Shown: positions 1 to 64,000 of the stretch, in pieces
Numbering within the stretch: the first letter of the stretch is position 1
How the letters are laid out: the number at the start of each line of letters is the position of its first letter
NCBI RefSeq assembly: GCF_004634425.1
Contig: NZ_SBJL01000001.1
Coordinates: 779,001-843,000, forward strand
Direction of reading: 5' to 3'
Source: Vitreimonas flagellata
Lineage (GTDB): Bacteria; Pseudomonadota; Alphaproteobacteria; Caulobacterales; Aquidulcibacteraceae
DNA length: 64,000 nt
The notes under the pieces: generated by a model
Seen by the model: the letters and a program-made list of their open reading frames with translations, nothing else
Told to the model about the DNA's origin: nothing
The model's database searches: none
Made by a program: the position numbers and the translations under genes

Positions 1-768
1 CCACGTTGGCGCAGCTTCAGCGGCGATCTCTGTCACCGGCCCGCCCTGGTTCGGCAGCTGGTTGGCCCAGCGCGTGAGGTCCTCCGGCTCCATCGGCGGA
101 GCGTTGCCCTCCTCGATGATCCGCGCCGCCTCACGACGCGCCTGCGCCGGCGTCATGCCTTGATCGATCAGCCGTCGTTCGAGCGTGCCCTGGCTCGTGC
201 GTGCATTGCGCAAGCCGCGGCCGGCCAGGCGCGCTGCGCGCTGCGCGGGATCCGCGCCGCCACGTGTGGCCAACGCGGCCACCGTGCCTAGCGCTTCACC
301 AGCTCCCGCACCCACTAGGCCGAGGCCTGTTCCGATTCCTGCTTCAATGCCGCGCTCGGCAGCCGTTTCGCCCGAGCCTGCGCCGTAGAGCCCGCCCGTG
401 AGTGCACTGGAGCTGTAGAGCGCGGCGCGCCCGCCCACGCCGGCCAGGCGTGCAGCCCTGAACGCGGCCGTGCCGGGCACCAGTGAGGCGGTGAGACCGC
501 CTGCCATCGTGAAGCCTGGGCGCTCCTCGCGCGCTTGCTCAAGCCGTCCACGCGCCTCATCGCGGCGCTGACGATAGGCCTCGCCGGCGTCGCGTCCTTC
601 CATCGCTGCCAGCAACGCATCGACGCCGCCGATCGCCTCATCGCCAAAACCGAGCGTAATCGCGTCGCCGAAACCCGCGCCAAAGGCGTCGGCGCCGTTC
701 ATGCGATCATCGGCGAAGCGATAGCTCGGCCCGGTTGGGGCCTCATCGACAAAGCGATAGCGCGGCAT
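1..768 (-). CDS. Phage virion/ejection-type protein, 3' end outside window
   Basis: The reading frame opens at an ATG at 768 and is still open at base 1, so 256 codons of the N-terminal part are visible. It begins MPRYRFVDEAPTGPSYRF, has a glycine-rich segment around residues 25-50, then a long Ala/Gly-rich hydrophobic stretch (about residues 85-170) and a more polar helical part. The start lies three bases after the stop of the upstream gene, so it belongs to the same operon. Its place after two other ejection-like genes and its Gly/Ala-rich, membrane-like composition fit an internal virion (DNA ejection) protein, but this is inference; no enzymatic motif is visible in the part seen. Confidence 0.6.
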   Translation of the reverse strand, partial: MPRYRFVDEAPTGPSYRFADDRMNGADAFGAGFGDAITLGFGDEAIGGVDALLAAMEGRDAGEAYRQRRDEARGRLEQAREERPGFTMAGGLTASLVPGTAAFRAARLAGVGGRAALYSSSALTGGLYGAGSGETAAERGIEAGIGTGLGLVGAGAGEALGTVAALATRGGADPAQRAARLAGRGLRNARTSQGTLERRLIDQGMTPAQARREAARIIEEGNAPPMEPEDLTRWANQLPNQGGPVTEIAAEAAPTW

Positions 769-771
769 CTG

Positions 772-2223
772 TTAGCGCGCCCCTGGATTGCCGCTGGTGG
801 CGTGCACGCCAGGCCCACGCGGACCGTCGAACGCTGTGCGGCGCGCGCCTTGGCGCACCCACCGACGCCCGTCGCTCACATAAGCCTGGCCGGAATCGTC
901 GACGATGCGACGGCCGCGGTTAGCTGCAGGATCCGGCAGCTGATCCATCACCCCGCCGGCGCCATTCCCGCCGCCGCCGGCGGCGCTTGGGCTCAGCGTG
1001 TCGGCCAGCTCCTCGGGCAGGCCAAGGTTCGGCGCAATCCGATTGGGGTCGAACTCATAGCCCGACGCCATGTCGCTATAGAGCGCGCGATCGCGCTCGT
1101 GCTGCTCCAGCCGCGTGGCGTAAATGCCCTGTGCGTCGCGGCCGAACTGGCTGCGCTGATTGGGATCCAGGAACGAGCCGTTGACCGTGCGATTGTAGGC
1201 GTTGCGGATCCGATCGGGCACGCCGGCCGCGTTCTGTGCGTTGGCGAATTCACCCTCACGGACCACCGACGTCGGATCGAGCAGCTTCATGTAGCTGAAC
1301 ACGATCGCCATGTCGGTGGTGGCGCTTGGCGCTTGGCCCGCATCGAGCAATTGCCCTTGGCGATTGATCAGCGAATTGATGGTCGAGTAGGCGTCGCGGA
1401 TCATGATGAAGTCGCCCTGCCCGCGAAGGAATTCACCACGCATCGAGGCCTCAGCGCGTGCGTCGGCGCGTGCCTCGCGGCGGTTGTCATCATTGATGCG
1501 CGCGTAGCCGAGGCCGACGTTCTGCTGCGCCAGGTTCCAATCGTCCTCGGCCGGCCCGAAGCGCTCGTACTCGCCGCCCTCGCCTTCGCGGTAGCCTTGG
1601 CCGAACAGCGTATTGCGCGCGCGGATCGGGCCCGATCGCTCTTCCAGGTCGAGCGCATCGGCCATCTCGAGCTGCTGGGCGTTGCGACCGCTCAGCATGT
1701 TGAACGCGGCCTCTGGGTTTTCGCTGGCCAGCGCGCTGGCTGCGGCGCGCTGCGCTGCGGCCGGATCGTCTGGATTGTTTTCGAAAGCTGCGATCGCATC
1801 GGCCATCGAGGCCTCTGACTCGTATTCGTCCTGACGTTCTTTATCGCGATCGTCCTGCTCGCGCCGGCGCTCGTCGCGCGCTGCTCGAGCACGAAAGAAC
1901 GCCTCGCCGCCGCGCGTAAGTCCCTCGAGCAATGTGCCCGACACCGTTGGCCGACCTACGCCAGAATCCAGTGCATCGACGAGCGCCTGGCGATTGGCCG
2001 CCTCGGGATCCTCGTCGATCGGCGAGACGCCGCGCCGATTGAGCGGCGTCAGATCCATCGCGTCCATTGGCGACAACAGATCGATGTTCTCGACACCAAG
2101 GTCGAGCGGCCTGATCCCGGCGCCCTGCTGCACGCGGCCACCCGTTGCTTGGGCGAGCGCGGGGTTCGCAGCCTGCGTCGCCGGCGCGCGCGTGCGTTCG
2201 GGAAAGCGCTGTCCGAAATTCAT
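772..2223 (-). CDS. Phage ejection / internal virion protein, 483 aa
   Basis: A 483-residue acidic, Asp/Glu/Arg- and Ala-rich, mostly helical protein. A charged region around residues 105-140 is likely coiled coil. The central to C-terminal part (about residues 265-375) contains a block with SYMKLLDPTSVVREGEFA followed by a PDRIRNAYN-like segment, which resembles a conserved domain in phage proteins encoded beside tail and ejection genes. A Gly-rich linker near residue 410 leads to a short tail with a WVRQG motif. It starts three bases after the stop codon of the 2227-3420 gene and is followed by the partial gene at 1-768. Role as a structural or DNA-ejection protein is inferred from family resemblance and position. 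Confidence 0.65.
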   Translation of the reverse strand: MNFGQRFPERTRAPATQAANPALAQATGGRVQQGAGIRPLDLGVENIDLLSPMDAMDLTPLNRRGVSPIDEDPEAANRQALVDALDSGVGRPTVSGTLLEGLTRGGEAFFRARAARDERRREQDDRDKERQDEYESEASMADAIAAFENNPDDPAAAQRAAASALASENPEAAFNMLSGRNAQQLEMADALDLEERSGPIRARNTLFGQGYREGEGGEYERFGPAEDDWNLAQQNVGLGYARINDDNRREARADARAEASMRGEFLRGQGDFIMIRDAYSTINSLINRQGQLLDAGQAPSATTDMAIVFSYMKLLDPTSVVREGEFANAQNAAGVPDRIRNAYNRTVNGSFLDPNQRSQFGRDAQGIYATRLEQHERDRALYSDMASGYEFDPNRIAPNLGLPEELADTLSPSAAGGGGNGAGGVMDQLPDPAANRGRRIVDDSGQAYVSDGRRWVRQGARRTAFDGPRGPGVHATSGNPGAR

Positions 2224-2226
2224 CGC

Positions 2227-3420
2227 TTAGCCTCCCCGCGAACCAAGCGCCGCGCCGCCGAGACTGAACAGCCCGCCGATGATCGCATTCCGGCCCGCCA
2301 TCGCCTGATTGTAGTTGTTCGCGTTGGCGTCGTAGGCGAGGCGGTTCGCGCCCAGCACGTCGGTGTTGGCGACATTGCTCGACGCCGGCGTGCCCGGATT
2401 GATTGGCGTGAGCGGCGTGCCCGACATGATTGAGATGATCTCCGACAACGGCACCTGGCGGCGCGCGAGCTCGGTTGCGTAATCGCGCGCGTAATCGGCT
2501 TCGCCCTCGGCCGCGTTGACCTGGCGCTCGTTCAACAGCTCGGCCATCTGCGCGTTGCGCGACGCCATGCTCTGATCGAAGCCTGTTGTCAGGCGCGCCA
2601 GCTCGTCGGCGTTCTCGATCGACTCAAAGCCTGCGCCCGTTTCCATGCGCCGCAGCCAGTCGTCGCGCTCGGCCGCACTGAGGCCTGCGCCCGCCGCGAG
2701 CTCGTCGGCTTTCTGGCCGCGCGAAGCCAAGGCCGCGTCGCGCGCCGCCAAACGTGCGTTCGTGTACGCTTGTCCCTTCGCAACGTTAAAGCCCTCCATC
2801 TCGTCGTCGAACGCTTCACCACCAACCTGCAGGCCCTGGTTGGCCATGCGTGTGCGCAGCGATTCTTCGCCGCGATCGAACGCCTTATCGAGCGCGCCGC
2901 TTGCAAGGTTGAATTGATCCTCCTCGATCTGCTGGCCGAAATCGCCTAGCGCCTGGCTCGGGTCGAAGCGCGACAGATCGAGGTTGGCCGCACCGCTCGG
3001 ATCGAAGCGTGACAGATCAAGCCCGCCGCCCGTGGGGTCAAATCGCGACGCGTCGAAGTCGCCACCGAGCGCTTCGGCCATGTCGAGCTGGCCACCCATG
3101 TCGGCGCGCGTCGAATAGCTCGACGGATTGAAGTTCGTGCCGAGGATGTCGCGCACACGGCCGATCTGCTCGCTCGACATCTCGTTGAGCGCGATGCCGG
3201 TTTGCTCCTGGCCCTCGCGCAGCTGGCGCTGCGGATCGCTCTCAGTGACCGTTTGTGTCCATTTATCGCCGACGTTCGAATATGTGACGTTGCCGTACGG
3301 TGTGATCTGGTTGACGCGGTTCAGCGCAGCCTCGGTGCGCGCGGTCTGCTCGTTCGACGCGGTCTGCGCTTGCGCGACCTTCGCCGGATCCGGCGCTTTC
3401 GGTGGATCAGGCTTGTCCAA
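2227..3420 (-). CDS. Phage tail/ejection-associated protein, 397 aa
   Basis: Starts at a TTG (3420-3418) with a strong Shine-Dalgarno (GAGGAGGG) six bases upstream; no ATG in frame is placed as well. The N-terminus, MDKPDPPKAPDPAKVAQAQT, and the following ITPYGNVTYS segment match a type of conserved protein found in tail or ejection modules of many short- and long-tailed phages. The middle is rich in Asp/Ser/Phe repeats (SRFDPSG-like units about residues 125-160), and the C-terminus ends in a small Gly-rich hydrophobic segment. It overlaps the 3' end of the acetyltransferase-like gene by 14 bases. A minor virion protein is likely, with no precise role assignable. Confidence 0.65.
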   Translation of the reverse strand: MDKPDPPKAPDPAKVAQAQTASNEQTARTEAALNRVNQITPYGNVTYSNVGDKWTQTVTESDPQRQLREGQEQTGIALNEMSSEQIGRVRDILGTNFNPSSYSTRADMGGQLDMAEALGGDFDASRFDPTGGGLDLSRFDPSGAANLDLSRFDPSQALGDFGQQIEEDQFNLASGALDKAFDRGEESLRTRMANQGLQVGGEAFDDEMEGFNVAKGQAYTNARLAARDAALASRGQKADELAAGAGLSAAERDDWLRRMETGAGFESIENADELARLTTGFDQSMASRNAQMAELLNERQVNAAEGEADYARDYATELARRQVPLSEIISIMSGTPLTPINPGTPASSNVANTDVLGANRLAYDANANNYNQAMAGRNAIIGGLFSLGGAALGSRGG

Positions 3421-3904
3421 TGCATGCCCTCCTCTTTGCTCGGGCCGCGTAGTGATCGTCGGCGAACAGGCGCGAAATGATCGCGTCCTCGGTATCGAAA
3501 TGACGCTCGAGCACGGCCTCTTTCACGAAGCCCAGGCCCCAGACGAATTTGAGCGCACGCAGATTGCTCGCCGGCGTCACGCTCCAAAGCTTGTCGATGT
3601 CGCAATCGAAAAACGCGTAATCGAACATCCAATCCCAAGCGTCGCGCGCGCGCATCCATCGCGGATCTTCGGCCACCGCCGACACCTGCATGGTGCGCCA
3701 GTGCGGGCGCCAATCGCTGAACACGACGACGCCGGCGAGCTTGCCGTCGATCGTGACGCCGACGGCCGTGGCGCTCTCTGGAAACTGCGCACCCCGCATG
3801 TTCGGGATTCGCGCCGCCGCCCAGGCCGTGAGCTCGGGTCCGAACACCAGATTGCGCGGGGGGATCGATGCGCGCAGGCCCGCCGTGCGCGCCAGCGCCC
3901 TCAT
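3407..3904 (-). CDS. GNAT-like acetyltransferase within the tail cluster
   Basis: A 165-residue protein whose ATG overlaps the stop of the upstream tail gene (ATGA, 3901-3904). The layout is GNAT-like: an N-terminal helix, a strand VGVTIDGKLAGVVVFSDWR, a central segment, and a C-terminal SNLRALKFVWGLGFVKEAVL that looks like the acceptor/CoA-binding half in which a residue substitution near Asn-x-x-A precedes GF. Proteins of this kind are common between tail genes of alphaproteobacterial and other phages, with unknown substrate. It is translationally coupled to its neighbours, so it is produced with the virion proteins. GNAT membership is moderately secure; the substrate is unknown. Confidence 0.65.
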   Translation of the reverse strand: MRALARTAGLRASIPPRNLVFGPELTAWAAARIPNMRGAQFPESATAVGVTIDGKLAGVVVFSDWRPHWRTMQVSAVAEDPRWMRARDAWDWMFDYAFFDCDIDKLWSVTPASNLRALKFVWGLGFVKEAVLERHFDTEDAIISRLFADDHYAARAKRRACIGQA

Positions 3905-5484
3905 ACCGGACCGCCCAGGTTAAAGATCATGTCGAGCCCGTTGAGCGCAAACTTGCTCTGGCGCGACCTGGCGCGCAGCACGATCGAGATCGCATGCCCC
4001 ACGGCTGAGATCGTGCGCCACTGGCGCGCGCCGAGCGATCGCCCGCCCCAACGCCCCTCGCCCCAACGGCCCTCGCCCCACACCAGGCCGTCGCTCAGCG
4101 TGGAGTCGGGCGCCGTCGGCACCGGCGGGGTGTCCGCATAGTCCGCGCGCGCCACCATTGAGATGGCAGCGCCCGTCTCTGTCGTGACGATCGGCCGGGC
4201 CTTGACCATCTGCTTGACCACGCCGCGCGAGCCGAGCGAGCTCCACGGCCATTGGATCTCGCCAATGATGTCCTCGCCGTTGTCGTCGTGGCCGCTGTCC
4301 AGCAGGTAGACGTCGCCGGCGATGCCGCCGCCATAGAGCTTGCCGTTGAACTCGCAGAGGCAGGCCATATTCCAGCCGGTGAAGCGGCCCCAGCAGCCGG
4401 TGATGCGATGGCGCACGAATTGCTGCGCACCCGTGGTCGAGAGCGGCCCATTGATCACTAGCAGATCGCCGCCCGGATAAACGCAGGCCTGCCAGATCGG
4501 GTTCGACGGATCGATCCGCGCGCGCTCACGCACCGGTGTCGAGATCCGCGCGGTGATGAACGGAAACGTCGCCGGATCCACATCGCCGGCTCCGGCCATC
4601 ACCGCCAACAGTGACACCAGGCCGTTGCGCGTGAGAATGCCGACGTCGGCGCCCAGGTCCACGAACGGGCGCTTGCCGACGGGCTCACCCACCCACCAGC
4701 GCCCGACCTTGGTCCAATCGGTCGCGTCGCTCGGATCCGAGCCCGCATACACAGCGACCTCGCCCTCGCTGGTGAGAAAGGCCGTAAAATCCTCCATGCC
4801 GTCGCCGCCATCACGCGACACGCGCGTGCCGTCGACGAGCTCGCCGCCCTTCGAGAACACCGAGCCCAGCGGCAGCTTGGTGACGTCGCCGGCGATGCTC
4901 TCGATGTCGAGATAACCCGCCGTCAGCCCACCCAGCAGCACAAACAGCCGCTGCTTGGATTCCCATACGCAGGTGATGTCGGACGCGGTGTAGCCGACCG
5001 GCATATTCAGCGTCGGCGCCGACCAGGTCGTGCCGTTGAAATGCTGGGGCACGTCGACGGCCGAGTCGTTGCACACCCACAGGAACGGCAGCGTCGCCGG
5101 CGTCTGAAAATTCACCCAGCGATAAAAGTCCGAGCTCTGGCCCGTGAGGCTGGCCGCACCCACCGCGCCGGCGCTGGTGACGTCGTAGAGCGATCCATTG
5201 GACGCCGCGAACAGCTTCGACGCCGCGCCGCCGTTCCAAGGCATCAGCGTCTCGACCTGGTTGGCGATGCCGGTCACGTGCGCATCCATGCCGCGTCGCA
5301 TCTCGAGCTCGACGCCGTGCGGGATCCAATTGTCGAACACGATCGCGCGCGTGGGCGGAAGCTCCGCCGCCGGCGTCTCGGTATCCCACCCTTCCGTCGG
5401 TGCGGGCCACGAGTCCGAGGCCGCCGTCCACACCGGCGCCTGGCGACGCCGCGGCCCGCGATTGCCCTTCAGCGCGATACGCAT
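3901..5484 (-). CDS. Phage tail protein, beta-rich (tubular B/nozzle-like)
   Basis: A 527-residue protein rich in short strands, Trp and Gly, with repeated W/F-containing blades (for example LMPWNGGAASKLFAASNGSLYDV near residues 80-100), suggesting a beta-propeller-like body. The N-terminal segment includes a basic stretch (GNRGPRRR) and a PTRAIVFDNWIPHG motif, which I associate with tail tube-terminating proteins in podovirus-like phages. Its ATG overlaps the stop of the upstream adaptor gene by one base (TGATG), so the two are coupled. Position directly after the adaptor supports a tail nozzle or tubular B role; this is inferred from order and composition. Confidence 0.65.
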   Translation of the reverse strand: MRIALKGNRGPRRRQAPVWTAASDSWPAPTEGWDTETPAAELPPTRAIVFDNWIPHGVELEMRRGMDAHVTGIANQVETLMPWNGGAASKLFAASNGSLYDVTSAGAVGAASLTGQSSDFYRWVNFQTPATLPFLWVCNDSAVDVPQHFNGTTWSAPTLNMPVGYTASDITCVWESKQRLFVLLGGLTAGYLDIESIAGDVTKLPLGSVFSKGGELVDGTRVSRDGGDGMEDFTAFLTSEGEVAVYAGSDPSDATDWTKVGRWWVGEPVGKRPFVDLGADVGILTRNGLVSLLAVMAGAGDVDPATFPFITARISTPVRERARIDPSNPIWQACVYPGGDLLVINGPLSTTGAQQFVRHRITGCWGRFTGWNMACLCEFNGKLYGGGIAGDVYLLDSGHDDNGEDIIGEIQWPWSSLGSRGVVKQMVKARPIVTTETGAAISMVARADYADTPPVPTAPDSTLSDGLVWGEGRWGEGRWGGRSLGARQWRTISAVGHAISIVLRARSRQSKFALNGLDMIFNLGGPV

Positions 5485-6191
5485 CAGAGGCTCCAGCTGC
5501 CGTCGGACAGGCCCGGCTCGGGCATCTCACTGTCGCCGCCAAAGCCGTGCAGCATGACGTTGTCGCTGCCCTCGACTTCGCTGGCGTTGTACTCGCTCTC
5601 GAGCCAAAGCTCGAAGCTCTTCAGCTCCTCGGCGTAATCGAGACCCTTCTTGGCCAGATAGCGCCAGCGCACGTCGCGCTTCAGCGTCTCGTCGCCCCAC
5701 GGATACACGTCGGTGTCGCTCGCGAAGTTCTCGATCGGCGCGTCGGCCGCGTTACGCACCGGCGTGTTGGTGATGTAGTCGAACACCATGTTCACGCCGG
5801 CCGCCGGCGCTGGAAAGAGGTAAAGCGAGCCGCCGCGCACGCGGAAGAATTGCTCGCCGGCGGGCGTGACCAGGCCGGAATTGAGCCTGCGCCAATTTTC
5901 GGCCGACACTGGCCACACGCGCTGCTTGTCGTCGACGTTCCAGAATGTGCCCTTGATCACGCGATCGAAATCGTCCGGCATGCCCGTCGCCTGCAGCAGC
6001 GCGGCCGATGTCGTGAATTCGTGCGACGCCTCGATCTGCGGCCAGTACTTGCGCCGCTTCATCTCCTGCGCCGCCTCGCGCGCGATCGCGAACAGCAGCT
6101 GCTGCGATTCCTCGGCGTTGCCGACGATCGCATTAGTCGTGGGCAGCGAACTCAGCCGCTGCACATCCTGGAGCGCCGACAGAAGCGTCAT
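5484..6191 (-). CDS. Phage head-tail adaptor (tubular protein A-like)
   Basis: A 235-residue, mainly helical protein. Residues 25-60 form an amphipathic stretch ending in RRKYWPQ, followed by a region containing LPDDFDRV-like spacing (GMPDDFDRVIKGTFWNVDD), a Trp-rich beta part, FRVRGGSLYLFPAPAAG, and a helical tail with LAKKGLDYAEELKSFEL. This order (helical, then MP.DF, then G..L.L.P.P) is characteristic of adaptors that bind below the portal in short-tailed phages. The ATGA overlap with the downstream end of the 6188-7036 gene and the overlap with the beta-rich tail gene place it in the tail module. Function is inferred from family-like features and order. Confidence 0.65.
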   Translation of the reverse strand: MTLLSALQDVQRLSSLPTTNAIVGNAEESQQLLFAIAREAAQEMKRRKYWPQIEASHEFTTSAALLQATGMPDDFDRVIKGTFWNVDDKQRVWPVSAENWRRLNSGLVTPAGEQFFRVRGGSLYLFPAPAAGVNMVFDYITNTPVRNAADAPIENFASDTDVYPWGDETLKRDVRWRYLAKKGLDYAEELKSFELWLESEYNASEVEGSDNVMLHGFGGDSEMPEPGLSDGSWSL

Positions 6192-7036
6192 TCAATGAAG
6201 TCCGGATCTTCATCGACGCCATCGTGCTCGGCGTCGCCACGTGAGGCCTGCACGTCGCTCTCGATGTCGCGATCTTCATCGACCGGACGCTTGGCCTTGG
6301 GCGCAGCGAACGGCTTCGACGTCGCGCGCGAGGCCGCGGCCGTCTGCTTCTTCTCGGGCTTTGGCGGCGGCGCTGGCTTTCTCACCACGGCTGCTGGGCT
6401 ACCCTGTTTCAGCTCGGCGTTCTCGCGCCGCAGCTGAGCGTTTTCCTCGTTGAGCTCTTTCAGCCGCTGCTCGATGCGCTCGAGCTGGCCCGCAAGCTTG
6501 GTGACGCTCGCGGTGTCGGCCGCCTGCGTCAGATAGGCCTGCGCCTTCTTGCGGATCTCGCGGGCGTTCATGCCGAGCCCGGTGTTCGGCAGCGCGCCGT
6601 CCGGCAGCTCAGCCAATTGCTCGACGGTGTAGACGTTGACGTGCTTCAGGCTCTTGACCTGCACCACGTTCAGGATCGGCCAGGTCTCGAGCGGCGTGCC
6701 CGACGCTGCGAGCTCCTGCTTTTCCATGTAGGCCTTGAAGGCTTCAGCGATGCCGGCGCGCTGCAGCACGTTCTCGCGCACCTTGCGGCTCTTCTTCGGC
6801 TGCTGCGTCTTCTCATCGATCTCGCCGTCGTCTGGGAAGATGCGGGCGAGCTCGTAGCTCGCCTCGCTGTTCTTCTGGCCTGGCGCCTTGATGGTCACGA
6901 CGATGACGCGATCGTAGATCGGCCGGCCGTTTTCCTCCGACCATTTTTTGTTTTCCGACGGCTCCTCGTGAAAGAAGCACACCGACTTGTCGGGCAGGAC
7001 GTACGGCCGCTCGCCGTTCAATTCCATCTGCAGCAT
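6188..7036 (-). CDS. Phage protein with coiled coil, unknown role (282 aa)
   Basis: Preceded by a good ribosome site (GGGAGG, eight bases before ATG). The N-terminal 110 residues are mixed alpha/beta and include KPDS/PDKSVCFFHEEP and a VRENVLQRAG segment; residues 110-165 contain LPNTGLGMNAREIRKKAQAY. Residues 170-220 are a clear coiled coil (LERIEQRLKELNEENAQLRR), and the C-terminus is a Lys/Pro/Ala-rich tail ending in acidic residues. It follows the small 7051-7488 gene, whose first half has a similar KLPDG...VVTANIKA layout, so the two may share an ancestral domain. No function is recognised. Confidence 0.6.
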   Translation of the reverse strand: MLQMELNGERPYVLPDKSVCFFHEEPSENKKWSEENGRPIYDRVIVVTIKAPGQKNSEASYELARIFPDDGEIDEKTQQPKKSRKVRENVLQRAGIAEAFKAYMEKQELAASGTPLETWPILNVVQVKSLKHVNVYTVEQLAELPDGALPNTGLGMNAREIRKKAQAYLTQAADTASVTKLAGQLERIEQRLKELNEENAQLRRENAELKQGSPAAVVRKPAPPPKPEKKQTAAASRATSKPFAAPKAKRPVDEDRDIESDVQASRGDAEHDGVDEDPDFIE

Positions 7037-7050
7037 GTGCCAGGCCTCCC

Positions 7051-7488
7051 TTATTGCGCGCCGCTTTGATCGTCAGCCGCCGGCGCTGGCGTATCCGCCG
7101 GCGGTGCAGCCGCGGGCGGCGGAGCGCGCGAAGGACGCCCGACCGGGCGGGTGTGCTGCTCGTACGCCGCGCGTACGCTTTGATCGTCAGCCGCCGGCGC
7201 TGGCGTATCCGCCGGCGGTGCAGCCGCGGGCGGCGGAGCGCGCGAAGGACGCCCGACCGGGCGGGTGTGCTGCTCGTACGCCGCGCGTACGCGCTCGAGC
7301 GCTGGCCGCTCCACCCTCTCGCCATTGGCGCGGATGCGGACGATCTCGTGGCTCGCCACGGTGTCCTTGCCGTCGCTGTTGGGGCGGTGGGCCTTGATGT
7401 TGGCCGTGACCACCTTCTCTTTGCCGTCCACCGTTTCCGCGAACGAAACGCTCGCGCCGTCGGGCAGCTTGTAAAACTTCGTTTCCAT
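7051..7488 (-). CDS. Small phage protein with duplicated Pro/Ala-rich repeat
   Basis: A 145-residue protein. Residues 1-65 look like a small beta-rich domain (FYKLPDGASVSF, then VVTANIKAHRP, then ASHEIVRI) resembling the start of the neighbouring 282-residue protein. The rest consists of two identical 38-residue units beginning VRAAYEQHTRPVGRPSRAP and running into a Pro/Ala-rich, disordered-looking tail. The unit duplication is perfect in the DNA, so it arose recently or is kept identical. GRPS-type basic motifs next to Pro/Ala could bind DNA weakly, but that is a guess. It lies between the capsid module and the tail adaptor. Confidence 0.6.
   Translation of the reverse strand: METKFYKLPDGASVSFAETVDGKEKVVTANIKAHRPNSDGKDTVASHEIVRIRANGERVERPALERVRAAYEQHTRPVGRPSRAPPPAAAPPADTPAPAADDQSVRAAYEQHTRPVGRPSRAPPPAAAPPADTPAPAADDQSGAQ
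7062..7292 (-). repeat. Perfect 114-bp tandem duplication inside a phage gene
   Basis: Copies at 7062-7175 and 7176-7289 are identical by eye, with three further matching bases to 7292. The period, 114 bases, is 38 codons, so the reading frame of the 145-residue protein is kept. The absence of any mismatch points to a recent duplication or to copy-number change by slippage or recombination. Confidence 0.9.
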
Positions 7489-7501
7489 GTTGCTTCAGCT
7501 C

Positions 7502-7545
7502 CAACGCAGCACGCCCGCCATCTCTGACGGGCGTGCGTGCTGCTT
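7502..7545 (-). other. Intergenic hairpin between two virion genes
   Basis: On the transcribed (minus) strand the arms ACGCCCGTCA and TGGCGGGCGT pair with one mismatch around a four-base loop, and outer GCAGCAC/GTGCTGC bases extend the stem with a bulge. There is no run of T after it, so a complete terminator is unlikely; it could set mRNA levels downstream of the capsid genes by partial termination or processing. Confidence 0.4.
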
Positions 7546-7559
7546 CGGTGTGGTGACGC

Positions 7560-8042
7560 TTACGCGCCGTCGAAGGCGATGATCACCTGCGCGTTGTCGA
7601 TGAACATCGGCGCAGCCGCCGCACCGCCGCCGCCGACGGCCGTCGTGAGACGGATGCCGGTGATGGCGTGTTGCGAGGCGTCGGCGTCATCGAGGTGGCC
7701 GGTGGTGCCGCTCGTGTAGAGCTGCACGTCAGCGGCGCACGAGGTCAGCGCGTTCACGCTGCCCACGCCTTTGGTGAGAATGTAGCCGTAATCGTTGTCA
7801 GCGAATGCGACCTGCGCAACGCCAACGCGGCGCCCGCCATAGTCCTCAGCCGCGGCCTTCGTGATCGCGAAGGCCTCGCCCGCTTCGTCCACCACCACGG
7901 CGTCGTAAATCGTGATCGCGCCGTTGGCGTGAACCTTCATGTACTGATAGCCGTTGTAGTGCGTGTAGATCGTGCCGAGCGCGATGCCGTCTTCGTCAGT
8001 CGTCGGCGTCTCGGTTACTTTCGGGCCCAACAAATGGGTCAT
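7560..8042 (-). CDS. Probable head decoration/stabilising protein, 160 aa
   Basis: Preceded by GGGAGAG seven bases before the ATG. The product is small, beta-rich and Gly/Ala/Thr-rich, with no charged helical domain: LGTIYTHYNGYQYMKVHANG near residues 22-42, VGVAQVAFADNDYGYI near 72-88, and a C-terminal Gly/Ala-rich tail. Composition and position directly downstream of the major capsid gene are typical of capsid cement or decoration proteins. The family is not recognised precisely, so the role is an inference from order. The gap to the capsid gene (8043-8149) contains no other gene that I can see. Confidence 0.55.
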   Translation of the reverse strand: MTHLLGPKVTETPTTDEDGIALGTIYTHYNGYQYMKVHANGAITIYDAVVVDEAGEAFAITKAAAEDYGGRRVGVAQVAFADNDYGYILTKGVGSVNALTSCAADVQLYTSGTTGHLDDADASQHAITGIRLTTAVGGGGAAAAPMFIDNAQVIIAFDGA

Positions 8043-8149
8043 GGGGATGCTCTCCCGATCATAGTTTGAAGGTTGGAGCGGGGGCCGGGGGTTGCACCCG
8101 ACGCGCCAGGGTCATGCACTCCCCAACGCCACTACGCCCCGCGCCGGGT

Positions 8150-9118
8150 TTAGAGGATCGCGACGCCCTGCAGCGAGCGGTTGGCCGTGCCCATGTTGCA
8201 GGCGATCATCATGATCTGCACGTCAGCATCTTGGTTCATGCTGGCGCGCGTCCCACCGACGATCTCGATGTCGCGATCTTCGTGCACGTAGAAGTGCTGG
8301 TACTCGAAGTTCTGCGCGTACATCGTATTTGCCGGGCAATTCCCGCCCTGGCCGCCGTCGAGATAGAACGGCGAGCCGTGGAACTCGAGCGACACCCAGC
8401 CTGCATTGACCTTCTTGTCGCTCTCGCTCGTCAGACGCTGAATTTCCAACATCGAGTTCGAGTAAAGCTCGTACCAGTTGTTGTCGCTGAAATAGCAATC
8501 CGGCGACTCGTTGTTGCGCGTGCACAGAATGCGCATGTGGTTCATCGCCTGCTTGACGTTGTCCTTGGTCACCGTGGCGCCAAGGTAGGTCGAGGCGTCG
8601 AAGTACTGGTTTTGCCAGAACGTGTTCGACGCGGCGATGCCGCCGATCGTGCCCGAGCTCGGCGAGGTCGAAGTCAGCAGCTGCAGGCCGCCGATCTCCT
8701 TGCCCGCATTGCCCGTGCCGTCGGAATAGACGGCCGCACCCATGCCGTTGGTGAAGCCGCGCTCGGCGTTCTTCACTTTCGACGTGGCCAGCTTGATCAA
8801 GCCCGCCTCGCCGCTGTTCTTCACACGCTCTTCGCCGGTCATGACGATCGGCAGCGCGCCGAACTTCCAATCGAACACAGCGCCGTCGATGAAGTCGAAC
8901 GGCGTCGTGTTGAGCACTTCCGTGCCCGAGTACCATTGGAGCGAGCCGACTGCGTACTCGAGGGGCACCAGGATGTCGCGACCGGAGTCGAACTTCATGT
9001 TCCCGCGCTTACGCAGCTGGTTATAGAACGCGATGTTGTCGCTGACGTTGTCGTACGTCTTCTTCAGCCGGCGGCGGAGCGTCGTCGCCACCAGCTGGCC
9101 CACATTAATTGCGGCCAT
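8150..9118 (-). CDS. Major capsid protein
   Basis: A 322-residue protein with GAGGA upstream of the ATG. It starts MAAINVGQLVATTLRRRLKK and contains AVGSLQWYSGTEVLNTTP (about residues 56-73), IVMTGEERVKNSGEAGLI, and a segment with AAVYSDGTGNAGKEIGGLQ (about 128-147), all typical of a broadly distributed phage major capsid family with an HK97-type fold. The C-terminal part carries SLEFHGSPFYLDGG and ends MIACNMGTANRSLQGVAIL. It is flanked upstream by the scaffold-like gene and downstream by a decoration-type gene, the usual capsid module. The short N-terminal region suggests no cleaved scaffold domain, consistent with a separate scaffold gene. Confidence 0.9.
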   Translation of the reverse strand: MAAINVGQLVATTLRRRLKKTYDNVSDNIAFYNQLRKRGNMKFDSGRDILVPLEYAVGSLQWYSGTEVLNTTPFDFIDGAVFDWKFGALPIVMTGEERVKNSGEAGLIKLATSKVKNAERGFTNGMGAAVYSDGTGNAGKEIGGLQLLTSTSPSSGTIGGIAASNTFWQNQYFDASTYLGATVTKDNVKQAMNHMRILCTRNNESPDCYFSDNNWYELYSNSMLEIQRLTSESDKKVNAGWVSLEFHGSPFYLDGGQGGNCPANTMYAQNFEYQHFYVHEDRDIEIVGGTRASMNQDADVQIMMIACNMGTANRSLQGVAIL

Positions 9119-9127
9119 GACTGTCCT

Positions 9128-10393
9128 CTATTGCTGGAGCTCGGCGAGCGAGGCGCGAACGTCCTCGTCCACCGAAATGCCGTTGGTTTTGCTCTTGCCG
9201 TCACCACCGCCCGCAAGGGGCGAAGTGCGGCGGGGGCTAACGCCGGCAGCCCTGGCGCGATCTCCTGCAGCCTTGCGCTGAGCTTGTTGCGTGCGCTGGC
9301 TGAGAGTCGGGTGTAGCTGGCAGGCCTTTTCGAACGCCTCCTCGAACGTGCGCGCCATCGGTGGATCGGACGTGAGGCAAGAACGCATCAAGCGCTTCAC
9401 CTCTGGGTCGATCACCATGGCGCCCGTCGCGGGGTCGTTGACGAAAGCTGCAGGCACTTTGGTCTGCATGCTCCGTTCGAATTGCTGGTATTGCGCAGCG
9501 AGCTCGGCCTTCCGGGCCGCGCGCGCGCTTTCTTGTTGCTGCTTGGTGTGGCCCTCGAGCTGCTCGAGGCGCGTACGTAGTTGCGTGATCTCTTGGTTCG
9601 CCGGCGGTGCGCCGCCCCCACCGGGTTGCGGCGCCGGCATGCCCTTCACGAGCTCGTGCAGCGGCACGCCGTAATATTGCTCGGCCAGCCATTGCAACGG
9701 CTTCAGCGACGGCTTTTCGTTGCCGCTGTCGGTGTGCAGCCATTCCTCGACCTTCACCAGATTGGTGACGAAACCCTGCACCGATTGCGATGCGCCGCTC
9801 TCCTTCAGGTGCGCCGAGACGCTCGCGAGCGCCTCCTCAACCGGCGCCCAGGCCTTCGCCACCGTCACCGCCGGCTGATAGGCCTTCATGAACGCGCTCT
9901 CGCGCTGATAAAGCTGCTCGAGCAGCCAAGGCTGCAGCGTCGCTTCCGCGCCCGCCGGCGGCTTCAGCCAGCCCGGGCGCCAATTGTCCGGCATGCGGCC
10001 AGGCTGACGCGCTTGCGGATCCTGCTGCTGCTGCGGGTTCGGTTGTTGCTGCTGGCGCTGGGGATCCTGCTGCTGCGCGTTCGGCTTCGGCTGCTGCTGT
10101 TGTTGATCGCCTTGCCCGCGCTGTTGTTTGGCGAAGCGGCCGGACTCATCACGCACGCGATCGCGCTGCTGCTGATCGGCGCGCGCCTGGTCGCCCTGCC
10201 CGTCATCACCGGCCAGGATGTCGTCCATGGCGCCGCGAACATCGTCGTCGATCGACGTCTGATCATCGACCTCGTCGTCGTTGCCGCCACCGCCTCCAGC
10301 GCCGTCGCCGGCGTCCGTGAAGGCAAAGCACTGGCCCATATACGCGGGCAATGCGGCGATGCTGTTCAGCAGGTCGAGTTTACGCAGCTTCAT
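9128..10393 (-). CDS. Probable capsid scaffolding protein
   Basis: A 421-residue, highly charged, low-complexity protein directly upstream of the major capsid gene (nine-base gap). Residues 25-75 are acidic and Gly/Asp-rich; residues 80-150 are a Gln/Pro/Arg-rich stretch with runs of Q; residues 160-250 are helical; residues 280-330 form a predicted coiled coil (QLRTRLEQLEGHTKQQQESA); the C-terminus is basic. Disordered acidic N-terminus plus coiled coil plus basic C-terminus is the common plan of phage scaffolding proteins, which guide procapsid assembly and leave the head afterwards. The assignment rests on position and composition. Confidence 0.7.
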   Translation of the reverse strand: MKLRKLDLLNSIAALPAYMGQCFAFTDAGDGAGGGGGNDDEVDDQTSIDDDVRGAMDDILAGDDGQGDQARADQQQRDRVRDESGRFAKQQRGQGDQQQQQPKPNAQQQDPQRQQQQPNPQQQQDPQARQPGRMPDNWRPGWLKPPAGAEATLQPWLLEQLYQRESAFMKAYQPAVTVAKAWAPVEEALASVSAHLKESGASQSVQGFVTNLVKVEEWLHTDSGNEKPSLKPLQWLAEQYYGVPLHELVKGMPAPQPGGGGAPPANQEITQLRTRLEQLEGHTKQQQESARAARKAELAAQYQQFERSMQTKVPAAFVNDPATGAMVIDPEVKRLMRSCLTSDPPMARTFEEAFEKACQLHPTLSQRTQQAQRKAAGDRARAAGVSPRRTSPLAGGGDGKSKTNGISVDEDVRASLAELQQ

Positions 10394-10736
10394 CGGCTGT
10401 CATGCCCTTCTGTTCCATAAATTGCACGGTCTCGGCGACGTCGCGCTCGAGCTCGCGTGTGTTTGAGTAGATGTGCTCGCGCGGCTTATCCTGCGGGCGC
10501 TCGTCGCCCACTTCGATCAGGCCGTGATCGCGTGTCGCCTGACGAAAACGACGCTTGCTGTCGAAGCGTGTAAGCGCGCCATGGTGGAAAACGCCGTTGA
10601 TGCCGCCAAGCTGGTCGCGGATGACGTGCGGCGCCGGTAGATCCGAGCGCGGCCACGGCTCATCGCGACAATTGCTGGGCACGCGGCCGACCTGGTGCAG
10701 ATCGCCGCAATGCTTGCAGAGCTTAAAGCGCGCCAT
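10380..10736 (-). CDS. Small zinc-ribbon-like phage protein, 118 aa
   Basis: Starts at the ATG at 10736, which overlaps the stop of a 28-codon frame (TGATG), rather than at a far upstream codon in the same frame. The N-terminus, MARFKLCKHCGDLHQVGRVPSNC, carries CxxC at residues 7-10, a His at 14 and a further Cys at 23, so a small metal site is possible. The middle has HVIRDQLGGINGVFHHGAL, and the C-terminus is helical. The last 14 bases overlap the start of the scaffold gene. Proteins of this look are frequent between portal and scaffold genes of phages; the role is unknown. Confidence 0.65.
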   Translation of the reverse strand: MARFKLCKHCGDLHQVGRVPSNCRDEPWPRSDLPAPHVIRDQLGGINGVFHHGALTRFDSKRRFRQATRDHGLIEVGDERPQDKPREHIYSNTRELERDVAETVQFMEQKGMTADEAA

Positions 10737-10822
10737 CAAAGCCAGCCCACCGCCGCCAGAAACAGCACCCACACGGCAAGGCCCAGCACCATGCCAATCA
10801 GCACACCGCAGCCGGACTTCAA
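10736..10822 (-). CDS. 28-residue single-span membrane peptide (candidate)
   Basis: A tiny frame starting at TTG (10822-10820) that overlaps the upstream stop (TTGA) and whose own stop overlaps the next ATG (TGATG). The product is LKSGCGVLIG followed by a hydrophobic run (about residues 7-28), enough for one membrane span. The precise overlap at both ends suits a translated, coupled gene, and it fills what would otherwise be an unexplained 80-base gap in a fully packed operon. There is no independent ribosome site. It could be a small lysis-helper or membrane-anchoring peptide, or chance. Confidence 0.4.
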   Translation of the reverse strand: MKSGCGVLIGMVLGLAVWVLFLAAVGWL

Positions 10823-11205
10823 TTGAAGCCCCCACCGCGACCACGCTGCGGCGTGTCGTCCTCGATCTCGTATTCCTCGTCGTCCTCGAGCGCGTCGGCG
10901 AACTTGTCGCCGCCCGAGGCCTCCCAGTACTTCTCGAAATGCAGCTGCGCCTCATCGAGCGCGCCGGCGGTTTGCTTGCGGCGTAGACGGCGCTTTTTCA
11001 GCACGTCGTTGATGCGCTTCTTCGAGAAGCCGTCGGCCTCGGCCGCGTTCAACGCCTCTTTCACCTGCGTGCCGAGCTCGGCTTGCTGCAGCTTCAGCGC
11101 ATCGATCGTGTCGATGTGGCGCTTCAGCTTCTGCTTGTCGGCCTTCGTGAACTTGTGCGGATCCTTCGCCGTCGGCGGCCCGCGGCCTTCCTTCTCGTCG
11201 CTCAT
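10819..11205 (-). CDS. Charged coiled-coil phage protein, GapR/DUF2312-like layout
   Basis: I place the start at the ATG at 11205 (MSDEKEGRG), since AGGGAG lies seven bases before it; the ATG six bases further upstream has almost no spacing. The 128-residue product has a basic coiled coil (residues 15-75: KQKLKRHIDTIDALKLQQAE), then AAEADGFSKKRINDVLKKRR, and an acidic tail. The pattern coiled coil plus AxxxGF.kk.i..v.k.R recalls the DUF2312/GapR family of alphaproteobacterial DNA-binding proteins, but this is only a resemblance of layout. It lies between portal and the small zinc-ribbon gene. Confidence 0.55.
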   Translation of the reverse strand: MSDEKEGRGPPTAKDPHKFTKADKQKLKRHIDTIDALKLQQAELGTQVKEALNAAEADGFSKKRINDVLKKRRLRRKQTAGALDEAQLHFEKYWEASGGDKFADALEDDEEYEIEDDTPQRGRGGGFN

Positions 11206-11216
11206 GTGCATGCTCC

Positions 11217-13277
11217 CTACGCGATCGCTTCAGCCATCTCGTCACGCTCGGCCGCCTCGGCCATGCCGTTGACGCGGTCCATGCGGAGCTCCGCCAAGCG
11301 AAACTGCGTATCGACCTGGAATTCCTGCTGCTCCTGCTGACGATCGGCGGCGCGCTCGGCGCGCTCGGCTTTGCGATCCTCCGCGTCCAGCATCAGCTCG
11401 GCCTGGTCGCGCTTGGCCTTGCGCTCCACCTCGGCCATCTTCGGATCCGGCGGCGGGCCCTGTTTGGCCATCTGCTCGCGACGCTGCTCTGCAGCTTTGC
11501 CTGCAGCTTCGACGGCCTGCTCGATCGTTTCCTCGATCTGATCGGCCTCCTTGAAGCCGCGCACGCCGAGCATCATCATCTCGCCGGCGAGCTTTGCGCC
11601 CTCAGCGCCCTGCTGCACGAGCGGCACGAGCTCCTTCAGCATCGCGCCCATGCCCTGCAGGAATTGCGTTCGCCACTGGCGCTCGGCCATCTCGTCAGGC
11701 TCGAGCGTGGAGTCGGGCTCGACCTTGATCGAGAAATTGCGCCGCATGTCCTGCTTCAACATCTGGCCGACCTGGGCCAGCAGCATCTGCGGGTTCATGC
11801 CCTTGGGCACATACTTGGCGAGCACTTCCTGATCGATGCCGGCCATCTCGAGCAGCGTCTCGAACTGAAACACCTCGGCCATGATCTCGGCCTTGATGTT
11901 GAAGATCTCGCCGGCGAAGCGCTGCACGTCGTTCTGCTGACGACGCACGCGGCCCGAGCCCCAGCGCGCTTTAATTTTCTGCGCGCCCAGCGTCTCGTTC
12001 GGGTCGGACGCGCCGCGCATGACGTCGGCGATGCCCGACATCTCGTACATGTTGTTCTTGGCGATCGTCAGCGCGTTGTAGAGCTCGCGCAGCACCTCGA
12101 TCACCTTCTCGACCGGATACCACTCGATCTGCCCTTTCGTGCCGCCGCTTTCACCGTGCATCGCCCAATCGTCGACGGCGATCATCTCGCCCTCGCCGGT
12201 TTTGAGCAGCTTGCCGATGTCCTTGTTCTCGCGGGCGTAGAGGCCGGCGACTTTGAGCGCGCGCTGCATCTTGGCGATGCGGCCCGTCAGCTCGTTCATC
12301 TCGAGCGCCTGGTCCTGATACTGCAGGTAGTCAGGCTGCGGCAGCGTCGATTCCGACGTCGTCGATCCCGTCAACGGCCGCGGCGTCGGGAAGAAGTCGC
12401 GCAAGCGATAAGGCGCGGGCCTCTTCTCGATGATCGCGTTCTGGCCCGAGCCAGGCGCCAGGAACAGCACCTGGCCCTCGTCGCGATCCCAGATCTCCCA
12501 CACCACAGCGCGCGGCTCGCGTGACGCCGGGCCCGAGCCCGACGTGTCGTCGCGCATCTGGCGCTCGCGCTTGTTGTCCATCACCACGTTGGTGAAGGCC
12601 TCGCCAAACCGCTGCTTGCCCTTCTTCTTCGTGAAGTAGTGCCGGCGCGCCTTCCACCAGACCTCGTCCTCGGTGCGCGCTACGTTGGTCAGGTAATCGT
12701 CCCAACGCACGTAATCGGTGATCGAGCGCTCGTACTCCAGCGCCTGGAACGTGATCGGCTCGCCCTTCTCGTCGACGGCCGGCTGGCCGTCCGCGCCGAT
12801 CTCCTGCTCGTCGTAGAGCGTCGGCTCGTAGATCTCCCAAACCACGCCCCAGCCTGGCAGCAGGCGATCGCGCACCGCTTGCTCGAGCGTGTGGTGAAAG
12901 TCCTGCTCGCTGCAGCTCACCTGCAGGCAGCGCTCCATCAGCATCGATGCGAGGCGGCCGACCGGATCGCGCTGGCGCCAACGCCGTGCGGCCACCGGCT
13001 TCGGCGTCTGCATGTAGACCGCCGGCAACAGCGTCTGCACGTTCGACCACAAGACGTTCATCTTGCGCTCGCGCGTCTTCTTCTTGCCGCCCGCGCCGCC
13101 TTCCTCGTTGGCGTGATACGCGCGCTCGACCTTGCGGCCACGCTCGACCCAGCTCTCGCGCTCCTTCAGCGCATGCTCGACCTCAGCACACCACCAGCGC
13201 GCCTCTCCGCCGGCCTCGTCACGCGAGGACTCATCCTCGGTGGCGTCAGATTCGATCGTCGTCGTCGTCTCGGCCAT
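11217..13277 (-). CDS. Phage portal protein
   Basis: A 686-residue protein in the classical position after the large terminase. Features include an acidic N-terminus, MNVLWSNVQTLLPAVYMQTPKPVA (about residues 72-95), the central LPGWGVVWEIYEP segment, and a long charged C-terminal helical region (residues 560-670, including AEVERKAKRDQAELMLDAED) of the kind that forms the portal barrel and crown. Size and order fit the large P22-like portals of short-tailed phages. The dodecameric portal is the DNA gate and docks the terminase and the tail adaptor. It overlaps the terminase gene by 32 bases. Confidence 0.85.
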   Translation of the reverse strand: MAETTTTIESDATEDESSRDEAGGEARWWCAEVEHALKERESWVERGRKVERAYHANEEGGAGGKKKTRERKMNVLWSNVQTLLPAVYMQTPKPVAARRWRQRDPVGRLASMLMERCLQVSCSEQDFHHTLEQAVRDRLLPGWGVVWEIYEPTLYDEQEIGADGQPAVDEKGEPITFQALEYERSITDYVRWDDYLTNVARTEDEVWWKARRHYFTKKKGKQRFGEAFTNVVMDNKRERQMRDDTSGSGPASREPRAVVWEIWDRDEGQVLFLAPGSGQNAIIEKRPAPYRLRDFFPTPRPLTGSTTSESTLPQPDYLQYQDQALEMNELTGRIAKMQRALKVAGLYARENKDIGKLLKTGEGEMIAVDDWAMHGESGGTKGQIEWYPVEKVIEVLRELYNALTIAKNNMYEMSGIADVMRGASDPNETLGAQKIKARWGSGRVRRQQNDVQRFAGEIFNIKAEIMAEVFQFETLLEMAGIDQEVLAKYVPKGMNPQMLLAQVGQMLKQDMRRNFSIKVEPDSTLEPDEMAERQWRTQFLQGMGAMLKELVPLVQQGAEGAKLAGEMMMLGVRGFKEADQIEETIEQAVEAAGKAAEQRREQMAKQGPPPDPKMAEVERKAKRDQAELMLDAEDRKAERAERAADRQQEQQEFQVDTQFRLAELRMDRVNGMAEAAERDEMAEAIA

Positions 13278-14856
13278 CGAGCTCCGCCAGAATGTCGTCC
13301 AAAGTGAGCGAGCTCGTTTCGCCGACGGCCAACTGGCCCGCGAGCTGCTCGACTGGAATTTCCTTCACCCACGGCCGGCTCATGCAGGCGTAGCGACAAT
13401 CGTCGCCGGCGTGATCTTCGCCGTCGGTGTCGAGATCTTCCGCATTGTTCGGATCGTGCTGCAGCGCAGGCACGGTGCGGATGAAGTCGATGCAGGTCTC
13501 GAACACGATCAGCATCGGGTGCTCGTCATCGACACCATCGATGCGATTGCGCATCTGATCCCAACCGCCCATCGCGCCACGACGCGCCACGCGGGTGTTG
13601 TCGGCACGCCTGAACGACACGCCCTTGCCATGCATGGTCTTGGCGATCGACGGCCCTGTCACACGTCGAAAGATCGACGGGTCGGCCACCGAGTAGGCGA
13701 TCTGCTCGCCCTCGCTTCTGGCGACGATGCCAGGCACCCACGAACCATCTTCGTCGCGAAAGCCGCTGCAGACCTGCTCGGCCGTGCGCTCGATGCCGCG
13801 ATTAGCTTCGCCTTCCTTGACGCCGTACCACTCGCGATAGCGCACCAGGCCGCCGCGCGGGATCACCAAGCGTCGCCCACTCACGCTCTCAAACGCGGTG
13901 TCCTCGCTCGCCACCGCCCACCAGCCGCACGAGAACGGCGTCGCGTAACCCCAGTCGAAACTGCGAAAGCGAAGCCAGTGCTCCGGGATCTTGAACGGCC
14001 GCGCGACGTTGCGCTCTGTCTTCCAGCGCGAGAAGAACGCGCCTTCGATGATGTTCCAATCGCCGAGCAGCCAGGCGCGCACCAGCTGCTCTGAGCCCGA
14101 CATGTAGAGGCCGGCGACATAACCCGGGTCGCTCTGCAGCAGCTTTGGATTGTCGTCGAGCCGCGCAGGGATGAACACCTGCGAGCGCGAGACCTTTTCC
14201 TTCGTGAACGGATTGGTGAACTCGTAGGTCACCACCCGCCAAGCGCCCTTGTCGATGTAGCGCTGCTTCACCCACGAGTGCCCGGGCCCACCCGGATTGC
14301 ACGTCGCGCGAAAGCCCACCGGCACGCCGTACTTCGATCGAAGCGTGGCCTTGAGCTTGTCCACGGGCTTCGGATCCGGGAACTGCGTCAGCTCCTCGAC
14401 GTACACCCGCGTGTATTGGTGGCCCTGGTAATTCTTCGCGTGCTCGTCGCGATCGAGATACCGAAACCTGAGGATCGCACCCGACGGGAATCGGAAGTGC
14501 GTGCCCTTTTCTTTCCACTTCGCGCCCAGCGGCTCGAACAGCAGCTTGGCTTCCTCGATCGTGTCTTCGAGGTCGACCTGGTGGCGGCGGATGAAGAGCC
14601 CGCGGGCCTTCGCTCCGTACCTGCCCTCGTGCTCGAGCCAATCGAGCAGCGAGCCGAACGTCTTGCCGCCACCGCGCGCGCCACCGTAGCAGACGTCGAA
14701 GTGCGGACACAGCACGTAGGCGGCCTGTGGGCCCGCCTGCGGCGCGATGATCTCAACGGGCCTATCGCCGCCGTACGCGACCTTCCTGCGCTCTCCTGGC
14801 CGCCCACGCGGCTGCGGCAGGCCTGGCGCTGGGCGGGGCGCGGGCTTCAGCCGCAC
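13246..14856 (-). CDS. terL: Terminase large subunit (ATPase-nuclease)
   Basis: Begins at GTG (14856), three bases after the stop of the small terminase gene. The 536-residue protein has a Walker A at residues 58-66 (GGARGGGKT), Walker B around residue 150 (RVYVEELTQF), and the nuclease-domain motif FDWGYATP near residue 297, whose Asp is a metal ligand in the RNase H-like nuclease fold. It cuts concatemeric phage DNA and pumps it through the portal. The C-terminal 11 codons overlap the portal start. No truncation or missing catalytic residue is seen. Confidence 0.92.
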   Translation of the reverse strand: MRLKPAPRPAPGLPQPRGRPGERRKVAYGGDRPVEIIAPQAGPQAAYVLCPHFDVCYGGARGGGKTFGSLLDWLEHEGRYGAKARGLFIRRHQVDLEDTIEEAKLLFEPLGAKWKEKGTHFRFPSGAILRFRYLDRDEHAKNYQGHQYTRVYVEELTQFPDPKPVDKLKATLRSKYGVPVGFRATCNPGGPGHSWVKQRYIDKGAWRVVTYEFTNPFTKEKVSRSQVFIPARLDDNPKLLQSDPGYVAGLYMSGSEQLVRAWLLGDWNIIEGAFFSRWKTERNVARPFKIPEHWLRFRSFDWGYATPFSCGWWAVASEDTAFESVSGRRLVIPRGGLVRYREWYGVKEGEANRGIERTAEQVCSGFRDEDGSWVPGIVARSEGEQIAYSVADPSIFRRVTGPSIAKTMHGKGVSFRRADNTRVARRGAMGGWDQMRNRIDGVDDEHPMLIVFETCIDFIRTVPALQHDPNNAEDLDTDGEDHAGDDCRYACMSRPWVKEIPVEQLAGQLAVGETSSLTLDDILAELDGRDDDDDRI

Positions 14857-14859
14857 GCG

Positions 14860-15342
14860 CTAGCTCGCCTTCGGGGGCGCCGCCTGCGGGTATTGCTTGG
14901 CCCACTCCTCAGCCGTCAGCGGCGCGCTCGAGTACACCCGATGCACGTGGTCGTGCTCGTTGTCGCTCTGGTCGACCCAATTGCCCGAGATCTTGGCCAG
15001 CCGCTCGATCGTCATGCTGGCCGCGTTGAAAGCCTTGTTCGCGAGCGCCTGGCGCAGCACCTCTTTGCCCTGCTTCAGCAGCCAATCGAGGTCGACGCCG
15101 TGCTCCTCGGCCGCGTGCTGGCGCACCATGTCCTGCAGCTCGGCGAGACGCGCGGCGACACTAGCATTCCCTAGCAAGCGCGCCACGGACGCGTCGGCGG
15201 CCTCGGGCGTCTTGGTCTTGGGGTAGGCCGCCATGTAGGCGTCGCGGTGCGTGTGGCCGTGCGCGATCGCCTGCACCACCGCTTCGTGGCGCGCGTTCTT
15301 CAGCGCGCCGTCGTCATGCTGCGGCTTGTGGATTGTGCTCAC
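14860..15342 (-). CDS. Terminase small subunit-like protein
   Basis: Starts at GTG overlapping the upstream stop (GTGA, 15339-15342). The 160-residue protein has a helix-turn-helix-type N-terminus (VVQAIAHGHTHRDAYMAAYP, then SVARLLGNASVAARLAEL, about residues 20-70), the layout of small terminases that recognise viral DNA. A central helix (LDWLLKQGKEVLRQALAN) probably forms the oligomer ring, followed by SMTIERLAKISGNWVDQ and a C-terminal tail. It sits directly before terL, the standard pair. Function is inferred by layout and position. Confidence 0.8.
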   Translation of the reverse strand: MSTIHKPQHDDGALKNARHEAVVQAIAHGHTHRDAYMAAYPKTKTPEAADASVARLLGNASVAARLAELQDMVRQHAAEEHGVDLDWLLKQGKEVLRQALANKAFNAASMTIERLAKISGNWVDQSDNEHDHVHRVYSSAPLTAEEWAKQYPQAAPPKAS

Positions 15343-15785
15343 GGCTCACCCGACCGCAGCCGCTCGAGCGCGTCGACGTTGTTTTGCTGGTCGCGGGCCA
15401 TCGAGCCCGCCGCCACGCCGCTCACCGTGGCCTCAGTGCCGATGCGCAGCCAAACTAGGCCACCCATCAGCGTCAACACGACGCCCAGCACAAAGCCCGA
15501 AAAACCGAACATCCACCCGGCCTTATGGAAGCCATGGGCGTGGGCCGCGCGCTCGCGGTGGACGATATCTGCATTGAGGCGCTGCAATTCGTCCACCCGC
15601 TGCGCGTCGATAGCTTCCAGCGACTTGCGCACCGCCAGGCGCTCGGCCTTCGCGCCCTTCTCGCAACCACGATCGTGCGCCTCGCGAAGCGCAGCCTCGA
15701 GCGCTGTGGATTTCAGCGTCACCACCTCGCCGTGCTGGCCGGCCTTGGGGTGTTGAACCGCCGGCAGCTGGGCCGGTTCGGTCAC
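15339..15785 (-). CDS. Membrane protein with N-terminal coiled coil
   Basis: A 148-residue protein with a helical charged domain (residues 25-80, rich in Arg/Glu/Ala), one strong membrane span at about residues 91-112 (WMFGFSGFVLGVVLTLMGG) and a short C-terminal region with LERLRSGEP. It overlaps both neighbours by four bases. A phage protein with coiled coil and one span could be a lysis accessory protein or a membrane-anchored packaging or superinfection factor; the orientation (span near the C-terminus, no N-terminal signal) does not match an i-spanin clearly. I do not assign a function. Confidence 0.55.
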   Translation of the reverse strand: MTEPAQLPAVQHPKAGQHGEVVTLKSTALEAALREAHDRGCEKGAKAERLAVRKSLEAIDAQRVDELQRLNADIVHRERAAHAHGFHKAGWMFGFSGFVLGVVLTLMGGLVWLRIGTEATVSGVAAGSMARDQQNNVDALERLRSGEP

Positions 15786-16183
15786 GGCGTGCGGTCCCCG
15801 GCCTGGCGATGCACGCGCGCCTCAGGATCCCACACTACGCCGTCAGCGACTTGCTCGGGTTCGCTGACCACCAGGCCGATATAGCGGCCCGTGGCGCCTT
15901 GCTGCTCCGCGAAAACGCCGCCGACCTCGACGGCCGCCGCCTGCTCGGGCGAGGCCTCGTCCTCTGGCAGCCGCGTGTACTGGCGTTTGCGCTCGATCTC
16001 GGCCTCGACCAAGGCGTCGAGGTTGCTCTTTTCCACGCGCTCACGCTCCTCGGCGGTAGCGACGGCGCGATTGAGCCTTTCCAGGCCCTCGTCGCGCTCC
16101 TTGCGCCGCGCCTCGGTTTGCGTCCGCGCACGCAGCCAGACCTCACGCTGCGCCTGCAGCGTGTCGACTTCGATATTTCCCAT
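15782..16183 (-). CDS. Coiled-coil phage protein of unknown function
   Basis: Start taken at the ATG at 16183 (MGNIEVDTLQAQ), because the frame upstream lacks protein-like composition. The 133-residue product has a long coiled coil (residues 8-75, rich in Arg/Glu), then an acidic linker with Pro/Glu, then a small C-terminal part (VGGVFAEQQGATGRYIGLVV). It overlaps the membrane-protein gene by four bases (ATGA). A 154-base stretch upstream (16184-16337) holds no gene and may contain a promoter, but I see no clear -35/-10 pair there. Confidence 0.6.
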   Translation of the reverse strand: MGNIEVDTLQAQREVWLRARTQTEARRKERDEGLERLNRAVATAEERERVEKSNLDALVEAEIERKRQYTRLPEDEASPEQAAAVEVGGVFAEQQGATGRYIGLVVSEPEQVADGVVWDPEARVHRQAGDRTP

Positions 16184-16337
16184 GTGGAAAAACCCCTGGT
16201 GGACTCGGCCCCACGCTGCCGACCTGGGGGCCGGGCTACGCGATTGGGTTGGGCGGGGGGACTTCACGCAGCCAGGGTGGGCGCGCGGGGCCGAACTGAT
16301 TTTGGGCGCACTTGAGTACGCTAGTGACCCGGGTAGC

Positions 16338-16583
16338 TTATTCGCTTGGAACGTCAACCGGTGCGATCGAGCCGAGCTTGGCGCCCACGCCGCGCACGAA
16401 CCGCCGGCCCCGGTAATCGGGCAGCCGCACCACCGCAAACACGTTCCCCTTGGGGTCCATGAAGCGGATCCACAGCTGCCCGTCACCATCGACGCTCGCG
16501 CCGACGTCGGCGGCCAGAAAGATCGGGTCGCCATTGGCGCCCGTGATCAGATCCACCGATTGGACGTCGACGCGCGTCATCAT
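16338..16583 (-). CDS. Small phage hypothetical protein, 81 aa
   Basis: The ATG at 16583 (MMTRVDVQSV) lies four bases after the upstream stop; the longer upstream frame is a read-through of the neighbouring gene. The product is beta-rich, with VDLITGANGDPIFLAADV and a Gly/Asp-rich turn (ASVDGDGQLWIRF), ending in APVDVPSE. No family is recognised. It follows the Acb2-like gene in the leftward unit. Confidence 0.5.
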   Translation of the reverse strand: MMTRVDVQSVDLITGANGDPIFLAADVGASVDGDGQLWIRFMDPKGNVFAVVRLPDYRGRRFVRGVGAKLGSIAPVDVPSE

Positions 16584-16587
16584 TGGG

Positions 16588-16872
16588 TTACGGCAGCGCG
16601 GCGCGAACGCCGGCGTCCTTCGCTTCCAACAGCTTGCGGAGCGCAACAGTGCGCTCCGCATTGCGCGGCGTGGTGTCGATGATGTGCCGAGCCAAGGCGC
16701 AGAACGGTTGCGACTTGGCCTGCAGAACCGGCGGAAGGTGCGAGTAGTGGAAAAACCGGAGTATCGGATCCGAGGCTACTTCATCCGGATTGAATTCCTG
16801 CGGGGCTGGGTGAATGGCCCGCTGCGCATCCTCGCCCGCTAAATGCGATTGGTTCTCTGTTGTTTCGTTCAT
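16588..16872 (-). CDS. Acb2-like anti-CBASS cyclic-nucleotide sponge
   Basis: A 94-residue protein with an N-terminal polar tail (residues 1-34) and a C-terminal helical-hairpin domain (35-94): DPILRFFHYSHLPPVLQA, then PFCALARHIIDTTPR, then ERTVALRKLLEAKDAGVRA. This order (HLPP, then LA..I...P.N.ER, then LRKLLEAKDA.VR) is the signature I know from the Acb2/Tad1-type hairpin family, in which Acb2 binds the cyclic oligonucleotide messengers of CBASS immunity and keeps them from effectors. Length also matches known Acb2 proteins (about 90-100 aa). Start ATG overlaps the upstream stop (ATGA, 16869-16872). Assignment is from remembered motifs, not from a search. Confidence 0.75.
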   Translation of the reverse strand: MNETTENQSHLAGEDAQRAIHPAPQEFNPDEVASDPILRFFHYSHLPPVLQAKSQPFCALARHIIDTTPRNAERTVALRKLLEAKDAGVRAALP

Positions 16873-17162
16873 TGCATCGCTCCTGGTGGCGTAGTGACCT
16901 TCACTGAAAACCCGGGAAGGCCTGGCGGGGGCTCGGGGCCGTTCTGAGGTTTGATCGCCGCGCGGAGCTCGAGCGCGTCAACGCTCGTCGCTGCGCCGTA
17001 GGCGTTCGAACCCATCGGCAGCCCTAGAAATTGAAACGGCTCGCCGCATGCGACGCACTTGATTGCGATCTCAGCCGTGTAGTGCGTGATCGGGCCACCC
17101 TCGACTTGCGAGAGTCGCCCTACGCCGACTTGCGCACGGAACTCCGGGTGCTCGCACGTCAT
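16869..17162 (-). CDS. Small conserved phage protein with CxxC
   Basis: A 97-residue protein beginning MTCEHPEFRAQVGVGRLSQ and containing GGPITHYTAEIAIKCVACGEPF, with Cys3/His5 and CVAC (about residues 36-39) as a possible zinc site. The arrangement CEH...G.L....G....Y.A.I.I.C..CG.PF.F.GLP.G is common in phages and prophages of Proteobacteria, in genes of unknown role next to terminase or replication genes. It overlaps the Acb2-like gene and the next gene by four bases each, so the three are co-translated. Confidence 0.7.
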   Translation of the reverse strand: MTCEHPEFRAQVGVGRLSQVEGGPITHYTAEIAIKCVACGEPFQFLGLPMGSNAYGAATSVDALELRAAIKPQNGPEPPPGLPGFSVKVTTPPGAMQ

Positions 17163-17389
17163 TGCTTGGTCTCGAGCGTGAGCATCTTGCCCGGCATCTC
17201 GATCAGCGTTTTCGGTCGCGCTGCAGCGCTCGCGCGCGCCGCCTTAATCAACAGCTCGGCGAACCCGAGCGCCTCGTGCCAGTGCAGGTCGAATTGCGTC
17301 AGCCTGGTGTTGAATTCGACCTGCACGCGATCGCCGTCGAATTTCACCTGCAGAGCCACACCTGGCTCTGTCGGTTCTTTGGGTTGCAT
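17159..17389 (-). CDS. Small phage hypothetical protein, 76 aa
   Basis: Start placed at the ATG at 17389 with GGAGG seven bases upstream; this overlaps the stop of the upstream gene (TGATG). The product has a beta-hairpin-like segment (GVALQVKFDGDRVQVEFN) and a helix (HEALGFAELLIKAARAS), then a short basic tail. No family is recognised; it is co-translated with the CxxC protein and probably works with or beside it. Confidence 0.5.
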   Translation of the reverse strand: MQPKEPTEPGVALQVKFDGDRVQVEFNTRLTQFDLHWHEALGFAELLIKAARASAAARPKTLIEMPGKMLTLETKQ

Positions 17390-18066
17390 CACATCGCCTC
17401 CGCTAAAACATCCACTTGCCATTTGCGCTGCTCGTACGCTGGCTCACGTCGCCGGCGCCGCGCATTCCAAGCTCCCTCGTTCACGCGCTCGAGCGCTTTG
17501 AGCAGCACTTTGCTCACGTTCGAATTGTCGATGCGAAAACGGGTTGCGATCGCGCGAAGCGTCAGATCCTCGACCAGCCAGGCGCGCAGCATGCCGACGT
17601 CGCGCGCGCCGGCGGCGGCCTCTGCAGAGCGCAGTCGATCGAGCGCATCCTCGCGCCTGGCCTGCGGCGCGCGCGTTGAAACACCGCCGCCCGACGGCAT
17701 CAGCGCAAAGCACTCGCTCATGCCGCGGCGTAGGCGCTCCAGGCGCAGGCCTCCCGATGGCGGCAACAGCGCCAGGAAGTCCTGCTCGATACAGCGCGCC
17801 ACGCGATAGAGATCGTCCTGGCCGCGCAGAAAGCCGCGCCGGAATGCACGCTCGCAGCCGTCGAGCACGCGCGTGCGGCGCACCTTCTCGTTCGCATCGT
17901 CAGCCATCAGCTCGATCGTGCGCGGGGCCAGAGGCTGCTCGAGCGCCACCACCTTAGCCGGCTTCACAGCGATCGCGCCTGCGCGCTTGGCGCGCGCCTG
18001 GTCGATCCGCTTGCGCGGCGGCGGTCGAACGACATCGACCTCGATGGTGTGCTTGGTGACCTTCAT
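17389..18066 (-). CDS. Phage HTH protein, probable transcription regulator
   Basis: The ATG at 18066 (MKVTKHTIEVDVVRPPP) overlaps the upstream stop (ATGA), so I take it rather than the earlier in-frame codon, which would read back through the DnaA-like gene. The 225-residue product is basic, with a C-terminal helix-turn-helix at about residues 170-205 (LTLRAIATRFRIDNSNVSK) and an Arg/Lys-rich tail. The N-terminal half contains an Arg-rich region and a VLDGCERAFRRGFLRGQDD segment. Position immediately before the late genes suggests a late-gene regulator, but this is inference. Confidence 0.6.
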   Translation of the reverse strand: MKVTKHTIEVDVVRPPPRKRIDQARAKRAGAIAVKPAKVVALEQPLAPRTIELMADDANEKVRRTRVLDGCERAFRRGFLRGQDDLYRVARCIEQDFLALLPPSGGLRLERLRRGMSECFALMPSGGGVSTRAPQARREDALDRLRSAEAAAGARDVGMLRAWLVEDLTLRAIATRFRIDNSNVSKVLLKALERVNEGAWNARRRRREPAYEQRKWQVDVLAEAM

Positions 18067-18350
18067 GCGCCTGGCGCCGGGCTCCGTGGCTGCTTGGCTT
18101 CGATCTCGCCCAGCGCGTAGAGCACGCTGGTGTGGTCGCGATTGAAGAGCGCGCCGATCTTCGGCGTCGACCAGCCGCGCATGCGCAGCACGCGAAACGC
18201 CGCCCACCTGGCGCGCACGATGTGACGCCGGCGGCTCGCGCTCTTCATCTCTTCGAGCGAGACGCCGAACTCACGCTCGATCGCGCGCAGCGCCTGGCGT
18301 GCGCTGTCGTTGTTGGCGATCACGCGTGGGTGTGCATTTTCCGGAGCCAT
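18063..18350 (-). CDS. Stand-alone DnaA domain IV-like DNA-binding protein
   Basis: A 95-residue protein. Residues 22-38 form a helix and residues 40-82 match the C-terminal DNA-binding domain of DnaA: basic RRRHIVRARW at 40-49 (standing for the R..iv.AR motif), then KIGALFNRDHTSVLYAL (64-80), with RDH at 71-73, the signature that contacts the DnaA box. There is no AAA+ domain, so it cannot act as an initiator by itself. It could bind DnaA-box-like sites, repress, or compete with host DnaA. It lies directly downstream of a nuclease-like gene and close to the phage replication genes. Confidence 0.8.
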   Translation of the reverse strand: MAPENAHPRVIANNDSARQALRAIEREFGVSLEEMKSASRRRHIVRARWAAFRVLRMRGWSTPKIGALFNRDHTSVLYALGEIEAKQPRSPAPGA

Positions 18351-18790
18351 CAGCGCCTCCTCGATCGTTTAGTTTCGGTGATGTCGAAGCCGTAATTGGC
18401 GCGGAACATGCGCCGCTTGAACCGATAGGTTTCCTTGGCTGCCGTGGGCTCGCCCTTGAAGTCCTCGACCACAGGAAACCAGTCGCCGCGACTGTTGCGC
18501 CGCTCGTAGGTGTAATCGGCCTTGTAGTGACCGACCTCCTCACCACCGACGGCGTACATCGAGAACGCGATCAGCGGGATCGCCACCTGCGTCTTGATGT
18601 TGCGCACGTCGCCGGCGCGCTCCTCGAGCTTGAGCTCGCTGTAGCGCGCGGCCTCGCCCTTGGAGTCGAACCAGATGCCGTCGACCTTCACGCGCTTTGC
18701 GCCGAACTTGTTTCGCTTGGGCGAGACGCCGGCGATGATCTCGGCGCGCGAGACCGCTCGCCGCGCGATCGTGTGCGTTGACTTAGACAC
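18350..18790 (-). CDS. DUF1064 family (endonuclease-like) protein
   Basis: I favour the GTG at 18790 (GAGG eight bases upstream; product starts VSKSTHTIARRA) over the ATG at 18817, which would give 155 residues and a longer overlap with the upstream gene. The product has NKFGAKRVKVDGIWFDSKGEAARYSELKL, a Glu/Asp-rich catalytic-like core with VVEDFKG, and YRFKRRMFRANYG near the end: the DUF1064 layout, related to restriction-endonuclease-fold (VRR-type) nucleases. Acidic FDSKGEA and VEDFKG motifs are intact. Such proteins are common in phage replication modules, with probable Holliday-junction or other nuclease roles. Confidence 0.75.
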   Translation of the reverse strand: MSKSTHTIARRAVSRAEIIAGVSPKRNKFGAKRVKVDGIWFDSKGEAARYSELKLEERAGDVRNIKTQVAIPLIAFSMYAVGGEEVGHYKADYTYERRNSRGDWFPVVEDFKGEPTAAKETYRFKRRMFRANYGFDITETKRSRRR

Positions 18791-18965
18791 GGCGCTCACC
18801 TCGCCAGTCGTGACCAAGGCGATCCTTAATCACGAGCTCGCTGCGCAGCTTGTCGAGAAACGCCGAAAAGTCGGGGCGTGAGCTGCGGTGCGTTTCCTCG
18901 AGCGTGTCGATAAACGCGCGCTGCAGCGCTTCACGCAGATCGTCGGTGATGACTTCCTTAGCCAT
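18783..18965 (-). CDS. Small phage hypothetical protein, 60 aa
   Basis: A short helical protein (MAKEVITDDLREALQRAFID, then TLEETHRSSRPDFSAFLDKL) with an Arg-rich C-terminus. It overlaps the stop of the upstream gene by eight bases and the start of the nuclease-like gene by about eight, so it is part of a coupled chain. No domain is recognised. Confidence 0.5.
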   Translation of the reverse strand: MAKEVITDDLREALQRAFIDTLEETHRSSRPDFSAFLDKLRSELVIKDRLGHDWRGERRV

Positions 18966-19524
18966 CGACCGCCTCCTGATCTTCGGTGCGTTGCGGCCAA
19001 GAGCCGTCGCGGAAGCGCTGCGCGAGCTCGTCCGACATTTCGATGGTGACGGGCGGCACGATCACGATGCCCGAGCCTCGGCCAAGTCGTGCGCGCAGCG
19101 TCGCCAGATCGTCTGCAGAGACGTAGTCGCGCGCGACCTGGTCGGGCCCGCGCAGCAGCTCCTGGGCGCGTGCGTTGAGCGAGCGACGCGCGTTGTAGAT
19201 CGGCTCGCCCAGCGCTTTCAGCTCACCAGGTACGCTCGGCGCGAACGGGCGATCCTCGGCGCACCATTGGGTGACGGCCGCCTGCAGCACGTCGACCGGC
19301 CAATGGCCGATCACCGCGAGCCACATCTGCTTGTCCATAAGCGAGAACGCCGGCGAGTCCGGACGGCCGCGATAGCGCGACATCAGAAACTCGACCCAGG
19401 TCGCCACCGCCTCACGAGCCGCCGGCCGCAGTGCGTCTTGGATCATTGGCAAATAGATCCGCACCGCCTCCCGCTCCTGGTTCGTCGCGATCCCCTCCTT
19501 GGCCAGATCCAGGAACGACGTCAT
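18958..19524 (-). CDS. Phage protein next to the replication initiator, 188 aa
   Basis: I place the start at the ATG at 19524 (MTSFLDLAKEGIATNQERE); earlier in-frame codons would overlap the initiator gene by more than 200 bases. Even so it overlaps the upstream initiator reading frame by 113 bases, and the initiator's C-terminal residues there look like out-of-frame Gly/Ala/Asp-rich translation. The product is helical with conserved-looking WLAVIGHWPVDVLQAAVTQW (about 79-98) and FAPSVPGELKALGEP. A C-terminal helix ends QRTEDQEAVDG. It may be a helicase-loader or other replication partner by position only. Confidence 0.6.
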   Translation of the reverse strand: MTSFLDLAKEGIATNQEREAVRIYLPMIQDALRPAAREAVATWVEFLMSRYRGRPDSPAFSLMDKQMWLAVIGHWPVDVLQAAVTQWCAEDRPFAPSVPGELKALGEPIYNARRSLNARAQELLRGPDQVARDYVSADDLATLRARLGRGSGIVIVPPVTIEMSDELAQRFRDGSWPQRTEDQEAVDG

Positions 19525-20515
19525 GCTCAGCCGCGCTAAGCACAGCGCTCCAGGATGCGCGTCGATTTCGGGTAAGGGCCGACTCACGCTCGGCAGCATT
19601 GAGCGGGCGGAAATTGTCAGCTGTTGCTGCATTGAGCGTCTCCGGTGCATCGGTGAGCGAAGCTGCGGCTTTTTCGGCCGCGAACTCGCGCATCGCTTTG
19701 GTGAAAAAATTCCAGGTCGTGATGTCGTCGGCTTGTGGGTTGCGGCGATCGCGGACCTCGAGCACGTGGCAGATCACCAGCGCGATCTCCTCGATCGAGA
19801 GCTCAAGGCGCTGAAACGCGGCCACCCACGCCGTCGTCGTGACGAGGCCCGGCGCCTTGGTCGGATCGAGCTTCGGGTGGTTGACCAGCGCGACAAGCTC
19901 GCCGGCCGCGCCCTTCAACCCACCGGCCGATCCACGCGGTCGCGGGAACGAGGAGGAGTCTGGTGGTTCAATGAAGGATTCTGCAGCCGCAACAGGTGCG
20001 GCCCCCCGGGCCGCAGCACGTGCGGCCCCCTCCGCCGCAACTTCGCCCCCCGCCGCAATTGTGCGGTCCGTTTCGTCGTCGCCAGCAGCCGCACTTTTGC
20101 GGCCCCCCTCGCGGGGTGCATCTTCTTGCTCTGGCAACGTGCGGCGGGCCGCAGAATTGCGGCGGGGTCGTTCCACATCACCGGCCGCAGAAGTGCGGCT
20201 GGTGTCGGCCTCACATTGCGCGCACGCGCGCTGGCCCTTGATGTGCAGGTAGTACGCGTTTGAAAGCGTCGTGACGTTGCCGTTGGCGCTCACCCGATTG
20301 CGCGGCGCGCGGCACATCATGCCTGCCTCGATCAGCTCGTTGGCGCGTCGATCGACGGTGTCGACGCTTTTCTCGATCCGCTCGGCCAAGCGACCGCGCG
20401 ACGGCCAGCACACGCCGTTCTCGTCGGCATAGTCCGACAACACGTGCAGCAGCCGCGCGCAGCCGTCGCTCAGTCCGCGTTGCCGGAACGCCCAGTGCAT
20501 GGCCTCGATGCTCAA
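19412..20515 (-). CDS. HTH replication initiator-like protein
   Basis: A 367-residue protein. Residues 1-75 form a winged-helix (HTH_36-type) domain: EAMHWAFRQRGLSDGCARLL, then WPSRGRLAERIEKSVDTVDR, then ELIEAGMMCR. A basic Ala/Arg/Gly linker with repeated R-x-S-A-A units follows (about 90-185), then a helical C-terminal domain (HPKLDPTKAPGLVTTTAWV, about 205-300). This arrangement (N-terminal HTH, variable linker, helical C-terminus) matches lambda O-type initiators. The linker's DNA carries six palindromes (see the candidate origin). The last 38 or so codons overlap the next gene and look unconstrained. Confidence 0.7.
   Translation of the reverse strand: MSIEAMHWAFRQRGLSDGCARLLHVLSDYADENGVCWPSRGRLAERIEKSVDTVDRRANELIEAGMMCRAPRNRVSANGNVTTLSNAYYLHIKGQRACAQCEADTSRTSAAGDVERPRRNSAARRTLPEQEDAPREGGRKSAAAGDDETDRTIAAGGEVAAEGAARAAARGAAPVAAAESFIEPPDSSSFPRPRGSAGGLKGAAGELVALVNHPKLDPTKAPGLVTTTAWVAAFQRLELSIEEIALVICHVLEVRDRRNPQADDITTWNFFTKAMREFAAEKAAASLTDAPETLNAATADNFRPLNAAERESALTRNRRASWSAVLSAAEHDVVPGSGQGGDRDEPGAGGGADLFANDPRRTAAGGS
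19986..20199. repeat. Palindrome array in the initiator gene, candidate phage origin
   Basis: Six copies of GCCGCA-N4/5-TGCGGC lie at 19986-20002, 20010-20026, 20052-20067 (last base T), 20088-20103, 20148-20163 and 20184-20199, with half-sites at 20034-20039 and 20140-20145. Full sites 3-4 and 5-6 are each 36 bases apart, and every spacing is a multiple of three. They encode repeated R-x-S/I-A-A peptides, so coding repeats may contribute. Arrays of dyads inside an initiator gene recall the lambda O origin. Binding by the HTH domain of the same gene is an inference. Confidence 0.6.
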
Positions 20516-20805
20516 GCGACGGCCCCCAGCGCCGCCTGGCTGCGCTTGGGTGCAGCCCGCACCTCGATGTCGAACCAGCCCGGCCTGCCCTCTGCCGCGC
20601 GCGTGGTGGCCAACCCGTGGCCGGTACGCACGACGCGCAGCACCTCGGCCGTCGGATACGTCGGGCCCTTGCCCGGTAGCCGGCCGCGCTCTTCAAAATG
20701 GTGGCCCGTGAACCAGAGCACGGCGCCACCGTCGAGCACTTCCATGATCGTCTTGCGCGTCTCGAGGTGCGCCTTTCGGGTGGTGCGGGTCAGCGGTTTG
20801 CGCAT
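20512..20805 (-). CDS. Small phage hypothetical protein, 97 aa
   Basis: Start at the ATG at 20805 (TGATG overlap with the GcrA-like stop) with GGGAGG seven bases upstream. A basic N-terminal region (MRKPLTRTTRKAHLETRK) is followed by a beta-rich core (GGAVLWFTGHHFEERGRL) and a C-terminal part with WFDIEVRAAPKR. No family is recognised. It is encoded between the GcrA-like and initiator genes, so it probably belongs to the replication/regulation module. Confidence 0.55.
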   Translation of the reverse strand: MRKPLTRTTRKAHLETRKTIMEVLDGGAVLWFTGHHFEERGRLPGKGPTYPTAEVLRVVRTGHGLATTRAAEGRPGWFDIEVRAAPKRSQAALGAVA

Positions 20806-21398
20806 CACAACGCCTCCCGCAGATCGATTGTGCCGACGCCGAAAGCGCCGCGGCGCTGACGCTGGCGATCCCGCGCCTCGAGCAATTTGCGCACGCCGGC
20901 GACGCTGGCGTCGACCTGCGGCTTGCTCGCCTTCTCGTAAACCAGCTTGCGGTGCTCGGCGCAGTAGACCTGCGTTCCATCGGTCGCACGGCCGCAGAAC
21001 GCAAAATCAGCGTCGCAACGCGGGTCTCCGATGCCGAATTTGCACTCGCCTATGTAGCGGAGCGTGAGCGCGCTGCGTGGCGCGCCATCGATCTCGATCG
21101 GCCGCAGCGCACGTACGCGTGCGAGCTCTTCGCCAGGTGAAAGCTTCGCCGGCTTTGGATTGACGCGTGGCGCTTTCATCACCACCGCGCGCGTCGCGCG
21201 TTTTGGCCGAGCGCCACCATTGGCTCGCCCGCCGACGCGCGCAACGCGGGCGCCAAGCCCCAACCGATGCACCTTGCCGATCACGGCGTTGCGCGTGACG
21301 CCTCCGAGCGCCCTCGCTATCTCGCCGCTAGAGAGGCCTTCGCTCCACAATTTGCCAAGCGTTGCGATGCGTTCTGCTGTCCAGCCAATTTCTGACAT
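20805..21398 (-). CDS. Phage GcrA-family cell-cycle regulator
   Basis: A 197-residue protein whose residues 3-50 match the GcrA signature: WTAERIATLGKLWSEGLSS, then IARALGGVTRNAVIGKVHRL. The C-terminal part has a Cys/His cluster (CKFGIGDPRCDADFAFCG, then VYCAEHRKLVYEK, about residues 130-165) as in the GcrA family. In Caulobacter, GcrA works with sigma-70 and CcrM (GANTC) methylation to time cell-cycle transcription. A phage homologue may control phage promoters or redirect host cell-cycle genes. The N-terminal W..E....L...W..G.S...IA motif is intact. Family assignment is firm; the role in the phage is inferred. Confidence 0.85.
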   Translation of the reverse strand: MSEIGWTAERIATLGKLWSEGLSSGEIARALGGVTRNAVIGKVHRLGLGARVARVGGRANGGARPKRATRAVVMKAPRVNPKPAKLSPGEELARVRALRPIEIDGAPRSALTLRYIGECKFGIGDPRCDADFAFCGRATDGTQVYCAEHRKLVYEKASKPQVDASVAGVRKLLEARDRQRQRRGAFGVGTIDLREAL

Positions 21399-21434
21399 TC
21401 CAAACCTCCCGCCAAGATGCGGAGGTGCGAGCGC

Positions 21435-21800
21435 TCACGCTGCGAAAGCGTGTTCAACCCCCCCCCCTGTGGAAAACCCCAAGCCCGTATTGATGCCGTC
21501 TTTCGTGGCCAGGTAGACCGCTGCGCGGATGATGCGCGCGTCGACGCCGAGCTTGTCGGCGATGATCGAAACCTCGAGCCCCTTACGATAAAGCTCAGCG
21601 GCGCGATCCTTGATCTGCGCTGCAGCGTAAAGCTCGCGAACCGAGTGCGACGGAAACTCGCCGCGCGCATCGCCGTCGTCGCGCGCTTTCTGCGCGATGC
21701 GATAGATGTTGCGATCACTGCATTCGAAACGCGCAGCGATCGAGCTCGCCGGCTCGCCGGCCGACCACGCATCGAGCACCTTGTCCACATCGACGGTCAT
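21435..21800 (-). CDS. HTH DNA-binding phage protein, 121 aa
   Basis: A small protein with two helix-turn-helix-like segments: VLDAWSAGEPASSIAARFEC (residues 8-27) and LYRKGLEVSIIADKLGVDAR (about 70-89). It shares four bases (ATGA) with the end of the upstream repeat-containing gene. Close to its 3' end the coding strand has a run of ten G (21458-21467 as C on the given strand), so slippage could change the last residues (GLGFSTGGGVEHAFAA). Likely a transcription regulator of the early unit; no family name assigned. Confidence 0.6.
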   Translation of the reverse strand: MTVDVDKVLDAWSAGEPASSIAARFECSDRNIYRIAQKARDDGDARGEFPSHSVRELYAAAQIKDRAAELYRKGLEVSIIADKLGVDARIIRAAVYLATKDGINTGLGFSTGGGVEHAFAA

Positions 21801-22345
21801 GCGGCAGCCGCGGACTGATCGCGCAGCAGCGCGTCAACACACGTCTCCATGTCGTGACCTTGTGCACGCAGCGCGATCGCGCGATCGACGTGCTGCTTGA
21901 GCATCGGCAAGCCCGCAGTGCGCACCGCTTTGCGCGCCCACGAACGAGATTTGCGAGCGCGCACCTCGGGATCGGCCCACGCTTTTTTGCGGGCCTCGCT
22001 CATGCGAGCGCGCACCTCGGGATCGGCCCACGCTTTTTTGCGGGCCTCGCTCATGCGAGCGCGCACCTCGGGATCGGCCCACGCTTTTTTGCGGGCCTCG
22101 CTCATGCGAGCGCGCACCTCGGGATCGGTACGACGGTCCGGCAGACCCAGGACATTGGCCTTGGCCGAAACGGCCGATTTGGTGATGCCGAGCAGCTGGC
22201 CTATCGCTAGAGGCGAAGTGTTGGCCAACCACTCTGCCCGCAGGAACTCAAGTCGCTCCGGGGTCCACTTGAAGTTCTTCCGCCCGCCAGAACCGGCGCG
22301 TGCGTTCGCATCCGGCGCGACGGCCGGCGTAGCACCCATCGTCAT
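21797..22345 (-). CDS. GcrA-type HTH protein with 17-residue tandem repeats
   Basis: A 182-residue protein. Residues 25-70 carry a GcrA-like DNA-binding domain (WTPERLEFLRAEWLANTSPL, then QLLGITKSAVSAKANVLGL). It is followed by three exact 17-residue units (DPEVRARMSEARKKAWA) and a partial fourth, a charged helical repeat, and a C-terminal helix with MLKQHVDRAIALRAQGHDME. The repeats are identical in the DNA (51 bases). Repeats of this kind follow DNA-binding or NUMOD-like domains in phages, perhaps as basic DNA-contact helices. It follows the Cro-like gene directly in the leftward early unit. Confidence 0.65.
   Translation of the reverse strand: MTMGATPAVAPDANARAGSGGRKNFKWTPERLEFLRAEWLANTSPLAIGQLLGITKSAVSAKANVLGLPDRRTDPEVRARMSEARKKAWADPEVRARMSEARKKAWADPEVRARMSEARKKAWADPEVRARKSRSWARKAVRTAGLPMLKQHVDRAIALRAQGHDMETCVDALLRDQSAAAA
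21953..22127 (-). repeat. Three perfect 51-bp tandem repeats plus partial copy
   Basis: Copies at 21953-22003, 22004-22054 and 22055-22105, and a partial copy to about 22127, each coding for DPEVRARMSEARKKAWA. No mismatch is seen by eye among the full copies. The frame-preserving length means copy number can change without breaking the protein. Confidence 0.9.
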
Positions 22346-22396
22346 GATGGCGCCCCTCCGCTAAACACCCGGGCGCGACCACCGCGCCCGGCCCAG

Positions 22397-22651
22397 TCAC
22401 GCCGCCGACGCTTCCACCCGTGGCTTCTTCGGCAGGCGTGCAATGTCAGCAGCTGAGATCGCGCCCCCGAGCGCCGCTTCGATCGCGACGCAGAGGCCGG
22501 CCGACGGCCCGCGAAGCCCGTTCACGATGCGACCAAGCTGGACCACCGTGACGGCGTCCTGCGGATGGTCGCGCTCGATGACGCGATGAAGGTCCGCGAT
22601 CGACATCGTGCGGGCCTTGAGGGCTTGTTGGAGGGCGTTCAGCTTTGCCAT
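22397..22651 (-). CDS. Cro-like repressor, first gene of leftward early unit
   Basis: An 84-residue protein: a small helical DNA-binding domain (residues 1-65) with MAKLNALQQALKARTMSIAD, then VVQLGRIVNGLRGPSAGLC, then VAIEAALGGAISAADIARL, the latter typical of Cro/YdaS-type phage repressors. It is the first gene after the leftward promoter and lies back to back with the CI-like repressor across 110 bases. The ATG follows the -10 box by only 11 bases with no Shine-Dalgarno, so its mRNA is nearly leaderless. Role as the lytic-side regulator of the switch is inferred from position and family resemblance. Confidence 0.75.
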   Translation of the reverse strand: MAKLNALQQALKARTMSIADLHRVIERDHPQDAVTVVQLGRIVNGLRGPSAGLCVAIEAALGGAISAADIARLPKKPRVEASAA

Positions 22652-22662
22652 TGCGGGGCCGA

Positions 22663-22691
22663 TATAACCCCCGGGGTTATTCCCCTGTCAA
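22663..22691 (-). promoter_or_regulatory. Leftward early promoter (PL-like) with embedded operator
   Basis: On the minus strand: -35 TTGACA (22691-22686), a 17-base spacer, -10 GTTATA (22668-22663), then 11 bases to the ATG of the Cro-like gene at 22651. The spacer and -10 overlap a perfect 17-base palindrome ATAACCCCCGGGGTTAT (22664-22680), the likely operator. Confidence 0.8.
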
Positions 22692-22736
22692 GCTGAGATT
22701 AGCGCCGCATTCACCACGTGCGTGTGGAGTTCTGTT

Positions 22737-22753
22737 GATACCCAAGGGGTAGG
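22737..22753. promoter_or_regulatory. Candidate operator near the CI-like gene
   Basis: GATACCCAAGGGGTAGG keeps the CCC-N3-GGG core of the other two operators (ATACCC and GGGGTA) in an otherwise weaker match. It ends nine bases before the ATG of the CI-like gene, a fitting place for autoregulation. A TTGATA at 22735-22740 is nearby, but no convincing promoter for the repressor could be fixed. Confidence 0.5.
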
Positions 22754-22761
22754 TTTGATGC

Positions 22762-23112
22762 ATGCAATCGAGTGCGCCTCCCCGGCCGACATACACTCCA
22801 GCGCTGATCTCAGCTTGGCTTGAACACCTCGGCTGGAAGCCCGCACAATTGGCTCGCGCCGTTGGAATTTCCGCTATGCAGATCGGCCGCTTGGCCAAGG
22901 GCGAACGCCCATATACCCAGCCAAATATCGAAGCGATCGCGAAAGCGCTTGGCGTCACGGTGGTGGAGCTTTTGGCCGTCGATCCAACCGATCCACAAAG
23001 CCGCTTACGCGTTGCCGCAGAGATCGCACGAATCCCGCCTGAACGGTACGCCGAGGCCATTTCTTACCTCGCTTATCTGGCCGAAAAACGAATCACCCCG
23101 GACGCCGAATAG
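22762..23112 (+). CDS. CI-like (XRE family) phage repressor
   Basis: A 116-residue protein with an N-terminal XRE helix-turn-helix (residues 12-72): LISAWLEHLGWKPAQLARAV, then ISAMQIGRLAKGERPYTQP, then IEAIAKALGVTVVELLAVDP. The remaining C-terminal 45 residues form one or two helices (RLRVAAEIARIPPERYAEAI), with no LexA/S24-type self-cleavage domain. So induction would need another route than RecA-driven autocleavage. It is divergent from the Cro-like gene and convergent in orientation with the rightward early promoter, the centre of the lysogeny switch. Confidence 0.8.
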   Translation: MQSSAPPRPTYTPALISAWLEHLGWKPAQLARAVGISAMQIGRLAKGERPYTQPNIEAIAKALGVTVVELLAVDPTDPQSRLRVAAEIARIPPERYAEAISYLAYLAEKRITPDAE

Positions 23113-23174
23113 ACGCCGTCGCACGCTCAACGCACATCAAAGCGCCGCCGAAACAAGGCCCGCCACACATCATC

Positions 23175-23203
23175 TTGACAGCGGAATAACCCGTGGGGTT
23201 AGT
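23175..23203 (+). promoter_or_regulatory. Rightward early promoter (PR-like) with embedded operator
   Basis: -35 TTGACA (23175-23180), 17-base spacer, -10 GTTAGT (23198-23203), then eight bases to the ATG at 23212, so transcripts would start at or beside the start codon. ATAACCCGTGGGGTTA (23186-23201) lies in the spacer and matches the leftward operator except at its centre. The layout is the same as at the leftward promoter. Confidence 0.75.
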
Positions 23204-23211
23204 GTCGGCGC

Positions 23212-23817
23212 ATGACGCAGGCATATCCCCTCGCGTGGCCGGATGGTTGGCCGCGCACACCGAAACACCGGCAGACCTCCAGCCGCTTCAAGGTCACCCA
23301 AGATCGCGCGCGGCGCAATCTGCTCGACCAGCTGCGCATGCTGGGCGCCACGCAGGGCCGCACGGTGATCTCGTCCGACGTCGCCGTTCGCCAAGACGGC
23401 CAGCCCTACGCCGACCAGGCGCGTCGGCTCATCCACGATCCGGGTGTCGCCGTTTATTTTGAGCTCGACGGCAAGGCGATGGTGATGGCCTGCGATCTCT
23501 ACACGCAGCCCTTCGAAAACATGCACGCGCTCGGCCACGCGATCGAGCATCTGCGCGGCCTCGATCGCCACGGCGGCGGCCACATGATCGAGCGCGCGTT
23601 TACGGGCTTTCAGGCCCTCCCGCCGCCGTCCACCAGCGAGCGCACCTGGTGGGACGTGCTCGAGTGCACGCGCGACGCCTCGATCGACGTCATCCGCGCC
23701 CAACACCGCCGGCTTTTAATGGATCACCATCCAGATCGCGGCGGCAGCGACGCACGCATGGCCGAGATCAATAGGGCTCGCGACAAAGCGATGGCCGAGC
23801 GGAGTATCCGCGCGTGA
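23212..23817 (+). CDS. Phage J-domain protein
   Basis: A 201-residue protein. The N-terminal part (residues 1-60) is basic and helical (RFKVTQDRARRNLLDQLR), the middle has DPGVAVYFELDGKAMVMACD and HALGHAIEHLRGLDRHGG, and residues 145-198 form a C-terminal J domain with WWDVL...IRAQHRRLLM and HPD at 173-175 followed by RGGSDARMAEINRARD. The HPD loop stimulates DnaK ATPase, so the protein probably recruits the host chaperone. It is the first gene of the rightward unit and its start codon is nearly at the mRNA 5' end, without Shine-Dalgarno. Confidence 0.85.
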   Translation: MTQAYPLAWPDGWPRTPKHRQTSSRFKVTQDRARRNLLDQLRMLGATQGRTVISSDVAVRQDGQPYADQARRLIHDPGVAVYFELDGKAMVMACDLYTQPFENMHALGHAIEHLRGLDRHGGGHMIERAFTGFQALPPPSTSERTWWDVLECTRDASIDVIRAQHRRLLMDHHPDRGGSDARMAEINRARDKAMAERSIRA

Positions 23818-24011
23818 CACCGGCCGACCTCGATCGCATCGAGCGCAGGGCGCGTGAGCAGATCGCCCACTGCGAAGCGCTCGACGCACGGCTCGCCGCC
23901 AAACGCGGCCATCGCGAGCCGTCCGGCTCGATCGTCCCCCACCAGGCGCAGCAGATCCTCGATCTCTGCGCCGAGCTCCGCAAACACATCGTGCAAAGGA
24001 AAACCGCATGA
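23814..24011 (+). CDS. Small helical phage protein, 65 aa
   Basis: Starts at GTG overlapping the stop of the J-domain gene (GTGA). The product is helical and charged (DRIERRAREQIAHCEALDAR, then VPHQAQQILDLCAELRKHIV). No domain is recognised; its co-translation with the J-domain protein suggests a linked early function. Confidence 0.55.
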   Translation: MTPADLDRIERRAREQIAHCEALDARLAAKRGHREPSGSIVPHQAQQILDLCAELRKHIVQRKTA

Positions 24012-24403
24012 CCGCCGCTCGACCGCGCCGCGCCAAAGTTCAGGCCACCAAGCCCGCTTTCGCAGCATGGATGCGCGACAACATGGGCGGCGATCACGAG
24101 CCCGAGCTCGTCGAGCACGCCCAAAGCGCTGAAGAAGCTGCGCGCTGGCACATCGAGTCGCTCTTCCGCTCCGGCGCAACAGGCGCCGATCACCTCCCTT
24201 TCGATGTCCTCACCCGACACCCACACACCGGCATGCTGCAACGCTTCCGTTGCGAGCAGCCGCCGGCGTTCGTCATGGGCGAGCTGCGCACCTGCCACCA
24301 ATGCGGCTGCACCGACGACGACGCGTGTGATCCGCCCTGTTCATGGGTGAGCAGGGATCTGTGCAGCGCCTGCAAAAAGCCAGCGCGGAGGCCTGCAACA
24401 TGA
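24008..24403 (+). CDS. Cys-rich phage protein (possible zinc site), 131 aa
   Basis: Starts at an ATG overlapping the upstream stop (ATGA). The N-terminal 75 residues are helical with AEEAARWHIESLFRSGATGAD; the C-terminal region has CHQCGCTDDDACDPPCSWV then LCSACKKPARRP, seven cysteines that could bind one or two zinc ions. This Cys motif, with an aromatic W shortly after the central Cys, occurs in small phage proteins of unknown function. Confidence 0.6.
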   Translation: MTAARPRRAKVQATKPAFAAWMRDNMGGDHEPELVEHAQSAEEAARWHIESLFRSGATGADHLPFDVLTRHPHTGMLQRFRCEQPPAFVMGELRTCHQCGCTDDDACDPPCSWVSRDLCSACKKPARRPAT

Positions 24404-24606
24404 GCCCGCTGCGATGGATTCGAGATTGGTGGTGGGCGCGCCAACGCGCCATCGACCTGGAAATTCTTTGGCCGTCGTGCCGAGACAATGCACCCGACCT
24501 AGATCGGGCCAAGGCTGCGTTTGCAGTCCACGCTTTCAACGATCCTGCTTGGATCGGCTTCTACGGTCGCGAGCGGCTCGCGAGCTTTATCGACGGTCTG
24601 GAATGA
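24400..24606 (+). CDS. Small phage hypothetical protein, 68 aa
   Basis: The ATG at 24400 overlaps the upstream stop (ATGA), which fixes the start. The product begins MSPLRWIRDWWWARQRAIDL and is Trp-rich in the first 15 residues, then helical with a terminal RERLASFIDGLE. It has no recognised domain. Confidence 0.5.
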   Translation: MSPLRWIRDWWWARQRAIDLEILWPSCRDNAPDLDRAKAAFAVHAFNDPAWIGFYGRERLASFIDGLE

Positions 24607-24845
24607 CCAAGCGCCGGCGATACGCGTCCGACAGCGAGGGAAAGCGCCTGGCCGCGCTCGCCCGCGAAATGGGCGTGAGCGACGTCGCCGGCGTCGATTT
24701 CTACCCCGACGGCCGCGTGCGCATCCTTGACGCCCGCGCCGCCGGCGGTCCACCAAACCCGCCGGGTAATAGCGCCCTGGACGAGACGGACCCAGATGCC
24801 GCGTTCGAACAGTGGAAAAATGGCGGCCATGCCGGGCGCGTTTAG
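24603..24845 (+). CDS. Small phage protein, 80 aa
   Basis: The ATG at 24603 overlaps the stop before it (ATGA). The sequence MTKRRRYASDSEGKRLAALA, then VAGVDFYPDGRVRILDARAA, suggests a basic N-terminal helix and a short beta-hairpin with a Gly/Pro tail. It overlaps the integrase start by 50 bases. It could be a small excisionase-like DNA-binding factor by position next to the integrase, but no HTH is visible. Confidence 0.5.
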   Translation: MTKRRRYASDSEGKRLAALAREMGVSDVAGVDFYPDGRVRILDARAAGGPPNPPGNSALDETDPDAAFEQWKNGGHAGRV

Positions 24846-26061
24846 AACCCAAAAGGCCTGCGCCAGCGGCTTCTACATCCGCATCACCTACGGCCGCGAG
24901 CGAGGCGCCGTCGTGCTAGGCGCATACAAAGCCAAAACCCGCGCCGAGGCCGAGCAGCTCGAGCGCGACGACGCCGCCGATCGCGCCCTGCGCTACGCTG
25001 ACGCCCGCGCCGGATTTGCCGACGCGCGCACCGTCGCCGGCATCGTCGAGCGCTACATCGATAGCAACGAGTTTAAGCGCTGCGCCGACAGCACGCAGCG
25101 AAGCCGCGAGCAGATCCTGCGCGAGCTCCTGCTCGATCGCGTCGAGGGCCGCGGCCTCGGCACCATGCCCACCGTCGCCCTCAAATCCGCCAAGCTGATC
25201 GGCAGCTTCGAGCGCTGGCGCGACGCCCAGGCCGCCCAGCGCGGCGCCCGGGCGGCCGACCAGCGCGTCGAGTATCTGCGCACGGCGATCTATTGGGGCA
25301 TGAAGCGCGGCCTGGCCGAGAAGAACCCGGTGGCCGGGCTCACCAAGGTTTGGTCAACCGACCGCTCCGAGCTCATCCTCGAGGCGCAGCACGTCGCCAA
25401 ATTCCTGGACTGGGTAAAGCGCCAGATCGACGACGTCTGGGCCAACGAGCCGCCCTGCGTCACCGAGGTGGTGAACGGCAAACGCTACCTGAAAAAGCGC
25501 GACGGCCGGCCCCGGCTCAACACCAAGCGGATCGCCCAGATCACCCGGCTGGCCGCGGCGCGCGACACGGTGCTCCTGGCGATCAACAACGGCATGCGGC
25601 GCGAGAACCTGGCCCTGCACACGTTCGCCGAGCGCCAGGGCTCCGCGCTCGCCTACACCGCCCTCAAGGGCGCACGCCGGGCCAAGACGGCCGGCAAGAA
25701 GCGCCGCGTCACCGTCGTGCCCGTGTTCGAGATCCCGGCCATGGTCTACGCCAGGCGCTGGGAAGCCACCGGCGCGTCGAGCCCCTGGGTGATCACCAGC
25801 GCACGCGGCGCGCCCTACACGCCCGGCGCCCTAGGCGAGCTCGTCAATGAGAGCCTGGCGGCGGCCGGCGTCGAGCGGACCCTGCACGACTGCAAGGGCA
25901 CGTTCGTGACCACCATGCGGACCATGGGCTTCTCGAACGCCGAGGTCGCCGAAATGGTCGATTGGTCCGAGGATGACGTCGACGCGATCGCCCGCCGCTA
26001 CGTCTCGGCCCCGGCGATCGCCAACGCCATGATCGAGCGGATGAAGCGCCGGAAGGGCTGA
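24796..26061 (+). CDS. Tyrosine-type phage integrase
   Basis: I use the ATG at 24796 (MPRSNSGKMAAMPG); internal ATGs at 24820 and 24829 are alternatives, as GTGGA precedes 24820. The 421-residue protein has an N-terminal arm-binding region (about 15-70), a core-binding domain (about 75-190) and a C-terminal catalytic domain. The visible catalytic residues are the Arg in NNGMRREN (near 266), His and Lys of TLHDCKGTFVTT (near 364), and Tyr in ARRYVSAP (near 400). It integrates and excises the prophage at the adjacent tRNA-Pro. It runs toward the attachment site, so its 3' end lies by the right prophage end. Confidence 0.92.
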   Translation: MPRSNSGKMAAMPGAFRTQKACASGFYIRITYGRERGAVVLGAYKAKTRAEAEQLERDDAADRALRYADARAGFADARTVAGIVERYIDSNEFKRCADSTQRSREQILRELLLDRVEGRGLGTMPTVALKSAKLIGSFERWRDAQAAQRGARAADQRVEYLRTAIYWGMKRGLAEKNPVAGLTKVWSTDRSELILEAQHVAKFLDWVKRQIDDVWANEPPCVTEVVNGKRYLKKRDGRPRLNTKRIAQITRLAAARDTVLLAINNGMRRENLALHTFAERQGSALAYTALKGARRAKTAGKKRRVTVVPVFEIPAMVYARRWEATGASSPWVITSARGAPYTPGALGELVNESLAAAGVERTLHDCKGTFVTTMRTMGFSNAEVAEMVDWSEDDVDAIARRYVSAPAIANAMIERMKRRKG

Positions 26062-26102
26062 ACCGCGAACGCCCTGTACGAAACCATGTACGAAAACGGC
26101 AA

Positions 26103-26134
26103 AAGGCCCGCACCGGCTTCCCAGTGCGGGCCTT
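26103..26134. terminator. Bidirectional terminator between integrase and tRNA-Pro
   Basis: Perfect 11-base arms AAGGCCCGCAC (26103-26113) and GTGCGGGCCTT (26124-26134) around a ten-base loop. A T-run follows in the + direction (TGATTTTGTT) and T-rich sequence follows on the other strand as well, so it can stop both the integrase and tRNA transcripts. Confidence 0.85.
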
Positions 26135-26142
26135 GATTTTGT

Positions 26143-26219
26143 TGGTCGGGGCAGAGGGATTCGAACTCTCGACATCCAGCTCCCAAAGCTGGCGCTCTAC
26201 CAGGCTGAGCTATACCCCG
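26143..26219 (-). tRNA. tRNA-Pro(TGG), prophage attachment locus
   Basis: A 77-base cloverleaf on the minus strand with acceptor arms CGGGGTA / TGCCCCG, anticodon stem CCAGC/GCTGG, loop TTTGGGA (anticodon TGG) and encoded CCA at 26145-26143. Its 3' end faces the integrase and prophage, so the 3' half is the probable attR/attL core. The matching att copy should be at the left prophage end outside the window. The sequence appears intact, so integration has restored the tRNA. Confidence 0.92.
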
Positions 26220-26264
26220 ACTGGGCGGCTCTGTTGCCACGCGCCGCGTCTCACCGCAACGCAC

Positions 26265-26744
26265 TTACTGGAAGATGCGGTGCCGCACCCGGTCGCCAGG
26301 GCGAATACCCAGTTCAGCGGCGCGACCGCCTCGGATCTCCAACACACCGCGTGTCATGCCCACCGCCGGCACCGGCTCTTCCGAATACGGCGTCGTGCGC
26401 TCGGCGATGTTCAGGATGCGCCCGTCCGGGGCGATGAAGATGATGTCGAGCGGGATGATTGTATTGCGCATCCAGAAGCTCGCCATTTCGGGCTGCTGGA
26501 AGTGAAACAGCATGCCGCGGTCGTCGGCGAGGCTTTCACGGAACATGAGCCCCTGATTGCGCTCGCGCTCGTCGTCAGCGATTTCGGCGGTGAAGGTGAC
26601 GGGTCCATTGCGCGTCTCGACCACCACCTGCTCCAGCTCCAGACCGGATACCGGATCGATCGTCGCCCGCGGCGCGGGCTGGGCGCAGGCGTAAATCGCC
26701 AACGATAGAACGAGAGCAAAAGTCCGCGCGGCGACCGTAAGCAT
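26265..26744 (-). CDS. DUF192 family exported protein
   Basis: A 159-residue protein with an N-terminal signal sequence (about residues 1-22, LALVLSLAIYAC-like; cleavage after ACAQPA likely). The DUF192 core follows: TAEIADDERERNQGLMFRES, then GMLFHFQQPEMASFWMRNTI, then PLDIIFIAPDGRI, and a C-terminal LEIRGGRAAELGIRPGDRV. DUF192 proteins are small periplasmic or secreted beta-barrel-like proteins of unknown function found in many Alphaproteobacteria. It stands alone between two tRNA genes. No promoter is seen clearly upstream. Confidence 0.85.
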   Translation of the reverse strand: MLTVAARTFALVLSLAIYACAQPAPRATIDPVSGLELEQVVVETRNGPVTFTAEIADDERERNQGLMFRESLADDRGMLFHFQQPEMASFWMRNTIIPLDIIFIAPDGRILNIAERTTPYSEEPVPAVGMTRGVLEIRGGRAAELGIRPGDRVRHRIFQ

Positions 26745-26798
26745 GATGGCGTCCCCTGGTGTGGGGGCGCTTCTAGCACGGCGGCGAAGGCGGGAAAG

Positions 26799-26873
26799 TG
26801 GCAGGCCCTAGGGGAGTCGAACCCCTCTTTCCTGGTTGAAAACCAGGCGTCCTAACCGATAGACGAAGGGCCC
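26799..26873 (-). tRNA. tRNA-Glu(TTC)
   Basis: A 75-base cloverleaf on the minus strand: acceptor GGGCCCT with AGGGCCT, a D-arm with TCGGTTAG, anticodon stem CCTGG/CCAGG around TTTTCAA (anticodon TTC), T-arm GGGGTTCGACTCCCC, discriminator G and encoded CCA. Confidence 0.92.
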
Positions 26874-26957
26874 GCGTGGCCCGCCTAGGTCGCCCCAGGC
26901 GCGCGGGAAGGCGCCATATAGAGGCGCTCGCTGACGCTGGCAAGCGGGGAGAAGCAA

Positions 26958-27086
26958 ATGCTGGGGATCGTGGGGCTGATAACCGGCTGGGCGCTGCTCT
27001 TGCCGCTCCTACTCTTCATTTACCTGAGGCTCGGCTTTCCAAGCATGGATTGGATGATTCCCTTCCTCCACATCGCCGCCGACTGA
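26958..27086 (+). CDS. Small single-span membrane protein, 42 aa
   Basis: A short frame with GGGGAG six bases before the ATG. The product MLGIVGLITGWALLLPLLLF is one hydrophobic span, followed by IYLRLGFPSMDWMIPFLHIA and a short end. The good ribosome site and a full-length hydrophobic span suggest a real small membrane protein, though without homologues in hand it stays uncertain. It lies between tRNA-Glu and recJ. Confidence 0.5.
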   Translation: MLGIVGLITGWALLLPLLLFIYLRLGFPSMDWMIPFLHIAAD

Positions 27087-27173
27087 CTTTCCGGTGCTCG
27101 CATTCTCGACCCTCATGGGCTTCGCCATAATCGCGTGATCGGTCGGCAAACTCAGCGAGCGCGACGAAGAATT

Positions 27174-28973
27174 CTAACCCTTCGCTTCGGCCAGATCGAC
27201 GATCTCGACTTCTGCTTTCACGTTGCCGTTCCATTCGTTGCGCTTGAGGCGCACGGCAGCGTGATAGGTCGCGTCCTTCTTCATCATCGCCTCACCCATC
27301 GGGTTCTTCATGGCGCGGAACGCGATGCCGCTGACGCGCGCGCCGCGGCCATCTTCCAGCGTGAAGCGCACATGCTCTTCCTTCACGAGTTTCGCGAAGC
27401 TGAAGCGCACGTTCGGCAACGCGAACATCGGCTCCGGATGCCCCTGCCCGTACGGGCCAATGCGATCGAGCGCATCGATGAGATCAAGATCAAGCGCGCC
27501 GATCGAGCCGGCAGCGTCGATCGACAGCGCACGCGCCTCGCCCGCCGACGCCGCGAGTTCGCCCGTAAGCTTCTCTGAAAGAAACTCCTTCAGCGCTTCG
27601 ACTTTGTTCCACTCGACCGTGAGGCCAGCCGCCGCCGCGTGGCCGCCGCCATTGATAAGCAAGCCCGCCTCCTTGGCCGCAGCGACTGCGCCGCCAAGGT
27701 TCACGCCCGGCGTTGAACGTCCTGACCCCTTCGCGGGCTCGTGCTCGCTCACGCCGCCCAACACGATCGTCGGCTTCATCAGCCGATCCTTCAGCCGCCC
27801 CGCCGCGATGCCAATTACGCCCGGATGCCAGCGATGTGAGCCGACGATGATGACGTTGTGCTTCTCTGCCTCCGCGATCGCGTCGGTTTCAGCTTCCGCC
27901 AGCATCTCCGCTTCGCGCTGACGCCGCTCTTGGTTCAACGCTTCAAGCGTCGCCGCCAACTCGCGCGCTTCATCTGGATCTTCGGTCGAAAGCAACCGCG
28001 TTGCGAGCGACGCATCCCCGACGCGACCGCCCGCATTGATGCGCGGCCCCAGAATAAAGCCCAAATCATAGACGCTGGCTTGGCCCTTGCGACCGGCATT
28101 CTCCGCAAGCGCGGCCATGCCGATATTCTTGCCGTTGCGCAGCACTTTCAGGCCTTGCGCCACAATCGCGCGATTGAAGCCCGTGAGCGGCGCCACATCG
28201 CAGACAGTGCCGATCGCGGCAAGATCGAGCATCTGCATCAGATCAGGCAGATTGTTCGAGCCAATCGAACCACGCCGACGCGCCTCGCGATTGATCGCCG
28301 CCATCGCCACTAGCACGACGCCTGCGGCCGTTAGATGGCCTTGGCCCGAGCGATCGTCCATGCGGTTCGGATTGACCACCGCGCGCGCCTTCGGCGGCGG
28401 CCCGCCCATCAAATGGTGATCGAGCACAACGACATCGATACCCAGATCAGCCGCCGCATTGAGCGGGCCCTCAGCCGCCGCGCCGCAATCGACGGTGATG
28501 ACAAGCTCGACGCCTGCCGCCTTCAAGCGCTCGAACGCCACGATCGACGGGCCGTAGCCCTCGGTCATCCGGTCCGGCACGTAGATTTTCAGCTCGCGCC
28601 CACGCGCGCGGAAATAGCGCACGAGCTGCGCGCCCGATGAGCCGCCATCGACATCGTAATCGGCGAGCACGGCACAAGAGCGACCACTCACGATAGCGTC
28701 TTCGATCACGCGCGCCGCTTCATCCATGTCCTGAAACGTGGAGGGGTCTGGAAACAGCGCTTTCAGCGTCGGCTCAAGAAAGGTCGGCGCACCCTCCAGC
28801 GAGATGCCGCGCCCCGCCATCAGGCGCGCCGCGATTTCCGGCAGCGAAAAGCGCCGGCGAAACGCCTCAACCAGCGTCAGGTCCGCGTCACGCGAACGCC
28901 AGCGCCGCCCGGTGAGCGAACGCTCGACGCCAAGAAACGCCGCGTTGGCATCCAGCTTCAACGCGGCGCTCAT
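27174..28973 (-). CDS. recJ: Single-stranded-DNA-specific exonuclease RecJ
   Basis: A 599-residue protein with the DHH-superfamily motifs: LADYDVDGGSSGAQL (motif I, near residue 102), VDCGAAAEGP (motif II region), and VVLDHHLMGG (motif III, near 182). The DHHA1-type C-terminal domain contains GRSTPGVNLGGAVAAAKE and GGHAAAAGLTVEW, and an OB-like region ends in PMFALPNVRFSF. RecJ removes 5' single strands in recombinational and mismatch repair. It is a single gene, transcribed like the hom-glpX genes upstream, with a short lipoprotein gene between. Confidence 0.95.
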   Translation of the reverse strand: MSAALKLDANAAFLGVERSLTGRRWRSRDADLTLVEAFRRRFSLPEIAARLMAGRGISLEGAPTFLEPTLKALFPDPSTFQDMDEAARVIEDAIVSGRSCAVLADYDVDGGSSGAQLVRYFRARGRELKIYVPDRMTEGYGPSIVAFERLKAAGVELVITVDCGAAAEGPLNAAADLGIDVVVLDHHLMGGPPPKARAVVNPNRMDDRSGQGHLTAAGVVLVAMAAINREARRRGSIGSNNLPDLMQMLDLAAIGTVCDVAPLTGFNRAIVAQGLKVLRNGKNIGMAALAENAGRKGQASVYDLGFILGPRINAGGRVGDASLATRLLSTEDPDEARELAATLEALNQERRQREAEMLAEAETDAIAEAEKHNVIIVGSHRWHPGVIGIAAGRLKDRLMKPTIVLGGVSEHEPAKGSGRSTPGVNLGGAVAAAKEAGLLINGGGHAAAAGLTVEWNKVEALKEFLSEKLTGELAASAGEARALSIDAAGSIGALDLDLIDALDRIGPYGQGHPEPMFALPNVRFSFAKLVKEEHVRFTLEDGRGARVSGIAFRAMKNPMGEAMMKKDATYHAAVRLKRNEWNGNVKAEVEIVDLAEAKG

Positions 28974-29046
28974 GCTTGTTTAAACGAATCGCTTGGGCGC
29001 ATGCGCCAGCATCGCACAGGCGCACGCGCTCAAAAGCCCTGCCGCC

Positions 29047-29406
29047 TCAGTGGACGGTGTAATTCACGCCGCCGCCGGCCTGGATCGCCATGCGCTGGTA
29101 AGCCTGTTGGCCGCCACCGCTCACGGAACCCGCCCCCACGTCCCAACACCCGGCCGAGACCGTGAAATCGTAGGATCGGCCCGGCGGGATCGCCGTGCCA
29201 CTTGGGAGGCGGTTCAAGCCATATGTGGACACATTGCAGGCCGAGATCAGCACCACATCGACCATGTAAGGGCTCGCGTTCGAAACGCGGATCGTGCCGG
29301 TCGGTTCACCCGGCCGGATCAGCGGCCCACCCGTGATCATGCTCGCGCACGCGCTCAACATCAGCGTACACGCCACAGCGATCGCGCCACGCACAAACTT
29401 CTTCAT
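29047..29406 (-). CDS. Small lipoprotein
   Basis: A 119-residue protein with a lipoprotein signal MKKFVRGAIAVACTLMLSAC (lipobox LSAC; Cys20, then Ala-Ser). The mature part (ASMITGGPLIRPGEPTG, TIRVSNASPYMVDVVLI, CNVSTYGLNRLPSGTA and a Gly/Ser-rich SAGCWDVGAGS) is beta-rich with two cysteines that could form a disulfide. Ala+2/Ser after Cys favours outer-membrane sorting. It lies between recJ and glpX. No specific function is recognised. Confidence 0.75.
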   Translation of the reverse strand: MKKFVRGAIAVACTLMLSACASMITGGPLIRPGEPTGTIRVSNASPYMVDVVLISACNVSTYGLNRLPSGTAIPPGRSYDFTVSAGCWDVGAGSVSGGGQQAYQRMAIQAGGGVNYTVH

Positions 29407-29490
29407 CTCAGCCCCCAGATTTCGGCTCGCGCCGATTCCATGAGAGCAGAGCGCGGCGCCACGCGGACGTGGCCCCCCAATTTGTGAGGT

Positions 29491-30441
29491 TTAGGCGACT
29501 GGCTGCTTCAAGCGCAGCTCAGCGACGGTGCGCGTCGCCGAATTCATCACGATCGTATTCGTGTGCACGATTCCGGCGACGTTCTTTACACCGTAGAGTA
29601 GCGAGCCGGTCGTCACGCCCGTTGCAATAAAGATCGCATCGGCGCTGACCAATTCATCCAGGGTGTAGCGGCGCTTCACATCGGAGAGGCCAGCGTGTTC
29701 AGCGCGCACGCGCTCTTCATCGTTGCGAATGATGAGCCGCCCTTGAAACTGGCCGCCGACGCATTTCAGAGCCGCCGCCGCGAGCACGCCTTCGGGCGCA
29801 CCGCCGGAGCCGACATACATATCGATGCCGGTTTCGGGATTGGTGCAATTGATAACGCCGGCGATGTCGCCGTCGCCGATTAAATGCACGCGCGCGCCGA
29901 CAGCACGCAGCGCTTCGATGATGCTGGCATGGCGCGGGCGATCGAGCACGCAGACGCCGATGTCCTGCACCGTGACGCCTTTCGCGCGCGCCAGGGCGCG
30001 CACGTTTTGGTCCACTGGCTTATCAAGATCGACGATGCCTTCTTCGTAGCCCGGCCCGATCGCGAGCTTATCCATATACGTGTCCGGCGCATGCAGAAGG
30101 CCGCCCTTCGGCGCCAGCGCCATCACCGACATCGCGTTGGCCTTCGCCTTCGCCGTCAGAGTGGTGCCTTCCAACGGATCGACCGCAATATCGAGCGCGG
30201 GGCCGACGCCCTTGCCGACTTCTTCGCCCACATAAAGCATCGGCGCTTCATCGCGCTCGCCTTCACCAATCACGACGCGGCCCTTGATCGGCAGCGCGTT
30301 CAACGCCGCGCGCATCGCATCGACCGCCGCCTGGTCCGCCGCTCTCTCGTCGCCTCGTCCGGTAAACTGCGCCGCCGCAATCGCGGCTGCTATCGGCGCA
30401 CGAACCGCGGCAAACGCGAGATCGTCGGTGATGGCGTTCAT
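29491..30441 (-). CDS. glpX: Fructose-1,6-bisphosphatase class II
   Basis: A 316-residue protein with the class II FBPase/GlpX motifs: VVIGEGERDEAPMLYVGE (about residues 56-73), AVDPLEGTTLTAK (metal-binding Asp/Glu, about 87-99), and a C-terminal IRPSxDx-like region with YVGSGGAPEGVLAAAALK (about 209-227). It converts fructose-1,6-bisphosphate to fructose-6-phosphate in gluconeogenesis. Its start overlaps the stop of the homoserine dehydrogenase gene (ATGA), so alaC, hom and glpX are probably one transcript. Confidence 0.95.
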   Translation of the reverse strand: MNAITDDLAFAAVRAPIAAAIAAAQFTGRGDERAADQAAVDAMRAALNALPIKGRVVIGEGERDEAPMLYVGEEVGKGVGPALDIAVDPLEGTTLTAKAKANAMSVMALAPKGGLLHAPDTYMDKLAIGPGYEEGIVDLDKPVDQNVRALARAKGVTVQDIGVCVLDRPRHASIIEALRAVGARVHLIGDGDIAGVINCTNPETGIDMYVGSGGAPEGVLAAAALKCVGGQFQGRLIIRNDEERVRAEHAGLSDVKRRYTLDELVSADAIFIATGVTTGSLLYGVKNVAGIVHTNTIVMNSATRTVAELRLKQPVA

Positions 30442-31745
30442 CCCTTACTCCAGGTCCGAGCTCTGTGGCCGGATTCTTCTATCGGCATAACGTAAGGGGG
30501 CTCAGCGACAACATCGAGACGCTGAATCGCTTCCACAGCTTTCTCCAATGCTGCACGTGCACACGATTGGGTCGTGAGCACGATCGGCACGGATGGACCC
30601 TCGTGACCCGGCATTTGCAGGAAGCTCTCGATCGAAATGCTCTCGTGCGCGAGGCGATCGGACACCGCAGCCACCACGCCCGGCTTATCCTGCACCATGA
30701 GGCGCACATAGAAGCGGCCGAACTCCGCCGGCGCCGCGCGCGGCGCTTCCGCGAGCTGCGCGAGCGGACGGCCAAACGCGTAACCGCCTCGGCCTTCAGC
30801 CAGATCAAGCAGATCAGCGGCAACCGAAGCCGCCGTGGGGCCCTCGCCAGCGCCACGACCTATAAACGTAAGTTGCCCAACCGGATCAGCATCCGCCACC
30901 AACGCGTTGAGCGAGCCGCCGACATTCGCCAGCGGATGATCGAACGCAAGCAACGCCAGGCTCACATGCATCGACACCGCACTACCGTCGAACGCGCCTT
31001 TGGCGATCAGCTTGATGCGATAACCAAGCTTGCCGGCCATGCGAATGTCGGTGAGCGACACACGCTCGATGCCTTCGATGCGCACGTGCTCGTAATCAGG
31101 CCGCGAACCAAACGCGATCGCCGAGAGGATCGTGAGCTTGTGCGCCGCGTCGAAACCGCCGACGTCGGTCGTCGGATCTGCTTCGGCATAGCCAAGGCGC
31201 TGCGCATCAGCCAGCACGTCCTCGAACGAACGCCCGTTCTGCTCCATCTCGGTGAGGATGTAATTGCAGGTGCCGTTGAGAATGCCCGCGACGGCGCTCG
31301 CGCGGCAGCCGGCGAGGCTTTCTTTGACGGCCTTCACCATCGGCACACCGCCGCCCACCGCTGCCTCAAAAAGCAGCTTTGCCTCGGTGCGCTCCGAAAT
31401 CGCCGCAAGCCGCGAACCGTGCACCGCCAGCAGCGCCTTGTTCGCCGTGATCACGTGCGCGCCCCGCTCGAGCGCGGTTTCCACCGCTCGCTTTGCCGGA
31501 CCATCGGAACCGCCTATGAGCTCCACCAGCACATCAACGTCAGCGTTTGCTGCTAGCTCGACTGGATCATCGAACCATTGGAAACGCGAAATATCGACGC
31601 CGCGATTGCGCGTACGATTGCGCGCCGACACAGCCGTCACTTCCAGCCGCTCGTTCAAGCGATTGCTCTCATCGGCGAAGAGCTTCAGCAGCCCGCCGCC
31701 GACAGTGCCCAGGCCCGCCACGCCTACGCGGAGTTTTTTCGTCAT
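30438..31745 (-). CDS. hom: Homoserine dehydrogenase
   Basis: A 435-residue protein with an N-terminal NAD(P)-binding motif VGVAGLGTVGGGLLKLFA, the catalytic domain signature with GGGVPMVKAVKESLAG (about 140-155) and AGILNGTCNYILTEME, and a C-terminal ACT domain (about 345-430: FYVRLMVQDKPGVVAAVSDR), the usual feedback-binding domain. It reduces aspartate semialdehyde to homoserine, the branch to threonine and methionine. It starts four bases after the stop of the aminotransferase gene and is coupled to glpX. Confidence 0.95.
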   Translation of the reverse strand: MTKKLRVGVAGLGTVGGGLLKLFADESNRLNERLEVTAVSARNRTRNRGVDISRFQWFDDPVELAANADVDVLVELIGGSDGPAKRAVETALERGAHVITANKALLAVHGSRLAAISERTEAKLLFEAAVGGGVPMVKAVKESLAGCRASAVAGILNGTCNYILTEMEQNGRSFEDVLADAQRLGYAEADPTTDVGGFDAAHKLTILSAIAFGSRPDYEHVRIEGIERVSLTDIRMAGKLGYRIKLIAKGAFDGSAVSMHVSLALLAFDHPLANVGGSLNALVADADPVGQLTFIGRGAGEGPTAASVAADLLDLAEGRGGYAFGRPLAQLAEAPRAAPAEFGRFYVRLMVQDKPGVVAAVSDRLAHESISIESFLQMPGHEGPSVPIVLTTQSCARAALEKAVEAIQRLDVVAEPPYVMPIEESGHRARTWSKG

Positions 31746-31749
31746 CGTA

Positions 31750-32946
31750 CTACTCCGCCGCCGCAGCGTTCGATTGCAGGAATTTCTTCAGATTGCGCGC
31801 GGCCTGGCGAATGCGTTGCTCATTTTCCACCAAAGCGATGCGGACGAAATTGTCGCCGTACTCGCCAAAGCCCGCGCCCGGCGCGACCGCGATCTCCGAG
31901 CCTTCCATCAAGCGCTTGGCGAACTCCACCGAGCCCAGATGCTTGAACTTCTCCGGCAGCTCCGCCCACACGAACATCGACGCGCTCGGCTTCGGCAGCG
32001 TCCAGCCCGCCTTCGCGAACGAGTCCAACAGCACATCGCGGCGCTGCTTGTAGATGTCGCGCATCTCGGCGACGCAATCTTGCGGACCATTGAGCGCGGC
32101 CGCGGCCGCGACCTGGATCGGCGTATAGGCGCCGTAATCGAGATACGATTTCACGCGCCCCAAAGCGGCGATCAACCGCTCATTGCCGAGTGCGAAGCCC
32201 ACACGGAAGCCGGCCATCGAATATGTCTTCGACAGCGTGTTCACTTCGACGGCCACATCCGTCGCGCCCGGCACCTGCAGCACGGACGGCGGCGGATCGC
32301 CTTCGAAGTAAATCTCCGAATAGGCCATGTCCGAGAGCACGAACATCTCGTGCTTCTTCGCGAACGCGACGATCTCTTTGTAGAAATCCAGATCCGCCGT
32401 CTGCGCGGTCGGGTTCGCCGGATAGCAGGTGATCAGCGCGATCGGCGGCGGCACCGAATGGCGCACAGCGCGGCCGAGCCCGCTCAGATATTGCTCCGGC
32501 GAGTGCGCTTCGACGGAGCGGATCACGCCGCCCGCCATGATGAAGCCGAACGCATGGATCGGATAAGACGGGTTCGGCGCGATGATCACATCGCCCGGCG
32601 CCGTGATCGCTTGCGCCAAGTTGGCGAAGCCTTCCTTCGAGCCCAACGTGGACACGATCTGCGTATCCGGATTGAGCTTCACGCCGAAGCGGCGCTCGTA
32701 ATAACCGGCCATCGCTTTGCGCAACCCCGGAATGCCGCGCGACGCAGAATAGCGATTGGTGCGCGGCTTACGCGCGGTCTCAACCAGCTTCTCAACAATA
32801 TGCGCCGGCACCGGCAGATCGGGGTTGCCCATGCCGAAATCGATGATGTCCACGCCCTGATTGCGCAGCCGCGCTTTCAGCTTGTTGACCTCTTCAAAGA
32901 CGTACGGGGGCAGACGGCGGATTTTGTGAAAGTCAGACGTGCTCAT
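31750..32946 (-). CDS. alaC: PLP-dependent aminotransferase (AlaC-like)
   Basis: A 398-residue fold-type I aminotransferase. Visible features: IIDFGMGNPDLPVPAHIVEK, RYSASRGIPGLRKAMAGYYE, the PNPSYPIH stretch, ALITCYPANPTAQTAD, and the PLP-binding NTLSKTYSMAGFRVG with its Lys. The sequence resembles the glutamate-pyruvate aminotransferases of the AlaC/YfdZ group; some annotations call this type LL-diaminopimelate aminotransferase, so the substrate is less sure. It precedes hom and glpX in a probable operon with amino-acid and central carbon genes. Confidence 0.85.
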   Translation of the reverse strand: MSTSDFHKIRRLPPYVFEEVNKLKARLRNQGVDIIDFGMGNPDLPVPAHIVEKLVETARKPRTNRYSASRGIPGLRKAMAGYYERRFGVKLNPDTQIVSTLGSKEGFANLAQAITAPGDVIIAPNPSYPIHAFGFIMAGGVIRSVEAHSPEQYLSGLGRAVRHSVPPPIALITCYPANPTAQTADLDFYKEIVAFAKKHEMFVLSDMAYSEIYFEGDPPPSVLQVPGATDVAVEVNTLSKTYSMAGFRVGFALGNERLIAALGRVKSYLDYGAYTPIQVAAAAALNGPQDCVAEMRDIYKQRRDVLLDSFAKAGWTLPKPSASMFVWAELPEKFKHLGSVEFAKRLMEGSEIAVAPGAGFGEYGDNFVRIALVENEQRIRQAARNLKKFLQSNAAAAE

Positions 32947-33000
32947 GGCTCAAAGGGGAATGCGGACCCGCGCGCGAGCGGATCACGTTGGGAAGTAATA

Positions 33001-33318
33001 TCAGGGCGTGTGCGACTGACGGGTCTCTTCGAGGTCGCGCTGGGCCTCTTCGAGAAACTCAGTCGGGGTTTCCGTTTGTGCGGCCGGAGCCGCTCGCGGA
33101 TTCGCCCGCACCGCTTGGCCTACCGCCAGCATCTCCGCCTCAACCGCCGCCCAATGGGCCTGGTCGACATTGGCGTCATGCGTGCGCGGCACGGCGTGCA
33201 AATCGGGATATGCTTCGTCCGCGGTCGCCGAGCGCTCGGCCAGCCAATCCGGCGTTTCGCCGGCGCTGGCGCAACCTGCGGCCATAAGGCTCGCCGCTAC
33301 GAGGATCGCTGCGCGCAT
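33001..33318 (-). CDS. Small lipoprotein
   Basis: I take the ATG at 33318 as start (MRAAILVAASLMAAGC; upstream frame is read-through from the phaC region). Lipobox AAGC with Cys16 gives a lipoprotein. The 105-residue product has a mature part with DWLAERSATADEAYPDLHAV and a C-terminal coiled-coil-like TEFLEEAQRDLEETRQ. It is encoded divergently from phaC, with 112 bases between the starts. Function unknown. Confidence 0.75.
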   Translation of the reverse strand: MRAAILVAASLMAAGCASAGETPDWLAERSATADEAYPDLHAVPRTHDANVDQAHWAAVEAEMLAVGQAVRANPRAAPAAQTETPTEFLEEAQRDLEETRQSHTP

Positions 33319-33430
33319 TCCCGTCTTCCCTTGGGCTCGATTCCGGCCCCCTTTAGGCCGGTCTATACCAGGGTTCGCCTTTGCGCCACCAGGCGAAGCG
33401 GCATTACACTCCGGCCATAGGGAGAGCGCG

Positions 33431-35443
33431 ATGACGGATGCTGACGGCGCAGAAACTGCCGCGGGGCCGGTTTCAGGGGCTGAAGCGCCCATGGACGCTG
33501 GGAGCGCCGCCGCGCCCGCCCCAAAGCCCAAGCGCAAGCGCGCCGCCAAGGCCAAACCCAAGGCGCCGTCGGCGGAAAAGCCAGCCGCGGCGGAACCCGT
33601 GGCGGCGGTGAAGACGGCGCCTGCGGCCAAGCCCCCGGTTGAAGCGCCGCCCGCGCTCAACGAAGTCATCATGGCCCAGACCGCCGAGAGCCTGGCCGCG
33701 CTCTCCGCCAATCTCACCCAGGCGATGACGCGGGCGAACCAAGTCCTCTCCACCGCCTTCATCGATCAAGCCAAAGATCCCGCGAACTGGCAGCCGGATC
33801 CGCTCGGCATGCAGATGGCGCTCAACGAAGTCTGGTCACACTTGGCCCAACAGCCAGAGACGCTGCGCGACGCGCACGCGCAGCTCTGGCAGCGTTACGC
33901 CGAGATTTGGCAAAAGCACGCCGCCTACATGCTCACCGGCAATCAGCCCGACGAAGGCCCGGTGCGCGACAAGCGCTTCAAAGATCCAGAGTGGCGTTCG
34001 AACCCGGCGTTCTCGCTGCTGCGCGAGTCCTATCTCGCGACGTCGCAATTCATCACCGACCTCGTGGAGAAAGCCGAAGGCGTCGAAGACGCCACAAAGC
34101 GCAAAGCGGTTTTCTACATCAAGCAAGCCGTCGATGCGGCCTCGCCCTCGAACTTCCTGCTGACCAATCCGGCGGCGCTCCGCGCGCTTTTCGAAACCGG
34201 CGGTGAAAGCTTGTTGAAAGGCGTCGAAAATCTCGCCGAGGATTTGAAACGCGGCGAAGGCATGTTGGCGATCTCGCAGACCGATCTCGATGCGTTCAAG
34301 GTTGGCGAGAATGTCGCGACCACGCCGGGCAAGATCGTTTTCCGCAACCGCGTGTTCGAACTGATCCAATACAATCCGACCACCGAGAAGGTGCACGAAG
34401 TCCCGCTGCTGATCTTCCCGCCCTGGATCAACAAATTTTACATCCTCGATCTACAGCCGAAGAATTCGATGATCCGCTGGCTCTTGGATCAGGGCCACAC
34501 CGTGTTCGTCGTCTCCTGGGTAAATCCCGGCGAGGACATGGCCGAGGTCGGCTTCGAAGATTACATGCGCGAGGGCATTTATGACGCCGTCGAAGCCGTC
34601 ACGAAAGCCGCCAACGTCGATCGTATGAATACGGTCGGCTATTGCGTCGGCGGCACGTTGCTTTCGGCAACGCTCGCCCACATGGCCAAGAAGGGCGACA
34701 AGCGCATCCAGAGCGCTACCTTCTTCGCCTCTCAAGCCGATTTCAAATATGCGGGCGATCTTCTCGTCTTCTCCGACAACGAGGGCATCAAATTCCTCGA
34801 AGGCGAGATGGATCAGCACGGCGGCGTGCTGAGCGCGCAGACGATGGCCAACACCTTCAACGCGCTGCGCTCGAACGACCTCGTCTGGAATTACGTGGTC
34901 GACAATTATTATATCGGCAAGCAGCCCCCGCCGTTCGATCTGCTCTTTTGGAACGCCGATCAAACGCGCATGCCGAAAGCGCTGCACCTCTTCTATCTGC
35001 GCAAATTTTATCGCGACAACGCGCTGACCGAAGGCAAGATGACGCTTCTAGGCGAGAAGCTCTCGCTCAAGGACGTGACCATCCCGATCTTCATGCAGAG
35101 TTCAAAGGAAGATCACATCGCCCCGGCCAAGAGCGTGTATCGCAGCGCACTCTCGTTCGGCGGCCCAGTCGAATACATTATCGCCGGCTCCGGCCACATC
35201 GCTGGAGTCATCAACCACCCCAGCGCCAACAAATATCAGTATTGGACTAACCCAAACCTCAAAGGCGCGCTCGAAGATTGGCAAGCCTTCGCCACCGAAC
35301 ACCCCGGCTCCTGGTGGCCGCATTGGGACAAATGGCTGACGCGGATCAGCGGCGACGATGTAGACGCACGCCGCCCAGGCGATGGCGAGCTACAGCCGCT
35401 CTGCGATGCGCCGGGCGAATACGTGAAGGTGCGGTCGGAGTGA
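33431..35443 (+). CDS. phaC: Class I poly(3-hydroxyalkanoate) synthase
   Basis: The ATG at 33431 follows GGAGAG; the product has 670 residues. Residues 1-85 are an unusual Ala/Pro/Lys-rich extension (KPKRKRAAKAKPKAPSAEKP). The PhaC N-terminal domain then runs to about residue 335, followed by the alpha/beta hydrolase domain with the lipase-like box GYCVGGTLL (active Cys about residue 405), Asp near 561 (EDHIAPAKS) and His near 588 (SGHIAGV). It polymerises hydroxyacyl-CoA to PHA granules. Single gene; the granule-associated partners are not in the window. It converges with argC at its 3' end (four bases between stops). Confidence 0.95.
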   Translation: MTDADGAETAAGPVSGAEAPMDAGSAAAPAPKPKRKRAAKAKPKAPSAEKPAAAEPVAAVKTAPAAKPPVEAPPALNEVIMAQTAESLAALSANLTQAMTRANQVLSTAFIDQAKDPANWQPDPLGMQMALNEVWSHLAQQPETLRDAHAQLWQRYAEIWQKHAAYMLTGNQPDEGPVRDKRFKDPEWRSNPAFSLLRESYLATSQFITDLVEKAEGVEDATKRKAVFYIKQAVDAASPSNFLLTNPAALRALFETGGESLLKGVENLAEDLKRGEGMLAISQTDLDAFKVGENVATTPGKIVFRNRVFELIQYNPTTEKVHEVPLLIFPPWINKFYILDLQPKNSMIRWLLDQGHTVFVVSWVNPGEDMAEVGFEDYMREGIYDAVEAVTKAANVDRMNTVGYCVGGTLLSATLAHMAKKGDKRIQSATFFASQADFKYAGDLLVFSDNEGIKFLEGEMDQHGGVLSAQTMANTFNALRSNDLVWNYVVDNYYIGKQPPPFDLLFWNADQTRMPKALHLFYLRKFYRDNALTEGKMTLLGEKLSLKDVTIPIFMQSSKEDHIAPAKSVYRSALSFGGPVEYIIAGSGHIAGVINHPSANKYQYWTNPNLKGALEDWQAFATEHPGSWWPHWDKWLTRISGDDVDARRPGDGELQPLCDAPGEYVKVRSE

Positions 35444-35447
35444 GGGC

Positions 35448-36383
35448 CTAAAGCCCCGCGCCCTCATCCAAGCCCAGCGCGATATTCATGTTCTGCACGG
35501 CCGCGCCACTGGCGCCTTTGCCGAGATTGTCGAGCAGCGCGACTAAGCGCGCTTCTTCATCGTGGCCGAAGACGTAGAGCTTCAATTCGTTGGTGCCGTT
35601 CAGACCTTCCGGATCAAGCGTCTTCGTCGCGCTCGCTTCTTCTAGCGACGCCACTTTGACAAAGCGCTCGCCCTCATACGCGCGCGCCAAAGCACCATGC
35701 ACGTCCGCAAGCTTTGCCTTCAGCGCCCAGAGCGGCAGCGGGACTTCGACCAGCATACCCTTCAGGTAACGCCCCACGCTCGGCGCAAAGACCGGTCCGT
35801 GCGCGAGACCGGTGTATTCGCGCATTTCCGGCGCGTGCTTGTGCTTTTGCGCCATCGCGTAAATGCGGAATGGCACGCTCGTGTGTTCTGGCGCGCCGGT
35901 GTTTTCGAACTCGGCGATCATGCTTTTGCCGCCGCCGGAATAGCCGGAGACAGCGTTGACGCTGAGCGGCCAATCGCGCGGCACGATCCCCGCCTCCACC
36001 AACGGCCGCACCAGAGCGATAAAGCCTGTCGGATAGCAGCCCGGATTGGAGATGCGCCTGGACGCAGCAATCTTGTCGCGCTGATCATTGCTCATCTCGG
36101 CAAAGCCATAGGCCCAATCCGGCGCCACGCGATGCGCAGTGGATGCATCGATCACTTTGGTCTTGCCGTTCTCGATCAGCGCCACCGCTTCCTTTGCCGC
36201 ATCATCTGGCAGGCACAGGATCACAGCGTCCGCGCTGTTCAGCAGCTTCTGGCGCTCGTCCGCATCCTTGCGCTTCTCGTGCGCGATCGAGACGAGTTCG
36301 ATGTCGCGCCTTTTCTCCAAGCGCTCGCGGATTTGCAGACCCGTCGTGCCCGCCTCGCCGTCGATGAAAACTTTTGCCGTCAT
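35448..36383 (-). CDS. argC: N-acetyl-gamma-glutamyl-phosphate reductase
   Basis: Start at the ATG at 36383 ([18 protein letters not shown]); the extended upstream frame is read-through of the terminator region. The 311-residue product has the N-terminal Rossmann part with [14 protein letters not shown], catalytic Cys in [17 protein letters not shown] (about 131-145) and the His-containing [13 protein letters not shown] region. It is the shorter ArgC type of Alphaproteobacteria. It catalyses the third step of arginine synthesis. It lies behind a terminator after rpsI, but no other promoter is obvious, so some read-through from the ribosomal operon may serve it. Confidence 0.95.
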
Positions 36384-36404
36384 ACTGCGGAATCCCAAAA
36401 CAAA

Positions 36405-36432
36405 ACGGGCGCTCCGTTTCCGAAGCGCCCGT
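36405..36432 (-). terminator. Terminator after rpsI
   Basis: On the minus strand, arms ACGGGCGCT (36432-36424) and AGCGCCCGT (36413-36405) around a ten-base loop, followed by TTTGTTTT. It lies between rpsI and argC. Confidence 0.8.
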
Positions 36433-36456
36433 CCCGAAACCAAAGTCCTGAAGCGA

Positions 36457-36951
36457 TTAGCGCTTCGAGAATTGGAAGCTCCGGCGCGCCTTCGCACGGC
36501 CATACTTTTTACGCTCGACCACGCGGCTGTCGCGGGTCATGAAGCCAGCGTGCTTCAGCGCCGGGCGCAGCGCCGGCTCGTAATCGGCCAGCGCCTTCGA
36601 AATGCCGTGACGGACCGCGCCGGCTTGGCCAGAAAGGCCCGAGCCAGTCACCGTGCAGATCACGTCGAACTCGCCTTCGCGATCGGTGATCTTAAACGGC
36701 TGGTTGATCATCATGCGCAGAACCGGGCGCGCGAAATACGCGTCGCTCGTCTTGCCGTTGATCGTGATGTTGCCCTTGCCGGGCTTCACCCAAACGCGCG
36801 CGACAGCGTTCTTGCGCTTTCCGGTGGCGTAAGCGCGGCCGAACTTGTCGACCTTCTTCTCGCGCGCGATGGCGATGTGTTCAGTGCCCGAACCCTTCGG
36901 GACGCCTGCGATTTGGCCGAGAGACTCGAAGCCTTGGGTCGTGTCGGTCAT
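36457..36951 (-). CDS. rpsI: 30S ribosomal protein S9
   Basis: A 164-residue S9 with an N-terminal extension, then [28 protein letters not shown], and the basic C-terminal [17 protein letters not shown] with the terminal Lys-Arg that reaches the P-site tRNA. It is two bases downstream of rplM. The first 35 residues ([16 protein letters not shown]) are an alphaproteobacterial-type extension. Confidence 0.97.
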
Positions 36952-36953
36952 GA

Positions 36954-37430
36954 TTAGCCGATCCTCGAGTTCTTGCGGTTCTTGGATTTGAAATCGATCG
37001 TCACCGGCTTTTGCGCCGCGTGCGGATGCTCCGTACCGCCGTACACATGCAGCTTCGCGAGCTGCTTGCGCGCCAGCGGACTTTCCTTCGGCATCATGCG
37101 CTCGACGGCCTTTTCCAGGACGCGCTCAGGGTGCTTGCCTTCGAGCACTTTGCCCGCGACGCGCTCCTTGATGCCGCCCGGATGGCCGGTGTGGCGATAA
37201 TAGATTTTGTCGGTCATCTTCTTGCCGGTGAAGGCGACCTTCTCAGCGTTGATGACGATCACGTTGTCGCCGGTGTCGGCGTGCGGCGTGAAATCGGCGC
37301 GATGCTTGCCACGAAGGCGCAGCGCGATGAAAGAAGCGAGGCGGCCGACCACCACGCCTTCGGCATCCACAACGATCCAGCCGTTGGTGATTTCCGAGGC
37401 CTTGGCCGAGCGCGTCGAAAGAGTGCGCAT
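36954..37430 (-). CDS. rplM: 50S ribosomal protein L13
   Basis: A 158-residue L13 with [20 protein letters not shown] (about 18-37), [20 protein letters not shown] and [14 protein letters not shown]; the C-terminal half has [20 protein letters not shown]. It is followed by rpsI with two bases between, the standard rplM-rpsI operon, and is preceded by a sigma-70-type promoter. Confidence 0.97.
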
Positions 37431-37460
37431 TGGAATAAGTCCTGACGAAACGAAGGCGCG

Positions 37461-37489
37461 CGTTTATTTGAGCGCCGAATTGTCGTCAA
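37461..37489 (-). promoter_or_regulatory. Promoter of rplM-rpsI
   Basis: On the minus strand: TTGACG (37489-37484), 17-base spacer, TAAACG (37466-37461), about 30 bases before the rplM ATG at 37430. It is a recognisable housekeeping-type pair; activity is not shown. Confidence 0.6.
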
Positions 37490-37503
37490 GGGGGCATGTT
37501 TTT

Positions 37504-37517
37504 CTGTTATATAACAG
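37504..37517. promoter_or_regulatory. 14-base perfect palindrome upstream of rplM
   Basis: CTGTTATATAACAG lies in the rplM/ctaA intergenic region just upstream of the rplM -35 box, in an AT-rich island of the otherwise GC-rich sequence. It may be a regulator-binding site; no regulator is identified. Confidence 0.4.
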
Positions 37518-37553
37518 TTAGATATGAGTACGGTATTATGCGATGTCGCACAA

Positions 37554-38579
37554 TTACCGCCATGCCGCCCGTGCACAGACCAGCGCCGCCATCCACAAAA
37601 TGGCCGCCCCCAGCTGGTGCAACAAGCTCGGCCAGAACGGCGAAACCATCAGAACCGTGTGAATCCCCAGCGCGACTTGCCCCAGCGTGACCAATCCTAC
37701 GGCCAAAGCCGCCCAGCGCGCCGCCCCCTGCCCGCGGATGAGGCCAACCAGCGCCAGCAGCAACGCCAGTAAGCCGACCACATAGCCCATGCTTCGGTGC
37801 AGCAAATGCTGTGTGGCGTGATCCTCAGTGAAATTGTGCCAGAGCGGTTCGAGCCCGAAGGCCGTCGACGGAATCCACTCGCCGCCAATCTTCGGCCAAT
37901 CCGCGTACGCTGGCCCGCCGTCAGAGCCTGCGAGCAGCGCGCCTAACATGATCTGCACGAACACGAACGCCATCAACACAAACGGCGCCCAGCGCGGCAG
38001 ACCAAGTTTCGAGGATTGCTTCGGCCACGCGAACGCGCCAAGCGCCACCCACAAGCCAAGCGCTAAAATCACGAACGCCATAGCCAAATGAATAGCGAGA
38101 CGGAACGGGCTCACGTCCAAGCGATCGAACAGACCGCTCGTCACCATCCACCAGCCAATCGCTCCCTGCAGGCCACCCAGCGCAAACAGCAGGATTGTCA
38201 GGCGAAAACGCCCACGCAGGCGGCCGGTGAAGAGGAAGAAAAAGAACGGCAGCGCATACACGACGCCGATCATCTTGCCCAAAAAGCGATGGCCCCATTC
38301 CCACCAATAGATGTGTTTGAACTCATCGATGGTCATGCCGTTGTTCTGCGCTTGGTATTCCATCGTGCGCTGATAGAGCGCGAATTCCTCGGCCCAGCGC
38401 ACATCGTTCAGCGGCGGTATCAGCCCCTTGAACAAATCCCATTCGGTGATCGAGAGGCCGCTATCGGTCAGCCGGGTTGCGCCGCCGACGAGGATCATCG
38501 TCAGCACCAAAGCGCACACGATCAGAAGCCAAGCGCCGACCCACGGCTCGCGCGGCGGCCAAACGTCATCGTTGGACAT
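37554..38579 (-). CDS. ctaA: Heme A synthase (COX15/CtaA family)
   Basis: A 341-residue integral membrane protein with about eight spans. Visible features include the N-terminal WLLIVCALVLTMILVGGATR, the conserved TDSGLSITEWDLFKGLIPP loop, WWEWGHRFLGKMIG (with a likely haem-ligand His), and a later GLFDRLDVSPFRLAIHLAMA with His, then a repeated second half including HLLHRSMGYVVGLLALLLA. It oxidises the haem O methyl group to give haem A for cytochrome oxidase. It sits alone between rplM and DUF2842 with no downstream partner on the same strand. Confidence 0.93.
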   Translation of the reverse strand: MSNDDVWPPREPWVGAWLLIVCALVLTMILVGGATRLTDSGLSITEWDLFKGLIPPLNDVRWAEEFALYQRTMEYQAQNNGMTIDEFKHIYWWEWGHRFLGKMIGVVYALPFFFFLFTGRLRGRFRLTILLFALGGLQGAIGWWMVTSGLFDRLDVSPFRLAIHLAMAFVILALGLWVALGAFAWPKQSSKLGLPRWAPFVLMAFVFVQIMLGALLAGSDGGPAYADWPKIGGEWIPSTAFGLEPLWHNFTEDHATQHLLHRSMGYVVGLLALLLALVGLIRGQGAARWAALAVGLVTLGQVALGIHTVLMVSPFWPSLLHQLGAAILWMAALVCARAAWR

Positions 38580-38659
38580 GCTTGCGGTCCTCTCCGTCGC
38601 TCCCCATAGAACCGGTCGAGTGCGACGGAAACGCGGCGCGCCGCCGCGCAGGGGAAGCT

Positions 38660-38863
38660 ATGAACGTACGAACCCGTAAGGCCGTCGGATGCTTCGCTTT
38701 TTTGGCGTACCTGGCGATCTATGCCCTGCTCGCGGCCTCGCTTGGCGTGGCGCTTTTCCCGATCCTGCCCGCCTGGGCCCAGCTGATCTATTACGCCATC
38801 GCCGGAATCGTCTGGATTTTCCCGCTAAAGCCGCTCTTCGGCTGGATGAACAAAGCTGAATAG
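38660..38863 (+). CDS. DUF2842 family small membrane protein
   Basis: The ATG at 38660 (MNVRTRKAVGCFAFLAYLAI) has a purine-rich GGGGAAG before it; the longer upstream frame is not protein-like. The 67-residue product has two membrane spans (about 10-30 and 40-60) and ends in FPLKPLFGWMNKAE. This fits the DUF2842 family of small alphaproteobacterial membrane proteins of unknown function. It is opposite in orientation to ctaA, with which it shares the upstream region. Confidence 0.8.
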   Translation: MNVRTRKAVGCFAFLAYLAIYALLAASLGVALFPILPAWAQLIYYAIAGIVWIFPLKPLFGWMNKAE

Positions 38864-38864
38864 C

Positions 38865-38899
38865 AAACCGCCCCGAGACCTAAGGGTTCGAGGCGGTTT
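38865..38899. terminator. Terminator between two convergent genes
   Basis: Arms AAACCGCC..GA (38865-38876) and TCGAGGCGGTTT (38888-38899) pair with a two-base bulge around an 11-base loop; TTTT follows for the + direction and AAA mirrors it for the - direction, so it can serve both the DUF2842 gene and the RcnB-like gene. Confidence 0.75.
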
Positions 38900-38920
38900 T
38901 GTCTCAGCGCTCAAGCAAGC

Positions 38921-39376
38921 TTAGTTGTTGCTGAGGATGAGACCCAAGATCACGCCAGTCGCAATGCCGACCAGCAACGTCTCACCGCGATCGGTGCGGA
39001 CGTATTGGTAGCCGCGCGGCGGCTCGCGCAGACGCTCACGGCGCCAATCGACGTTGCGATAGTGCGCGCGATAGCTCGTGGGAATCCGATCACCACGGCG
39101 CCATTGCTGATACGCAGGGCGATAGTCGCGGCGCGCTTCCTGCGCACGCGTCGGCTGGCCGCGATAGAATGTGTTGCCAAGATAAAAGCCATTGTGTTGG
39201 CGTTGATCCCAGTGCGCGTCACGGCGGTTGTCGCGGCGATCGTCACGATCATTGCGCTGGTAACCGCCATCGCCACGATGCTGCTGCGCAGACGCAGCGC
39301 TCGCGCCGATCGGGCCGGCAGCCATCAGAGCCGCCATTGTCGCGATCGCAATTTTCTTTGTGCGTTTCATGTTCAA
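38921..39376 (-). CDS. RcnB-like exported protein
   Basis: A 151-residue protein with a signal peptide (MNMKRTKKIAIATMAALMAA, cleavage near residue 30, ASA) followed by a His/Arg/Asp-rich region (residues 32-65, QRNDRDDRRDNRRDAHWDQR), a Tyr/Arg core with YRAHYRNVDWRRERLREPP (about 103-122) and GYQYVRTDRGETLLVGIATG, ending in a short hydrophobic segment. This pattern is that of small RcnB-family periplasmic proteins; some of these affect nickel/cobalt export, but the role here is not known. It is a single gene. Confidence 0.75.
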   Translation of the reverse strand: MNMKRTKKIAIATMAALMAAGPIGASAASAQQHRGDGGYQRNDRDDRRDNRRDAHWDQRQHNGFYLGNTFYRGQPTRAQEARRDYRPAYQQWRRGDRIPTSYRAHYRNVDWRRERLREPPRGYQYVRTDRGETLLVGIATGVILGLILSNN

Positions 39377-39546
39377 TGCTCCTAACCGTTCTCGAGCTTC
39401 TCGCTGTCTCGTATGTATTGAAGACTACGCGCGGCGGCTGAACTGGTTCTGAGCATGTGTTGCGAAGCATAGCGCAAGCGGCGCCATTCTGTTTCACTTC
39501 ACTCATCTGACAAAGCTCGACACAACAAATTTCGCGTTCCCACGAC

Positions 39547-39571
39547 GGAACCAAGCGCTTTATCGTGCGTT
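39547..39571 (+). promoter_or_regulatory. EcfG-type (general stress) promoter of trehalose operon
   Basis: GGAAC (39547-39551), exactly 16 bases, then CGTT (39568-39571): the GGAAC-N16/17-CGTT consensus of the alphaproteobacterial EcfG/sigT stress sigma factor. It lies 70 bases before the otsB start codon, on the coding strand of the operon. Confidence 0.8.
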
Positions 39572-39640
39572 TGCGAAACGCTGCGGGCCATGCGCGCGCG
39601 AAACCTGGGCGCAGATGCGCCTGCTTCACAAAGGATCGCC

Positions 39641-40405
39641 ATGCGCGTTCAATCGACGCCAGAACACACCCATGTCTCAACGCCCGCGTCACCAGCGCTC
39701 GACGTGCTGAAGCATGCACTTTTTCTCGATTTTGACGGCACTCTTGTCGACATCGCGGATCGTCCGCACGCCGTTATTGTTTCAGATGCGCTGCGCACGT
39801 TGCTTGCAGCACTTCATACCGTCACGGCGCTTGCGCTCATCTCTGGCCGCACCATCGCCGATATTCAATCGCTGCTCGGCGATCAATTCGCGCACATCGC
39901 CGGCGTGCATGGTCACGAGATGAAATATGGCGGCGAAATACGCCGCGACGAAGCCCGCCACTCCCCTATCCCCTTCGCCGCCGCTGAGATCCGCGCCCTT
40001 CAACGCAACGATCGGATGCCCGCGTTGGTCGAGGATAAGGGCGCAAGTCTCGCGCTGCATTATCGCCACGCCCCGCGGGCCGAACAAGAAGTGCGCCGCA
40101 TCGCCCGAGATATAGCCACACGCCGCGGCTTGCGCGTACTCGAAGGCAAGATGGTGATTGAGCTCATCTCCGGCCCACACACCAAGGGCGATGCTTTGAT
40201 GAACTTCATGCGCACGCCGCCGTTTGCCGGACGTACGCCCATCATGATCGGCGACGATATCACCGATGAGCACGGCTTCCGCGCCGCGCGCGCCGCTGGC
40301 GGCTTTGGCATTCTCGTTGGCGCGGCACGCAAAACCGAAGCCGCCTATCGCCTCGACGATCCCGCCGCCGTGCACGCTTGGCTGCAAGCCGGACTCGCGC
40401 AATGA
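39641..40405 (+). CDS. otsB: Trehalose-6-phosphate phosphatase
   Basis: ATG at 39641 with AAGGA six bases before. The 254-residue product is a HAD-type phosphatase: LFLDFDGTLVDIADRP (motif I with nucleophile Asp and acid Asp), ALISGRTIADIQSLLG (motif II), a cap with GVHGHEMKYGG and LEDKG-like elements, then MIGDDITDEHGFRAA (motif IV). It removes phosphate from trehalose-6-phosphate. Its stop overlaps the next ATG (ATGA), so it is translationally coupled to the GH15 gene. Confidence 0.93.
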   Translation: MRVQSTPEHTHVSTPASPALDVLKHALFLDFDGTLVDIADRPHAVIVSDALRTLLAALHTVTALALISGRTIADIQSLLGDQFAHIAGVHGHEMKYGGEIRRDEARHSPIPFAAAEIRALQRNDRMPALVEDKGASLALHYRHAPRAEQEVRRIARDIATRRGLRVLEGKMVIELISGPHTKGDALMNFMRTPPFAGRTPIMIGDDITDEHGFRAARAAGGFGILVGAARKTEAAYRLDDPAAVHAWLQAGLAQ

Positions 40406-42195
40406 AATATGGCGACCTTGACCTTGCCCCCATCGGCAATTGCGCGGCGAGCGCCCTCATCGATGCGCGCGCGCGTTTCGTATGGGCCTGCGCACCGCGC
40501 GTCGATGGCGATCCTATGTTCTGCGCGTTGCTGTCGGGCCGCGATCCGGCCGAGGCGCAACACGGCGTATGGGCGATCGATCTGATCGACGAGGCGAGCA
40601 CGACCCAGCACTATGAACCCAACACACCAATCCTGGTGACACGCCTCACGGACACATACGGCAGCCAGGTCGAAATCGTCGATTTTTGCCCGCGCTATCG
40701 CCAGAACAACCGCATCTATCGCCCCAACGCCTTCATTCGCATCGTCCGCCCGGTCAAAGGCGCGCCACGAATCCGCATGCGCCTCACGCCCGCCTTCGAT
40801 TGGGGAACGCATGCCGCGGAGGCCACCTCCGGCTCAAATCACATACGCTTCCGCGTCCCCGGCCTCATGCGCCTCACGACGAGCGCGCCGGTCTCGCACA
40901 TTCTCAGCGAGCGCGTTTTCCGCCTCGAAGAAGAGCATATTTTCTTCTTCGGCGCTGACGAACCGTTCGAAGGCGATCTACGCGCGCGTGTACGCCAGAT
41001 GTACGAGAACACCGCGCTCTATTGGCGTCGCTGGGTACGCATGTTGGCCACGCCGCTGGAATGGCAAGCCGATGTCATCCGCGCCGCCATCACGCTGAAA
41101 CTGTGCGTACACGAAGAAACCGGCGCCATCGTCGCGGCGATGACCACCTCCGTGCCCGAAGCGCCGGATAGCGGGCGCAATTGGGATTATCGCTTCTGCT
41201 GGCTGCGCGACGCTTATTACACCGTCCAAGCGCTCAATCGATTGGGCGCCGCCGATATCCTCGAAGGCTATCTCGGCTATCTCCGCAACATCGTGGACGC
41301 GACACCGAGCGGTCGCATCCAGCCTGTCTATGGCGTCGGCTACGAACCAATCCTGCAAGAAGGCATCGTCACCAGCCTTGAGGGCTATCGCGGCATGGAC
41401 CCGGTGCGTGTCGGCAACCAAGCGCACGAGCACCACCAGCACGACGTTTATGGCCAGATCGTGCTCTCCACCGTCCAAGCCTTCTACGACACGCGCCTCT
41501 TCCGCCCCGCCGGCGTCGACGATTTCCGCGCCCTCGAAAGCGTCGGTGATCGCGCCTTCGAGGTGCACGACAAGCCCGACGCCGGCCTCTGGGAATTCCG
41601 TACCCGCGCCAGCGTGCACACCTATTCCACGCTCATGTGCTGGGCCGCCTGCGATCGTCTCGCCAATGCCGCATCGCATCTCGGCCTCACCGACCGCGCC
41701 ACACATTGGCGCGAGCGCGCCGAAAGAGTGCGCGCCGCCATCGAAACCCGCGCCTGGAACGAAGAGCTCGGCCGCTTCGCCGCCGAGCTCGACGGAAAAG
41801 GCATGGACGCAAGCCTGCTGCAAATGCTCGACACCCGCTTCCTGCAGCCCACAGACACACGCTTCCTGACCACACTCGAAGCGTTGGAGAAGGATCTCCG
41901 CCGCGGCGATCACGTGCTGCGCTATTCCGAAGAGGATGATTTCGGCCGCCCCGAGACAGCCTTCAATTTCTGCACCTTCTGGCTCATCGAAGCGCTTTAC
42001 CTCGTCGGACGTCGTGACGAAGCGCGCGACCTGTTTGGCCAAATGCTTGCGCGCCGCACACGCGCCGGCCTGCTTTCGGAGGATTGCGATCTCAGCACCG
42101 GCGCGCCCTGGGGCAATTACCCGCAAACCTATTCGCTGGCCGGCCTCATCAATTGCGCCGTCCTCCTCAGCAATCCGTGGAGCACTGTCCGATGA
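40402..42195 (+). CDS. Glycoside hydrolase family 15 protein
   Basis: Start at the ATG overlapping the otsB stop (MKYGDLDLAPIGNCAASALI). The 597-residue protein has an N-terminal beta-sandwich part with IVDFCPRYRQNNRIYRPNAF and a C-terminal (alpha/alpha)6 barrel with NWDYRFCWLRDAYYTVQALN (about residues 257-276), EGYRGMDPVRVGNQAHEHHQ, and ETAFNFCTFWLIEALYLVGR (about 518-537). These are the GH15 hallmarks (glucoamylase/trehalase-type). It lies between otsB and otsA, so it may degrade trehalose or a related glucan. The precise substrate cannot be read from the sequence. Confidence 0.9.
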   Translation: MKYGDLDLAPIGNCAASALIDARARFVWACAPRVDGDPMFCALLSGRDPAEAQHGVWAIDLIDEASTTQHYEPNTPILVTRLTDTYGSQVEIVDFCPRYRQNNRIYRPNAFIRIVRPVKGAPRIRMRLTPAFDWGTHAAEATSGSNHIRFRVPGLMRLTTSAPVSHILSERVFRLEEEHIFFFGADEPFEGDLRARVRQMYENTALYWRRWVRMLATPLEWQADVIRAAITLKLCVHEETGAIVAAMTTSVPEAPDSGRNWDYRFCWLRDAYYTVQALNRLGAADILEGYLGYLRNIVDATPSGRIQPVYGVGYEPILQEGIVTSLEGYRGMDPVRVGNQAHEHHQHDVYGQIVLSTVQAFYDTRLFRPAGVDDFRALESVGDRAFEVHDKPDAGLWEFRTRASVHTYSTLMCWAACDRLANAASHLGLTDRATHWRERAERVRAAIETRAWNEELGRFAAELDGKGMDASLLQMLDTRFLQPTDTRFLTTLEALEKDLRRGDHVLRYSEEDDFGRPETAFNFCTFWLIEALYLVGRRDEARDLFGQMLARRTRAGLLSEDCDLSTGAPWGNYPQTYSLAGLINCAVLLSNPWSTVR

Positions 42196-43622
42196 GCCGA
42201 CTGATCGTCGTATCCAACCGCGTCACCCCGCCCGCGCCCGAAGGCGCATCAAGCCAAGGCGGCCTCGCCATGGCTATCTCGGCAGCCTTGCGCGAGTATT
42301 CCGGCATCTGGTTTGGTTGGAGTGGCAATTCAACGCCGACCTACACCGGCCAGCTCTCAATGCAGCGCGTCAATGGCGTGACCGTGGCCACGATGGACCT
42401 CGAAGAGCAGGACATCGAAGAATATTACAACGGCTATGCCAATCGCACGCTCTGGCCGCTCTTCCATTATCGCATCGATCTCACCCAATACGAGCGCTCC
42501 TATGGCAAGGGCTATGAGCGCGTCAATGCCCGCTTCGCCGATATGCTCGTGCCATTGATCGAACCAGGCGATCTCGTATGGGTGCAGGACTATCACCTGA
42601 TCCCGCTCGCCCGCGAGTTACGCGCGCGTGGCGTCAAGAACGCGATCGGCTTCTTCCTGCATATTCCCTGGCCCGCGCGCGAGCTCATCCTCACGCTGCC
42701 GCGCCACCGTCAACTCGTGGAATCTATGTTTCACTACGACGTGCTCGGTTTTCACACCGAGGAATGGAAGAACGCCTTCAATTCCTATGTTCTCCACGAA
42801 GCCGGCGGCATGCAATTGAGCGACGGCCGCGTGCGCGCATTCGGCCGCATGGTGCGCCCGCAAGCCTTTCCGATCGGCATAGATCCTGGCGCGTTCACCA
42901 GCCTCAAAAGCTCCGAGGTCGGCCAGGAGAGCTATGATCGCATGGTCGAAAGCAAAGCCGGCCGCAAAATGCTGCTCGGCGTCGATCGTCTCGACTATTC
43001 AAAAGGCATCGACGAGCGCCTGCTCGCCTATGAGCGCTTGCTCGCGGACAATCCCGAGCTCAAGCGCCAAATCTTCCTGTTGCAAATCTCGACAGCCACA
43101 CGCAGCGAAGTCGAGGCCTATCAAGACATGTTCGCTAAACTCGACGCGCTCTCCGGCCGCATCAACGGCGCCCACGCGGAGATGGATTGGATCCCGATCC
43201 GCAACGTGCACCGCATGCATTCGCGCGAAGAGCTCGCCGGCATATATCGCGCCGCAGACGTCGCCCTCGTCACGCCGTTGCGCGACGGTATGAACCTCGT
43301 CGCCAAGGAATTCGTCGCGGCGCAGGATGAGAGCGACCCGGGCGTGCTCGTGCTCTCCCGCTTCGCCGGCGCCGCCGCGCAGATGAAGGACGCGCTGATC
43401 GTAAACCCGTTCAGCCAAGAGGATGTCGCCGACGCGATCAAGAAGGCTTTGGCCATGCCCATCGAAGAACGCCGCAAGCGCTGGCGGGCGCTGATGGACG
43501 GGGTCGAGAAAGACGACATCGTCGCCTGGCGCGACAATTTCGTCGCCGCCCTCCGCGAAGCCCACAAAACCGGCGCCGCCCCGCCCCGGCCCCGCATTGC
43601 GGCGGGCGGCGGGGAAGGCTAA
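42192..43622 (+). CDS. otsA: Trehalose-6-phosphate synthase
   Basis: The ATG at 42192 ([14 protein letters not shown]) overlaps the GH15 stop (ATGA). The 476-residue GT20 enzyme has the N-terminal SNRV and [11 protein letters not shown] motifs, [15 protein letters not shown] (about 130-144), [20 protein letters not shown] (about 260-279), and [18 protein letters not shown] (about 357-374) for the sugar-nucleotide. It joins glucose from UDP/ADP-glucose to glucose-6-phosphate. The three genes form one operon behind the EcfG-type promoter, so trehalose is made in the general stress response. Confidence 0.95.
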
Positions 43623-43663
43623 GAGGGCGTCCCTCGCGGGCGGCCAGCCGCCCACGAGCAGGT

Positions 43664-43741
43664 CGGAGCGTGGCGCAGTCCGGTTAGCGCACTAGTCTGG
43701 GGGACTAGGGGTCGTGGGTTCGAATCCCGCCGCTCCGACCA
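43664..43741 (+). tRNA. tRNA-Pro(GGG)
   Basis: A 78-base cloverleaf with acceptor CGGAGCG / CGCTCCG, anticodon stem CTAGT/ACTAG, loop CTGGGGG (anticodon GGG), T-arm GTGGGTTCGAATCCCGC and encoded CCA. Directly after the CCA a stretch with GTGCCCCAGCCGTGCCCCAG begins, and small phage-like HTH genes follow. Confidence 0.9.
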
Positions 43742-43834
43742 ATAAAATCAACAGCTTCTGCGACCCCCAAAATTCGCAAAAAATGCCCGTGCCCCAGCCG
43801 TGCCCCAGTTTTCGGCCGAGCAAGAGCTCCGTTC

Positions 43835-44071
43835 TCACGCTGTCCCTCTCTTGCCTAGAAGCCGTCGCGCGGCCAGCGTGTTTGTGCAGCGCGCGCGTTC
43901 GGCGAACGCCACCACATCTGCGTAGCGATAACGCACGCAGCTGCCGAACTTCGAAAATGCGCCATCAACAGAGCCATCTTCGCGCCAATTGGAGAGCGTC
44001 ACCGGTTTAAGTCCCAGCAGTGTCGCCGCCTCAGTGGTGGTGAGCATCTGATTGGGATCCGGGGCGGTCAT
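43835..44071 (-). CDS. Excisionase-like HTH protein, 78 aa
   Basis: A small DNA-binding protein with MLTTTEAATLLGLKPVTLSN and WREDGSVDGAFSKFGSCVRY, the winged-helix MerR-type arrangement of AlpA/Xis-like proteins. Its start overlaps the stop of the next upstream gene (ATGA, 44068-44071), so the two are a pair. Its position by the tRNA fits control of excision of the (now incomplete) element. Confidence 0.7.
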   Translation of the reverse strand: MTAPDPNQMLTTTEAATLLGLKPVTLSNWREDGSVDGAFSKFGSCVRYRYADVVAFAERARCTNTLAARRLLGKRGTA

Positions 44072-44283
44072 GCGCGCGGACCCTTCCCATGATCAGTCGT
44101 GGAGCTTCTCGTTCGATCTTGCGCCCACGCATCGAGGGCCGCTTGATCGTCGCGCACCAGGCGCGGCCCCGATTTGATGTAAGGCGGCCCCTCACCCGTT
44201 CCACGCCAGCGATTGAGCGTGTGCTTTGAAATCTTCAAACGCGCGGCGGCGTCTTCGACGGTTAGCAAAACTTCTGAGGACAT
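44068..44283 (-). CDS. Excisionase-like HTH protein, 71 aa
   Basis: A 71-residue protein: LLTVEDAAARLKISKHTLNR, then GTGEGPPYIKSGPRLVRDD, which is the HTH_17-type fold of excisionases and small phage regulators, with a short C-terminal basic tail. Translationally coupled to the 78-residue neighbour. Confidence 0.7.
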   Translation of the reverse strand: MSSEVLLTVEDAAARLKISKHTLNRWRGTGEGPPYIKSGPRLVRDDQAALDAWAQDRTRSSTTDHGKGPRA

Positions 44284-44417
44284 GATGCTTTCCTTTCAGC
44301 ATCGCGCGTCACGGCAAAAATCTCGCGCGGTTGCTCAATGAAAGATGCGCTTATCCACAACCAACAAATCTATTCTGCCGTGCGATGAAAACATGAATTG
44401 GCGTCGAGCAGAGCGCC

Positions 44418-44672
44418 ATGTCTCAACTGGTTTCCGCGTGTTTCCGCGACTTTCGAATGGCTCGGGTCGCCATTGGCTGGAGTGCGGCCGATCTAGCAGA
44501 GGCTTTAAGCGTTGGCGAAGCAACTATTCGGCGGTTTGAAACGAGCCGTGGCGAGATTTTTCCGCACACACTCGAGCGCGTGCAACGCGCGCTCGAAAAA
44601 AAGGGCGTGATCTTCTTGGCCTCGGGCGAGAACAAGGACGGCGGGCCTAGTGTTCGGCTCAGGAAGAAATAG
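44418..44672 (+). CDS. XRE-family HTH regulator, 84 aa
   Basis: A small protein with CFRDFRMARVAIGWSAADLA, then EALSVGEATIRRFETSRGEI, then a C-terminal GVIFLASGENKDGGPSVRLR. The last part (G..F......GGP.VRL) is common in a group of short alphaproteobacterial XRE regulators. It faces away from the two excisionase-like genes across a 134-base gap. Role unknown; perhaps the repressor of the eroded element. Confidence 0.65.
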   Translation: MSQLVSACFRDFRMARVAIGWSAADLAEALSVGEATIRRFETSRGEIFPHTLERVQRALEKKGVIFLASGENKDGGPSVRLRKK

Positions 44673-45041
44673 CGCTTCAAGATCGCTCACGATCGCCAAC
44701 TTCGTTGGCAATCACCGGCAAGTCTGGCGCGGGTGGAAGACGTTGGTAAGGCCCCGGTAAGGAGGCGCGAATTCGCCGTTTGCCGTCATTCATGATCTTC
44801 GCGTCGGATAGCGCGAAGCCAGGCAGAGTTTCGCAGCCACACGTCGTCCCATGCGTCGGGGGCAGGGCTCCTAAGCTGATCGTACGCACCACCGGGCGGC
44901 TCGAACCGCCGGGCGATGAACTTCGACGAAAGCCTCCGACATAACAGGAGGGCGAAGATCGCCCGGACTTTTTCAACAGAATCCGCCGAGACCAGACCTC
45001 CGCCGCCCTCCCGAGCACGGCGGCATGTCGTTTCAATAATT
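44673..45041. other. Stretch without a confident gene
   Basis: Reading frames on the minus strand cross this region, but their composition changes along the length and none has a good start. One frame near 44786-44970 gives a protein-like piece (VRAIFALLLCRRLSSKFIAR) without a usable start codon, perhaps a remnant of an element gene. No RNA structure or promoter is evident. Confidence 0.5.
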
Positions 45042-45527
45042 CTATTGCACGACGTCGCGGTGCATCGGCGCAAGCAACGCAAGTAGTCGGTTCTGCATGC
45101 GATTGGGCACCCCCTCTTCTCGCATGGCCGTCCGGAGATGCTGCACGAGGAGATTAAAGTCTCTGGTCTGAACACCCATGTCCGCGTGAGACGTGTGCAT
45201 GTCGCGCCCAGTGTACGCGCAACCACCGCCGAGCAGATAGCACAATTGCTCCTTCAAGGTGCGCCGAAGACGAACCATGTCAAACGGGCGAAAAATCGGA
45301 CCTAATTGGGGATCTTCCAATGACAAATCCACGGTCCGATCGACGATGCGATCGATCCCATCGCGACCGTTGAATGCAGCAAACACCGCCGGGTCTTCGA
45401 TTGGCGCCGCCCCGGCGTTCGCATCCGATTGGACATAAGGGGCGACAGGCTCTTCGCCTGCCTGAGCCAAGGCGAGCGTGGGCGTCGTCACGAGCGCGAA
45501 TATGATTGAGATCATTCCGATACGCAT
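45042..45527 (-). CDS. Exported group I truncated haemoglobin
   Basis: A 161-residue protein with a signal peptide (MRIGMISIIFALVTTPTLALAQA; cleavage near 22). The globin part has VFAAFNGRDGIDRIVDRTVD and LRRTLKEQLCYLLGGGCAYT, then GRDMHTSHADMGVQTRDFNL with the likely proximal His and the MGV turn, then LLVQHLRTAM. This is the trHbN-like (group I) layout, and export puts it outside the cytoplasm. It starts a two-gene unit with the DUF3034 gene (11 bases apart), divergent from the cupredoxin and EAL genes. It could bind O2, NO or redox partners in the periplasm. Confidence 0.85.
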   Translation of the reverse strand: MRIGMISIIFALVTTPTLALAQAGEEPVAPYVQSDANAGAAPIEDPAVFAAFNGRDGIDRIVDRTVDLSLEDPQLGPIFRPFDMVRLRRTLKEQLCYLLGGGCAYTGRDMHTSHADMGVQTRDFNLLVQHLRTAMREEGVPNRMQNRLLALLAPMHRDVVQ

Positions 45528-45538
45528 GGGGAAATGCC

Positions 45539-46429
45539 CTAGAAGCCGATTTGGATGGATAGATACGCGCCGTCCTGGTCGTCGAAGGTCGCGATTGAGC
45601 CCAGATCCACGTAGCCGCCCACCAGCGTGACGTTGTCGGTCAACGCATACGCGGCAAAGACGTCATAGCCGCGCTCTTCCTCGGCAAAGCCAAGATTGTC
45701 AGGACGCGTTCGATATTCTGCGCCAACGATCACGCGATCCGTCAACATGTATGCGCCAGAGACTTCGATCTCGGCATGGTAATCGTCGTCCTGATCGCCG
45801 CCATGACCTAGTAGACCAAATTGATTGGCGCGCGTGCCGCGCACAGTCGCGCTCAACACTAGCGACTGGTCGAGCAGTATCTTGGTCGCCGAGACATAGA
45901 CATCCAAACCTGCGTCATCGTCCGCGCCGAGCGCGCCCAGCAACCATTCTTCGTCGGCTTGCTTGTATTGGAGGCCTATTGCGACCTGCGGCATCCATGA
46001 ATCTTGCTCGTAGAGCGCATCGCCAAGCACACGCGCTTTTACGCCAAATATATCCTGCGAGAAGGTGAACCCCTCGCCGATGCCAAGTGCTGCACCCGTC
46101 TCGCCCGTGTCGAATTCCTGGCGCGCATACGACAATTCAACACGATCGAACAAGCCGATCGCGAAACCATAGGCCGTGAAGTCATAATCTGACAGCGGTA
46201 CAGCGGTGTAGAATGCAGAGGCGCCAATTCCATCCTCAGTCTGATTGCCCCCGATTAGCGCCCACGTCGAAAGGCCGCCGCCTGCGCCGCCTTCGATACT
46301 CGTGGCGCCGCGCGTCAGCGGCAGCTTGCCGCCGAATACCATAGGCCGCGCTTCGGCATTCGCGACGATGCAAAATCCAACCAGCGCGGCGGGCGCGAGC
46401 ATCAATACTCTGTTCATATGTTGATGCAT
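45539..46429 (-). CDS. DUF3034 family outer-membrane-type protein
   Basis: A 296-residue protein with an export signal (RVLMLAPAALVGFCIVANAE, cleavage before residue 28); the start may be M1 at 46429 or the internal Met at 46417. The mature part has the DUF3034 opening GGKLPLTRGATSIEGGAGGG, then WALIGGNQTEDGIGASAFYT, and regularly spaced beta strands (YGFAIGLFDRVELSYARQEF, GVKARVLGDALYEQ, VIVGAEYRTRPDNLGFA), ending in a C-terminal Phe (ISIQIGF), as in outer-membrane beta-barrels. Eleven bases upstream of the truncated haemoglobin gene. Function not known. Confidence 0.85.
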   Translation of the reverse strand: MHQHMNRVLMLAPAALVGFCIVANAEARPMVFGGKLPLTRGATSIEGGAGGGLSTWALIGGNQTEDGIGASAFYTAVPLSDYDFTAYGFAIGLFDRVELSYARQEFDTGETGAALGIGEGFTFSQDIFGVKARVLGDALYEQDSWMPQVAIGLQYKQADEEWLLGALGADDDAGLDVYVSATKILLDQSLVLSATVRGTRANQFGLLGHGGDQDDDYHAEIEVSGAYMLTDRVIVGAEYRTRPDNLGFAEEERGYDVFAAYALTDNVTLVGGYVDLGSIATFDDQDGAYLSIQIGF

Positions 46430-46503
46430 TCGCCGCTTCGCTTAATGAATTGTGTATCGTTTGCTTCACCTGACCTTTACGCGGGTGTGTGTAGTTTGAA
46501 GAT

Positions 46504-47118
46504 GTGCGCGCGCTTCTCACCATCGCGATGGCCGTCTCTGCATTTGGCCAAGCCTACGCCGCGGACCTCACGGTGCGCGTCGTGGAAGCCTCAGGCGCGC
46601 CTGTTGAGAACGCAGTGGTCACGTTTACGCCCGCGAGCGGCGCCAGCGCGCCCATACGCTTCAACTGGCCCTACCAAGTTGCACAGCGCAACCTCCAGTT
46701 TGATCCCTACATTTTGATTGTGCCGGTTGGCGCCGAGGTGCGCTTCCCAAATCTCGATCGCGTTCGCCACCACGTCTATTCATTCTCGGACGGCAATCGC
46801 TTTGAGCTTGAGCTTTACGGGCGCGACGAAACACGGGCGCACCGTTTCACACGGGCGGGCATCGCGGCGGTTGGGTGCAACATTCACGATCAGATGCAAG
46901 CCTACATAGTTGTCGTCGATACCCCACACGTGGGGCGCACCAATAACGGCGGATCGGTGTTGATCCAGGGCGTCAACGGGCCTGGCGAACTGCGGGTCTG
47001 GCATCCAAACCTGCGCGCACGCGGTGGGGTCGTGACGCGCGCCGTGACACTCGCCGCCTCAGGCGTCGCACAAGAACATTTTAGCGTCCAGCTTCGCGCT
47101 GGCGGCCACGCGCACTGA
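46504..47118 (+). CDS. Exported cupredoxin-like (methylamine-utilization type) protein
   Basis: Starts at GTG (46504). The 204-residue product has a signal peptide (MRALLTIAMAVSAFGQAYA) and an immunoglobulin-like first part (VRVVEASGAPVENAVVTFTP). A cupredoxin domain follows with PVGAEVRFPNLDRVRHHVYS (likely Cu-binding His near 83) and GIAAVGCNIHDQMQAYIVVV, where Cys, His and Met of CNIHDQM are candidate ligands. Such proteins are often annotated as methylamine utilization proteins. It lies 11 bases before the EAL gene and divergent from DUF3034. A copper redox role in the periplasm is plausible. Confidence 0.8.
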   Translation: MRALLTIAMAVSAFGQAYAADLTVRVVEASGAPVENAVVTFTPASGASAPIRFNWPYQVAQRNLQFDPYILIVPVGAEVRFPNLDRVRHHVYSFSDGNRFELELYGRDETRAHRFTRAGIAAVGCNIHDQMQAYIVVVDTPHVGRTNNGGSVLIQGVNGPGELRVWHPNLRARGGVVTRAVTLAASGVAQEHFSVQLRAGGHAH

Positions 47119-47129
47119 GCGCACGCGCC

Positions 47130-49433
47130 ATGTTCACGCGCCTCAGCACAAAACTGACCTTCCTCTACGCTGGATTGTTCGGACTTGCGATGTTGGCGAT
47201 CGCGGGTCTCGTGCATACCATGGTGTCCGAGAATGCCGCGCGCGTCGTGCGTGACGAATTGCAGGCAAACGCTGCGGTGTTCGATCGCCTTTGGGACCTC
47301 CGCGCACGCCAACTCGGCGATAGCGCCGACATCCTGGCGCGCGATTTTGGCTTTCGCGAAGCTGTCGCCACGCGCGACGCCCCGACGATTCACTCGGCGC
47401 TCGAAAATTTGGCGGGACGCCTCCAGATCGACCACGCCTTCATGATGACGCTCGACGGCGATCTCATTGGTCTCGACGGCGCGTCCGACGCCGAACTCGA
47501 CACGCTTTGGACGTCGCTTGATTCTGCGGAACGTGCATCCGGCGTCCTCATGCTGAATGGCCGCCCCTATCAAGCCGTTTCCGCACCCATCCTCGCGCCA
47601 AACCTTGTTGGCTGGATCGTATTCGCCGCCGAGCTGGATGAAGCACAGCTACAGTCCTTTGAAGCGCTCGCCCCCATACCTCTGAAGGCGGCCGTGCTGA
47701 CGCGCGACGCGGATGACGCATGGAGGACTGGCGACACCGCTCTCGTCCGCAGCGACATCGACGCGCTCGACACGATCCTCACAAGCCAAGCTCCTAGCCC
47801 TTCGCGCATCCGGCTGTCCGGCGGCGAAGTCTTAGCGCTCCCGGCTCGCCTCGCCGCGTTCGACGGCGGCGACGGCGCGGTGCTGGTCTTGCGCTATGAG
47901 ATCGCGCTGGCGATGCGTCCCTATCAGCCCCTGCTTGCGGCTATCGTGGCGATGGGATTGCTTGGCGTTGTCGCGCTCGCCTTCGCTACTTGGTTGCTTG
48001 CACGTAACATCACGCGCCCCATTTCAGCCCTGGCCGACGCCGCGCGCGCTTTGCAGCATGGCGAACGTACTGAAGTGCGCATCGAGACCGCCGATGAAAT
48101 CGGACGGCTCGCGCAATCGTTCAACACCATGTCGAGTGAGATCGAATTGCGCCAAGCGCGCATAACCCACATGGCCATGCACGATAGCGACACCGATTTG
48201 CCCAATCGTCGCTCGCTTGAGACGGCGCTTACAAGCCTTTCCCAAAGCGGCCATGTCATCGCCTTCTCAATCGATCGCTTCAATCAGATCCGCGACGCTA
48301 TTGGATATCGCTTGGCCGCACGCCTCTTGGGTGAGGTCGGCTCACAGATGGCAACATCCGCACCCGAGGCGGCAATCGGACGGTTGAGCGCCGATACGAT
48401 CGGTCTTGCGCTTCCTGAGAGCGATGAGATCAATGTACGCCTCCTGGCCGAGAGACTGAGAGAGCGGATCGGCGGCTCGATCCGTCTTGATACAGTGAAA
48501 GTCGACGTGTCGCTGACCGCAGGGATTTCCAGCGTTTCATCTGGCTCTGGCGACGCTGCGCTGGATCATGCGCTCATCGCCATCGAGCAGGCGCGTGGAA
48601 GCCATAGAGACATCGCCACCTTCGACGCCGAGACGTATGGCGACCCTGCCCGCAACTTGTCGCTGATGAGCGAGATGATCGACGGCATCAATCAGCGTAA
48701 GCTCTCGTTGCACTACCAGCCGAAGCTCGATCTTCGCACACAGCAAATCGTAGGCTTCGAAGCGCTTGTGCGCTGGCAGCATCCCACGCGCGGACGCATA
48801 GCGCCCGACGTGTTCGTAACGATGGCCGAACAAACCGGTCAAATACACGCGCTCACTGAGTGGACGCTGATCCAGGCGATTGCCGATCAAAAGGCGATGC
48901 GCGCCGCGCATTTTCACGGGCTTGTCTCGGTCAATCTTTCTGGGCGCCTAATCGGCGATGACGCGTTCACCGACATGGCTTTGACTTTGATCGAGGACAC
49001 CGAGGCTGAGCTCTGCCTTGAGATCACCGAAACCGCGGCCATGCACGATCCAGAAGCGGCGCTGCGTAATATTGATCGCTATGTCGCCGCCGGCGTTCGC
49101 ATCTCGATCGACGACTATGGCGCGGGCTTGTCGTCGCTCTCCTATCTGAAACGCATTCGCGCTGATGAGCTGAAGCTCGACAAGTCGTTCGTCCAATCGC
49201 TCGACAAGGACGCACGAGACGCGCTCTTGGTGCGCTCGACCATCGACCTTGCCCACAGCCTCGGCATGAAAATCACGGCAGAGGGTATCGAGACCCAGGA
49301 AACCCTGGCGGTGCTCACCGCTATGGGGTGCGATATCGCGCAGGGCTATCTCATCGGGCGCCCCGCCCCGCTCAGCGAAGCGCTTGCGCAGCAAGGGTTT
49401 GATCAAAGGTCGTCAACCGCGCAAGCCGGTTAG
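47130..49433 (+). CDS. Membrane sensor-HAMP-EAL cyclic-di-GMP phosphodiesterase
   Basis: A 767-residue protein: span 1 about 9-31, a periplasmic sensor domain about 32-265 (dCache-like, inferred), span 2 about 267-290, HAMP about 291-345, a degenerate GGDEF domain about 347-500 with SADTI in place of GGDEF (near 417), and an EAL domain about 515-755. The EAL motifs look intact: FEALVRWQHP near 543, ITETAAMHD near 631, IDDYGAGLSS near 660, LDKSFVQ near 680, AEGIETQE near 717. So it should hydrolyse cyclic-di-GMP, with the inactive GGDEF as regulator. It is co-transcribed with the cupredoxin gene. Confidence 0.92.
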   Translation: MFTRLSTKLTFLYAGLFGLAMLAIAGLVHTMVSENAARVVRDELQANAAVFDRLWDLRARQLGDSADILARDFGFREAVATRDAPTIHSALENLAGRLQIDHAFMMTLDGDLIGLDGASDAELDTLWTSLDSAERASGVLMLNGRPYQAVSAPILAPNLVGWIVFAAELDEAQLQSFEALAPIPLKAAVLTRDADDAWRTGDTALVRSDIDALDTILTSQAPSPSRIRLSGGEVLALPARLAAFDGGDGAVLVLRYEIALAMRPYQPLLAAIVAMGLLGVVALAFATWLLARNITRPISALADAARALQHGERTEVRIETADEIGRLAQSFNTMSSEIELRQARITHMAMHDSDTDLPNRRSLETALTSLSQSGHVIAFSIDRFNQIRDAIGYRLAARLLGEVGSQMATSAPEAAIGRLSADTIGLALPESDEINVRLLAERLRERIGGSIRLDTVKVDVSLTAGISSVSSGSGDAALDHALIAIEQARGSHRDIATFDAETYGDPARNLSLMSEMIDGINQRKLSLHYQPKLDLRTQQIVGFEALVRWQHPTRGRIAPDVFVTMAEQTGQIHALTEWTLIQAIADQKAMRAAHFHGLVSVNLSGRLIGDDAFTDMALTLIEDTEAELCLEITETAAMHDPEAALRNIDRYVAAGVRISIDDYGAGLSSLSYLKRIRADELKLDKSFVQSLDKDARDALLVRSTIDLAHSLGMKITAEGIETQETLAVLTAMGCDIAQGYLIGRPAPLSEALAQQGFDQRSSTAQAG

Positions 49434-49682
49434 ACGTCTCGATCCCACACGCGTGCGGCGCCGCTTTGCCTAAGACGAAAGGTGATGTCCGCACGCCGAA
49501 GACTCCCAGGAGCGGACTCTGCCCATCTGCACCTTTAGCGGACGCGCCGCTTAGGATGGCCTGCCGCTATCCGCTCAACCACCCTCGCCTCGTCAGCACA
49601 ACCGCCATCGCCCCTGTTTACCCCACCACTTCCATAGACTTGAAGCTGGACAGCCTTACTCGTTCGTGGCTTTGCTACCGTC

Positions 49683-50138
49683 ATGCTGACGAGTAAGGCG
49701 AAGTACGCGCTGCGCGCGATGATTGATCTGGCGGCGCAGACGGGCGACGGCCCACGTCGGCCATTCTTTATTGGCGACATTGCGCAGCGCCAGGACATCC
49801 CGCGCCGCTTTCTCGAAAACATATTGCTTGAACTACGCAAGCACGGGCTCGTGGTGAGCCACCGCGGCAAGGCCGGCGGTTACGCACTGGCGCGTGCGCC
49901 TGATCTCATTACTTTCGCCGACGTCATTCGCGCCATCGACGGGCCGCTCGCATTAACGCCATGCACCAGCCGCACCGCCTATCAGCGCTGCGAGGATTGC
50001 CGCGACGAGGCGAGCTGCGCCATCCGCAAGACCCTCGTGCAGGTGCGTGATTCCACCGCCGCCATCCTTGAAGCGCGCACCTTAGCCTCCGCCGTCGCAG
50101 ACACCGCTCAACCGAAAAGGCGAAAATCCGGCTCCTGA
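49683..50138 (+). CDS. Rrf2 family transcription regulator
   Basis: A 151-residue protein with the Rrf2 N-terminal winged helix: LTSKAKYALRAMIDLAAQTG, DIAQRQDIPRRFLENILLEL, and LVVSHRGKAGGYALARAPD. Four Cys lie at 94, 103, 106 and 112 (TPCTSRTAYQRCEDCRDEAS), where IscR/NsrR-type proteins have their Fe-S ligands, so a redox- or cluster-responsive or Cys-sensing mechanism is possible. It sits upstream of the sulfur-uptake genes, like the CymR/CysR regulators of this family. No Shine-Dalgarno is seen before the ATG. The 249 bases upstream hold no gene. Confidence 0.85.
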   Translation: MLTSKAKYALRAMIDLAAQTGDGPRRPFFIGDIAQRQDIPRRFLENILLELRKHGLVVSHRGKAGGYALARAPDLITFADVIRAIDGPLALTPCTSRTAYQRCEDCRDEASCAIRKTLVQVRDSTAAILEARTLASAVADTAQPKRRKSGS

Positions 50139-50169
50139 ACCAATTCCAACGCTAAACCGAAGCTTTAGC

Positions 50170-50196
50170 TTAACTCGATTGATTTGGTCGAGTTAA
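50170..50196. promoter_or_regulatory. Inverted repeat upstream of the TonB receptor, candidate operator
   Basis: TTAACTCGA (50170-50178), nine bases, TCGAGTTAA (50188-50196): perfect nine-base arms between the Rrf2 gene and the receptor gene. A partial TTACTCG is seen at 49656-49662 upstream of the Rrf2 gene. Arms and spacing suit a dimeric regulator such as the Rrf2 protein; this link is an inference. Confidence 0.65.
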
Positions 50197-50255
50197 TAGT
50201 GATTGTGGCCAGCATGGGTGCGCAACCCGCGCCGCCAGATCCGCTGAGGCCGCTC

Positions 50256-52577
50256 ATGTCACGCGCAAAACTTGCATTATTATCAACGGCATTCGCGCTT
50301 TTCCCGCTGGGCGGGGCGCAGGCGCAGACGACGACGGAGGCCGAAGGCGAGATCGTCGTCACAGCCCGTCGGGTGCAGGAAAACCTGCAGGACGTTCCCA
50401 TCCCCGTGTCGGTTGTGAGCGGCGCCTTTGTCTCCGATAGCGGCTCATTCAACGTGAACCGGCTCAAGGAAGTCGTGCCGACGGTTCAATTTTACTCTTC
50501 GAACCCGCGCAATTCCGCGGTCAATATTCGCGGCCTCGGCGCACCGTTCGGGCTTACTAATGACGGCATCGAGCCTGGCGTTGGCTTCTATGTCGATGGT
50601 GTTTTCAACGCACGACCTGCTGTGGCGACACTCGATTTTCTTGACGTCGCCCAGATCGAAGTGCTGCGCGGCCCACAGGGTACGCTCTACGGAAAAAACA
50701 CCACCGCCGGCGCCATCAACATCACCACCCGACGTCCAAGCTTTACGCCCGAGGGTGAGATTGAGGTGAGCTTCGGCGATTATGGATATCAGCAAGCACG
50801 CGCTTCAATCAGCGGCCCGCTCCTCGACAATGTTGCGGGACGCCTGTCATTTTCGTCCACGCAGCGCGATGGCTTCCTCTACAATGTCGCCACGCAAGAT
50901 GATCTCAACGACCTCAACAATCTTGGTGTTCGCGCGCAAGTCCTGTTCACGCCGTCGCCCAATTTCGATCTCTTGATCGCGGGCGATTACACGCGCCAGC
51001 GCCCTGAAGGCTATGCGCAAGTCTATGCGGGCGTGGCGCCCACCTTACGGGCCGCCAATCGCCAGTACGCCGCGATCGCCGCTGATCTGGGCTATACGCC
51101 TCCATCGACCAACCCGTTCGATCGCCTAACCGACGCCGACACACCTCACCGTTCGTACCAGGATGTTGGCGGTTTCTCTGTCACAGCGGAATGGGATATC
51201 GGGATCGGCGAACTCACCTCGATCAGCGCCTGGCGCTATTGGGATTGGGATCCGTCTAACGATCGTGACTTCCTTGGACTGCCGATTACGACGGTGTCGG
51301 CAAACCCTTCAGAGCAGCGTCAATGGTCGCAGGAATTCCGCTATGCCGGCGATCTCTCCCCGGCCTTGGGTTTCGTCGTTGGCGCCTTTGCGTTTCGCCA
51401 GACGGTGCACACAACAGGCGCGCAAGAACAGGGCTCGGCGGCGGCGCGTTTCCTGCTGGCTCCAAGCGCTGCGGCGGCGACGCCAGGCTTGCTCGACGGC
51501 TATGGCCGCACCACCGACATTCGTTCTGAGCATGTAAGCGGGGCGCTGTTCGGCCAATTGGAATGGTCCGTCACGGATCGGCTCCGCATTCTGCCCGGTC
51601 TGCGTATAAATTACGACGAAAAGACCGTGGACTACGACAGCGCCCTCTATGGCGGCTTAGCGACCGCTGATCCTACGTTGATTGCGTTACAGCGCTCCAT
51701 TCTCGCGGCGCAATCCTACGAAGCCGAAGCCGACGATACGAACGTCTCAGGCCAAATCACCGTGGCTTACGACCTCACCGAAAGCGTCAATCTTTATGCG
51801 ACGTACGCGACGAGCTTCAAATCTATCGGATTGAACGTCGACGGCCTGCCTACCGACGCAGGAGGCGCGCCGATCTTGGCCGCAGCAACCGTCGACCCCG
51901 AGGATGTGCGTCACATCGAGTTCGGGATCAAATCTGAGCCCTTCGAGGGCGTGACCGCCAATCTGACGTTTTATGAAACCATTGTGCAGGATTATCAGGC
52001 GCAGGTCGTGAACGCGAGCGTGGGTGTATTGCGCGGCTATCTGGCGAACGCTGAAGAGGTGCGCGTGCGCGGCGCTGAACTCGACTTCTCCGCGCGTTTC
52101 TCCGAAAATTTCTCACTCCACGGCGCGCTCGCCTACACCGATGGCGAATACGTTTCCTTCCCTGATGCGCCAGCGCCACTTGAAGGAACAGGCGGGCCGC
52201 AATTCGTCGACATTTCCGGCGAGCGTCTTCCGGGCGTCTCTGAATGGTCGGGTTCGCTCGGCGGCGAATACACACACGCGGGCCAGCTCCTCGGCCACGC
52301 AGGCGAAGTCTTCGCAGCGCTCGACGTAAGCTATCGCTCCGACTTTTCGTCGAGCCCAACGCCATCGCGCTACTTGATTGTCGATGGATATAGCCTGCTC
52401 AATGGCCGCATCGGCTTTCGCGCGGACAACGGTTGGGACCTCTTCATCTGGGGACGCAATCTAGCTGACGAGGAATATTTCGAGTTTCTCTCCGCAGCGC
52501 CTGGCGGCTCCGGCCTCTTCGTCGGGTATGTTGGCGACCCGCGCACGTACGGGGTGACGTTGCGCGGCTCATTTTAA
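50256..52577 (+). CDS. TonB-dependent outer-membrane receptor
   Basis: Start at the ATG at 50256 with GAGG six bases upstream and a signal peptide MSRAKLALLSTAFALFPLGG (cleavage after AQA); the earlier Met would extend the signal region without purpose. The 773-residue protein has the plug domain (EIVVTARRVQENLQDVPIPV near 30-50; LRGPQGTLYGKNTTAGAINI about 137-157) and a C-terminal beta-barrel ending in a terminal Phe (VTLRGSF). It lies between an Rrf2 regulator and sulfate ABC genes, so it may bring a sulfur compound (sulfate ester, sulfonate or similar) across the outer membrane. The substrate is inferred from context only. Confidence 0.9.
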   Translation: MSRAKLALLSTAFALFPLGGAQAQTTTEAEGEIVVTARRVQENLQDVPIPVSVVSGAFVSDSGSFNVNRLKEVVPTVQFYSSNPRNSAVNIRGLGAPFGLTNDGIEPGVGFYVDGVFNARPAVATLDFLDVAQIEVLRGPQGTLYGKNTTAGAINITTRRPSFTPEGEIEVSFGDYGYQQARASISGPLLDNVAGRLSFSSTQRDGFLYNVATQDDLNDLNNLGVRAQVLFTPSPNFDLLIAGDYTRQRPEGYAQVYAGVAPTLRAANRQYAAIAADLGYTPPSTNPFDRLTDADTPHRSYQDVGGFSVTAEWDIGIGELTSISAWRYWDWDPSNDRDFLGLPITTVSANPSEQRQWSQEFRYAGDLSPALGFVVGAFAFRQTVHTTGAQEQGSAAARFLLAPSAAAATPGLLDGYGRTTDIRSEHVSGALFGQLEWSVTDRLRILPGLRINYDEKTVDYDSALYGGLATADPTLIALQRSILAAQSYEAEADDTNVSGQITVAYDLTESVNLYATYATSFKSIGLNVDGLPTDAGGAPILAAATVDPEDVRHIEFGIKSEPFEGVTANLTFYETIVQDYQAQVVNASVGVLRGYLANAEEVRVRGAELDFSARFSENFSLHGALAYTDGEYVSFPDAPAPLEGTGGPQFVDISGERLPGVSEWSGSLGGEYTHAGQLLGHAGEVFAALDVSYRSDFSSSPTPSRYLIVDGYSLLNGRIGFRADNGWDLFIWGRNLADEEYFEFLSAAPGGSGLFVGYVGDPRTYGVTLRGSF

Positions 52578-52648
52578 CTACATTGACACGATGAACTTAA
52601 ACGGCGATTTTAGCGCCGCGCGCAGCGCGTGTGTGAAGGGATGATCGC

Positions 52649-53713
52649 ATGGCGTTGAAGGCATTCTCCAAATTCACACGGCGGCTCGTTCTTGCAGCGG
52701 CGGCGAGCGGCGGCCTCCTGGCGCTTAACGCGTGCGACGCCACCAGCGACGGCGCATCGGGCGCGCCGACGCAATTGCTCAACGTGTCCTACGATCCGAC
52801 GCGCGAACTCTACGAAGAGGTGAACGCTGCCTTTGCTGCGCGTTGGGCAGAAGATCATGGCGGCAGCGCCAACCTCAATATCGAGATGTCGCATGGCGGC
52901 TCGGGCAGACAAGCGCGCGCCGTCATCGATGGTCTGGAAGCCGACGTCGTTACATTGGCGTTGCCCTACGACATCGATCAGATTGCATCGACGGGTCTGA
53001 TCGCTTCAGATTGGCAAACACGGCTGCCGCGCAACAGCGCCCCCTACACATCGACGATGGTGTTTTTGGTGCGCGCCGGCAATCCTAAGAACATCCGTGA
53101 TTGGAATGATCTTATCCGAGCGGATGTTGCGGTCATCACGCCCAATCCGAAGACATCGGGCGGCGCGCGCTGGAATTATCTCGCCGCGTGGGGCTATGCG
53201 CTGCGCCAGCCTGGCGGAAATGCTGAGAGCGCGCGCAACTTTGTGAGCCAGCTCTATGCCAATGTGCCAGTGCTTGACACCGGCGCGCGAGGCGCAACCA
53301 CGACTTTCGCGCAACGCAATATCGGTGATGTGCTGATCACTTGGGAGAACGAAGCACATCTCGCGCTGGCTGAATTTGGCGAAGGTCAATTCGAAATCGT
53401 CACCCCTTCGATCAGCATTTTAGCGGAGCCCTCGGTGGCTTGGGTCGACGCCAATGTCGAACGACATGGCACTCGCGAAGCCGCAGAAGCCTATCTGCGA
53501 TTTCTCTATACGCCCGAAGCGCAAGACATCGCTGCGCGCCGCTATTTCCGCCCCTCGGACCCCGAAGCTCTCGCCCGGCACGCGGGCAATTTCCCAGAGC
53601 TTGAACTCTTCACCACAGCCGAAATGTTCGGTGACTGGCAGAGCATTCACGCCACCCATTTCGCGGACGGTGCAATCTTCGATCAGATCAGCGCCGGTTC
53701 GCGGCGACAATGA
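52649..53713 (+). CDS. sbp: Sulfate ABC transporter substrate-binding lipoprotein
   Basis: A 354-residue protein of the sulfate/thiosulfate-binding (Sbp/CysP) family: [60 protein letters not shown], and [16 protein letters not shown]. The N-terminus has a Lys/Arg-rich start and a lipobox-like LALNAC at 25-29, followed by Asp30, so it is probably a lipoprotein kept in the inner membrane, unlike the soluble E. coli Sbp. A TTGACA at 52583-52588 upstream may be a -35 box. It overlaps the start of cysT (ATGA). Confidence 0.92.
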
Positions 53714-54558
53714 CCGCCCTTCTCCCTCGTCGATGGCGGTTCATGGAGCCGAGCGCTTTACCGGGATTCTGGCCAGCGCTCGGCTTCACCCTCGCCTATC
53801 TCTCCTTCTTCCTGCTGCTGCCATTGGCGGCTTTGATTCTGCGGCCGTGGGAAGCGGGCCTAGACCACGTTTGGAGCGTCATCTCACATCCGCGCACCAT
53901 TGCTGCGCTCAAGCTGAGTTTTGGCGCAGCGTTCCTGGCGGCGCTCATCAACGCGATATTCGGAACGATCGTGGCGTGGGTTTTGGTGCGCTACGACTTT
54001 CCTGGCCGGCGCCTACTCGACGCGTTCGTGGACTTGCCTTTCGCACTGCCCACCGCCGTCGCAGGCATTTCGCTTGCGGCCATCTACGCGCCGAACGGTC
54101 TGATCGGCGCAGCGTTCGACCCGCTCGGTGTGCAGATCGCCTACACTCCGCTCGGCGTGATGATTGCGCTCGTGTTTGTCGGATTTCCGTTTGTGGTGCG
54201 TTCGATCCAGCCGGTGTTGGAAGATTTACAGGTAGAGGTGGAGGAAGCTGCAGCGACCCTCGGCGCCACGCGTTTACGCACCATTGTCTCGGTGATTGGC
54301 CCGGCGATCGCTCCGGCGCTTGTCGCCGGCTTCTCCTTAGCTTTCGCGCGCGCCGTCGGCGAGTACGGCTCGGTCATCTTCATCGCCGGCAATTTGCCGA
54401 ACGTTTCTGAGATCGCGCCGCTGCTCATCGTGATCCGACTTGAGGAATTCGACTATGCGGGCGCTGCCGCAGTCGGCCTCGTCATGCTGGCGGTGTCGCT
54501 TCTGCTGCTGCTCGTACTCAATCTGCTGCAGAGTCATATCGCCCGGCGCGGTCGATGA
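53710..54558 (+). CDS. cysT: Sulfate ABC transporter permease CysT
   Basis: A 282-residue membrane protein with about six spans and the permease EAA-type loop ([20 protein letters not shown]). It starts with an ATG overlapping the stop of the binding-protein gene and its own stop overlaps cysW (ATGA). The segment [20 protein letters not shown] is typical of CysT. It pairs with CysW to form the channel of the sulfate/thiosulfate importer. Confidence 0.93.
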
Positions 54559-55406
54559 AGCATGCCGTCTCCCCCGCACGCCGCGATCCACCCTGGCTGA
54601 TCGCCGTCCTGATCGGCATCTCGGTCGCCTATCTGGCTCTCGTATTGCTTTTGCCGCTCTTCACCGTGTTCGCGGAAGCGCTGCGCCGCGGGCTTGCGCC
54701 TTTGCTGCAAAGCTTTGCCGATCGCGACGCCATCGCCGCCATCCAATTGACCTTGCTGATCGCAGCGATCGCCGTTCCACTCAACGCCATCTTCGGATTG
54801 GCCGCCGCTTGGGCGGTCACCAAGTTTGAGTTCTGGGGTAAGAGTGCGCTCATCACCCTGATCGATCTGCCATTTTCGATCTCGCCAGTCATTTCCGGCC
54901 TAGTTTATGTGCTGCTCTATGGCGCACACGGTTGGTTCGGCCCGGCCCTCGATGCGCTCGGTATAAAGGTGATCTTCACGGTCACCGGCATCGTATTGGC
55001 GACCACTTTGGTGACACTGCCATTCGTTGCGCGCGAACTCATCCCGCTGATGCAAGCGCAAGGCGCCGACGAAGAAGCCGCCGCCGCCACTTTGGGGGCC
55101 AGCGGCTGGCGGACCTTCTTCCAAGTGACAGTGCCGAACATCAAATGGGCCCTGATGTATGGCGTCCTATTGTGCACCGCGCGCGCGATGGGCGAGTTTG
55201 GCGCGGTGGCTGTCGTGTCAGGCCACATCCGCGGCAAGACCGCTACGATGCCGCTGCACGTTGAGATCCTCTACAACGAATACAATTTCGTCGCCGCGTT
55301 CGCGGTCGCCTCGCTGCTCGCCCTATTCGCCCTCGTCACACTTGCCGTCAAATCCTTCCTGGAAGCGCAATTCGCCGACGAGCTTGCCGCCCAAAGGTGG
55401 CGTTGA
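54555..55406 (+). CDS. cysW: Sulfate ABC transporter permease CysW
   Basis: A 283-residue membrane protein homologous in layout to CysT, with [20 protein letters not shown] (about 98-117) and the EAA-type loop [20 protein letters not shown] (about 175-194), and a C-terminal [20 protein letters not shown]. It begins in the ATGA overlap with cysT and ends ten bases before cysA. It forms the second half of the transmembrane channel. Confidence 0.93.
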
Positions 55407-55416
55407 GGGACATTTC

Positions 55417-56457
55417 ATGTCGTTGGAAGTTTCGCACGTCGCCAAGTCCTACGGGCGTTTTCCAGCGCTCCGCGACATCTCGTTGTTTGCCGAGGATGGC
55501 GAGTTTTTGGCCCTGCTCGGCCCTTCAGGTTCCGGCAAGACCACTTTGCTGCGCGTGATTGCCGGCCTTGAATTGGCTGATCAGGGCACCGTGCGTTTCC
55601 GTGGCGACGATTTGCTCGCCAAGCCGGTGCGTCAGCGCGGCATCGGCTTCGTGTTCCAGCATTACGCGCTGTTTCGTCATATGACAGCGGCTCAGAACAT
55701 CGCCTTTGGCATGCGCTCAAAGCCGCGCGCGCATCGTCCAGACGAACGCGAGATACGCGCGAAGGTCGATGAATTGTTGAACCTCGTGCAGCTTGAGAGC
55801 TTAGGCTCACGCTACCCGAGCCAGCTTTCCGGCGGGCAGCGCCAGCGCGTGGCGCTCGCGCGCGCATTGGCGATCGAACCCAAGATTTTATTGTTGGATG
55901 AGCCGTTTGGCGCCCTCGATGCAAAGGTGCGGCGCGAGTTGCGCCGCTGGCTGCGCGATCTCCACGAACGCACCGGCCTCACGACAATCTTTGTCACCCA
56001 CGACCAAGAAGAAGCGCTTGAGCTGGCTGACCGCGTGGCCTTGCTCAAGGATGGTCAGCTTGAACAAGTGGGCACACCCGAAGAACTCTACCACGAACCG
56101 AGCAGCGCCTTCGTCTTCGACTTCCTGGGCGATAGCATTCAATTGCCGTGCACGGTCGAGGGCGGCATCGCCATCATTGCAGGCGCGGGCGTGCCGATCA
56201 TCGGAGCGAAGCCCGCAAGCAATGGCCCGGCCATGGCGCACGTGCGGCCAGATGGCTTTGCGGTTGGCCCCGCTGACGCCCCTGGCATTGCCGCGCGCGT
56301 CCGCAATGTTCTCTTGGCTGGACCCGACGCACGCATCGATTGCGTGCTTGATGATGGCGCCGCGCTAGAGGTTCGGATCTCGCACGACGACGCCAAGCGA
56401 CTGGCGCCGCGCGACCGCATCAGCATTGCACCTTACGCCGTGCGCGTTTGGCGTTAA
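55417..56457 (+). CDS. cysA: Sulfate ABC transporter ATP-binding protein
   Basis: The ATG at 55417 ([20 protein letters not shown]) follows GAGGGA; the product has 346 residues. ABC motifs: Walker [13 protein letters not shown] (about 36-47), Q-loop with [20 protein letters not shown], signature [16 protein letters not shown], Walker [16 protein letters not shown], and H-loop [19 protein letters not shown]-terminal TOBE-like region (about 235-346) completes it. It energises CysTW import. It is the last gene of the sulfur operon; 57 bases later the tRNA-like relic starts. Confidence 0.95.
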
Positions 56458-56540
56458 AGCCGACGACGACACTGCCGCCTGGTTCGCAGTTCAATGTCCG
56501 CTTAAGCAGACTCGCTCCTGCGCTGGATGCCTGCTTTTGC

Positions 56541-56597
56541 CCCGCTAGAGACCGTGCCCCCTGATTGCAAATCAGGCGCCCTACCGCTGATCTGAAT
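56541..56597 (-). pseudogene. tRNA-like relic (degenerate tRNA-Ala(TGC)-type)
   Basis: On the minus strand, a D-arm-like stretch AGATCAGCGGTAGGGCGCC is followed by an anticodon arm CCTGA-TTTGCAA-TCAGG (anticodon TGC), but the T-arm reads GGTCTCTAGCGGGG without GTTCGA and there is no proper acceptor stem or CCA. So the gene looks dead. Reading the + strand the loop would be TTGCAAA (GCA, Cys), but then no D- or T-arm fits. Confidence 0.55.
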
Positions 56598-56639
56598 CTT
56601 CCGCATAATCGTCCCTTGAGATGTTTGCGCTTCGGTGCG

Positions 56640-58064
56640 TCAGTCATCCATTCGTGGTTGGAAATATGGGCCACCCGCTTGGAAGCGCTCCCAACGCACC
56701 AGCTCCGAAGGCGTAATCTTTTGCCTCCAGGTTTGAACCCCGTTGCGCAGATCTGATGGTGTCAGTTCCAGTGGCGCCCAGGCTGGAGCACCGTACATAT
56801 TATACAGCGTGTAGCTAAGTTGCGGGCCGCTTTCGAAGCTGAAATCGAGCAGGCCGATATTGGTGCTGCGTGTATAGGTGGGGCGGATGCGCACCTCGGG
56901 CATCTGATCGACGAAATCGAGGTCCGGCAAATTCGCCAGGGGCGATGAACAGAGATCATAGAAATCATAAGCGCCCTGCTCTGAGCGCGGCACGCAATTG
57001 AGTTCGCCCATGTGGCTGTCGCCAGAGATGCCGAACACGCCGCCGATATTGTTGTCGCGGATGAAATCAAAAATCTCGTCGCGCTCATGCGTATAAACGG
57101 CCCATGAATCGCCGCCGCGTTCGGCTTTAGAAAAGCCGCCGCCGGAGACGAGCACTTTGAACGGCGCACGGCTGGCGCGGAGTTCATCTTTCAGCCACGC
57201 CTTTTGCTCGGCGCCGAGCATGGTCTTTTCGGGACCATCCGGCACGTCCGTCGGCACGCGATTGTAGCGACCGTCAAGCAGGAAGAAGTCCACGCCGCCA
57301 TATGCATACTTGCTGAACACGCCCGGCTTATTCGGCAAACCGTAGGACGGATTGGCCCAATAGGATTTGAACAACGCCAACGCTTCCGCTTTGATCGGAT
57401 TGGCGCCGTCCGAATCATTGAACGCGAAATCATGGTCGTCCCAGATGGCGAGGCTGGCCGTGGAGCGAATGTACGGCTTCAGACGCTCGATCTCGCGCTG
57501 GCGACGATAGAGATCGGCGATGGCGCGCGGTTCGCCGCTATCGGCATAGATGTTGTCGCCAAGCCAAAACATGAGATCGGGGGCGAGCGCTTGGGCGACG
57601 CCGAAGATTTGCTGCTCGGTGTCGATCTGCAGACGCGCGCATGAGCCGAAGGCGGCGCGAAACGCGGCGCGTCCGCGCGGCGCCGTTTTTGTGTGATACG
57701 GCAGCGGCTGGTAACGATCGAGCTGGCCATCGATGCGCAAGCGATAGAAATATGTGGTCGCCGGATCGAGACCACTCACGCGCGTCACAGTACAATGATC
57801 GCTCGCTGCGTTGGCGCGCACCGGCGCAGAGGCGCGTACGGTGTTGAAATATCGGTCGGGCGAGGCTTCGAGCACGACATCGAAATCGCCGCTGACACGC
57901 GCCCACACCGCGATCGTATCAGCTGTCGGCGCGCCGACCATCGGGCCTTGAAGTGTACGCGGATAGCCGAGCGTTTGCGCCCACGCAGCTGGAACGAATG
58001 GCAACGACGCCATCGCCAGACCGGTCCGCTTCAGCAACGAACGGCGATTTTGGTGTGAATTCAT
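56640..58064 (-). CDS. phoD: PhoD-type alkaline phosphatase/phosphodiesterase, Tat-exported
   Basis: A 474-residue protein with a Tat-type signal (NRRSLLKRTGLAMASLPFVP, twin Arg, cleavage after AWAQ). The PhoD-like core follows: FGSCARLQIDTEQQIFGVAQ, LMFWLGDNIYADSGE (metal ligand Asp, about 163-177), TASLAIWDDHDFAFNDSDG (about 202-220) and ISGDSHMGELNCVP (about 345-358). PhoD enzymes cleave phosphate mono- and diesters with Fe/Ca. It is the last gene of the inositol operon; its start overlaps the stop of the IMPase gene (ATGA), so it is coupled. It could free inositol phosphates outside the cell. Confidence 0.9.
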   Translation of the reverse strand: MNSHQNRRSLLKRTGLAMASLPFVPAAWAQTLGYPRTLQGPMVGAPTADTIAVWARVSGDFDVVLEASPDRYFNTVRASAPVRANAASDHCTVTRVSGLDPATTYFYRLRIDGQLDRYQPLPYHTKTAPRGRAAFRAAFGSCARLQIDTEQQIFGVAQALAPDLMFWLGDNIYADSGEPRAIADLYRRQREIERLKPYIRSTASLAIWDDHDFAFNDSDGANPIKAEALALFKSYWANPSYGLPNKPGVFSKYAYGGVDFFLLDGRYNRVPTDVPDGPEKTMLGAEQKAWLKDELRASRAPFKVLVSGGGFSKAERGGDSWAVYTHERDEIFDFIRDNNIGGVFGISGDSHMGELNCVPRSEQGAYDFYDLCSSPLANLPDLDFVDQMPEVRIRPTYTRSTNIGLLDFSFESGPQLSYTLYNMYGAPAWAPLELTPSDLRNGVQTWRQKITPSELVRWERFQAGGPYFQPRMDD

Positions 58065-58870
58065 CGTGCGTCCTTTTTCGCGAGCCCTTCACCGGCCAAG
58101 CGGCTTTCTTCAATCAAGGCGCTCACAAGCGCAGCGGGGCCAGCACAGACCGTGTTGCCGTGCAGCGCTAAAGCCCCACCATCGGCGCTCTTCGCGATGC
58201 CGCCCGCCTCCATGATGATCGCGGCGCCCGCCGCCATGTCCCACGGCGTGACGATGCGTTCGAAATACGCGTCGAAGCGGCCGCTCGCGACGAACGCCAT
58301 ATCGACGGAGCCCGCACCCGTGCGGCGAATGCCCATCGTGTGTTCGGTGAGCCTCGCCAGCTCGGCGTGAAAGCGCGGATGCCCCTTCTTGCCAGCGAAC
58401 GGAATGCCAATGGCGATCACGGATTCCGCAAGCGTCGTGCGCTTCGAGACATGAATGCGCTTGCCGTTCAAGAACGCTCCGGCGCCCTTCTCCGCGACAT
58501 AGAGCTCATCCAGCGCCGGCAAATAAATGACGCCAGCGAGCACATCGTCGCCACGCGCCAGCGCGATGTTCATACCGAAGAGCGGCGTGCCCCAGAGAAA
58601 GTTCGTCGTCCCGTCGAGCGGATCGACGATCCAAGTGAGCTCATCGGCCCCGCCCGTATGGCCGCCCTCTTCGCCGAGGAAGCCGTAGCTTGGTCCGAAC
58701 CGCATGAGCACGGAGCGGATCGCTTCTTCCGCGCGCAAATCGGCCGCGGAGACGAAATCGCCAACACCTTTGTCGCTGATGCGCAACTCATCGAGCCGCG
58801 CGCGATCTTCCATCAAACCACGCCCAGCCGCATGCGCGGCTTCGACCATGGCGTCCGTTAAAGCGCTCAT
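58061..58870 (-). CDS. Inositol monophosphatase family protein
   Basis: Start at the ATG at 58870, which overlaps the transporter stop (TGATG). The 269-residue protein has the IMPase/SuhB motifs: FLGEEGGHTG (Glu metal ligand, about 65-74), WIVDPLDGTTNFLWGTP (metal site, about 80-96), and a C-terminal WDMAAGAAIIMEAGG (about 214-228). These are the three Mg-binding segments, all present. It hydrolyses inositol-1-phosphate or a similar sugar phosphate. Coupling to a transporter and to iol genes supports inositol phosphate as substrate. Confidence 0.92.
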   Translation of the reverse strand: MSALTDAMVEAAHAAGRGLMEDRARLDELRISDKGVGDFVSAADLRAEEAIRSVLMRFGPSYGFLGEEGGHTGGADELTWIVDPLDGTTNFLWGTPLFGMNIALARGDDVLAGVIYLPALDELYVAEKGAGAFLNGKRIHVSKRTTLAESVIAIGIPFAGKKGHPRFHAELARLTEHTMGIRRTGAGSVDMAFVASGRFDAYFERIVTPWDMAAGAAIIMEAGGIAKSADGGALALHGNTVCAGPAALVSALIEESRLAGEGLAKKDAR

Positions 58871-60216
58871 CAATCACGCAGCTTGGCGCGCCACAGCGTG
58901 GCCGCAAGCACCATTGAGACAATCGAAGACCCAAGCCAAAACCAGATAACTGGACCGAAATCATAGACGCGGTCCGCGCCGACCATGTGCGAGTGCTGGT
59001 CGATCAACACGCCAGACACGTTCTCCTGAATGGCCGCGCCAATATAGGAGAATACGCCGATCACGCCCATCGCGGCGCCCGCAACGCGCTTGGGGCAGAT
59101 ATCTACGGCGAACAAACCACCTAGCGACGCCACGAGCCCGGTGAGCCCCAGACCGAACATCACCATGCCGAGGATCAAAGTCGGCAGATTGGTTGGACCG
59201 AAGAAGATCAATACGAGTCCAATGATCTCGATGATGGAGAACAGCAAGTTCGCGGGCGGGCGACGCGAGTTGAAGAATTTATCGCTTATCAAGCCATAGA
59301 GCAGCGAGCCCGCAATGCCGGCGATCGTCGAAATCATCAGCATCGTGCCGGACATGATCTCATCGAAGCCGCGTGCTTCTTGCAGATAGAGCGGGCCCCA
59401 CGAATTGATCGCGTAGCGCGTCACGTAATTCGCGAGGCTCGCGAGCGCCAAAACCCAGATCGTCGGGATAGCCAAAATCGAGAATTGTAGCTTGAGCGTG
59501 GACTTGGATTTCGAGACCTCACTTTCGGCGAGGTGATCGTTCTTCCAATCGGCAACCGTCGGCAGCCCCATCGTGCGTGGGCGATCGCGCACCCACGCCC
59601 ACATCATCGCCGCGGCCACAAAGCCAATAACGGCCGGCACAAAATAGCCCCAACGCCAGCCGAAATAAGCGACCACGGCGCCAATCACGAAGAACGTTAG
59701 CCCCTCGCCGATCGAGTGCGCCGTGCTCCAAAGCCCGTACGCGCGACCACGCTCCTTGTTCGAAAACCACGCCGTCATCGCCACGACGCCGCCGGGCGCG
59801 CCGAAACCCTGGAACCAGCCATTAAGGCCCCAGATCACGGCCGCGAGCAGCACGGTATCAGCAAAGCCCATGCCGATATTGCATATCGCCGTCATCACGA
59901 AGCCGAACGTGAGAAAGATGCGCATATTGGCGTGGTCGGCGAGGAAGCCGTTGGTGAGCTTGCCGAGCGCGTAGGTGTAGAAGAGCGCCGAGCCGATCAG
60001 ACCGAACTCGGCGGGCGTGAAGATGCCCGCGTCGATCATCGACGGCTTCACCATGCCGATGGCGAGCCGGCAGGTATAGATCAGGCCATAGCCCAAAGTG
60101 ATGGCCGTCATCACCCGCCAACGAGTCGAGCGGAAAATGCGATCGATCTCTTTCTGACCTTGGATCAGCGGCGCGTCCGCGGTGGTCGCGAATGCGCTAA
60201 ACAATCTCCCAATCAC
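58870..60216 (-). CDS. MFS transporter of the organophosphate:phosphate antiporter type
   Basis: A 448-residue 12-span protein of the GlpT/UhpT (OPA) family: YGLIYTCRLAIGMVKPSM (Arg50), FYTYALGKLTNGFLADHANM, GWFQGFGAPGGVVAMTAWFS, WKNDHLAE-like linker (about 224-231), and VLALASLANYVTRYAINSWG (Arg267). Arg50 and Arg267 occupy the positions of the two phosphate-binding arginines of GlpT (Arg45 and Arg269). So the substrate is probably a phosphorylated small molecule. It lies between iolB and the IMPase gene in the inositol operon. Confidence 0.9.
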   Translation of the reverse strand: MIGRLFSAFATTADAPLIQGQKEIDRIFRSTRWRVMTAITLGYGLIYTCRLAIGMVKPSMIDAGIFTPAEFGLIGSALFYTYALGKLTNGFLADHANMRIFLTFGFVMTAICNIGMGFADTVLLAAVIWGLNGWFQGFGAPGGVVAMTAWFSNKERGRAYGLWSTAHSIGEGLTFFVIGAVVAYFGWRWGYFVPAVIGFVAAAMMWAWVRDRPRTMGLPTVADWKNDHLAESEVSKSKSTLKLQFSILAIPTIWVLALASLANYVTRYAINSWGPLYLQEARGFDEIMSGTMLMISTIAGIAGSLLYGLISDKFFNSRRPPANLLFSIIEIIGLVLIFFGPTNLPTLILGMVMFGLGLTGLVASLGGLFAVDICPKRVAGAAMGVIGVFSYIGAAIQENVSGVLIDQHSHMVGADRVYDFGPVIWFWLGSSIVSMVLAATLWRAKLRD

Positions 60217-60250
60217 GCGCTTCCCCCTGTTTCATTTTTATTGGTCGCGT

Positions 60251-61057
60251 TTATTCTTTCTTGGCGATCCACGCGTGCGCTGGATCGTTGTTGAATATCC
60301 ATGTCCGCTTGGGGCCGGCCATGATGTTCAGATAGTAGAGATCGTATCCGTGCGGCGCGCCGACGGGATGATAGCCGCGCGGCACCAGCACAACGTCGCC
60401 GTCTTCCACGCACACGGTTTCATCGAGCGAGCGATCGTCGGTATAGACGCGCTGAAACGCGAAGCCCTGCACCGGGTTGAGGCGGTGATAATAGACTTCC
60501 TCGAGCGAAGATTCTTCCGGCGGCGCCAAGCGATCGTGCTTGTGCGGCGGATAGGATGACCAATTGCCGCCGGGCGTGATCACTTCGGCGATGAGCAGGC
60601 TCTCCGCGACCTCGCTTTCGGGCAGGATATTGCGGACGTAGCGCGTGTTTGCGCCCTCGCCACGTACTTCTCTGCTGATCGCTTCCGGCGCGATAAAGCG
60701 CGGCTCGCCAGCGCCCGTGCCCGGCGCGCTTCCAATCGCCACTTGCAGATCGGTGCGCGCCTTGATGCTGAAGCTTTGATCCGCCGGCACATAGACGCAG
60801 GCTGGCGAAACATCGTCGAACACGCTCATGCGCTCGCCGATATTCTCGAACACCCGCCCGCCAACACCGACGTCGCATTTGCCGCTGAGCACCACGATGC
60901 ATGCTTCGCGGCCTTGCTCGCCGCCGACCGCGCTCTCGCCTGCTTTCAGATGGTGCACTTTGAAGCCGACATAGGTCCAGCCGGCGCTTTTGGGCGTGAC
61001 TTCGATCACTGCGCCGTTGGCGTCAGGCTCTGTCGGTCGTACGCGGAGGTTCGGCAT
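60251..61057 (-). CDS. iolB: 5-deoxy-glucuronate isomerase
   Basis: A 268-residue cupin-type protein with N-terminal MPNLRVRPTEPDANGAVIEV, ITPGGNWSSYPPHKHDRLAPP (about 164-184, conserved SSYPPHKHD) and FAFQRVYTDDRSLDETVCVE (about 204-223), then GDVVLVPRGYHPVGAPHGYD (metal-binding His). It isomerises 5-deoxy-glucuronate to 2-deoxy-5-keto-gluconate in the inositol pathway. Gap of 12 bases to iolE and 34 to the transporter gene. Confidence 0.95.
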   Translation of the reverse strand: MPNLRVRPTEPDANGAVIEVTPKSAGWTYVGFKVHHLKAGESAVGGEQGREACIVVLSGKCDVGVGGRVFENIGERMSVFDDVSPACVYVPADQSFSIKARTDLQVAIGSAPGTGAGEPRFIAPEAISREVRGEGANTRYVRNILPESEVAESLLIAEVITPGGNWSSYPPHKHDRLAPPEESSLEEVYYHRLNPVQGFAFQRVYTDDRSLDETVCVEDGDVVLVPRGYHPVGAPHGYDLYYLNIMAGPKRTWIFNNDPAHAWIAKKE

Positions 61058-61069
61058 CGGCGTCGCTCC

Positions 61070-61960
61070 TCAGATCAAGCCAGCGGCAGCGGCTTCGCGC
61101 TTGAGCGTCGCGAGGCCCAGTTCGGCATAGGTGCGTGGATTGGCGAGTGCGGGATCTTGCTCCGCCTCGATGATGATCCAGCCGCTATAATCCATGCGCT
61201 TCAGCGCCTGCATCACCGCCGCGAAATCGATGCCGCCATCGCCCGGGACGGTGAACATGCCGGCGAGCACGCCGTCGAGAAAGCTCTTGCCGCTGCGCCG
61301 CGCTTCCGCGTGCACTGGGCCGCGCACATCTTTGCAGTGCACGTGGGCGATGCGCTCAGGGAACTTTTCGACGATGTCGAGCGATTTGACACCACCGAGG
61401 GCCGCGTGGCCGGTGTCGAGCGTGAAGCCGACGCGGGGCGACGTGGCGGCGATGAAGGCATCCATGTCGGCTTGGTTTTCGACCACCGTGCCAAGGTGAT
61501 GATGATACGCGAATTTGCGCCCTTGGCCGGCGATGTAATCGGCAACATCGCTCATGCGCTGACCGAATTGCGCCCATTCCCCGCTCTTCAGGCGCGGCGT
61601 GCCTTCAAGCGGGACGGCGCGGTTGCTGTGCACGGCGTTTGAAGTCTCCGCGAACACAAAGACGTTGGAGCCAAGCGCTTTAAGCAGATTGAGGTGAGGT
61701 TGCAGCGCAGCGATCTCCGCGTCGGCGTCCTGCACGAGCAAGCTGCCGCTATACCAGCCGCCAACAAGATCAAGCTGGAACGGCGCTAACGTCGCCTTCA
61801 GCGCATTCGCCTCACGCGGAAACTTGCCGCCAAGCTCCACGCCATCGAAGCCAAGCTCTTGAATGTCGCGCAGGATCGACTCCAGCGGCGTGTCACCGCC
61901 AAGTTCGGGCATATCGTCATTGGCCCAGGCGATCGGGCTCACGCCAAAACGAATACTCAT
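61070..61960 (-). CDS. iolE: Myo-inosose-2 dehydratase
   Basis: A 296-residue TIM-barrel protein (xylose isomerase-like AP endonuclease fold): FGVSPIAWANDDMPELGGDT, ELGFDGVELGGKFP, YHHHLGTVVENQADMDAFIA (metal His, about 145-165), VGFTLDTGHAALGGVKSLDI and IAHVHCKDVRGPVHAEA. It dehydrates 2-keto-myo-inositol. Its ATG overlaps the iolD stop (ATGA), and it is coupled to iolB. Confidence 0.95.
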   Translation of the reverse strand: MSIRFGVSPIAWANDDMPELGGDTPLESILRDIQELGFDGVELGGKFPREANALKATLAPFQLDLVGGWYSGSLLVQDADAEIAALQPHLNLLKALGSNVFVFAETSNAVHSNRAVPLEGTPRLKSGEWAQFGQRMSDVADYIAGQGRKFAYHHHLGTVVENQADMDAFIAATSPRVGFTLDTGHAALGGVKSLDIVEKFPERIAHVHCKDVRGPVHAEARRSGKSFLDGVLAGMFTVPGDGGIDFAAVMQALKRMDYSGWIIIEAEQDPALANPRTYAELGLATLKREAAAAGLI

Positions 61961-63801
61961 GTCTTCTTCTCATTGATCTTGTCTTCGTAAGCGGCGCGTG
62001 CGGCGCGAACTTCGGCGCGCTCGGACACTTCCGGCACCGCCACGTCCCACCACCAGCCGCCGGCCTCCGTCGTCTTCAGCGGATCAGTGTCGATCACGAT
62101 AACGCTCGTGTGATCCGCTTGCTTGGCGCGCGCGAGCGCGGCTTCGAGTGCTGCGATGCTGTGCGCCTTTTCGGCAATCGCGCCCATGCTGGCGGCGTGG
62201 GCGACGAAATCGACGTCCGGCAATGTTTCGTGCGCGGCGTCGGCGAGCAGATTGTTGAAAGATTCGGAGCCCGTTGAGCGCTGCAGACGATTGATGCAGC
62301 CATAGCCGCGATTGTCGAGCACGACGATGGTGAGCTTCTTGCCGAGCATCACCGACGTCGCGATCTCGGAATTCATCATCAGGTAAGAGCCATCGCCGAC
62401 CATGACGACGACGTCGCGTTCGGGCGCGGCGATCTTCACGCCAAGCCCGCCGGCGATTTCGTAGCCCATGCATGAAAAGCCGTATTCGAGATGGTAGCCG
62501 CCGGGTTTCGCCGTGCGCCAGAGTTTGTGCAGCTCGCCCGGCAGACCACCGGCCGCGCAAACAACGACAGCATTCTCGTCCGAGTTGCGTTGCACAGCGC
62601 CGATGACCTGCGCGTCGCTGGGCAGCGCTTGCGTTTTGGGCGCGGCGGTCGCGGCATCGACCGCCTTGGTCCACCCGGCGACACGGCCCGCATTCGCATC
62701 ACACCAAGCGCCCGGCACTTGCCAGCCTTCAAGCTTGTTCGCGAGCGCTTGGAGCACGCTCGCCGCATCACCGATCACCGCCTCGGCGCCGTGCTTGTGT
62801 GCATCATGCGCCGCGACGTTCACTTGGATCAGTTTCGCGTCCGACCGCTCAAACAACGTTCGCGAGCCGCTGGTGAAGTCTTGGAGGCGCGTGCCGAGAC
62901 CAACCACGAGATCGGCAGTCGCCGCCGCCTCATTGGCCGCGCTCGAACCGGTTACGCCGATGGAGCCGAGCGCACTTGGGTGATCCCATGCGAGCGCGCC
63001 TTTGCCCGCTTGCGTTTCGGCAACGGGAAGCCCCGTCGTCTTTGCGAGTTGCGACAGGATTTGTTCAGCGCCCGCATAGAGCACACCGCCGCCGGCAATC
63101 AGCAACGGCGCTTTCGCGGCGCGGATGGCGCTCGCGAGCGATTCGATATCATTCGCTTCGGCTTGCGGCTTGCGCGCGCGCCATACGCGGCGCTCGAAGA
63201 ATCTCGCCGGAAAGTCGAACGCCTCGGCCTGCACGTCTTGGCAGAACGCCAAAGTCGCCGGGCCGCAATTCACTGGATCGAGCAATGTCGCCATCGCGCG
63301 CGGCAGCGCGTCGAGCAATTGCTCTGGCCGCACCAGGCGATCGAAATAGCGTGAGACCGGGCGGAAGCAATCATTCGCCGAGATGGCGCCATCACCGAAA
63401 TCCTCGACCTGCTGCAACACCGGATCTGGACGGCGTGACGCGTATACATCGCCCGGCATCAGCAGCACCGGCAAACGATTGACGTGCGCGAGTGCGGCGG
63501 CCGTCACCATGTTTGTAGCGCCGGGGCCGATCGACGTGGTGCAGATCATCGCGCGGCGACGACGCAGCTGCTTGGCGTATGCGATCGCCGCGTGCGCCAT
63601 CGCTTGCTCATTGTGCGCGCGATACGTCGGCAACGCATCACGCGCATCGTAGAGGGCTTCGCCGAGGCAGGCGACGTTGCCATGACCGAAAATCGCCCAG
63701 ACGCCCGCAAAGTAGGGTACTTCACGACCGTCCGCCTCGACGAACTGGTTAGCGAGATAGCGGATCGCGGCTTGCGCCGCTGTCAGACGCAGCGTGCTCA
63801 T
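61957..63801 (-). CDS. iolD: 3D-(3,5/4)-trihydroxycyclohexane-1,2-dione hydrolase
   Basis: The ATG at 63801 (MSTLRLTAAQAAIRYLANQF) is taken; the longer frame starting 36 bases upstream would overlap the neighbour's 3' end. The 614-residue ThDP-dependent enzyme has an N-terminal part with GVWAIFGHGNVACLGEALYD, the central domain, and a C-terminal ThDP site (VVMVGDGSYLMMNSEIATSV about 445-464, DNRGYGCINRLQ about 473-484). It opens the inositol ring. Two bases before it lies the IolC-like gene; iolE follows with overlap. Confidence 0.95.
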   Translation of the reverse strand: MSTLRLTAAQAAIRYLANQFVEADGREVPYFAGVWAIFGHGNVACLGEALYDARDALPTYRAHNEQAMAHAAIAYAKQLRRRRAMICTTSIGPGATNMVTAAALAHVNRLPVLLMPGDVYASRRPDPVLQQVEDFGDGAISANDCFRPVSRYFDRLVRPEQLLDALPRAMATLLDPVNCGPATLAFCQDVQAEAFDFPARFFERRVWRARKPQAEANDIESLASAIRAAKAPLLIAGGGVLYAGAEQILSQLAKTTGLPVAETQAGKGALAWDHPSALGSIGVTGSSAANEAAATADLVVGLGTRLQDFTSGSRTLFERSDAKLIQVNVAAHDAHKHGAEAVIGDAASVLQALANKLEGWQVPGAWCDANAGRVAGWTKAVDAATAAPKTQALPSDAQVIGAVQRNSDENAVVVCAAGGLPGELHKLWRTAKPGGYHLEYGFSCMGYEIAGGLGVKIAAPERDVVVMVGDGSYLMMNSEIATSVMLGKKLTIVVLDNRGYGCINRLQRSTGSESFNNLLADAAHETLPDVDFVAHAASMGAIAEKAHSIAALEAALARAKQADHTSVIVIDTDPLKTTEAGGWWWDVAVPEVSERAEVRAARAAYEDKINEKKT

Positions 63802-63803
63802 CC

Positions 63804-64000
63804 CTATCTCGTATGCGCTTTCTTCGCGGCGCGCCACGCTTCGACGAGACCCGCGAGATTGTTCGCCAGCGCGGCAATCGCGGCTTCGTCGTCGATCTCA
63901 CCTTTGAGCCAGCGTTCAGCGGCGGCGCTGAAGATGGTGCGGCCCACGGCGAAACCTTTAACGATGTTCGCGCGCGCAGCCGGGCCGAAGGATTGCACGA
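63804..64000 (-). CDS. iolC: IolC C-terminal part with DUF2090 aldolase domain, 5' end outside window
   Basis: The last 64 codons of a gene that enters from the right edge. The product ends ARANIVKGFAVGRTIFSAAA, then ERWLKGEIDDEAAIAALANN, then LVEAWRAAKKAHTR. This is the C-terminal DUF2090 part found fused to 5-dehydro-2-deoxygluconokinase (IolC), a DKGP aldolase-type TIM barrel. So it is probably the bifunctional kinase-aldolase that phosphorylates and then splits the ring-opened product. The kinase half is not visible. It lies two bases upstream of iolD in the same operon. Confidence 0.75.
   Translation of the reverse strand, partial: VQSFGPAARANIVKGFAVGRTIFSAAAERWLKGEIDDEAAIAALANNLAGLVEAWRAAKKAHTR

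What the first reader, a model, noticed from the sequence alone, without database searches (positions are those of the whole stretch)
19986..20199. Six-fold palindrome array inside the replication initiator gene: candidate origin
Six copies of GCCGCA-N4/5-TGCGGC within 214 bases, plus two half-sites, inside an O-like initiator gene. In lambda the origin is also inside the O gene, in repeats bound by O. Two pairs are each 36 bases apart. The dyads have variable loops while the arms are constant, and the encoded peptide is a poorly constrained Ala/Arg linker, so the DNA rather than the peptide may be selected. The sequence is GC-rich; an AT-rich unwinding region next to it is not obvious, which is a weakness.
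Basis: partly seen in the sequence, partly recalled or inferred. Interest (0 to 1): 0.75.

Follow-up and report, generated by a model that had tools for sequence, protein, structure and literature searches.

The report
Lambda-style replication origin inside initiator gene
A dormant virus in a bacterial genome carries, inside the gene for its own replication starter protein, a row of short mirror-image DNA sites next to an easily melted stretch, very probably the place where the virus starts copying its DNA, built like the origin of phage lambda but with its own site sequence.

Summary
In detail: five perfect GCCGCA-N4/5-TGCGGC dyads and a sixth with one changed base lie at 19986-20199 inside an O-like initiator gene (19412-20515, minus strand); 5000 synonymous shuffles never gave more than two. 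Comparison supports the origin reading. A DNA-only search for two close dyads found 20 viral stretches, 16 with the array inside a winged-helix ORF, and 90 genome stretches, 31 likewise. Some other O-like genes carry arrays with different arms in the same place. The recognition helix goes with the arms: R-D-D in 40 of 43 GCCGCA rows, 0 of 46 GTGACA rows. This is the layout of phage lambda's origin, so I file it as a new member of a known kind. Binding and firing are untested. Many order-level relatives and four named phages show no clear array, and the helix-arm link is only partly independent of ancestry.

The parts
19412..20515 (-). O-like replication initiator gene, 367 aa (TTG start); winged helix in residues 1-97, low-confidence (probably disordered) linker 104-201, C-terminal helices
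   Evidence: PF13730 HTH_36 residues 14-65 E 2.6e-10; phrog_1032 E 2.9e-15 and phrog_391 'O-like' E 6.4e-14; AlphaFold2 from 6 sequences, mean pLDDT 53, residues 104-201 below 50
20184..20199 (.). iteron dyad 1 (gene order), loop 4
   Evidence: perfect GCCGCA-N4-TGCGGC
20148..20163 (.). iteron dyad 2, loop 4
   Evidence: perfect
20088..20103 (.). iteron dyad 3, loop 4
   Evidence: perfect
20052..20067 (.). iteron dyad 4, loop 4, one mismatch
   Evidence: last base T instead of C on the + strand
20010..20026 (.). iteron dyad 5, loop 5
   Evidence: perfect
19986..20002 (.). iteron dyad 6, loop 5, next to the AT-rich tract
   Evidence: perfect
20034..20039 (+). half-site GCCGCA
20140..20145 (+). 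half-site TGCGGC
19947..19986 (.). candidate unwinding region, 3' of the array in gene direction (touches the last dyad by one base)
   Evidence: weakest 40-base duplex among 1065 positions in the gene; for 30- and 20-base windows the best adjacent position ranks third and tenth; first 20 bases 60% AT against 34% for the gene
20348..20398 (-). codons 40-56: start of helix 2 to recognition helix, with R40, D52, D55, the residues that go with GCCGCA arms
   Evidence: numbering from alignment A2; group comparison; helices 40-47 and 51-63 in the model
18958..19524 (-). downstream gene overlapping the end of the initiator gene; candidate helicase loader by position
   Evidence: 29% identical to the gene after the array in L165; no PHROGs hit at E 10 and no Pfam hit at E 0.01; hhalign to lambda P and QHHSV-1 P: P-value 0.0014, probability 17.7, inconclusive

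Best explanation
The array is the iteron cluster of a lambda-type replication origin of an integrated prophage. The prophage's O-like protein binds each GCCGCA-N4/5-TGCGGC dyad through its N-terminal winged helix, probably as a dimer with one subunit per arm, and several bound copies wrap the DNA. The AT-rich 40 bases directly 3' of the array (19947-19986) then open, and the C-terminal part of the protein with the product of the next gene brings in the host helicase. Shown here: the sites and their non-randomness, the position inside the gene, constant arms against variable loops and peptides, the recognition-helix correspondence, and the weak duplex beside them. Inferred: protein binding, dimer geometry, unwinding, helicase loading and origin activity.
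For: Chance excluded. The same dyad, found by DNA alone, lies inside winged-helix ORFs in 16 of 20 viral and 31 of 90 genome stretches, while such ORFs cover 10.9% and 5.7% of the fetched bases; without the three loci used to build my HMM and without the phage itself 13 of 16, binomial p 1e-10; 31 of 90, p 1e-16. 38 of the 47 ORFs (window phage included) match Pfam HTH_36 at E 0.01. Without the window phage, 57 of 93 steps are 24 or 23 bases. Other O-like genes carry other arms at the same place, e.g. L008 with four GTGACA-N4-TGTCAC-type dyads at 23-base steps, 0 of 200 shuffles. The window residues R40, D52, D55 are those of the GCCGCA group: 40 of 43 unique rows have R-D-D, 0 of 46 GTGACA rows do. 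AT excess of +0.194 +/- 0.014 and +0.142 +/- 0.012 in the first two 20-base bins 3' of the array, none comparable 5' (43 loci). Prophage context: head, portal, terminase, integrase. Lambda control: the same finder recovers three of the four annotated iterons, 0 of 200 shuffles.
Against: No binding or replication data. In the order-level set 17 of 29 other O-like loci gave at most one dyad and 7 gave two. The four named phages fetched as best whole-protein or N-terminal matches (ValentiniPuff, QHHSV-1, RcDormio, ppBeUSDA76-1) gave one or two dyads, no better than shuffles. 59 of 90 genome hits are not inside such an ORF. Three GCCGCA rows break the R-D-D rule (L061, L155, L245) and ancestry explains part of it. 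The AT tract of the window is short (60% then 40% AT). Steps in the window (24, 42, 36, 60, 36) are less regular than in relatives, and two loops are 5 bases where all 139 other in-ORF dyads have 4 (the search pattern itself asked for one 4-base loop). GC skew shows no turn at the array. The loader gene is not identified.
Confidence: 0.87

Rival explanations
1. The dyads are operators: the O-like protein or another prophage DNA-binding protein binds them to control transcription of the early genes, and replication starts elsewhere.
For: The winged helix resembles transcription regulators (MarR, GntR, CRP matches); genes with HTH_3 domains lie near.
Against: The sites lie mid-gene with no other perfect site in the window; the arms go with the initiator's own recognition helix; an AT-rich tract lies on one fixed side. 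Both roles could coexist.
Confidence: 0.08
2. The repeats are a by-product of an Ala/Arg-rich peptide linker in GC-rich DNA, or of in-frame duplication.
For: All left arms, the half-site at 20034 included, lie in one codon phase with steps that are multiples of six (positions).
Against: 0 of 5000 synonymous shuffles reach three perfect dyads; 29 of 46 other arrays place dyads in more than one frame; the 4-base and 5-base copies code for different peptides; loops all differ.
Confidence: 0.02
3. The array is a partition or incompatibility site of a plasmid-like prophage.
For: In L061 three GCCGCA dyads lie about 100 bases outside the winged-helix ORF, in a locus with a ParA-like ORF (the ParA label is mine, from its sequence).
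Against: The window has an integrase gene and no ParA was seen among the ORFs that I scanned (not a full annotation); the sites sit in the initiator gene with an AT tract, as origins do.
Confidence: 0.03

Closest known systems
Origin of phage lambda (inside gene O)
   Same: Inverted-repeat iterons with arms of about six bases in the middle of the initiator gene; A-rich tract just 3' of the last iteron; replication gene P next (record annotation; dyads; tract; PMC7466680 passages).
   Different: Lambda has four iterons with TCCCTC-type arms at 20-24 base steps; here six with GCCGCA arms, uneven steps and a less AT-rich tract in a 66% GC gene; the downstream gene has no clear similarity to P.
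Origins of Shiga-toxin converting lambdoid phages
   Same: Six iterons inside O, AT tract beside them (PMC7466680, passages).
   Different: Lambda-type iteron sequence as described there; I read passages on O and iterons and fetched no sequence of these phages.
RepA-like initiators of mycobacterial extrachromosomal prophages
   Same: Initiator with N-terminal helix-turn-helix; authors think the origin lies just upstream of or within repA, as in lambda (PMC7157519, passages).
HTH_36 Rep proteins of Paracoccus plasmids
   Same: Initiator with PF13730 and iteron-like repeats (PMC3832669, passages).
   Different: The passages describe repeats in oriVs outside the gene, one partial repeat overlapping the rep start codon, not an array inside the gene.
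RepA_N / iteron modules of the satellite PLE
   Same: DNA-binding domain covaries with semi-palindromic iterons, and the pairing was shown by swaps (PMC8263062, passages).
   Different: Different initiator domain; origin is intergenic.

Membership tests
Lambda-type origin embedded in an O-like initiator gene | Initiator of the O-like / HTH_36 kind with N-terminal DNA-binding domain | tested here: met
   PF13730 E 2.6e-10; phrog_391 'replication initiation O-like' E 6.4e-14; helices and wing in the model
Lambda-type origin embedded in an O-like initiator gene | Cluster of inverted-repeat iterons inside the initiator gene | tested here: met
   Five perfect and one imperfect dyad; 0 of 5000 shuffles reach three
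Lambda-type origin embedded in an O-like initiator gene | AT-rich, easily melted tract beside the iterons on the 3' side | tested here: met
   Weakest of 1065 40-base duplexes in the gene (third and tenth for 30 and 20 bases); family mean; short in the window
Lambda-type origin embedded in an O-like initiator gene | Gene for a helicase loader (P) directly downstream | tested here: inconclusive
   Gene present at that place; comparison with P gives P-value 0.0014 but probability 17.7; no family hit. A helicase loader is annotated after the related protein in phages DelaGarza and Kovu, whose loci have no GCCGCA dyads
Lambda-type origin embedded in an O-like initiator gene | Initiator binds the iterons | not testable with these tools
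   Only indirect: residue-to-arm correspondence, not fully independent of ancestry
Lambda-type origin embedded in an O-like initiator gene | Replication starts there | not testable with these tools
   GC skew is uninformative
In-frame coding repeat (peptide selected) | Copies share one reading frame in relatives | tested here: not met
   29 of 46 other arrays use more than one frame

The most novel reading that the evidence does not exclude
Winged-helix (HTH_36) initiators of phages and related elements in distant bacterial phyla use one modular origin, iteron dyads plus a 40-base strand-specific AT tract inside the initiator gene, and a few residues (R40, D52, D55 in the window's protein) set the dyad sequence, so that origins of uncharacterised phages could be read from the protein sequence.
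Probability: 0.5. Interest if true: 0.65.

Novelty: new member of a known kind. Interest (0 to 1): 0.5.

Why it matters
To my knowledge (recalled) phage origins outside a few models are seldom located. Here the likely origin of an otherwise unstudied prophage can be named to within 250 bases, with the protein that should bind it and the residues that should read it. The comparison suggests that the same design recurs and can be recognised in GC-rich phages, where AT-rich regions are hard to see by eye, and gives a testable rule linking recognition helix to iteron.

Tried and rejected
Peptide-repeat reading: rejected. GC skew as a mark of the origin: uninformative, the cumulative skew falls almost without a turn through the window. 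DnaA boxes: four matches with at most one mismatch in 17-23 kb, none in the array, not pursued. Whole-protein searches for close relatives gave the same phage and weak partial matches only: two phage records, two of 199 other genomes, none in genome contigs. Scrambled-arm control CCGGCA gave 6 stretches, 2 of them in a winged-helix ORF, possibly a further natural iteron type, so it is not a clean negative. GTGACA gave 79 stretches, 53 inside or within 150 bases of such an ORF, 26 not. CCGACA gave 11 stretches, of which only two (L346, L351) had a usable HTH row. Reverse test by protein: among 15 other class-level loci and 14 named phage or plasmid regions none has R-D-D and none has a GCCGCA dyad, so only the negative direction was tested. 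Four further named phages and the 29 other order-level loci also have no GCCGCA dyad, and the four show no clear array of another kind. Independence of the helix-arm link: nine arm changes on the best tree but only two forced by well-supported branches; a single GCCGCA clade is rejected with L155 (p 0.0036), not without it (p 0.185). Fold search: no match at E 0.001 or better. Literature: searches showed, in the rows listed (7 to 20 of up to 163 hits, 5, 2), no paper on this module; one search had no hit. The library is open-licence only, so this does not show that nothing is in print.

Full report
What is in the sequence. The array lies inside a minus-strand gene, 19412-20515, for a 367-residue protein with an HTH_36 winged helix near its N-terminus that matches PHROGs families named replication initiation and O-like. 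Five GCCGCA-N4/5-TGCGGC dyads are perfect and a sixth (20052-20067) has one changed base; two half-sites are present. Six different loops separate constant arms. Synonymous-codon shuffling, which keeps the protein and its codon use, gave at most two perfect dyads in 5000 trials. The host genome has 20 perfect dyads in 3.9 Mb, five of them here.

Surroundings. The window holds an integrated phage: major head protein, portal, large terminase and integrase genes are recognisable, and the initiator gene with its surroundings is also held in an IMG/VR viral contig of 35.8 kb (L004, protein 100% identical). The initiator gene is in a leftward run of genes for DNA-binding proteins, one GcrA homologue among them; an HTH_3 repressor-like gene points the other way (22762-23112). 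That GcrA is typical of alphaproteobacteria is recalled, not tested. The gene after the initiator (18958-19524) overlaps its end, has no family match, and resembles lambda P only suggestively.

Peptide or DNA. All left arms in the window share a codon phase, which by itself could mean a peptide repeat. Against that, the 4-base and 5-base loop copies code for different peptides, and of 46 other in-gene GCCGCA arrays 29 have dyads in more than one frame. A low-depth AlphaFold2 model (six sequences, mean pLDDT 53) puts residues 104-201 below pLDDT 50; the array codes for residues 106-177. The coded segment looks like a disordered linker, and the DNA is the more likely target of selection.

Relatives chosen by protein. 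Of 30 order-level loci taken with a phrog_1032 match (one is the window itself), 5 of the 29 others have three or more same-arm dyads in the part after the winged helix: L008 (four GTGACA-N4-TGTCAC-type at 23-base steps), L015, L025, L022 and L011; shuffles reached this 0 of 200 times in the first four and once in L011. Seven others had two and 17 at most one. L021, a broken gene, has four CGGCAC-type dyads at 22-base steps that lie outside the ORF examined. None of the 29 has a GCCGCA dyad. L010 aligns with the window protein over 298 residues (25%) and L009 over 120 residues of the C-terminal part (34%). L009, L010 and L013 each have two CCGACA-N3-TGTCGG-type dyads 75 bases apart, but shuffles reached two dyads in 28, 25 and 14 of 200, so these are weak. 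Four named phages fetched as best matches (ValentiniPuff, QHHSV-1, RcDormio, ppBeUSDA76-1) gave one or two dyads, no better than shuffles.

Relatives chosen by DNA. A search for two GCCGCA dyads with at most 32 bases between them, blind to proteins, gave 20 viral and 90 genome stretches. In 16 of 20 and 31 of 90 the array is inside an ORF with the winged helix, although such ORFs cover only 10.9% and 5.7% of the bases fetched. Removing the three loci used to build the HMM and the phage itself leaves 13 of 16. Pfam HTH_36 matches 38 of the 47 ORFs, the window phage included. Of the four viral misses, L061 and L168 have the array beside such an ORF, L165 starts at the array with the front of the gene cut off, and L161 has none near. 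Of the 59 genome misses 27 have all copies identical, so many are probably other repeats. Without the window phage, 57 of 93 steps are 24 or 23 bases and all 139 loops are 4; the pattern itself asked for one 4-base loop. The titles shown for in-ORF genome loci are mostly actinobacteria, with two Dehalococcoidia.

Helix and arms. For loci with at least two perfect dyads in or within 150 bases of a winged-helix ORF, unique helix rows were compared: 43 with GCCGCA and 46 with GTGACA (rows with fewer than 50 filled columns were dropped). The three most different columns read R, D, D in 41 of 43 GCCGCA rows each, and the middle one is R in all 46 GTGACA rows; 40 of 43 against 0 of 46 have all three. 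Exceptions are L061, L155 and L245. The window's protein has R40, D52 and D55, at the start of helix 2 and of the recognition helix. On a tree without four helix columns the three nearest rows to the window protein are GTGACA rows, but the tree is weak: nine changes of arms, two of them forced by supported branches; a single GCCGCA clade is rejected only when L155 is included. So the link is strong as a correlation and only partly independent of ancestry. Proteins found by sequence that lack R-D-D had no GCCGCA dyad (0 of 15 other class-level loci, 0 of 14 named regions); Salgado and Edmundo have other arrays there.

Unwinding region. Across 43 GCCGCA loci the first 20 bases 3' of the array exceed the gene's AT content by 0.194 +/- 0.014 and the next 20 by 0.142 +/- 0.012, with nothing comparable on the 5' side; 46 GTGACA loci show +0.089 and +0.144. 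In the window the first 20 bases are 60% AT against 34%, the next 40%. By nearest-neighbour energies 19947-19986 is the weakest of 1065 40-base duplexes in the gene; 1.9% of positions in the whole window are weaker; for 30 and 20 bases the adjacent stretch ranks third and tenth in the gene. L165 has 65% and 60% AT in the same bins, then 25%.

Known comparison. In lambda the record marks four iterons inside O, followed by P, and published work describes inverted-repeat iterons, an AT tract needed for unwinding and six iterons in Stx phages (PMC7466680, passages). The same finder applied to lambda O recovers three of the four iterons. The window element works like this kind of origin and meets the three sequence features that could be decided here; the P role is inconclusive, binding and firing are untested. 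Authors on mycobacterial prophage RepA suspected an origin in or beside repA but saw no repeats in the regions they inspected (PMC7157519, passages).

Verdict. Real, well above chance, and best explained as the prophage's replication origin. It is a new member of a known kind; the iteron shared across phyla and the helix correspondence are the parts that a specialist might not expect.

Noticed in passing
AT-rich tracts 3' of the arrays, e.g. L165:81-120, and L160, L286, L307, L345: The tracts carry strand-specific short repeats: over 71 non-redundant tracts (the AT-richest 40 bases near the 3' end of each array) AACCNTCA occurs 16 times against 0.3 in shuffles and 0 on the other strand, GAAC 51 against 18.2 and 11. 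The motifs were picked after looking, and most tracts are coding. The window tract has one GAACCACCA and no significant periodicity (p 0.68).
   Followed up: partly
21952-22128: Perfect 51-base tandem repeat, 3.5 copies, inside an ORF with a GcrA match (21797-22345).
   Followed up: no
18063-18350: Small protein that matches only the DnaA C-terminal DNA-binding domain (PF08299, E 1.6e-14), near the replication genes of the prophage.
   Followed up: no
20805-21398: Prophage-encoded GcrA cell-cycle regulator homologue (PF07750, E 2.5e-34).
   Followed up: no
23212-23817: ORF with a DnaJ domain at its C-terminus (PF00226, E 1.9e-6) next to the repressor-like gene.
   Followed up: no
L061:780-861: Three identical GCCGCA-CCCA-TGCGGC dyads at 33-base steps about 100 bases outside a winged-helix ORF, in a locus with a ParA-like ORF (my label); the array can lie outside the gene.
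   Followed up: no
L390 (Arthrobacter phage Edmundo) and L379 (Arthrobacter phage Salgado): Other iteron types inside the initiator-like gene: five ACCCCG-type dyads mostly at 24-base steps (Edmundo), four GGCCCG-type dyads (Salgado).
   Followed up: no
L021: Four CGGCAC-type dyads at 22-base steps in a broken O-like gene (stop codons inside).
   Followed up: no
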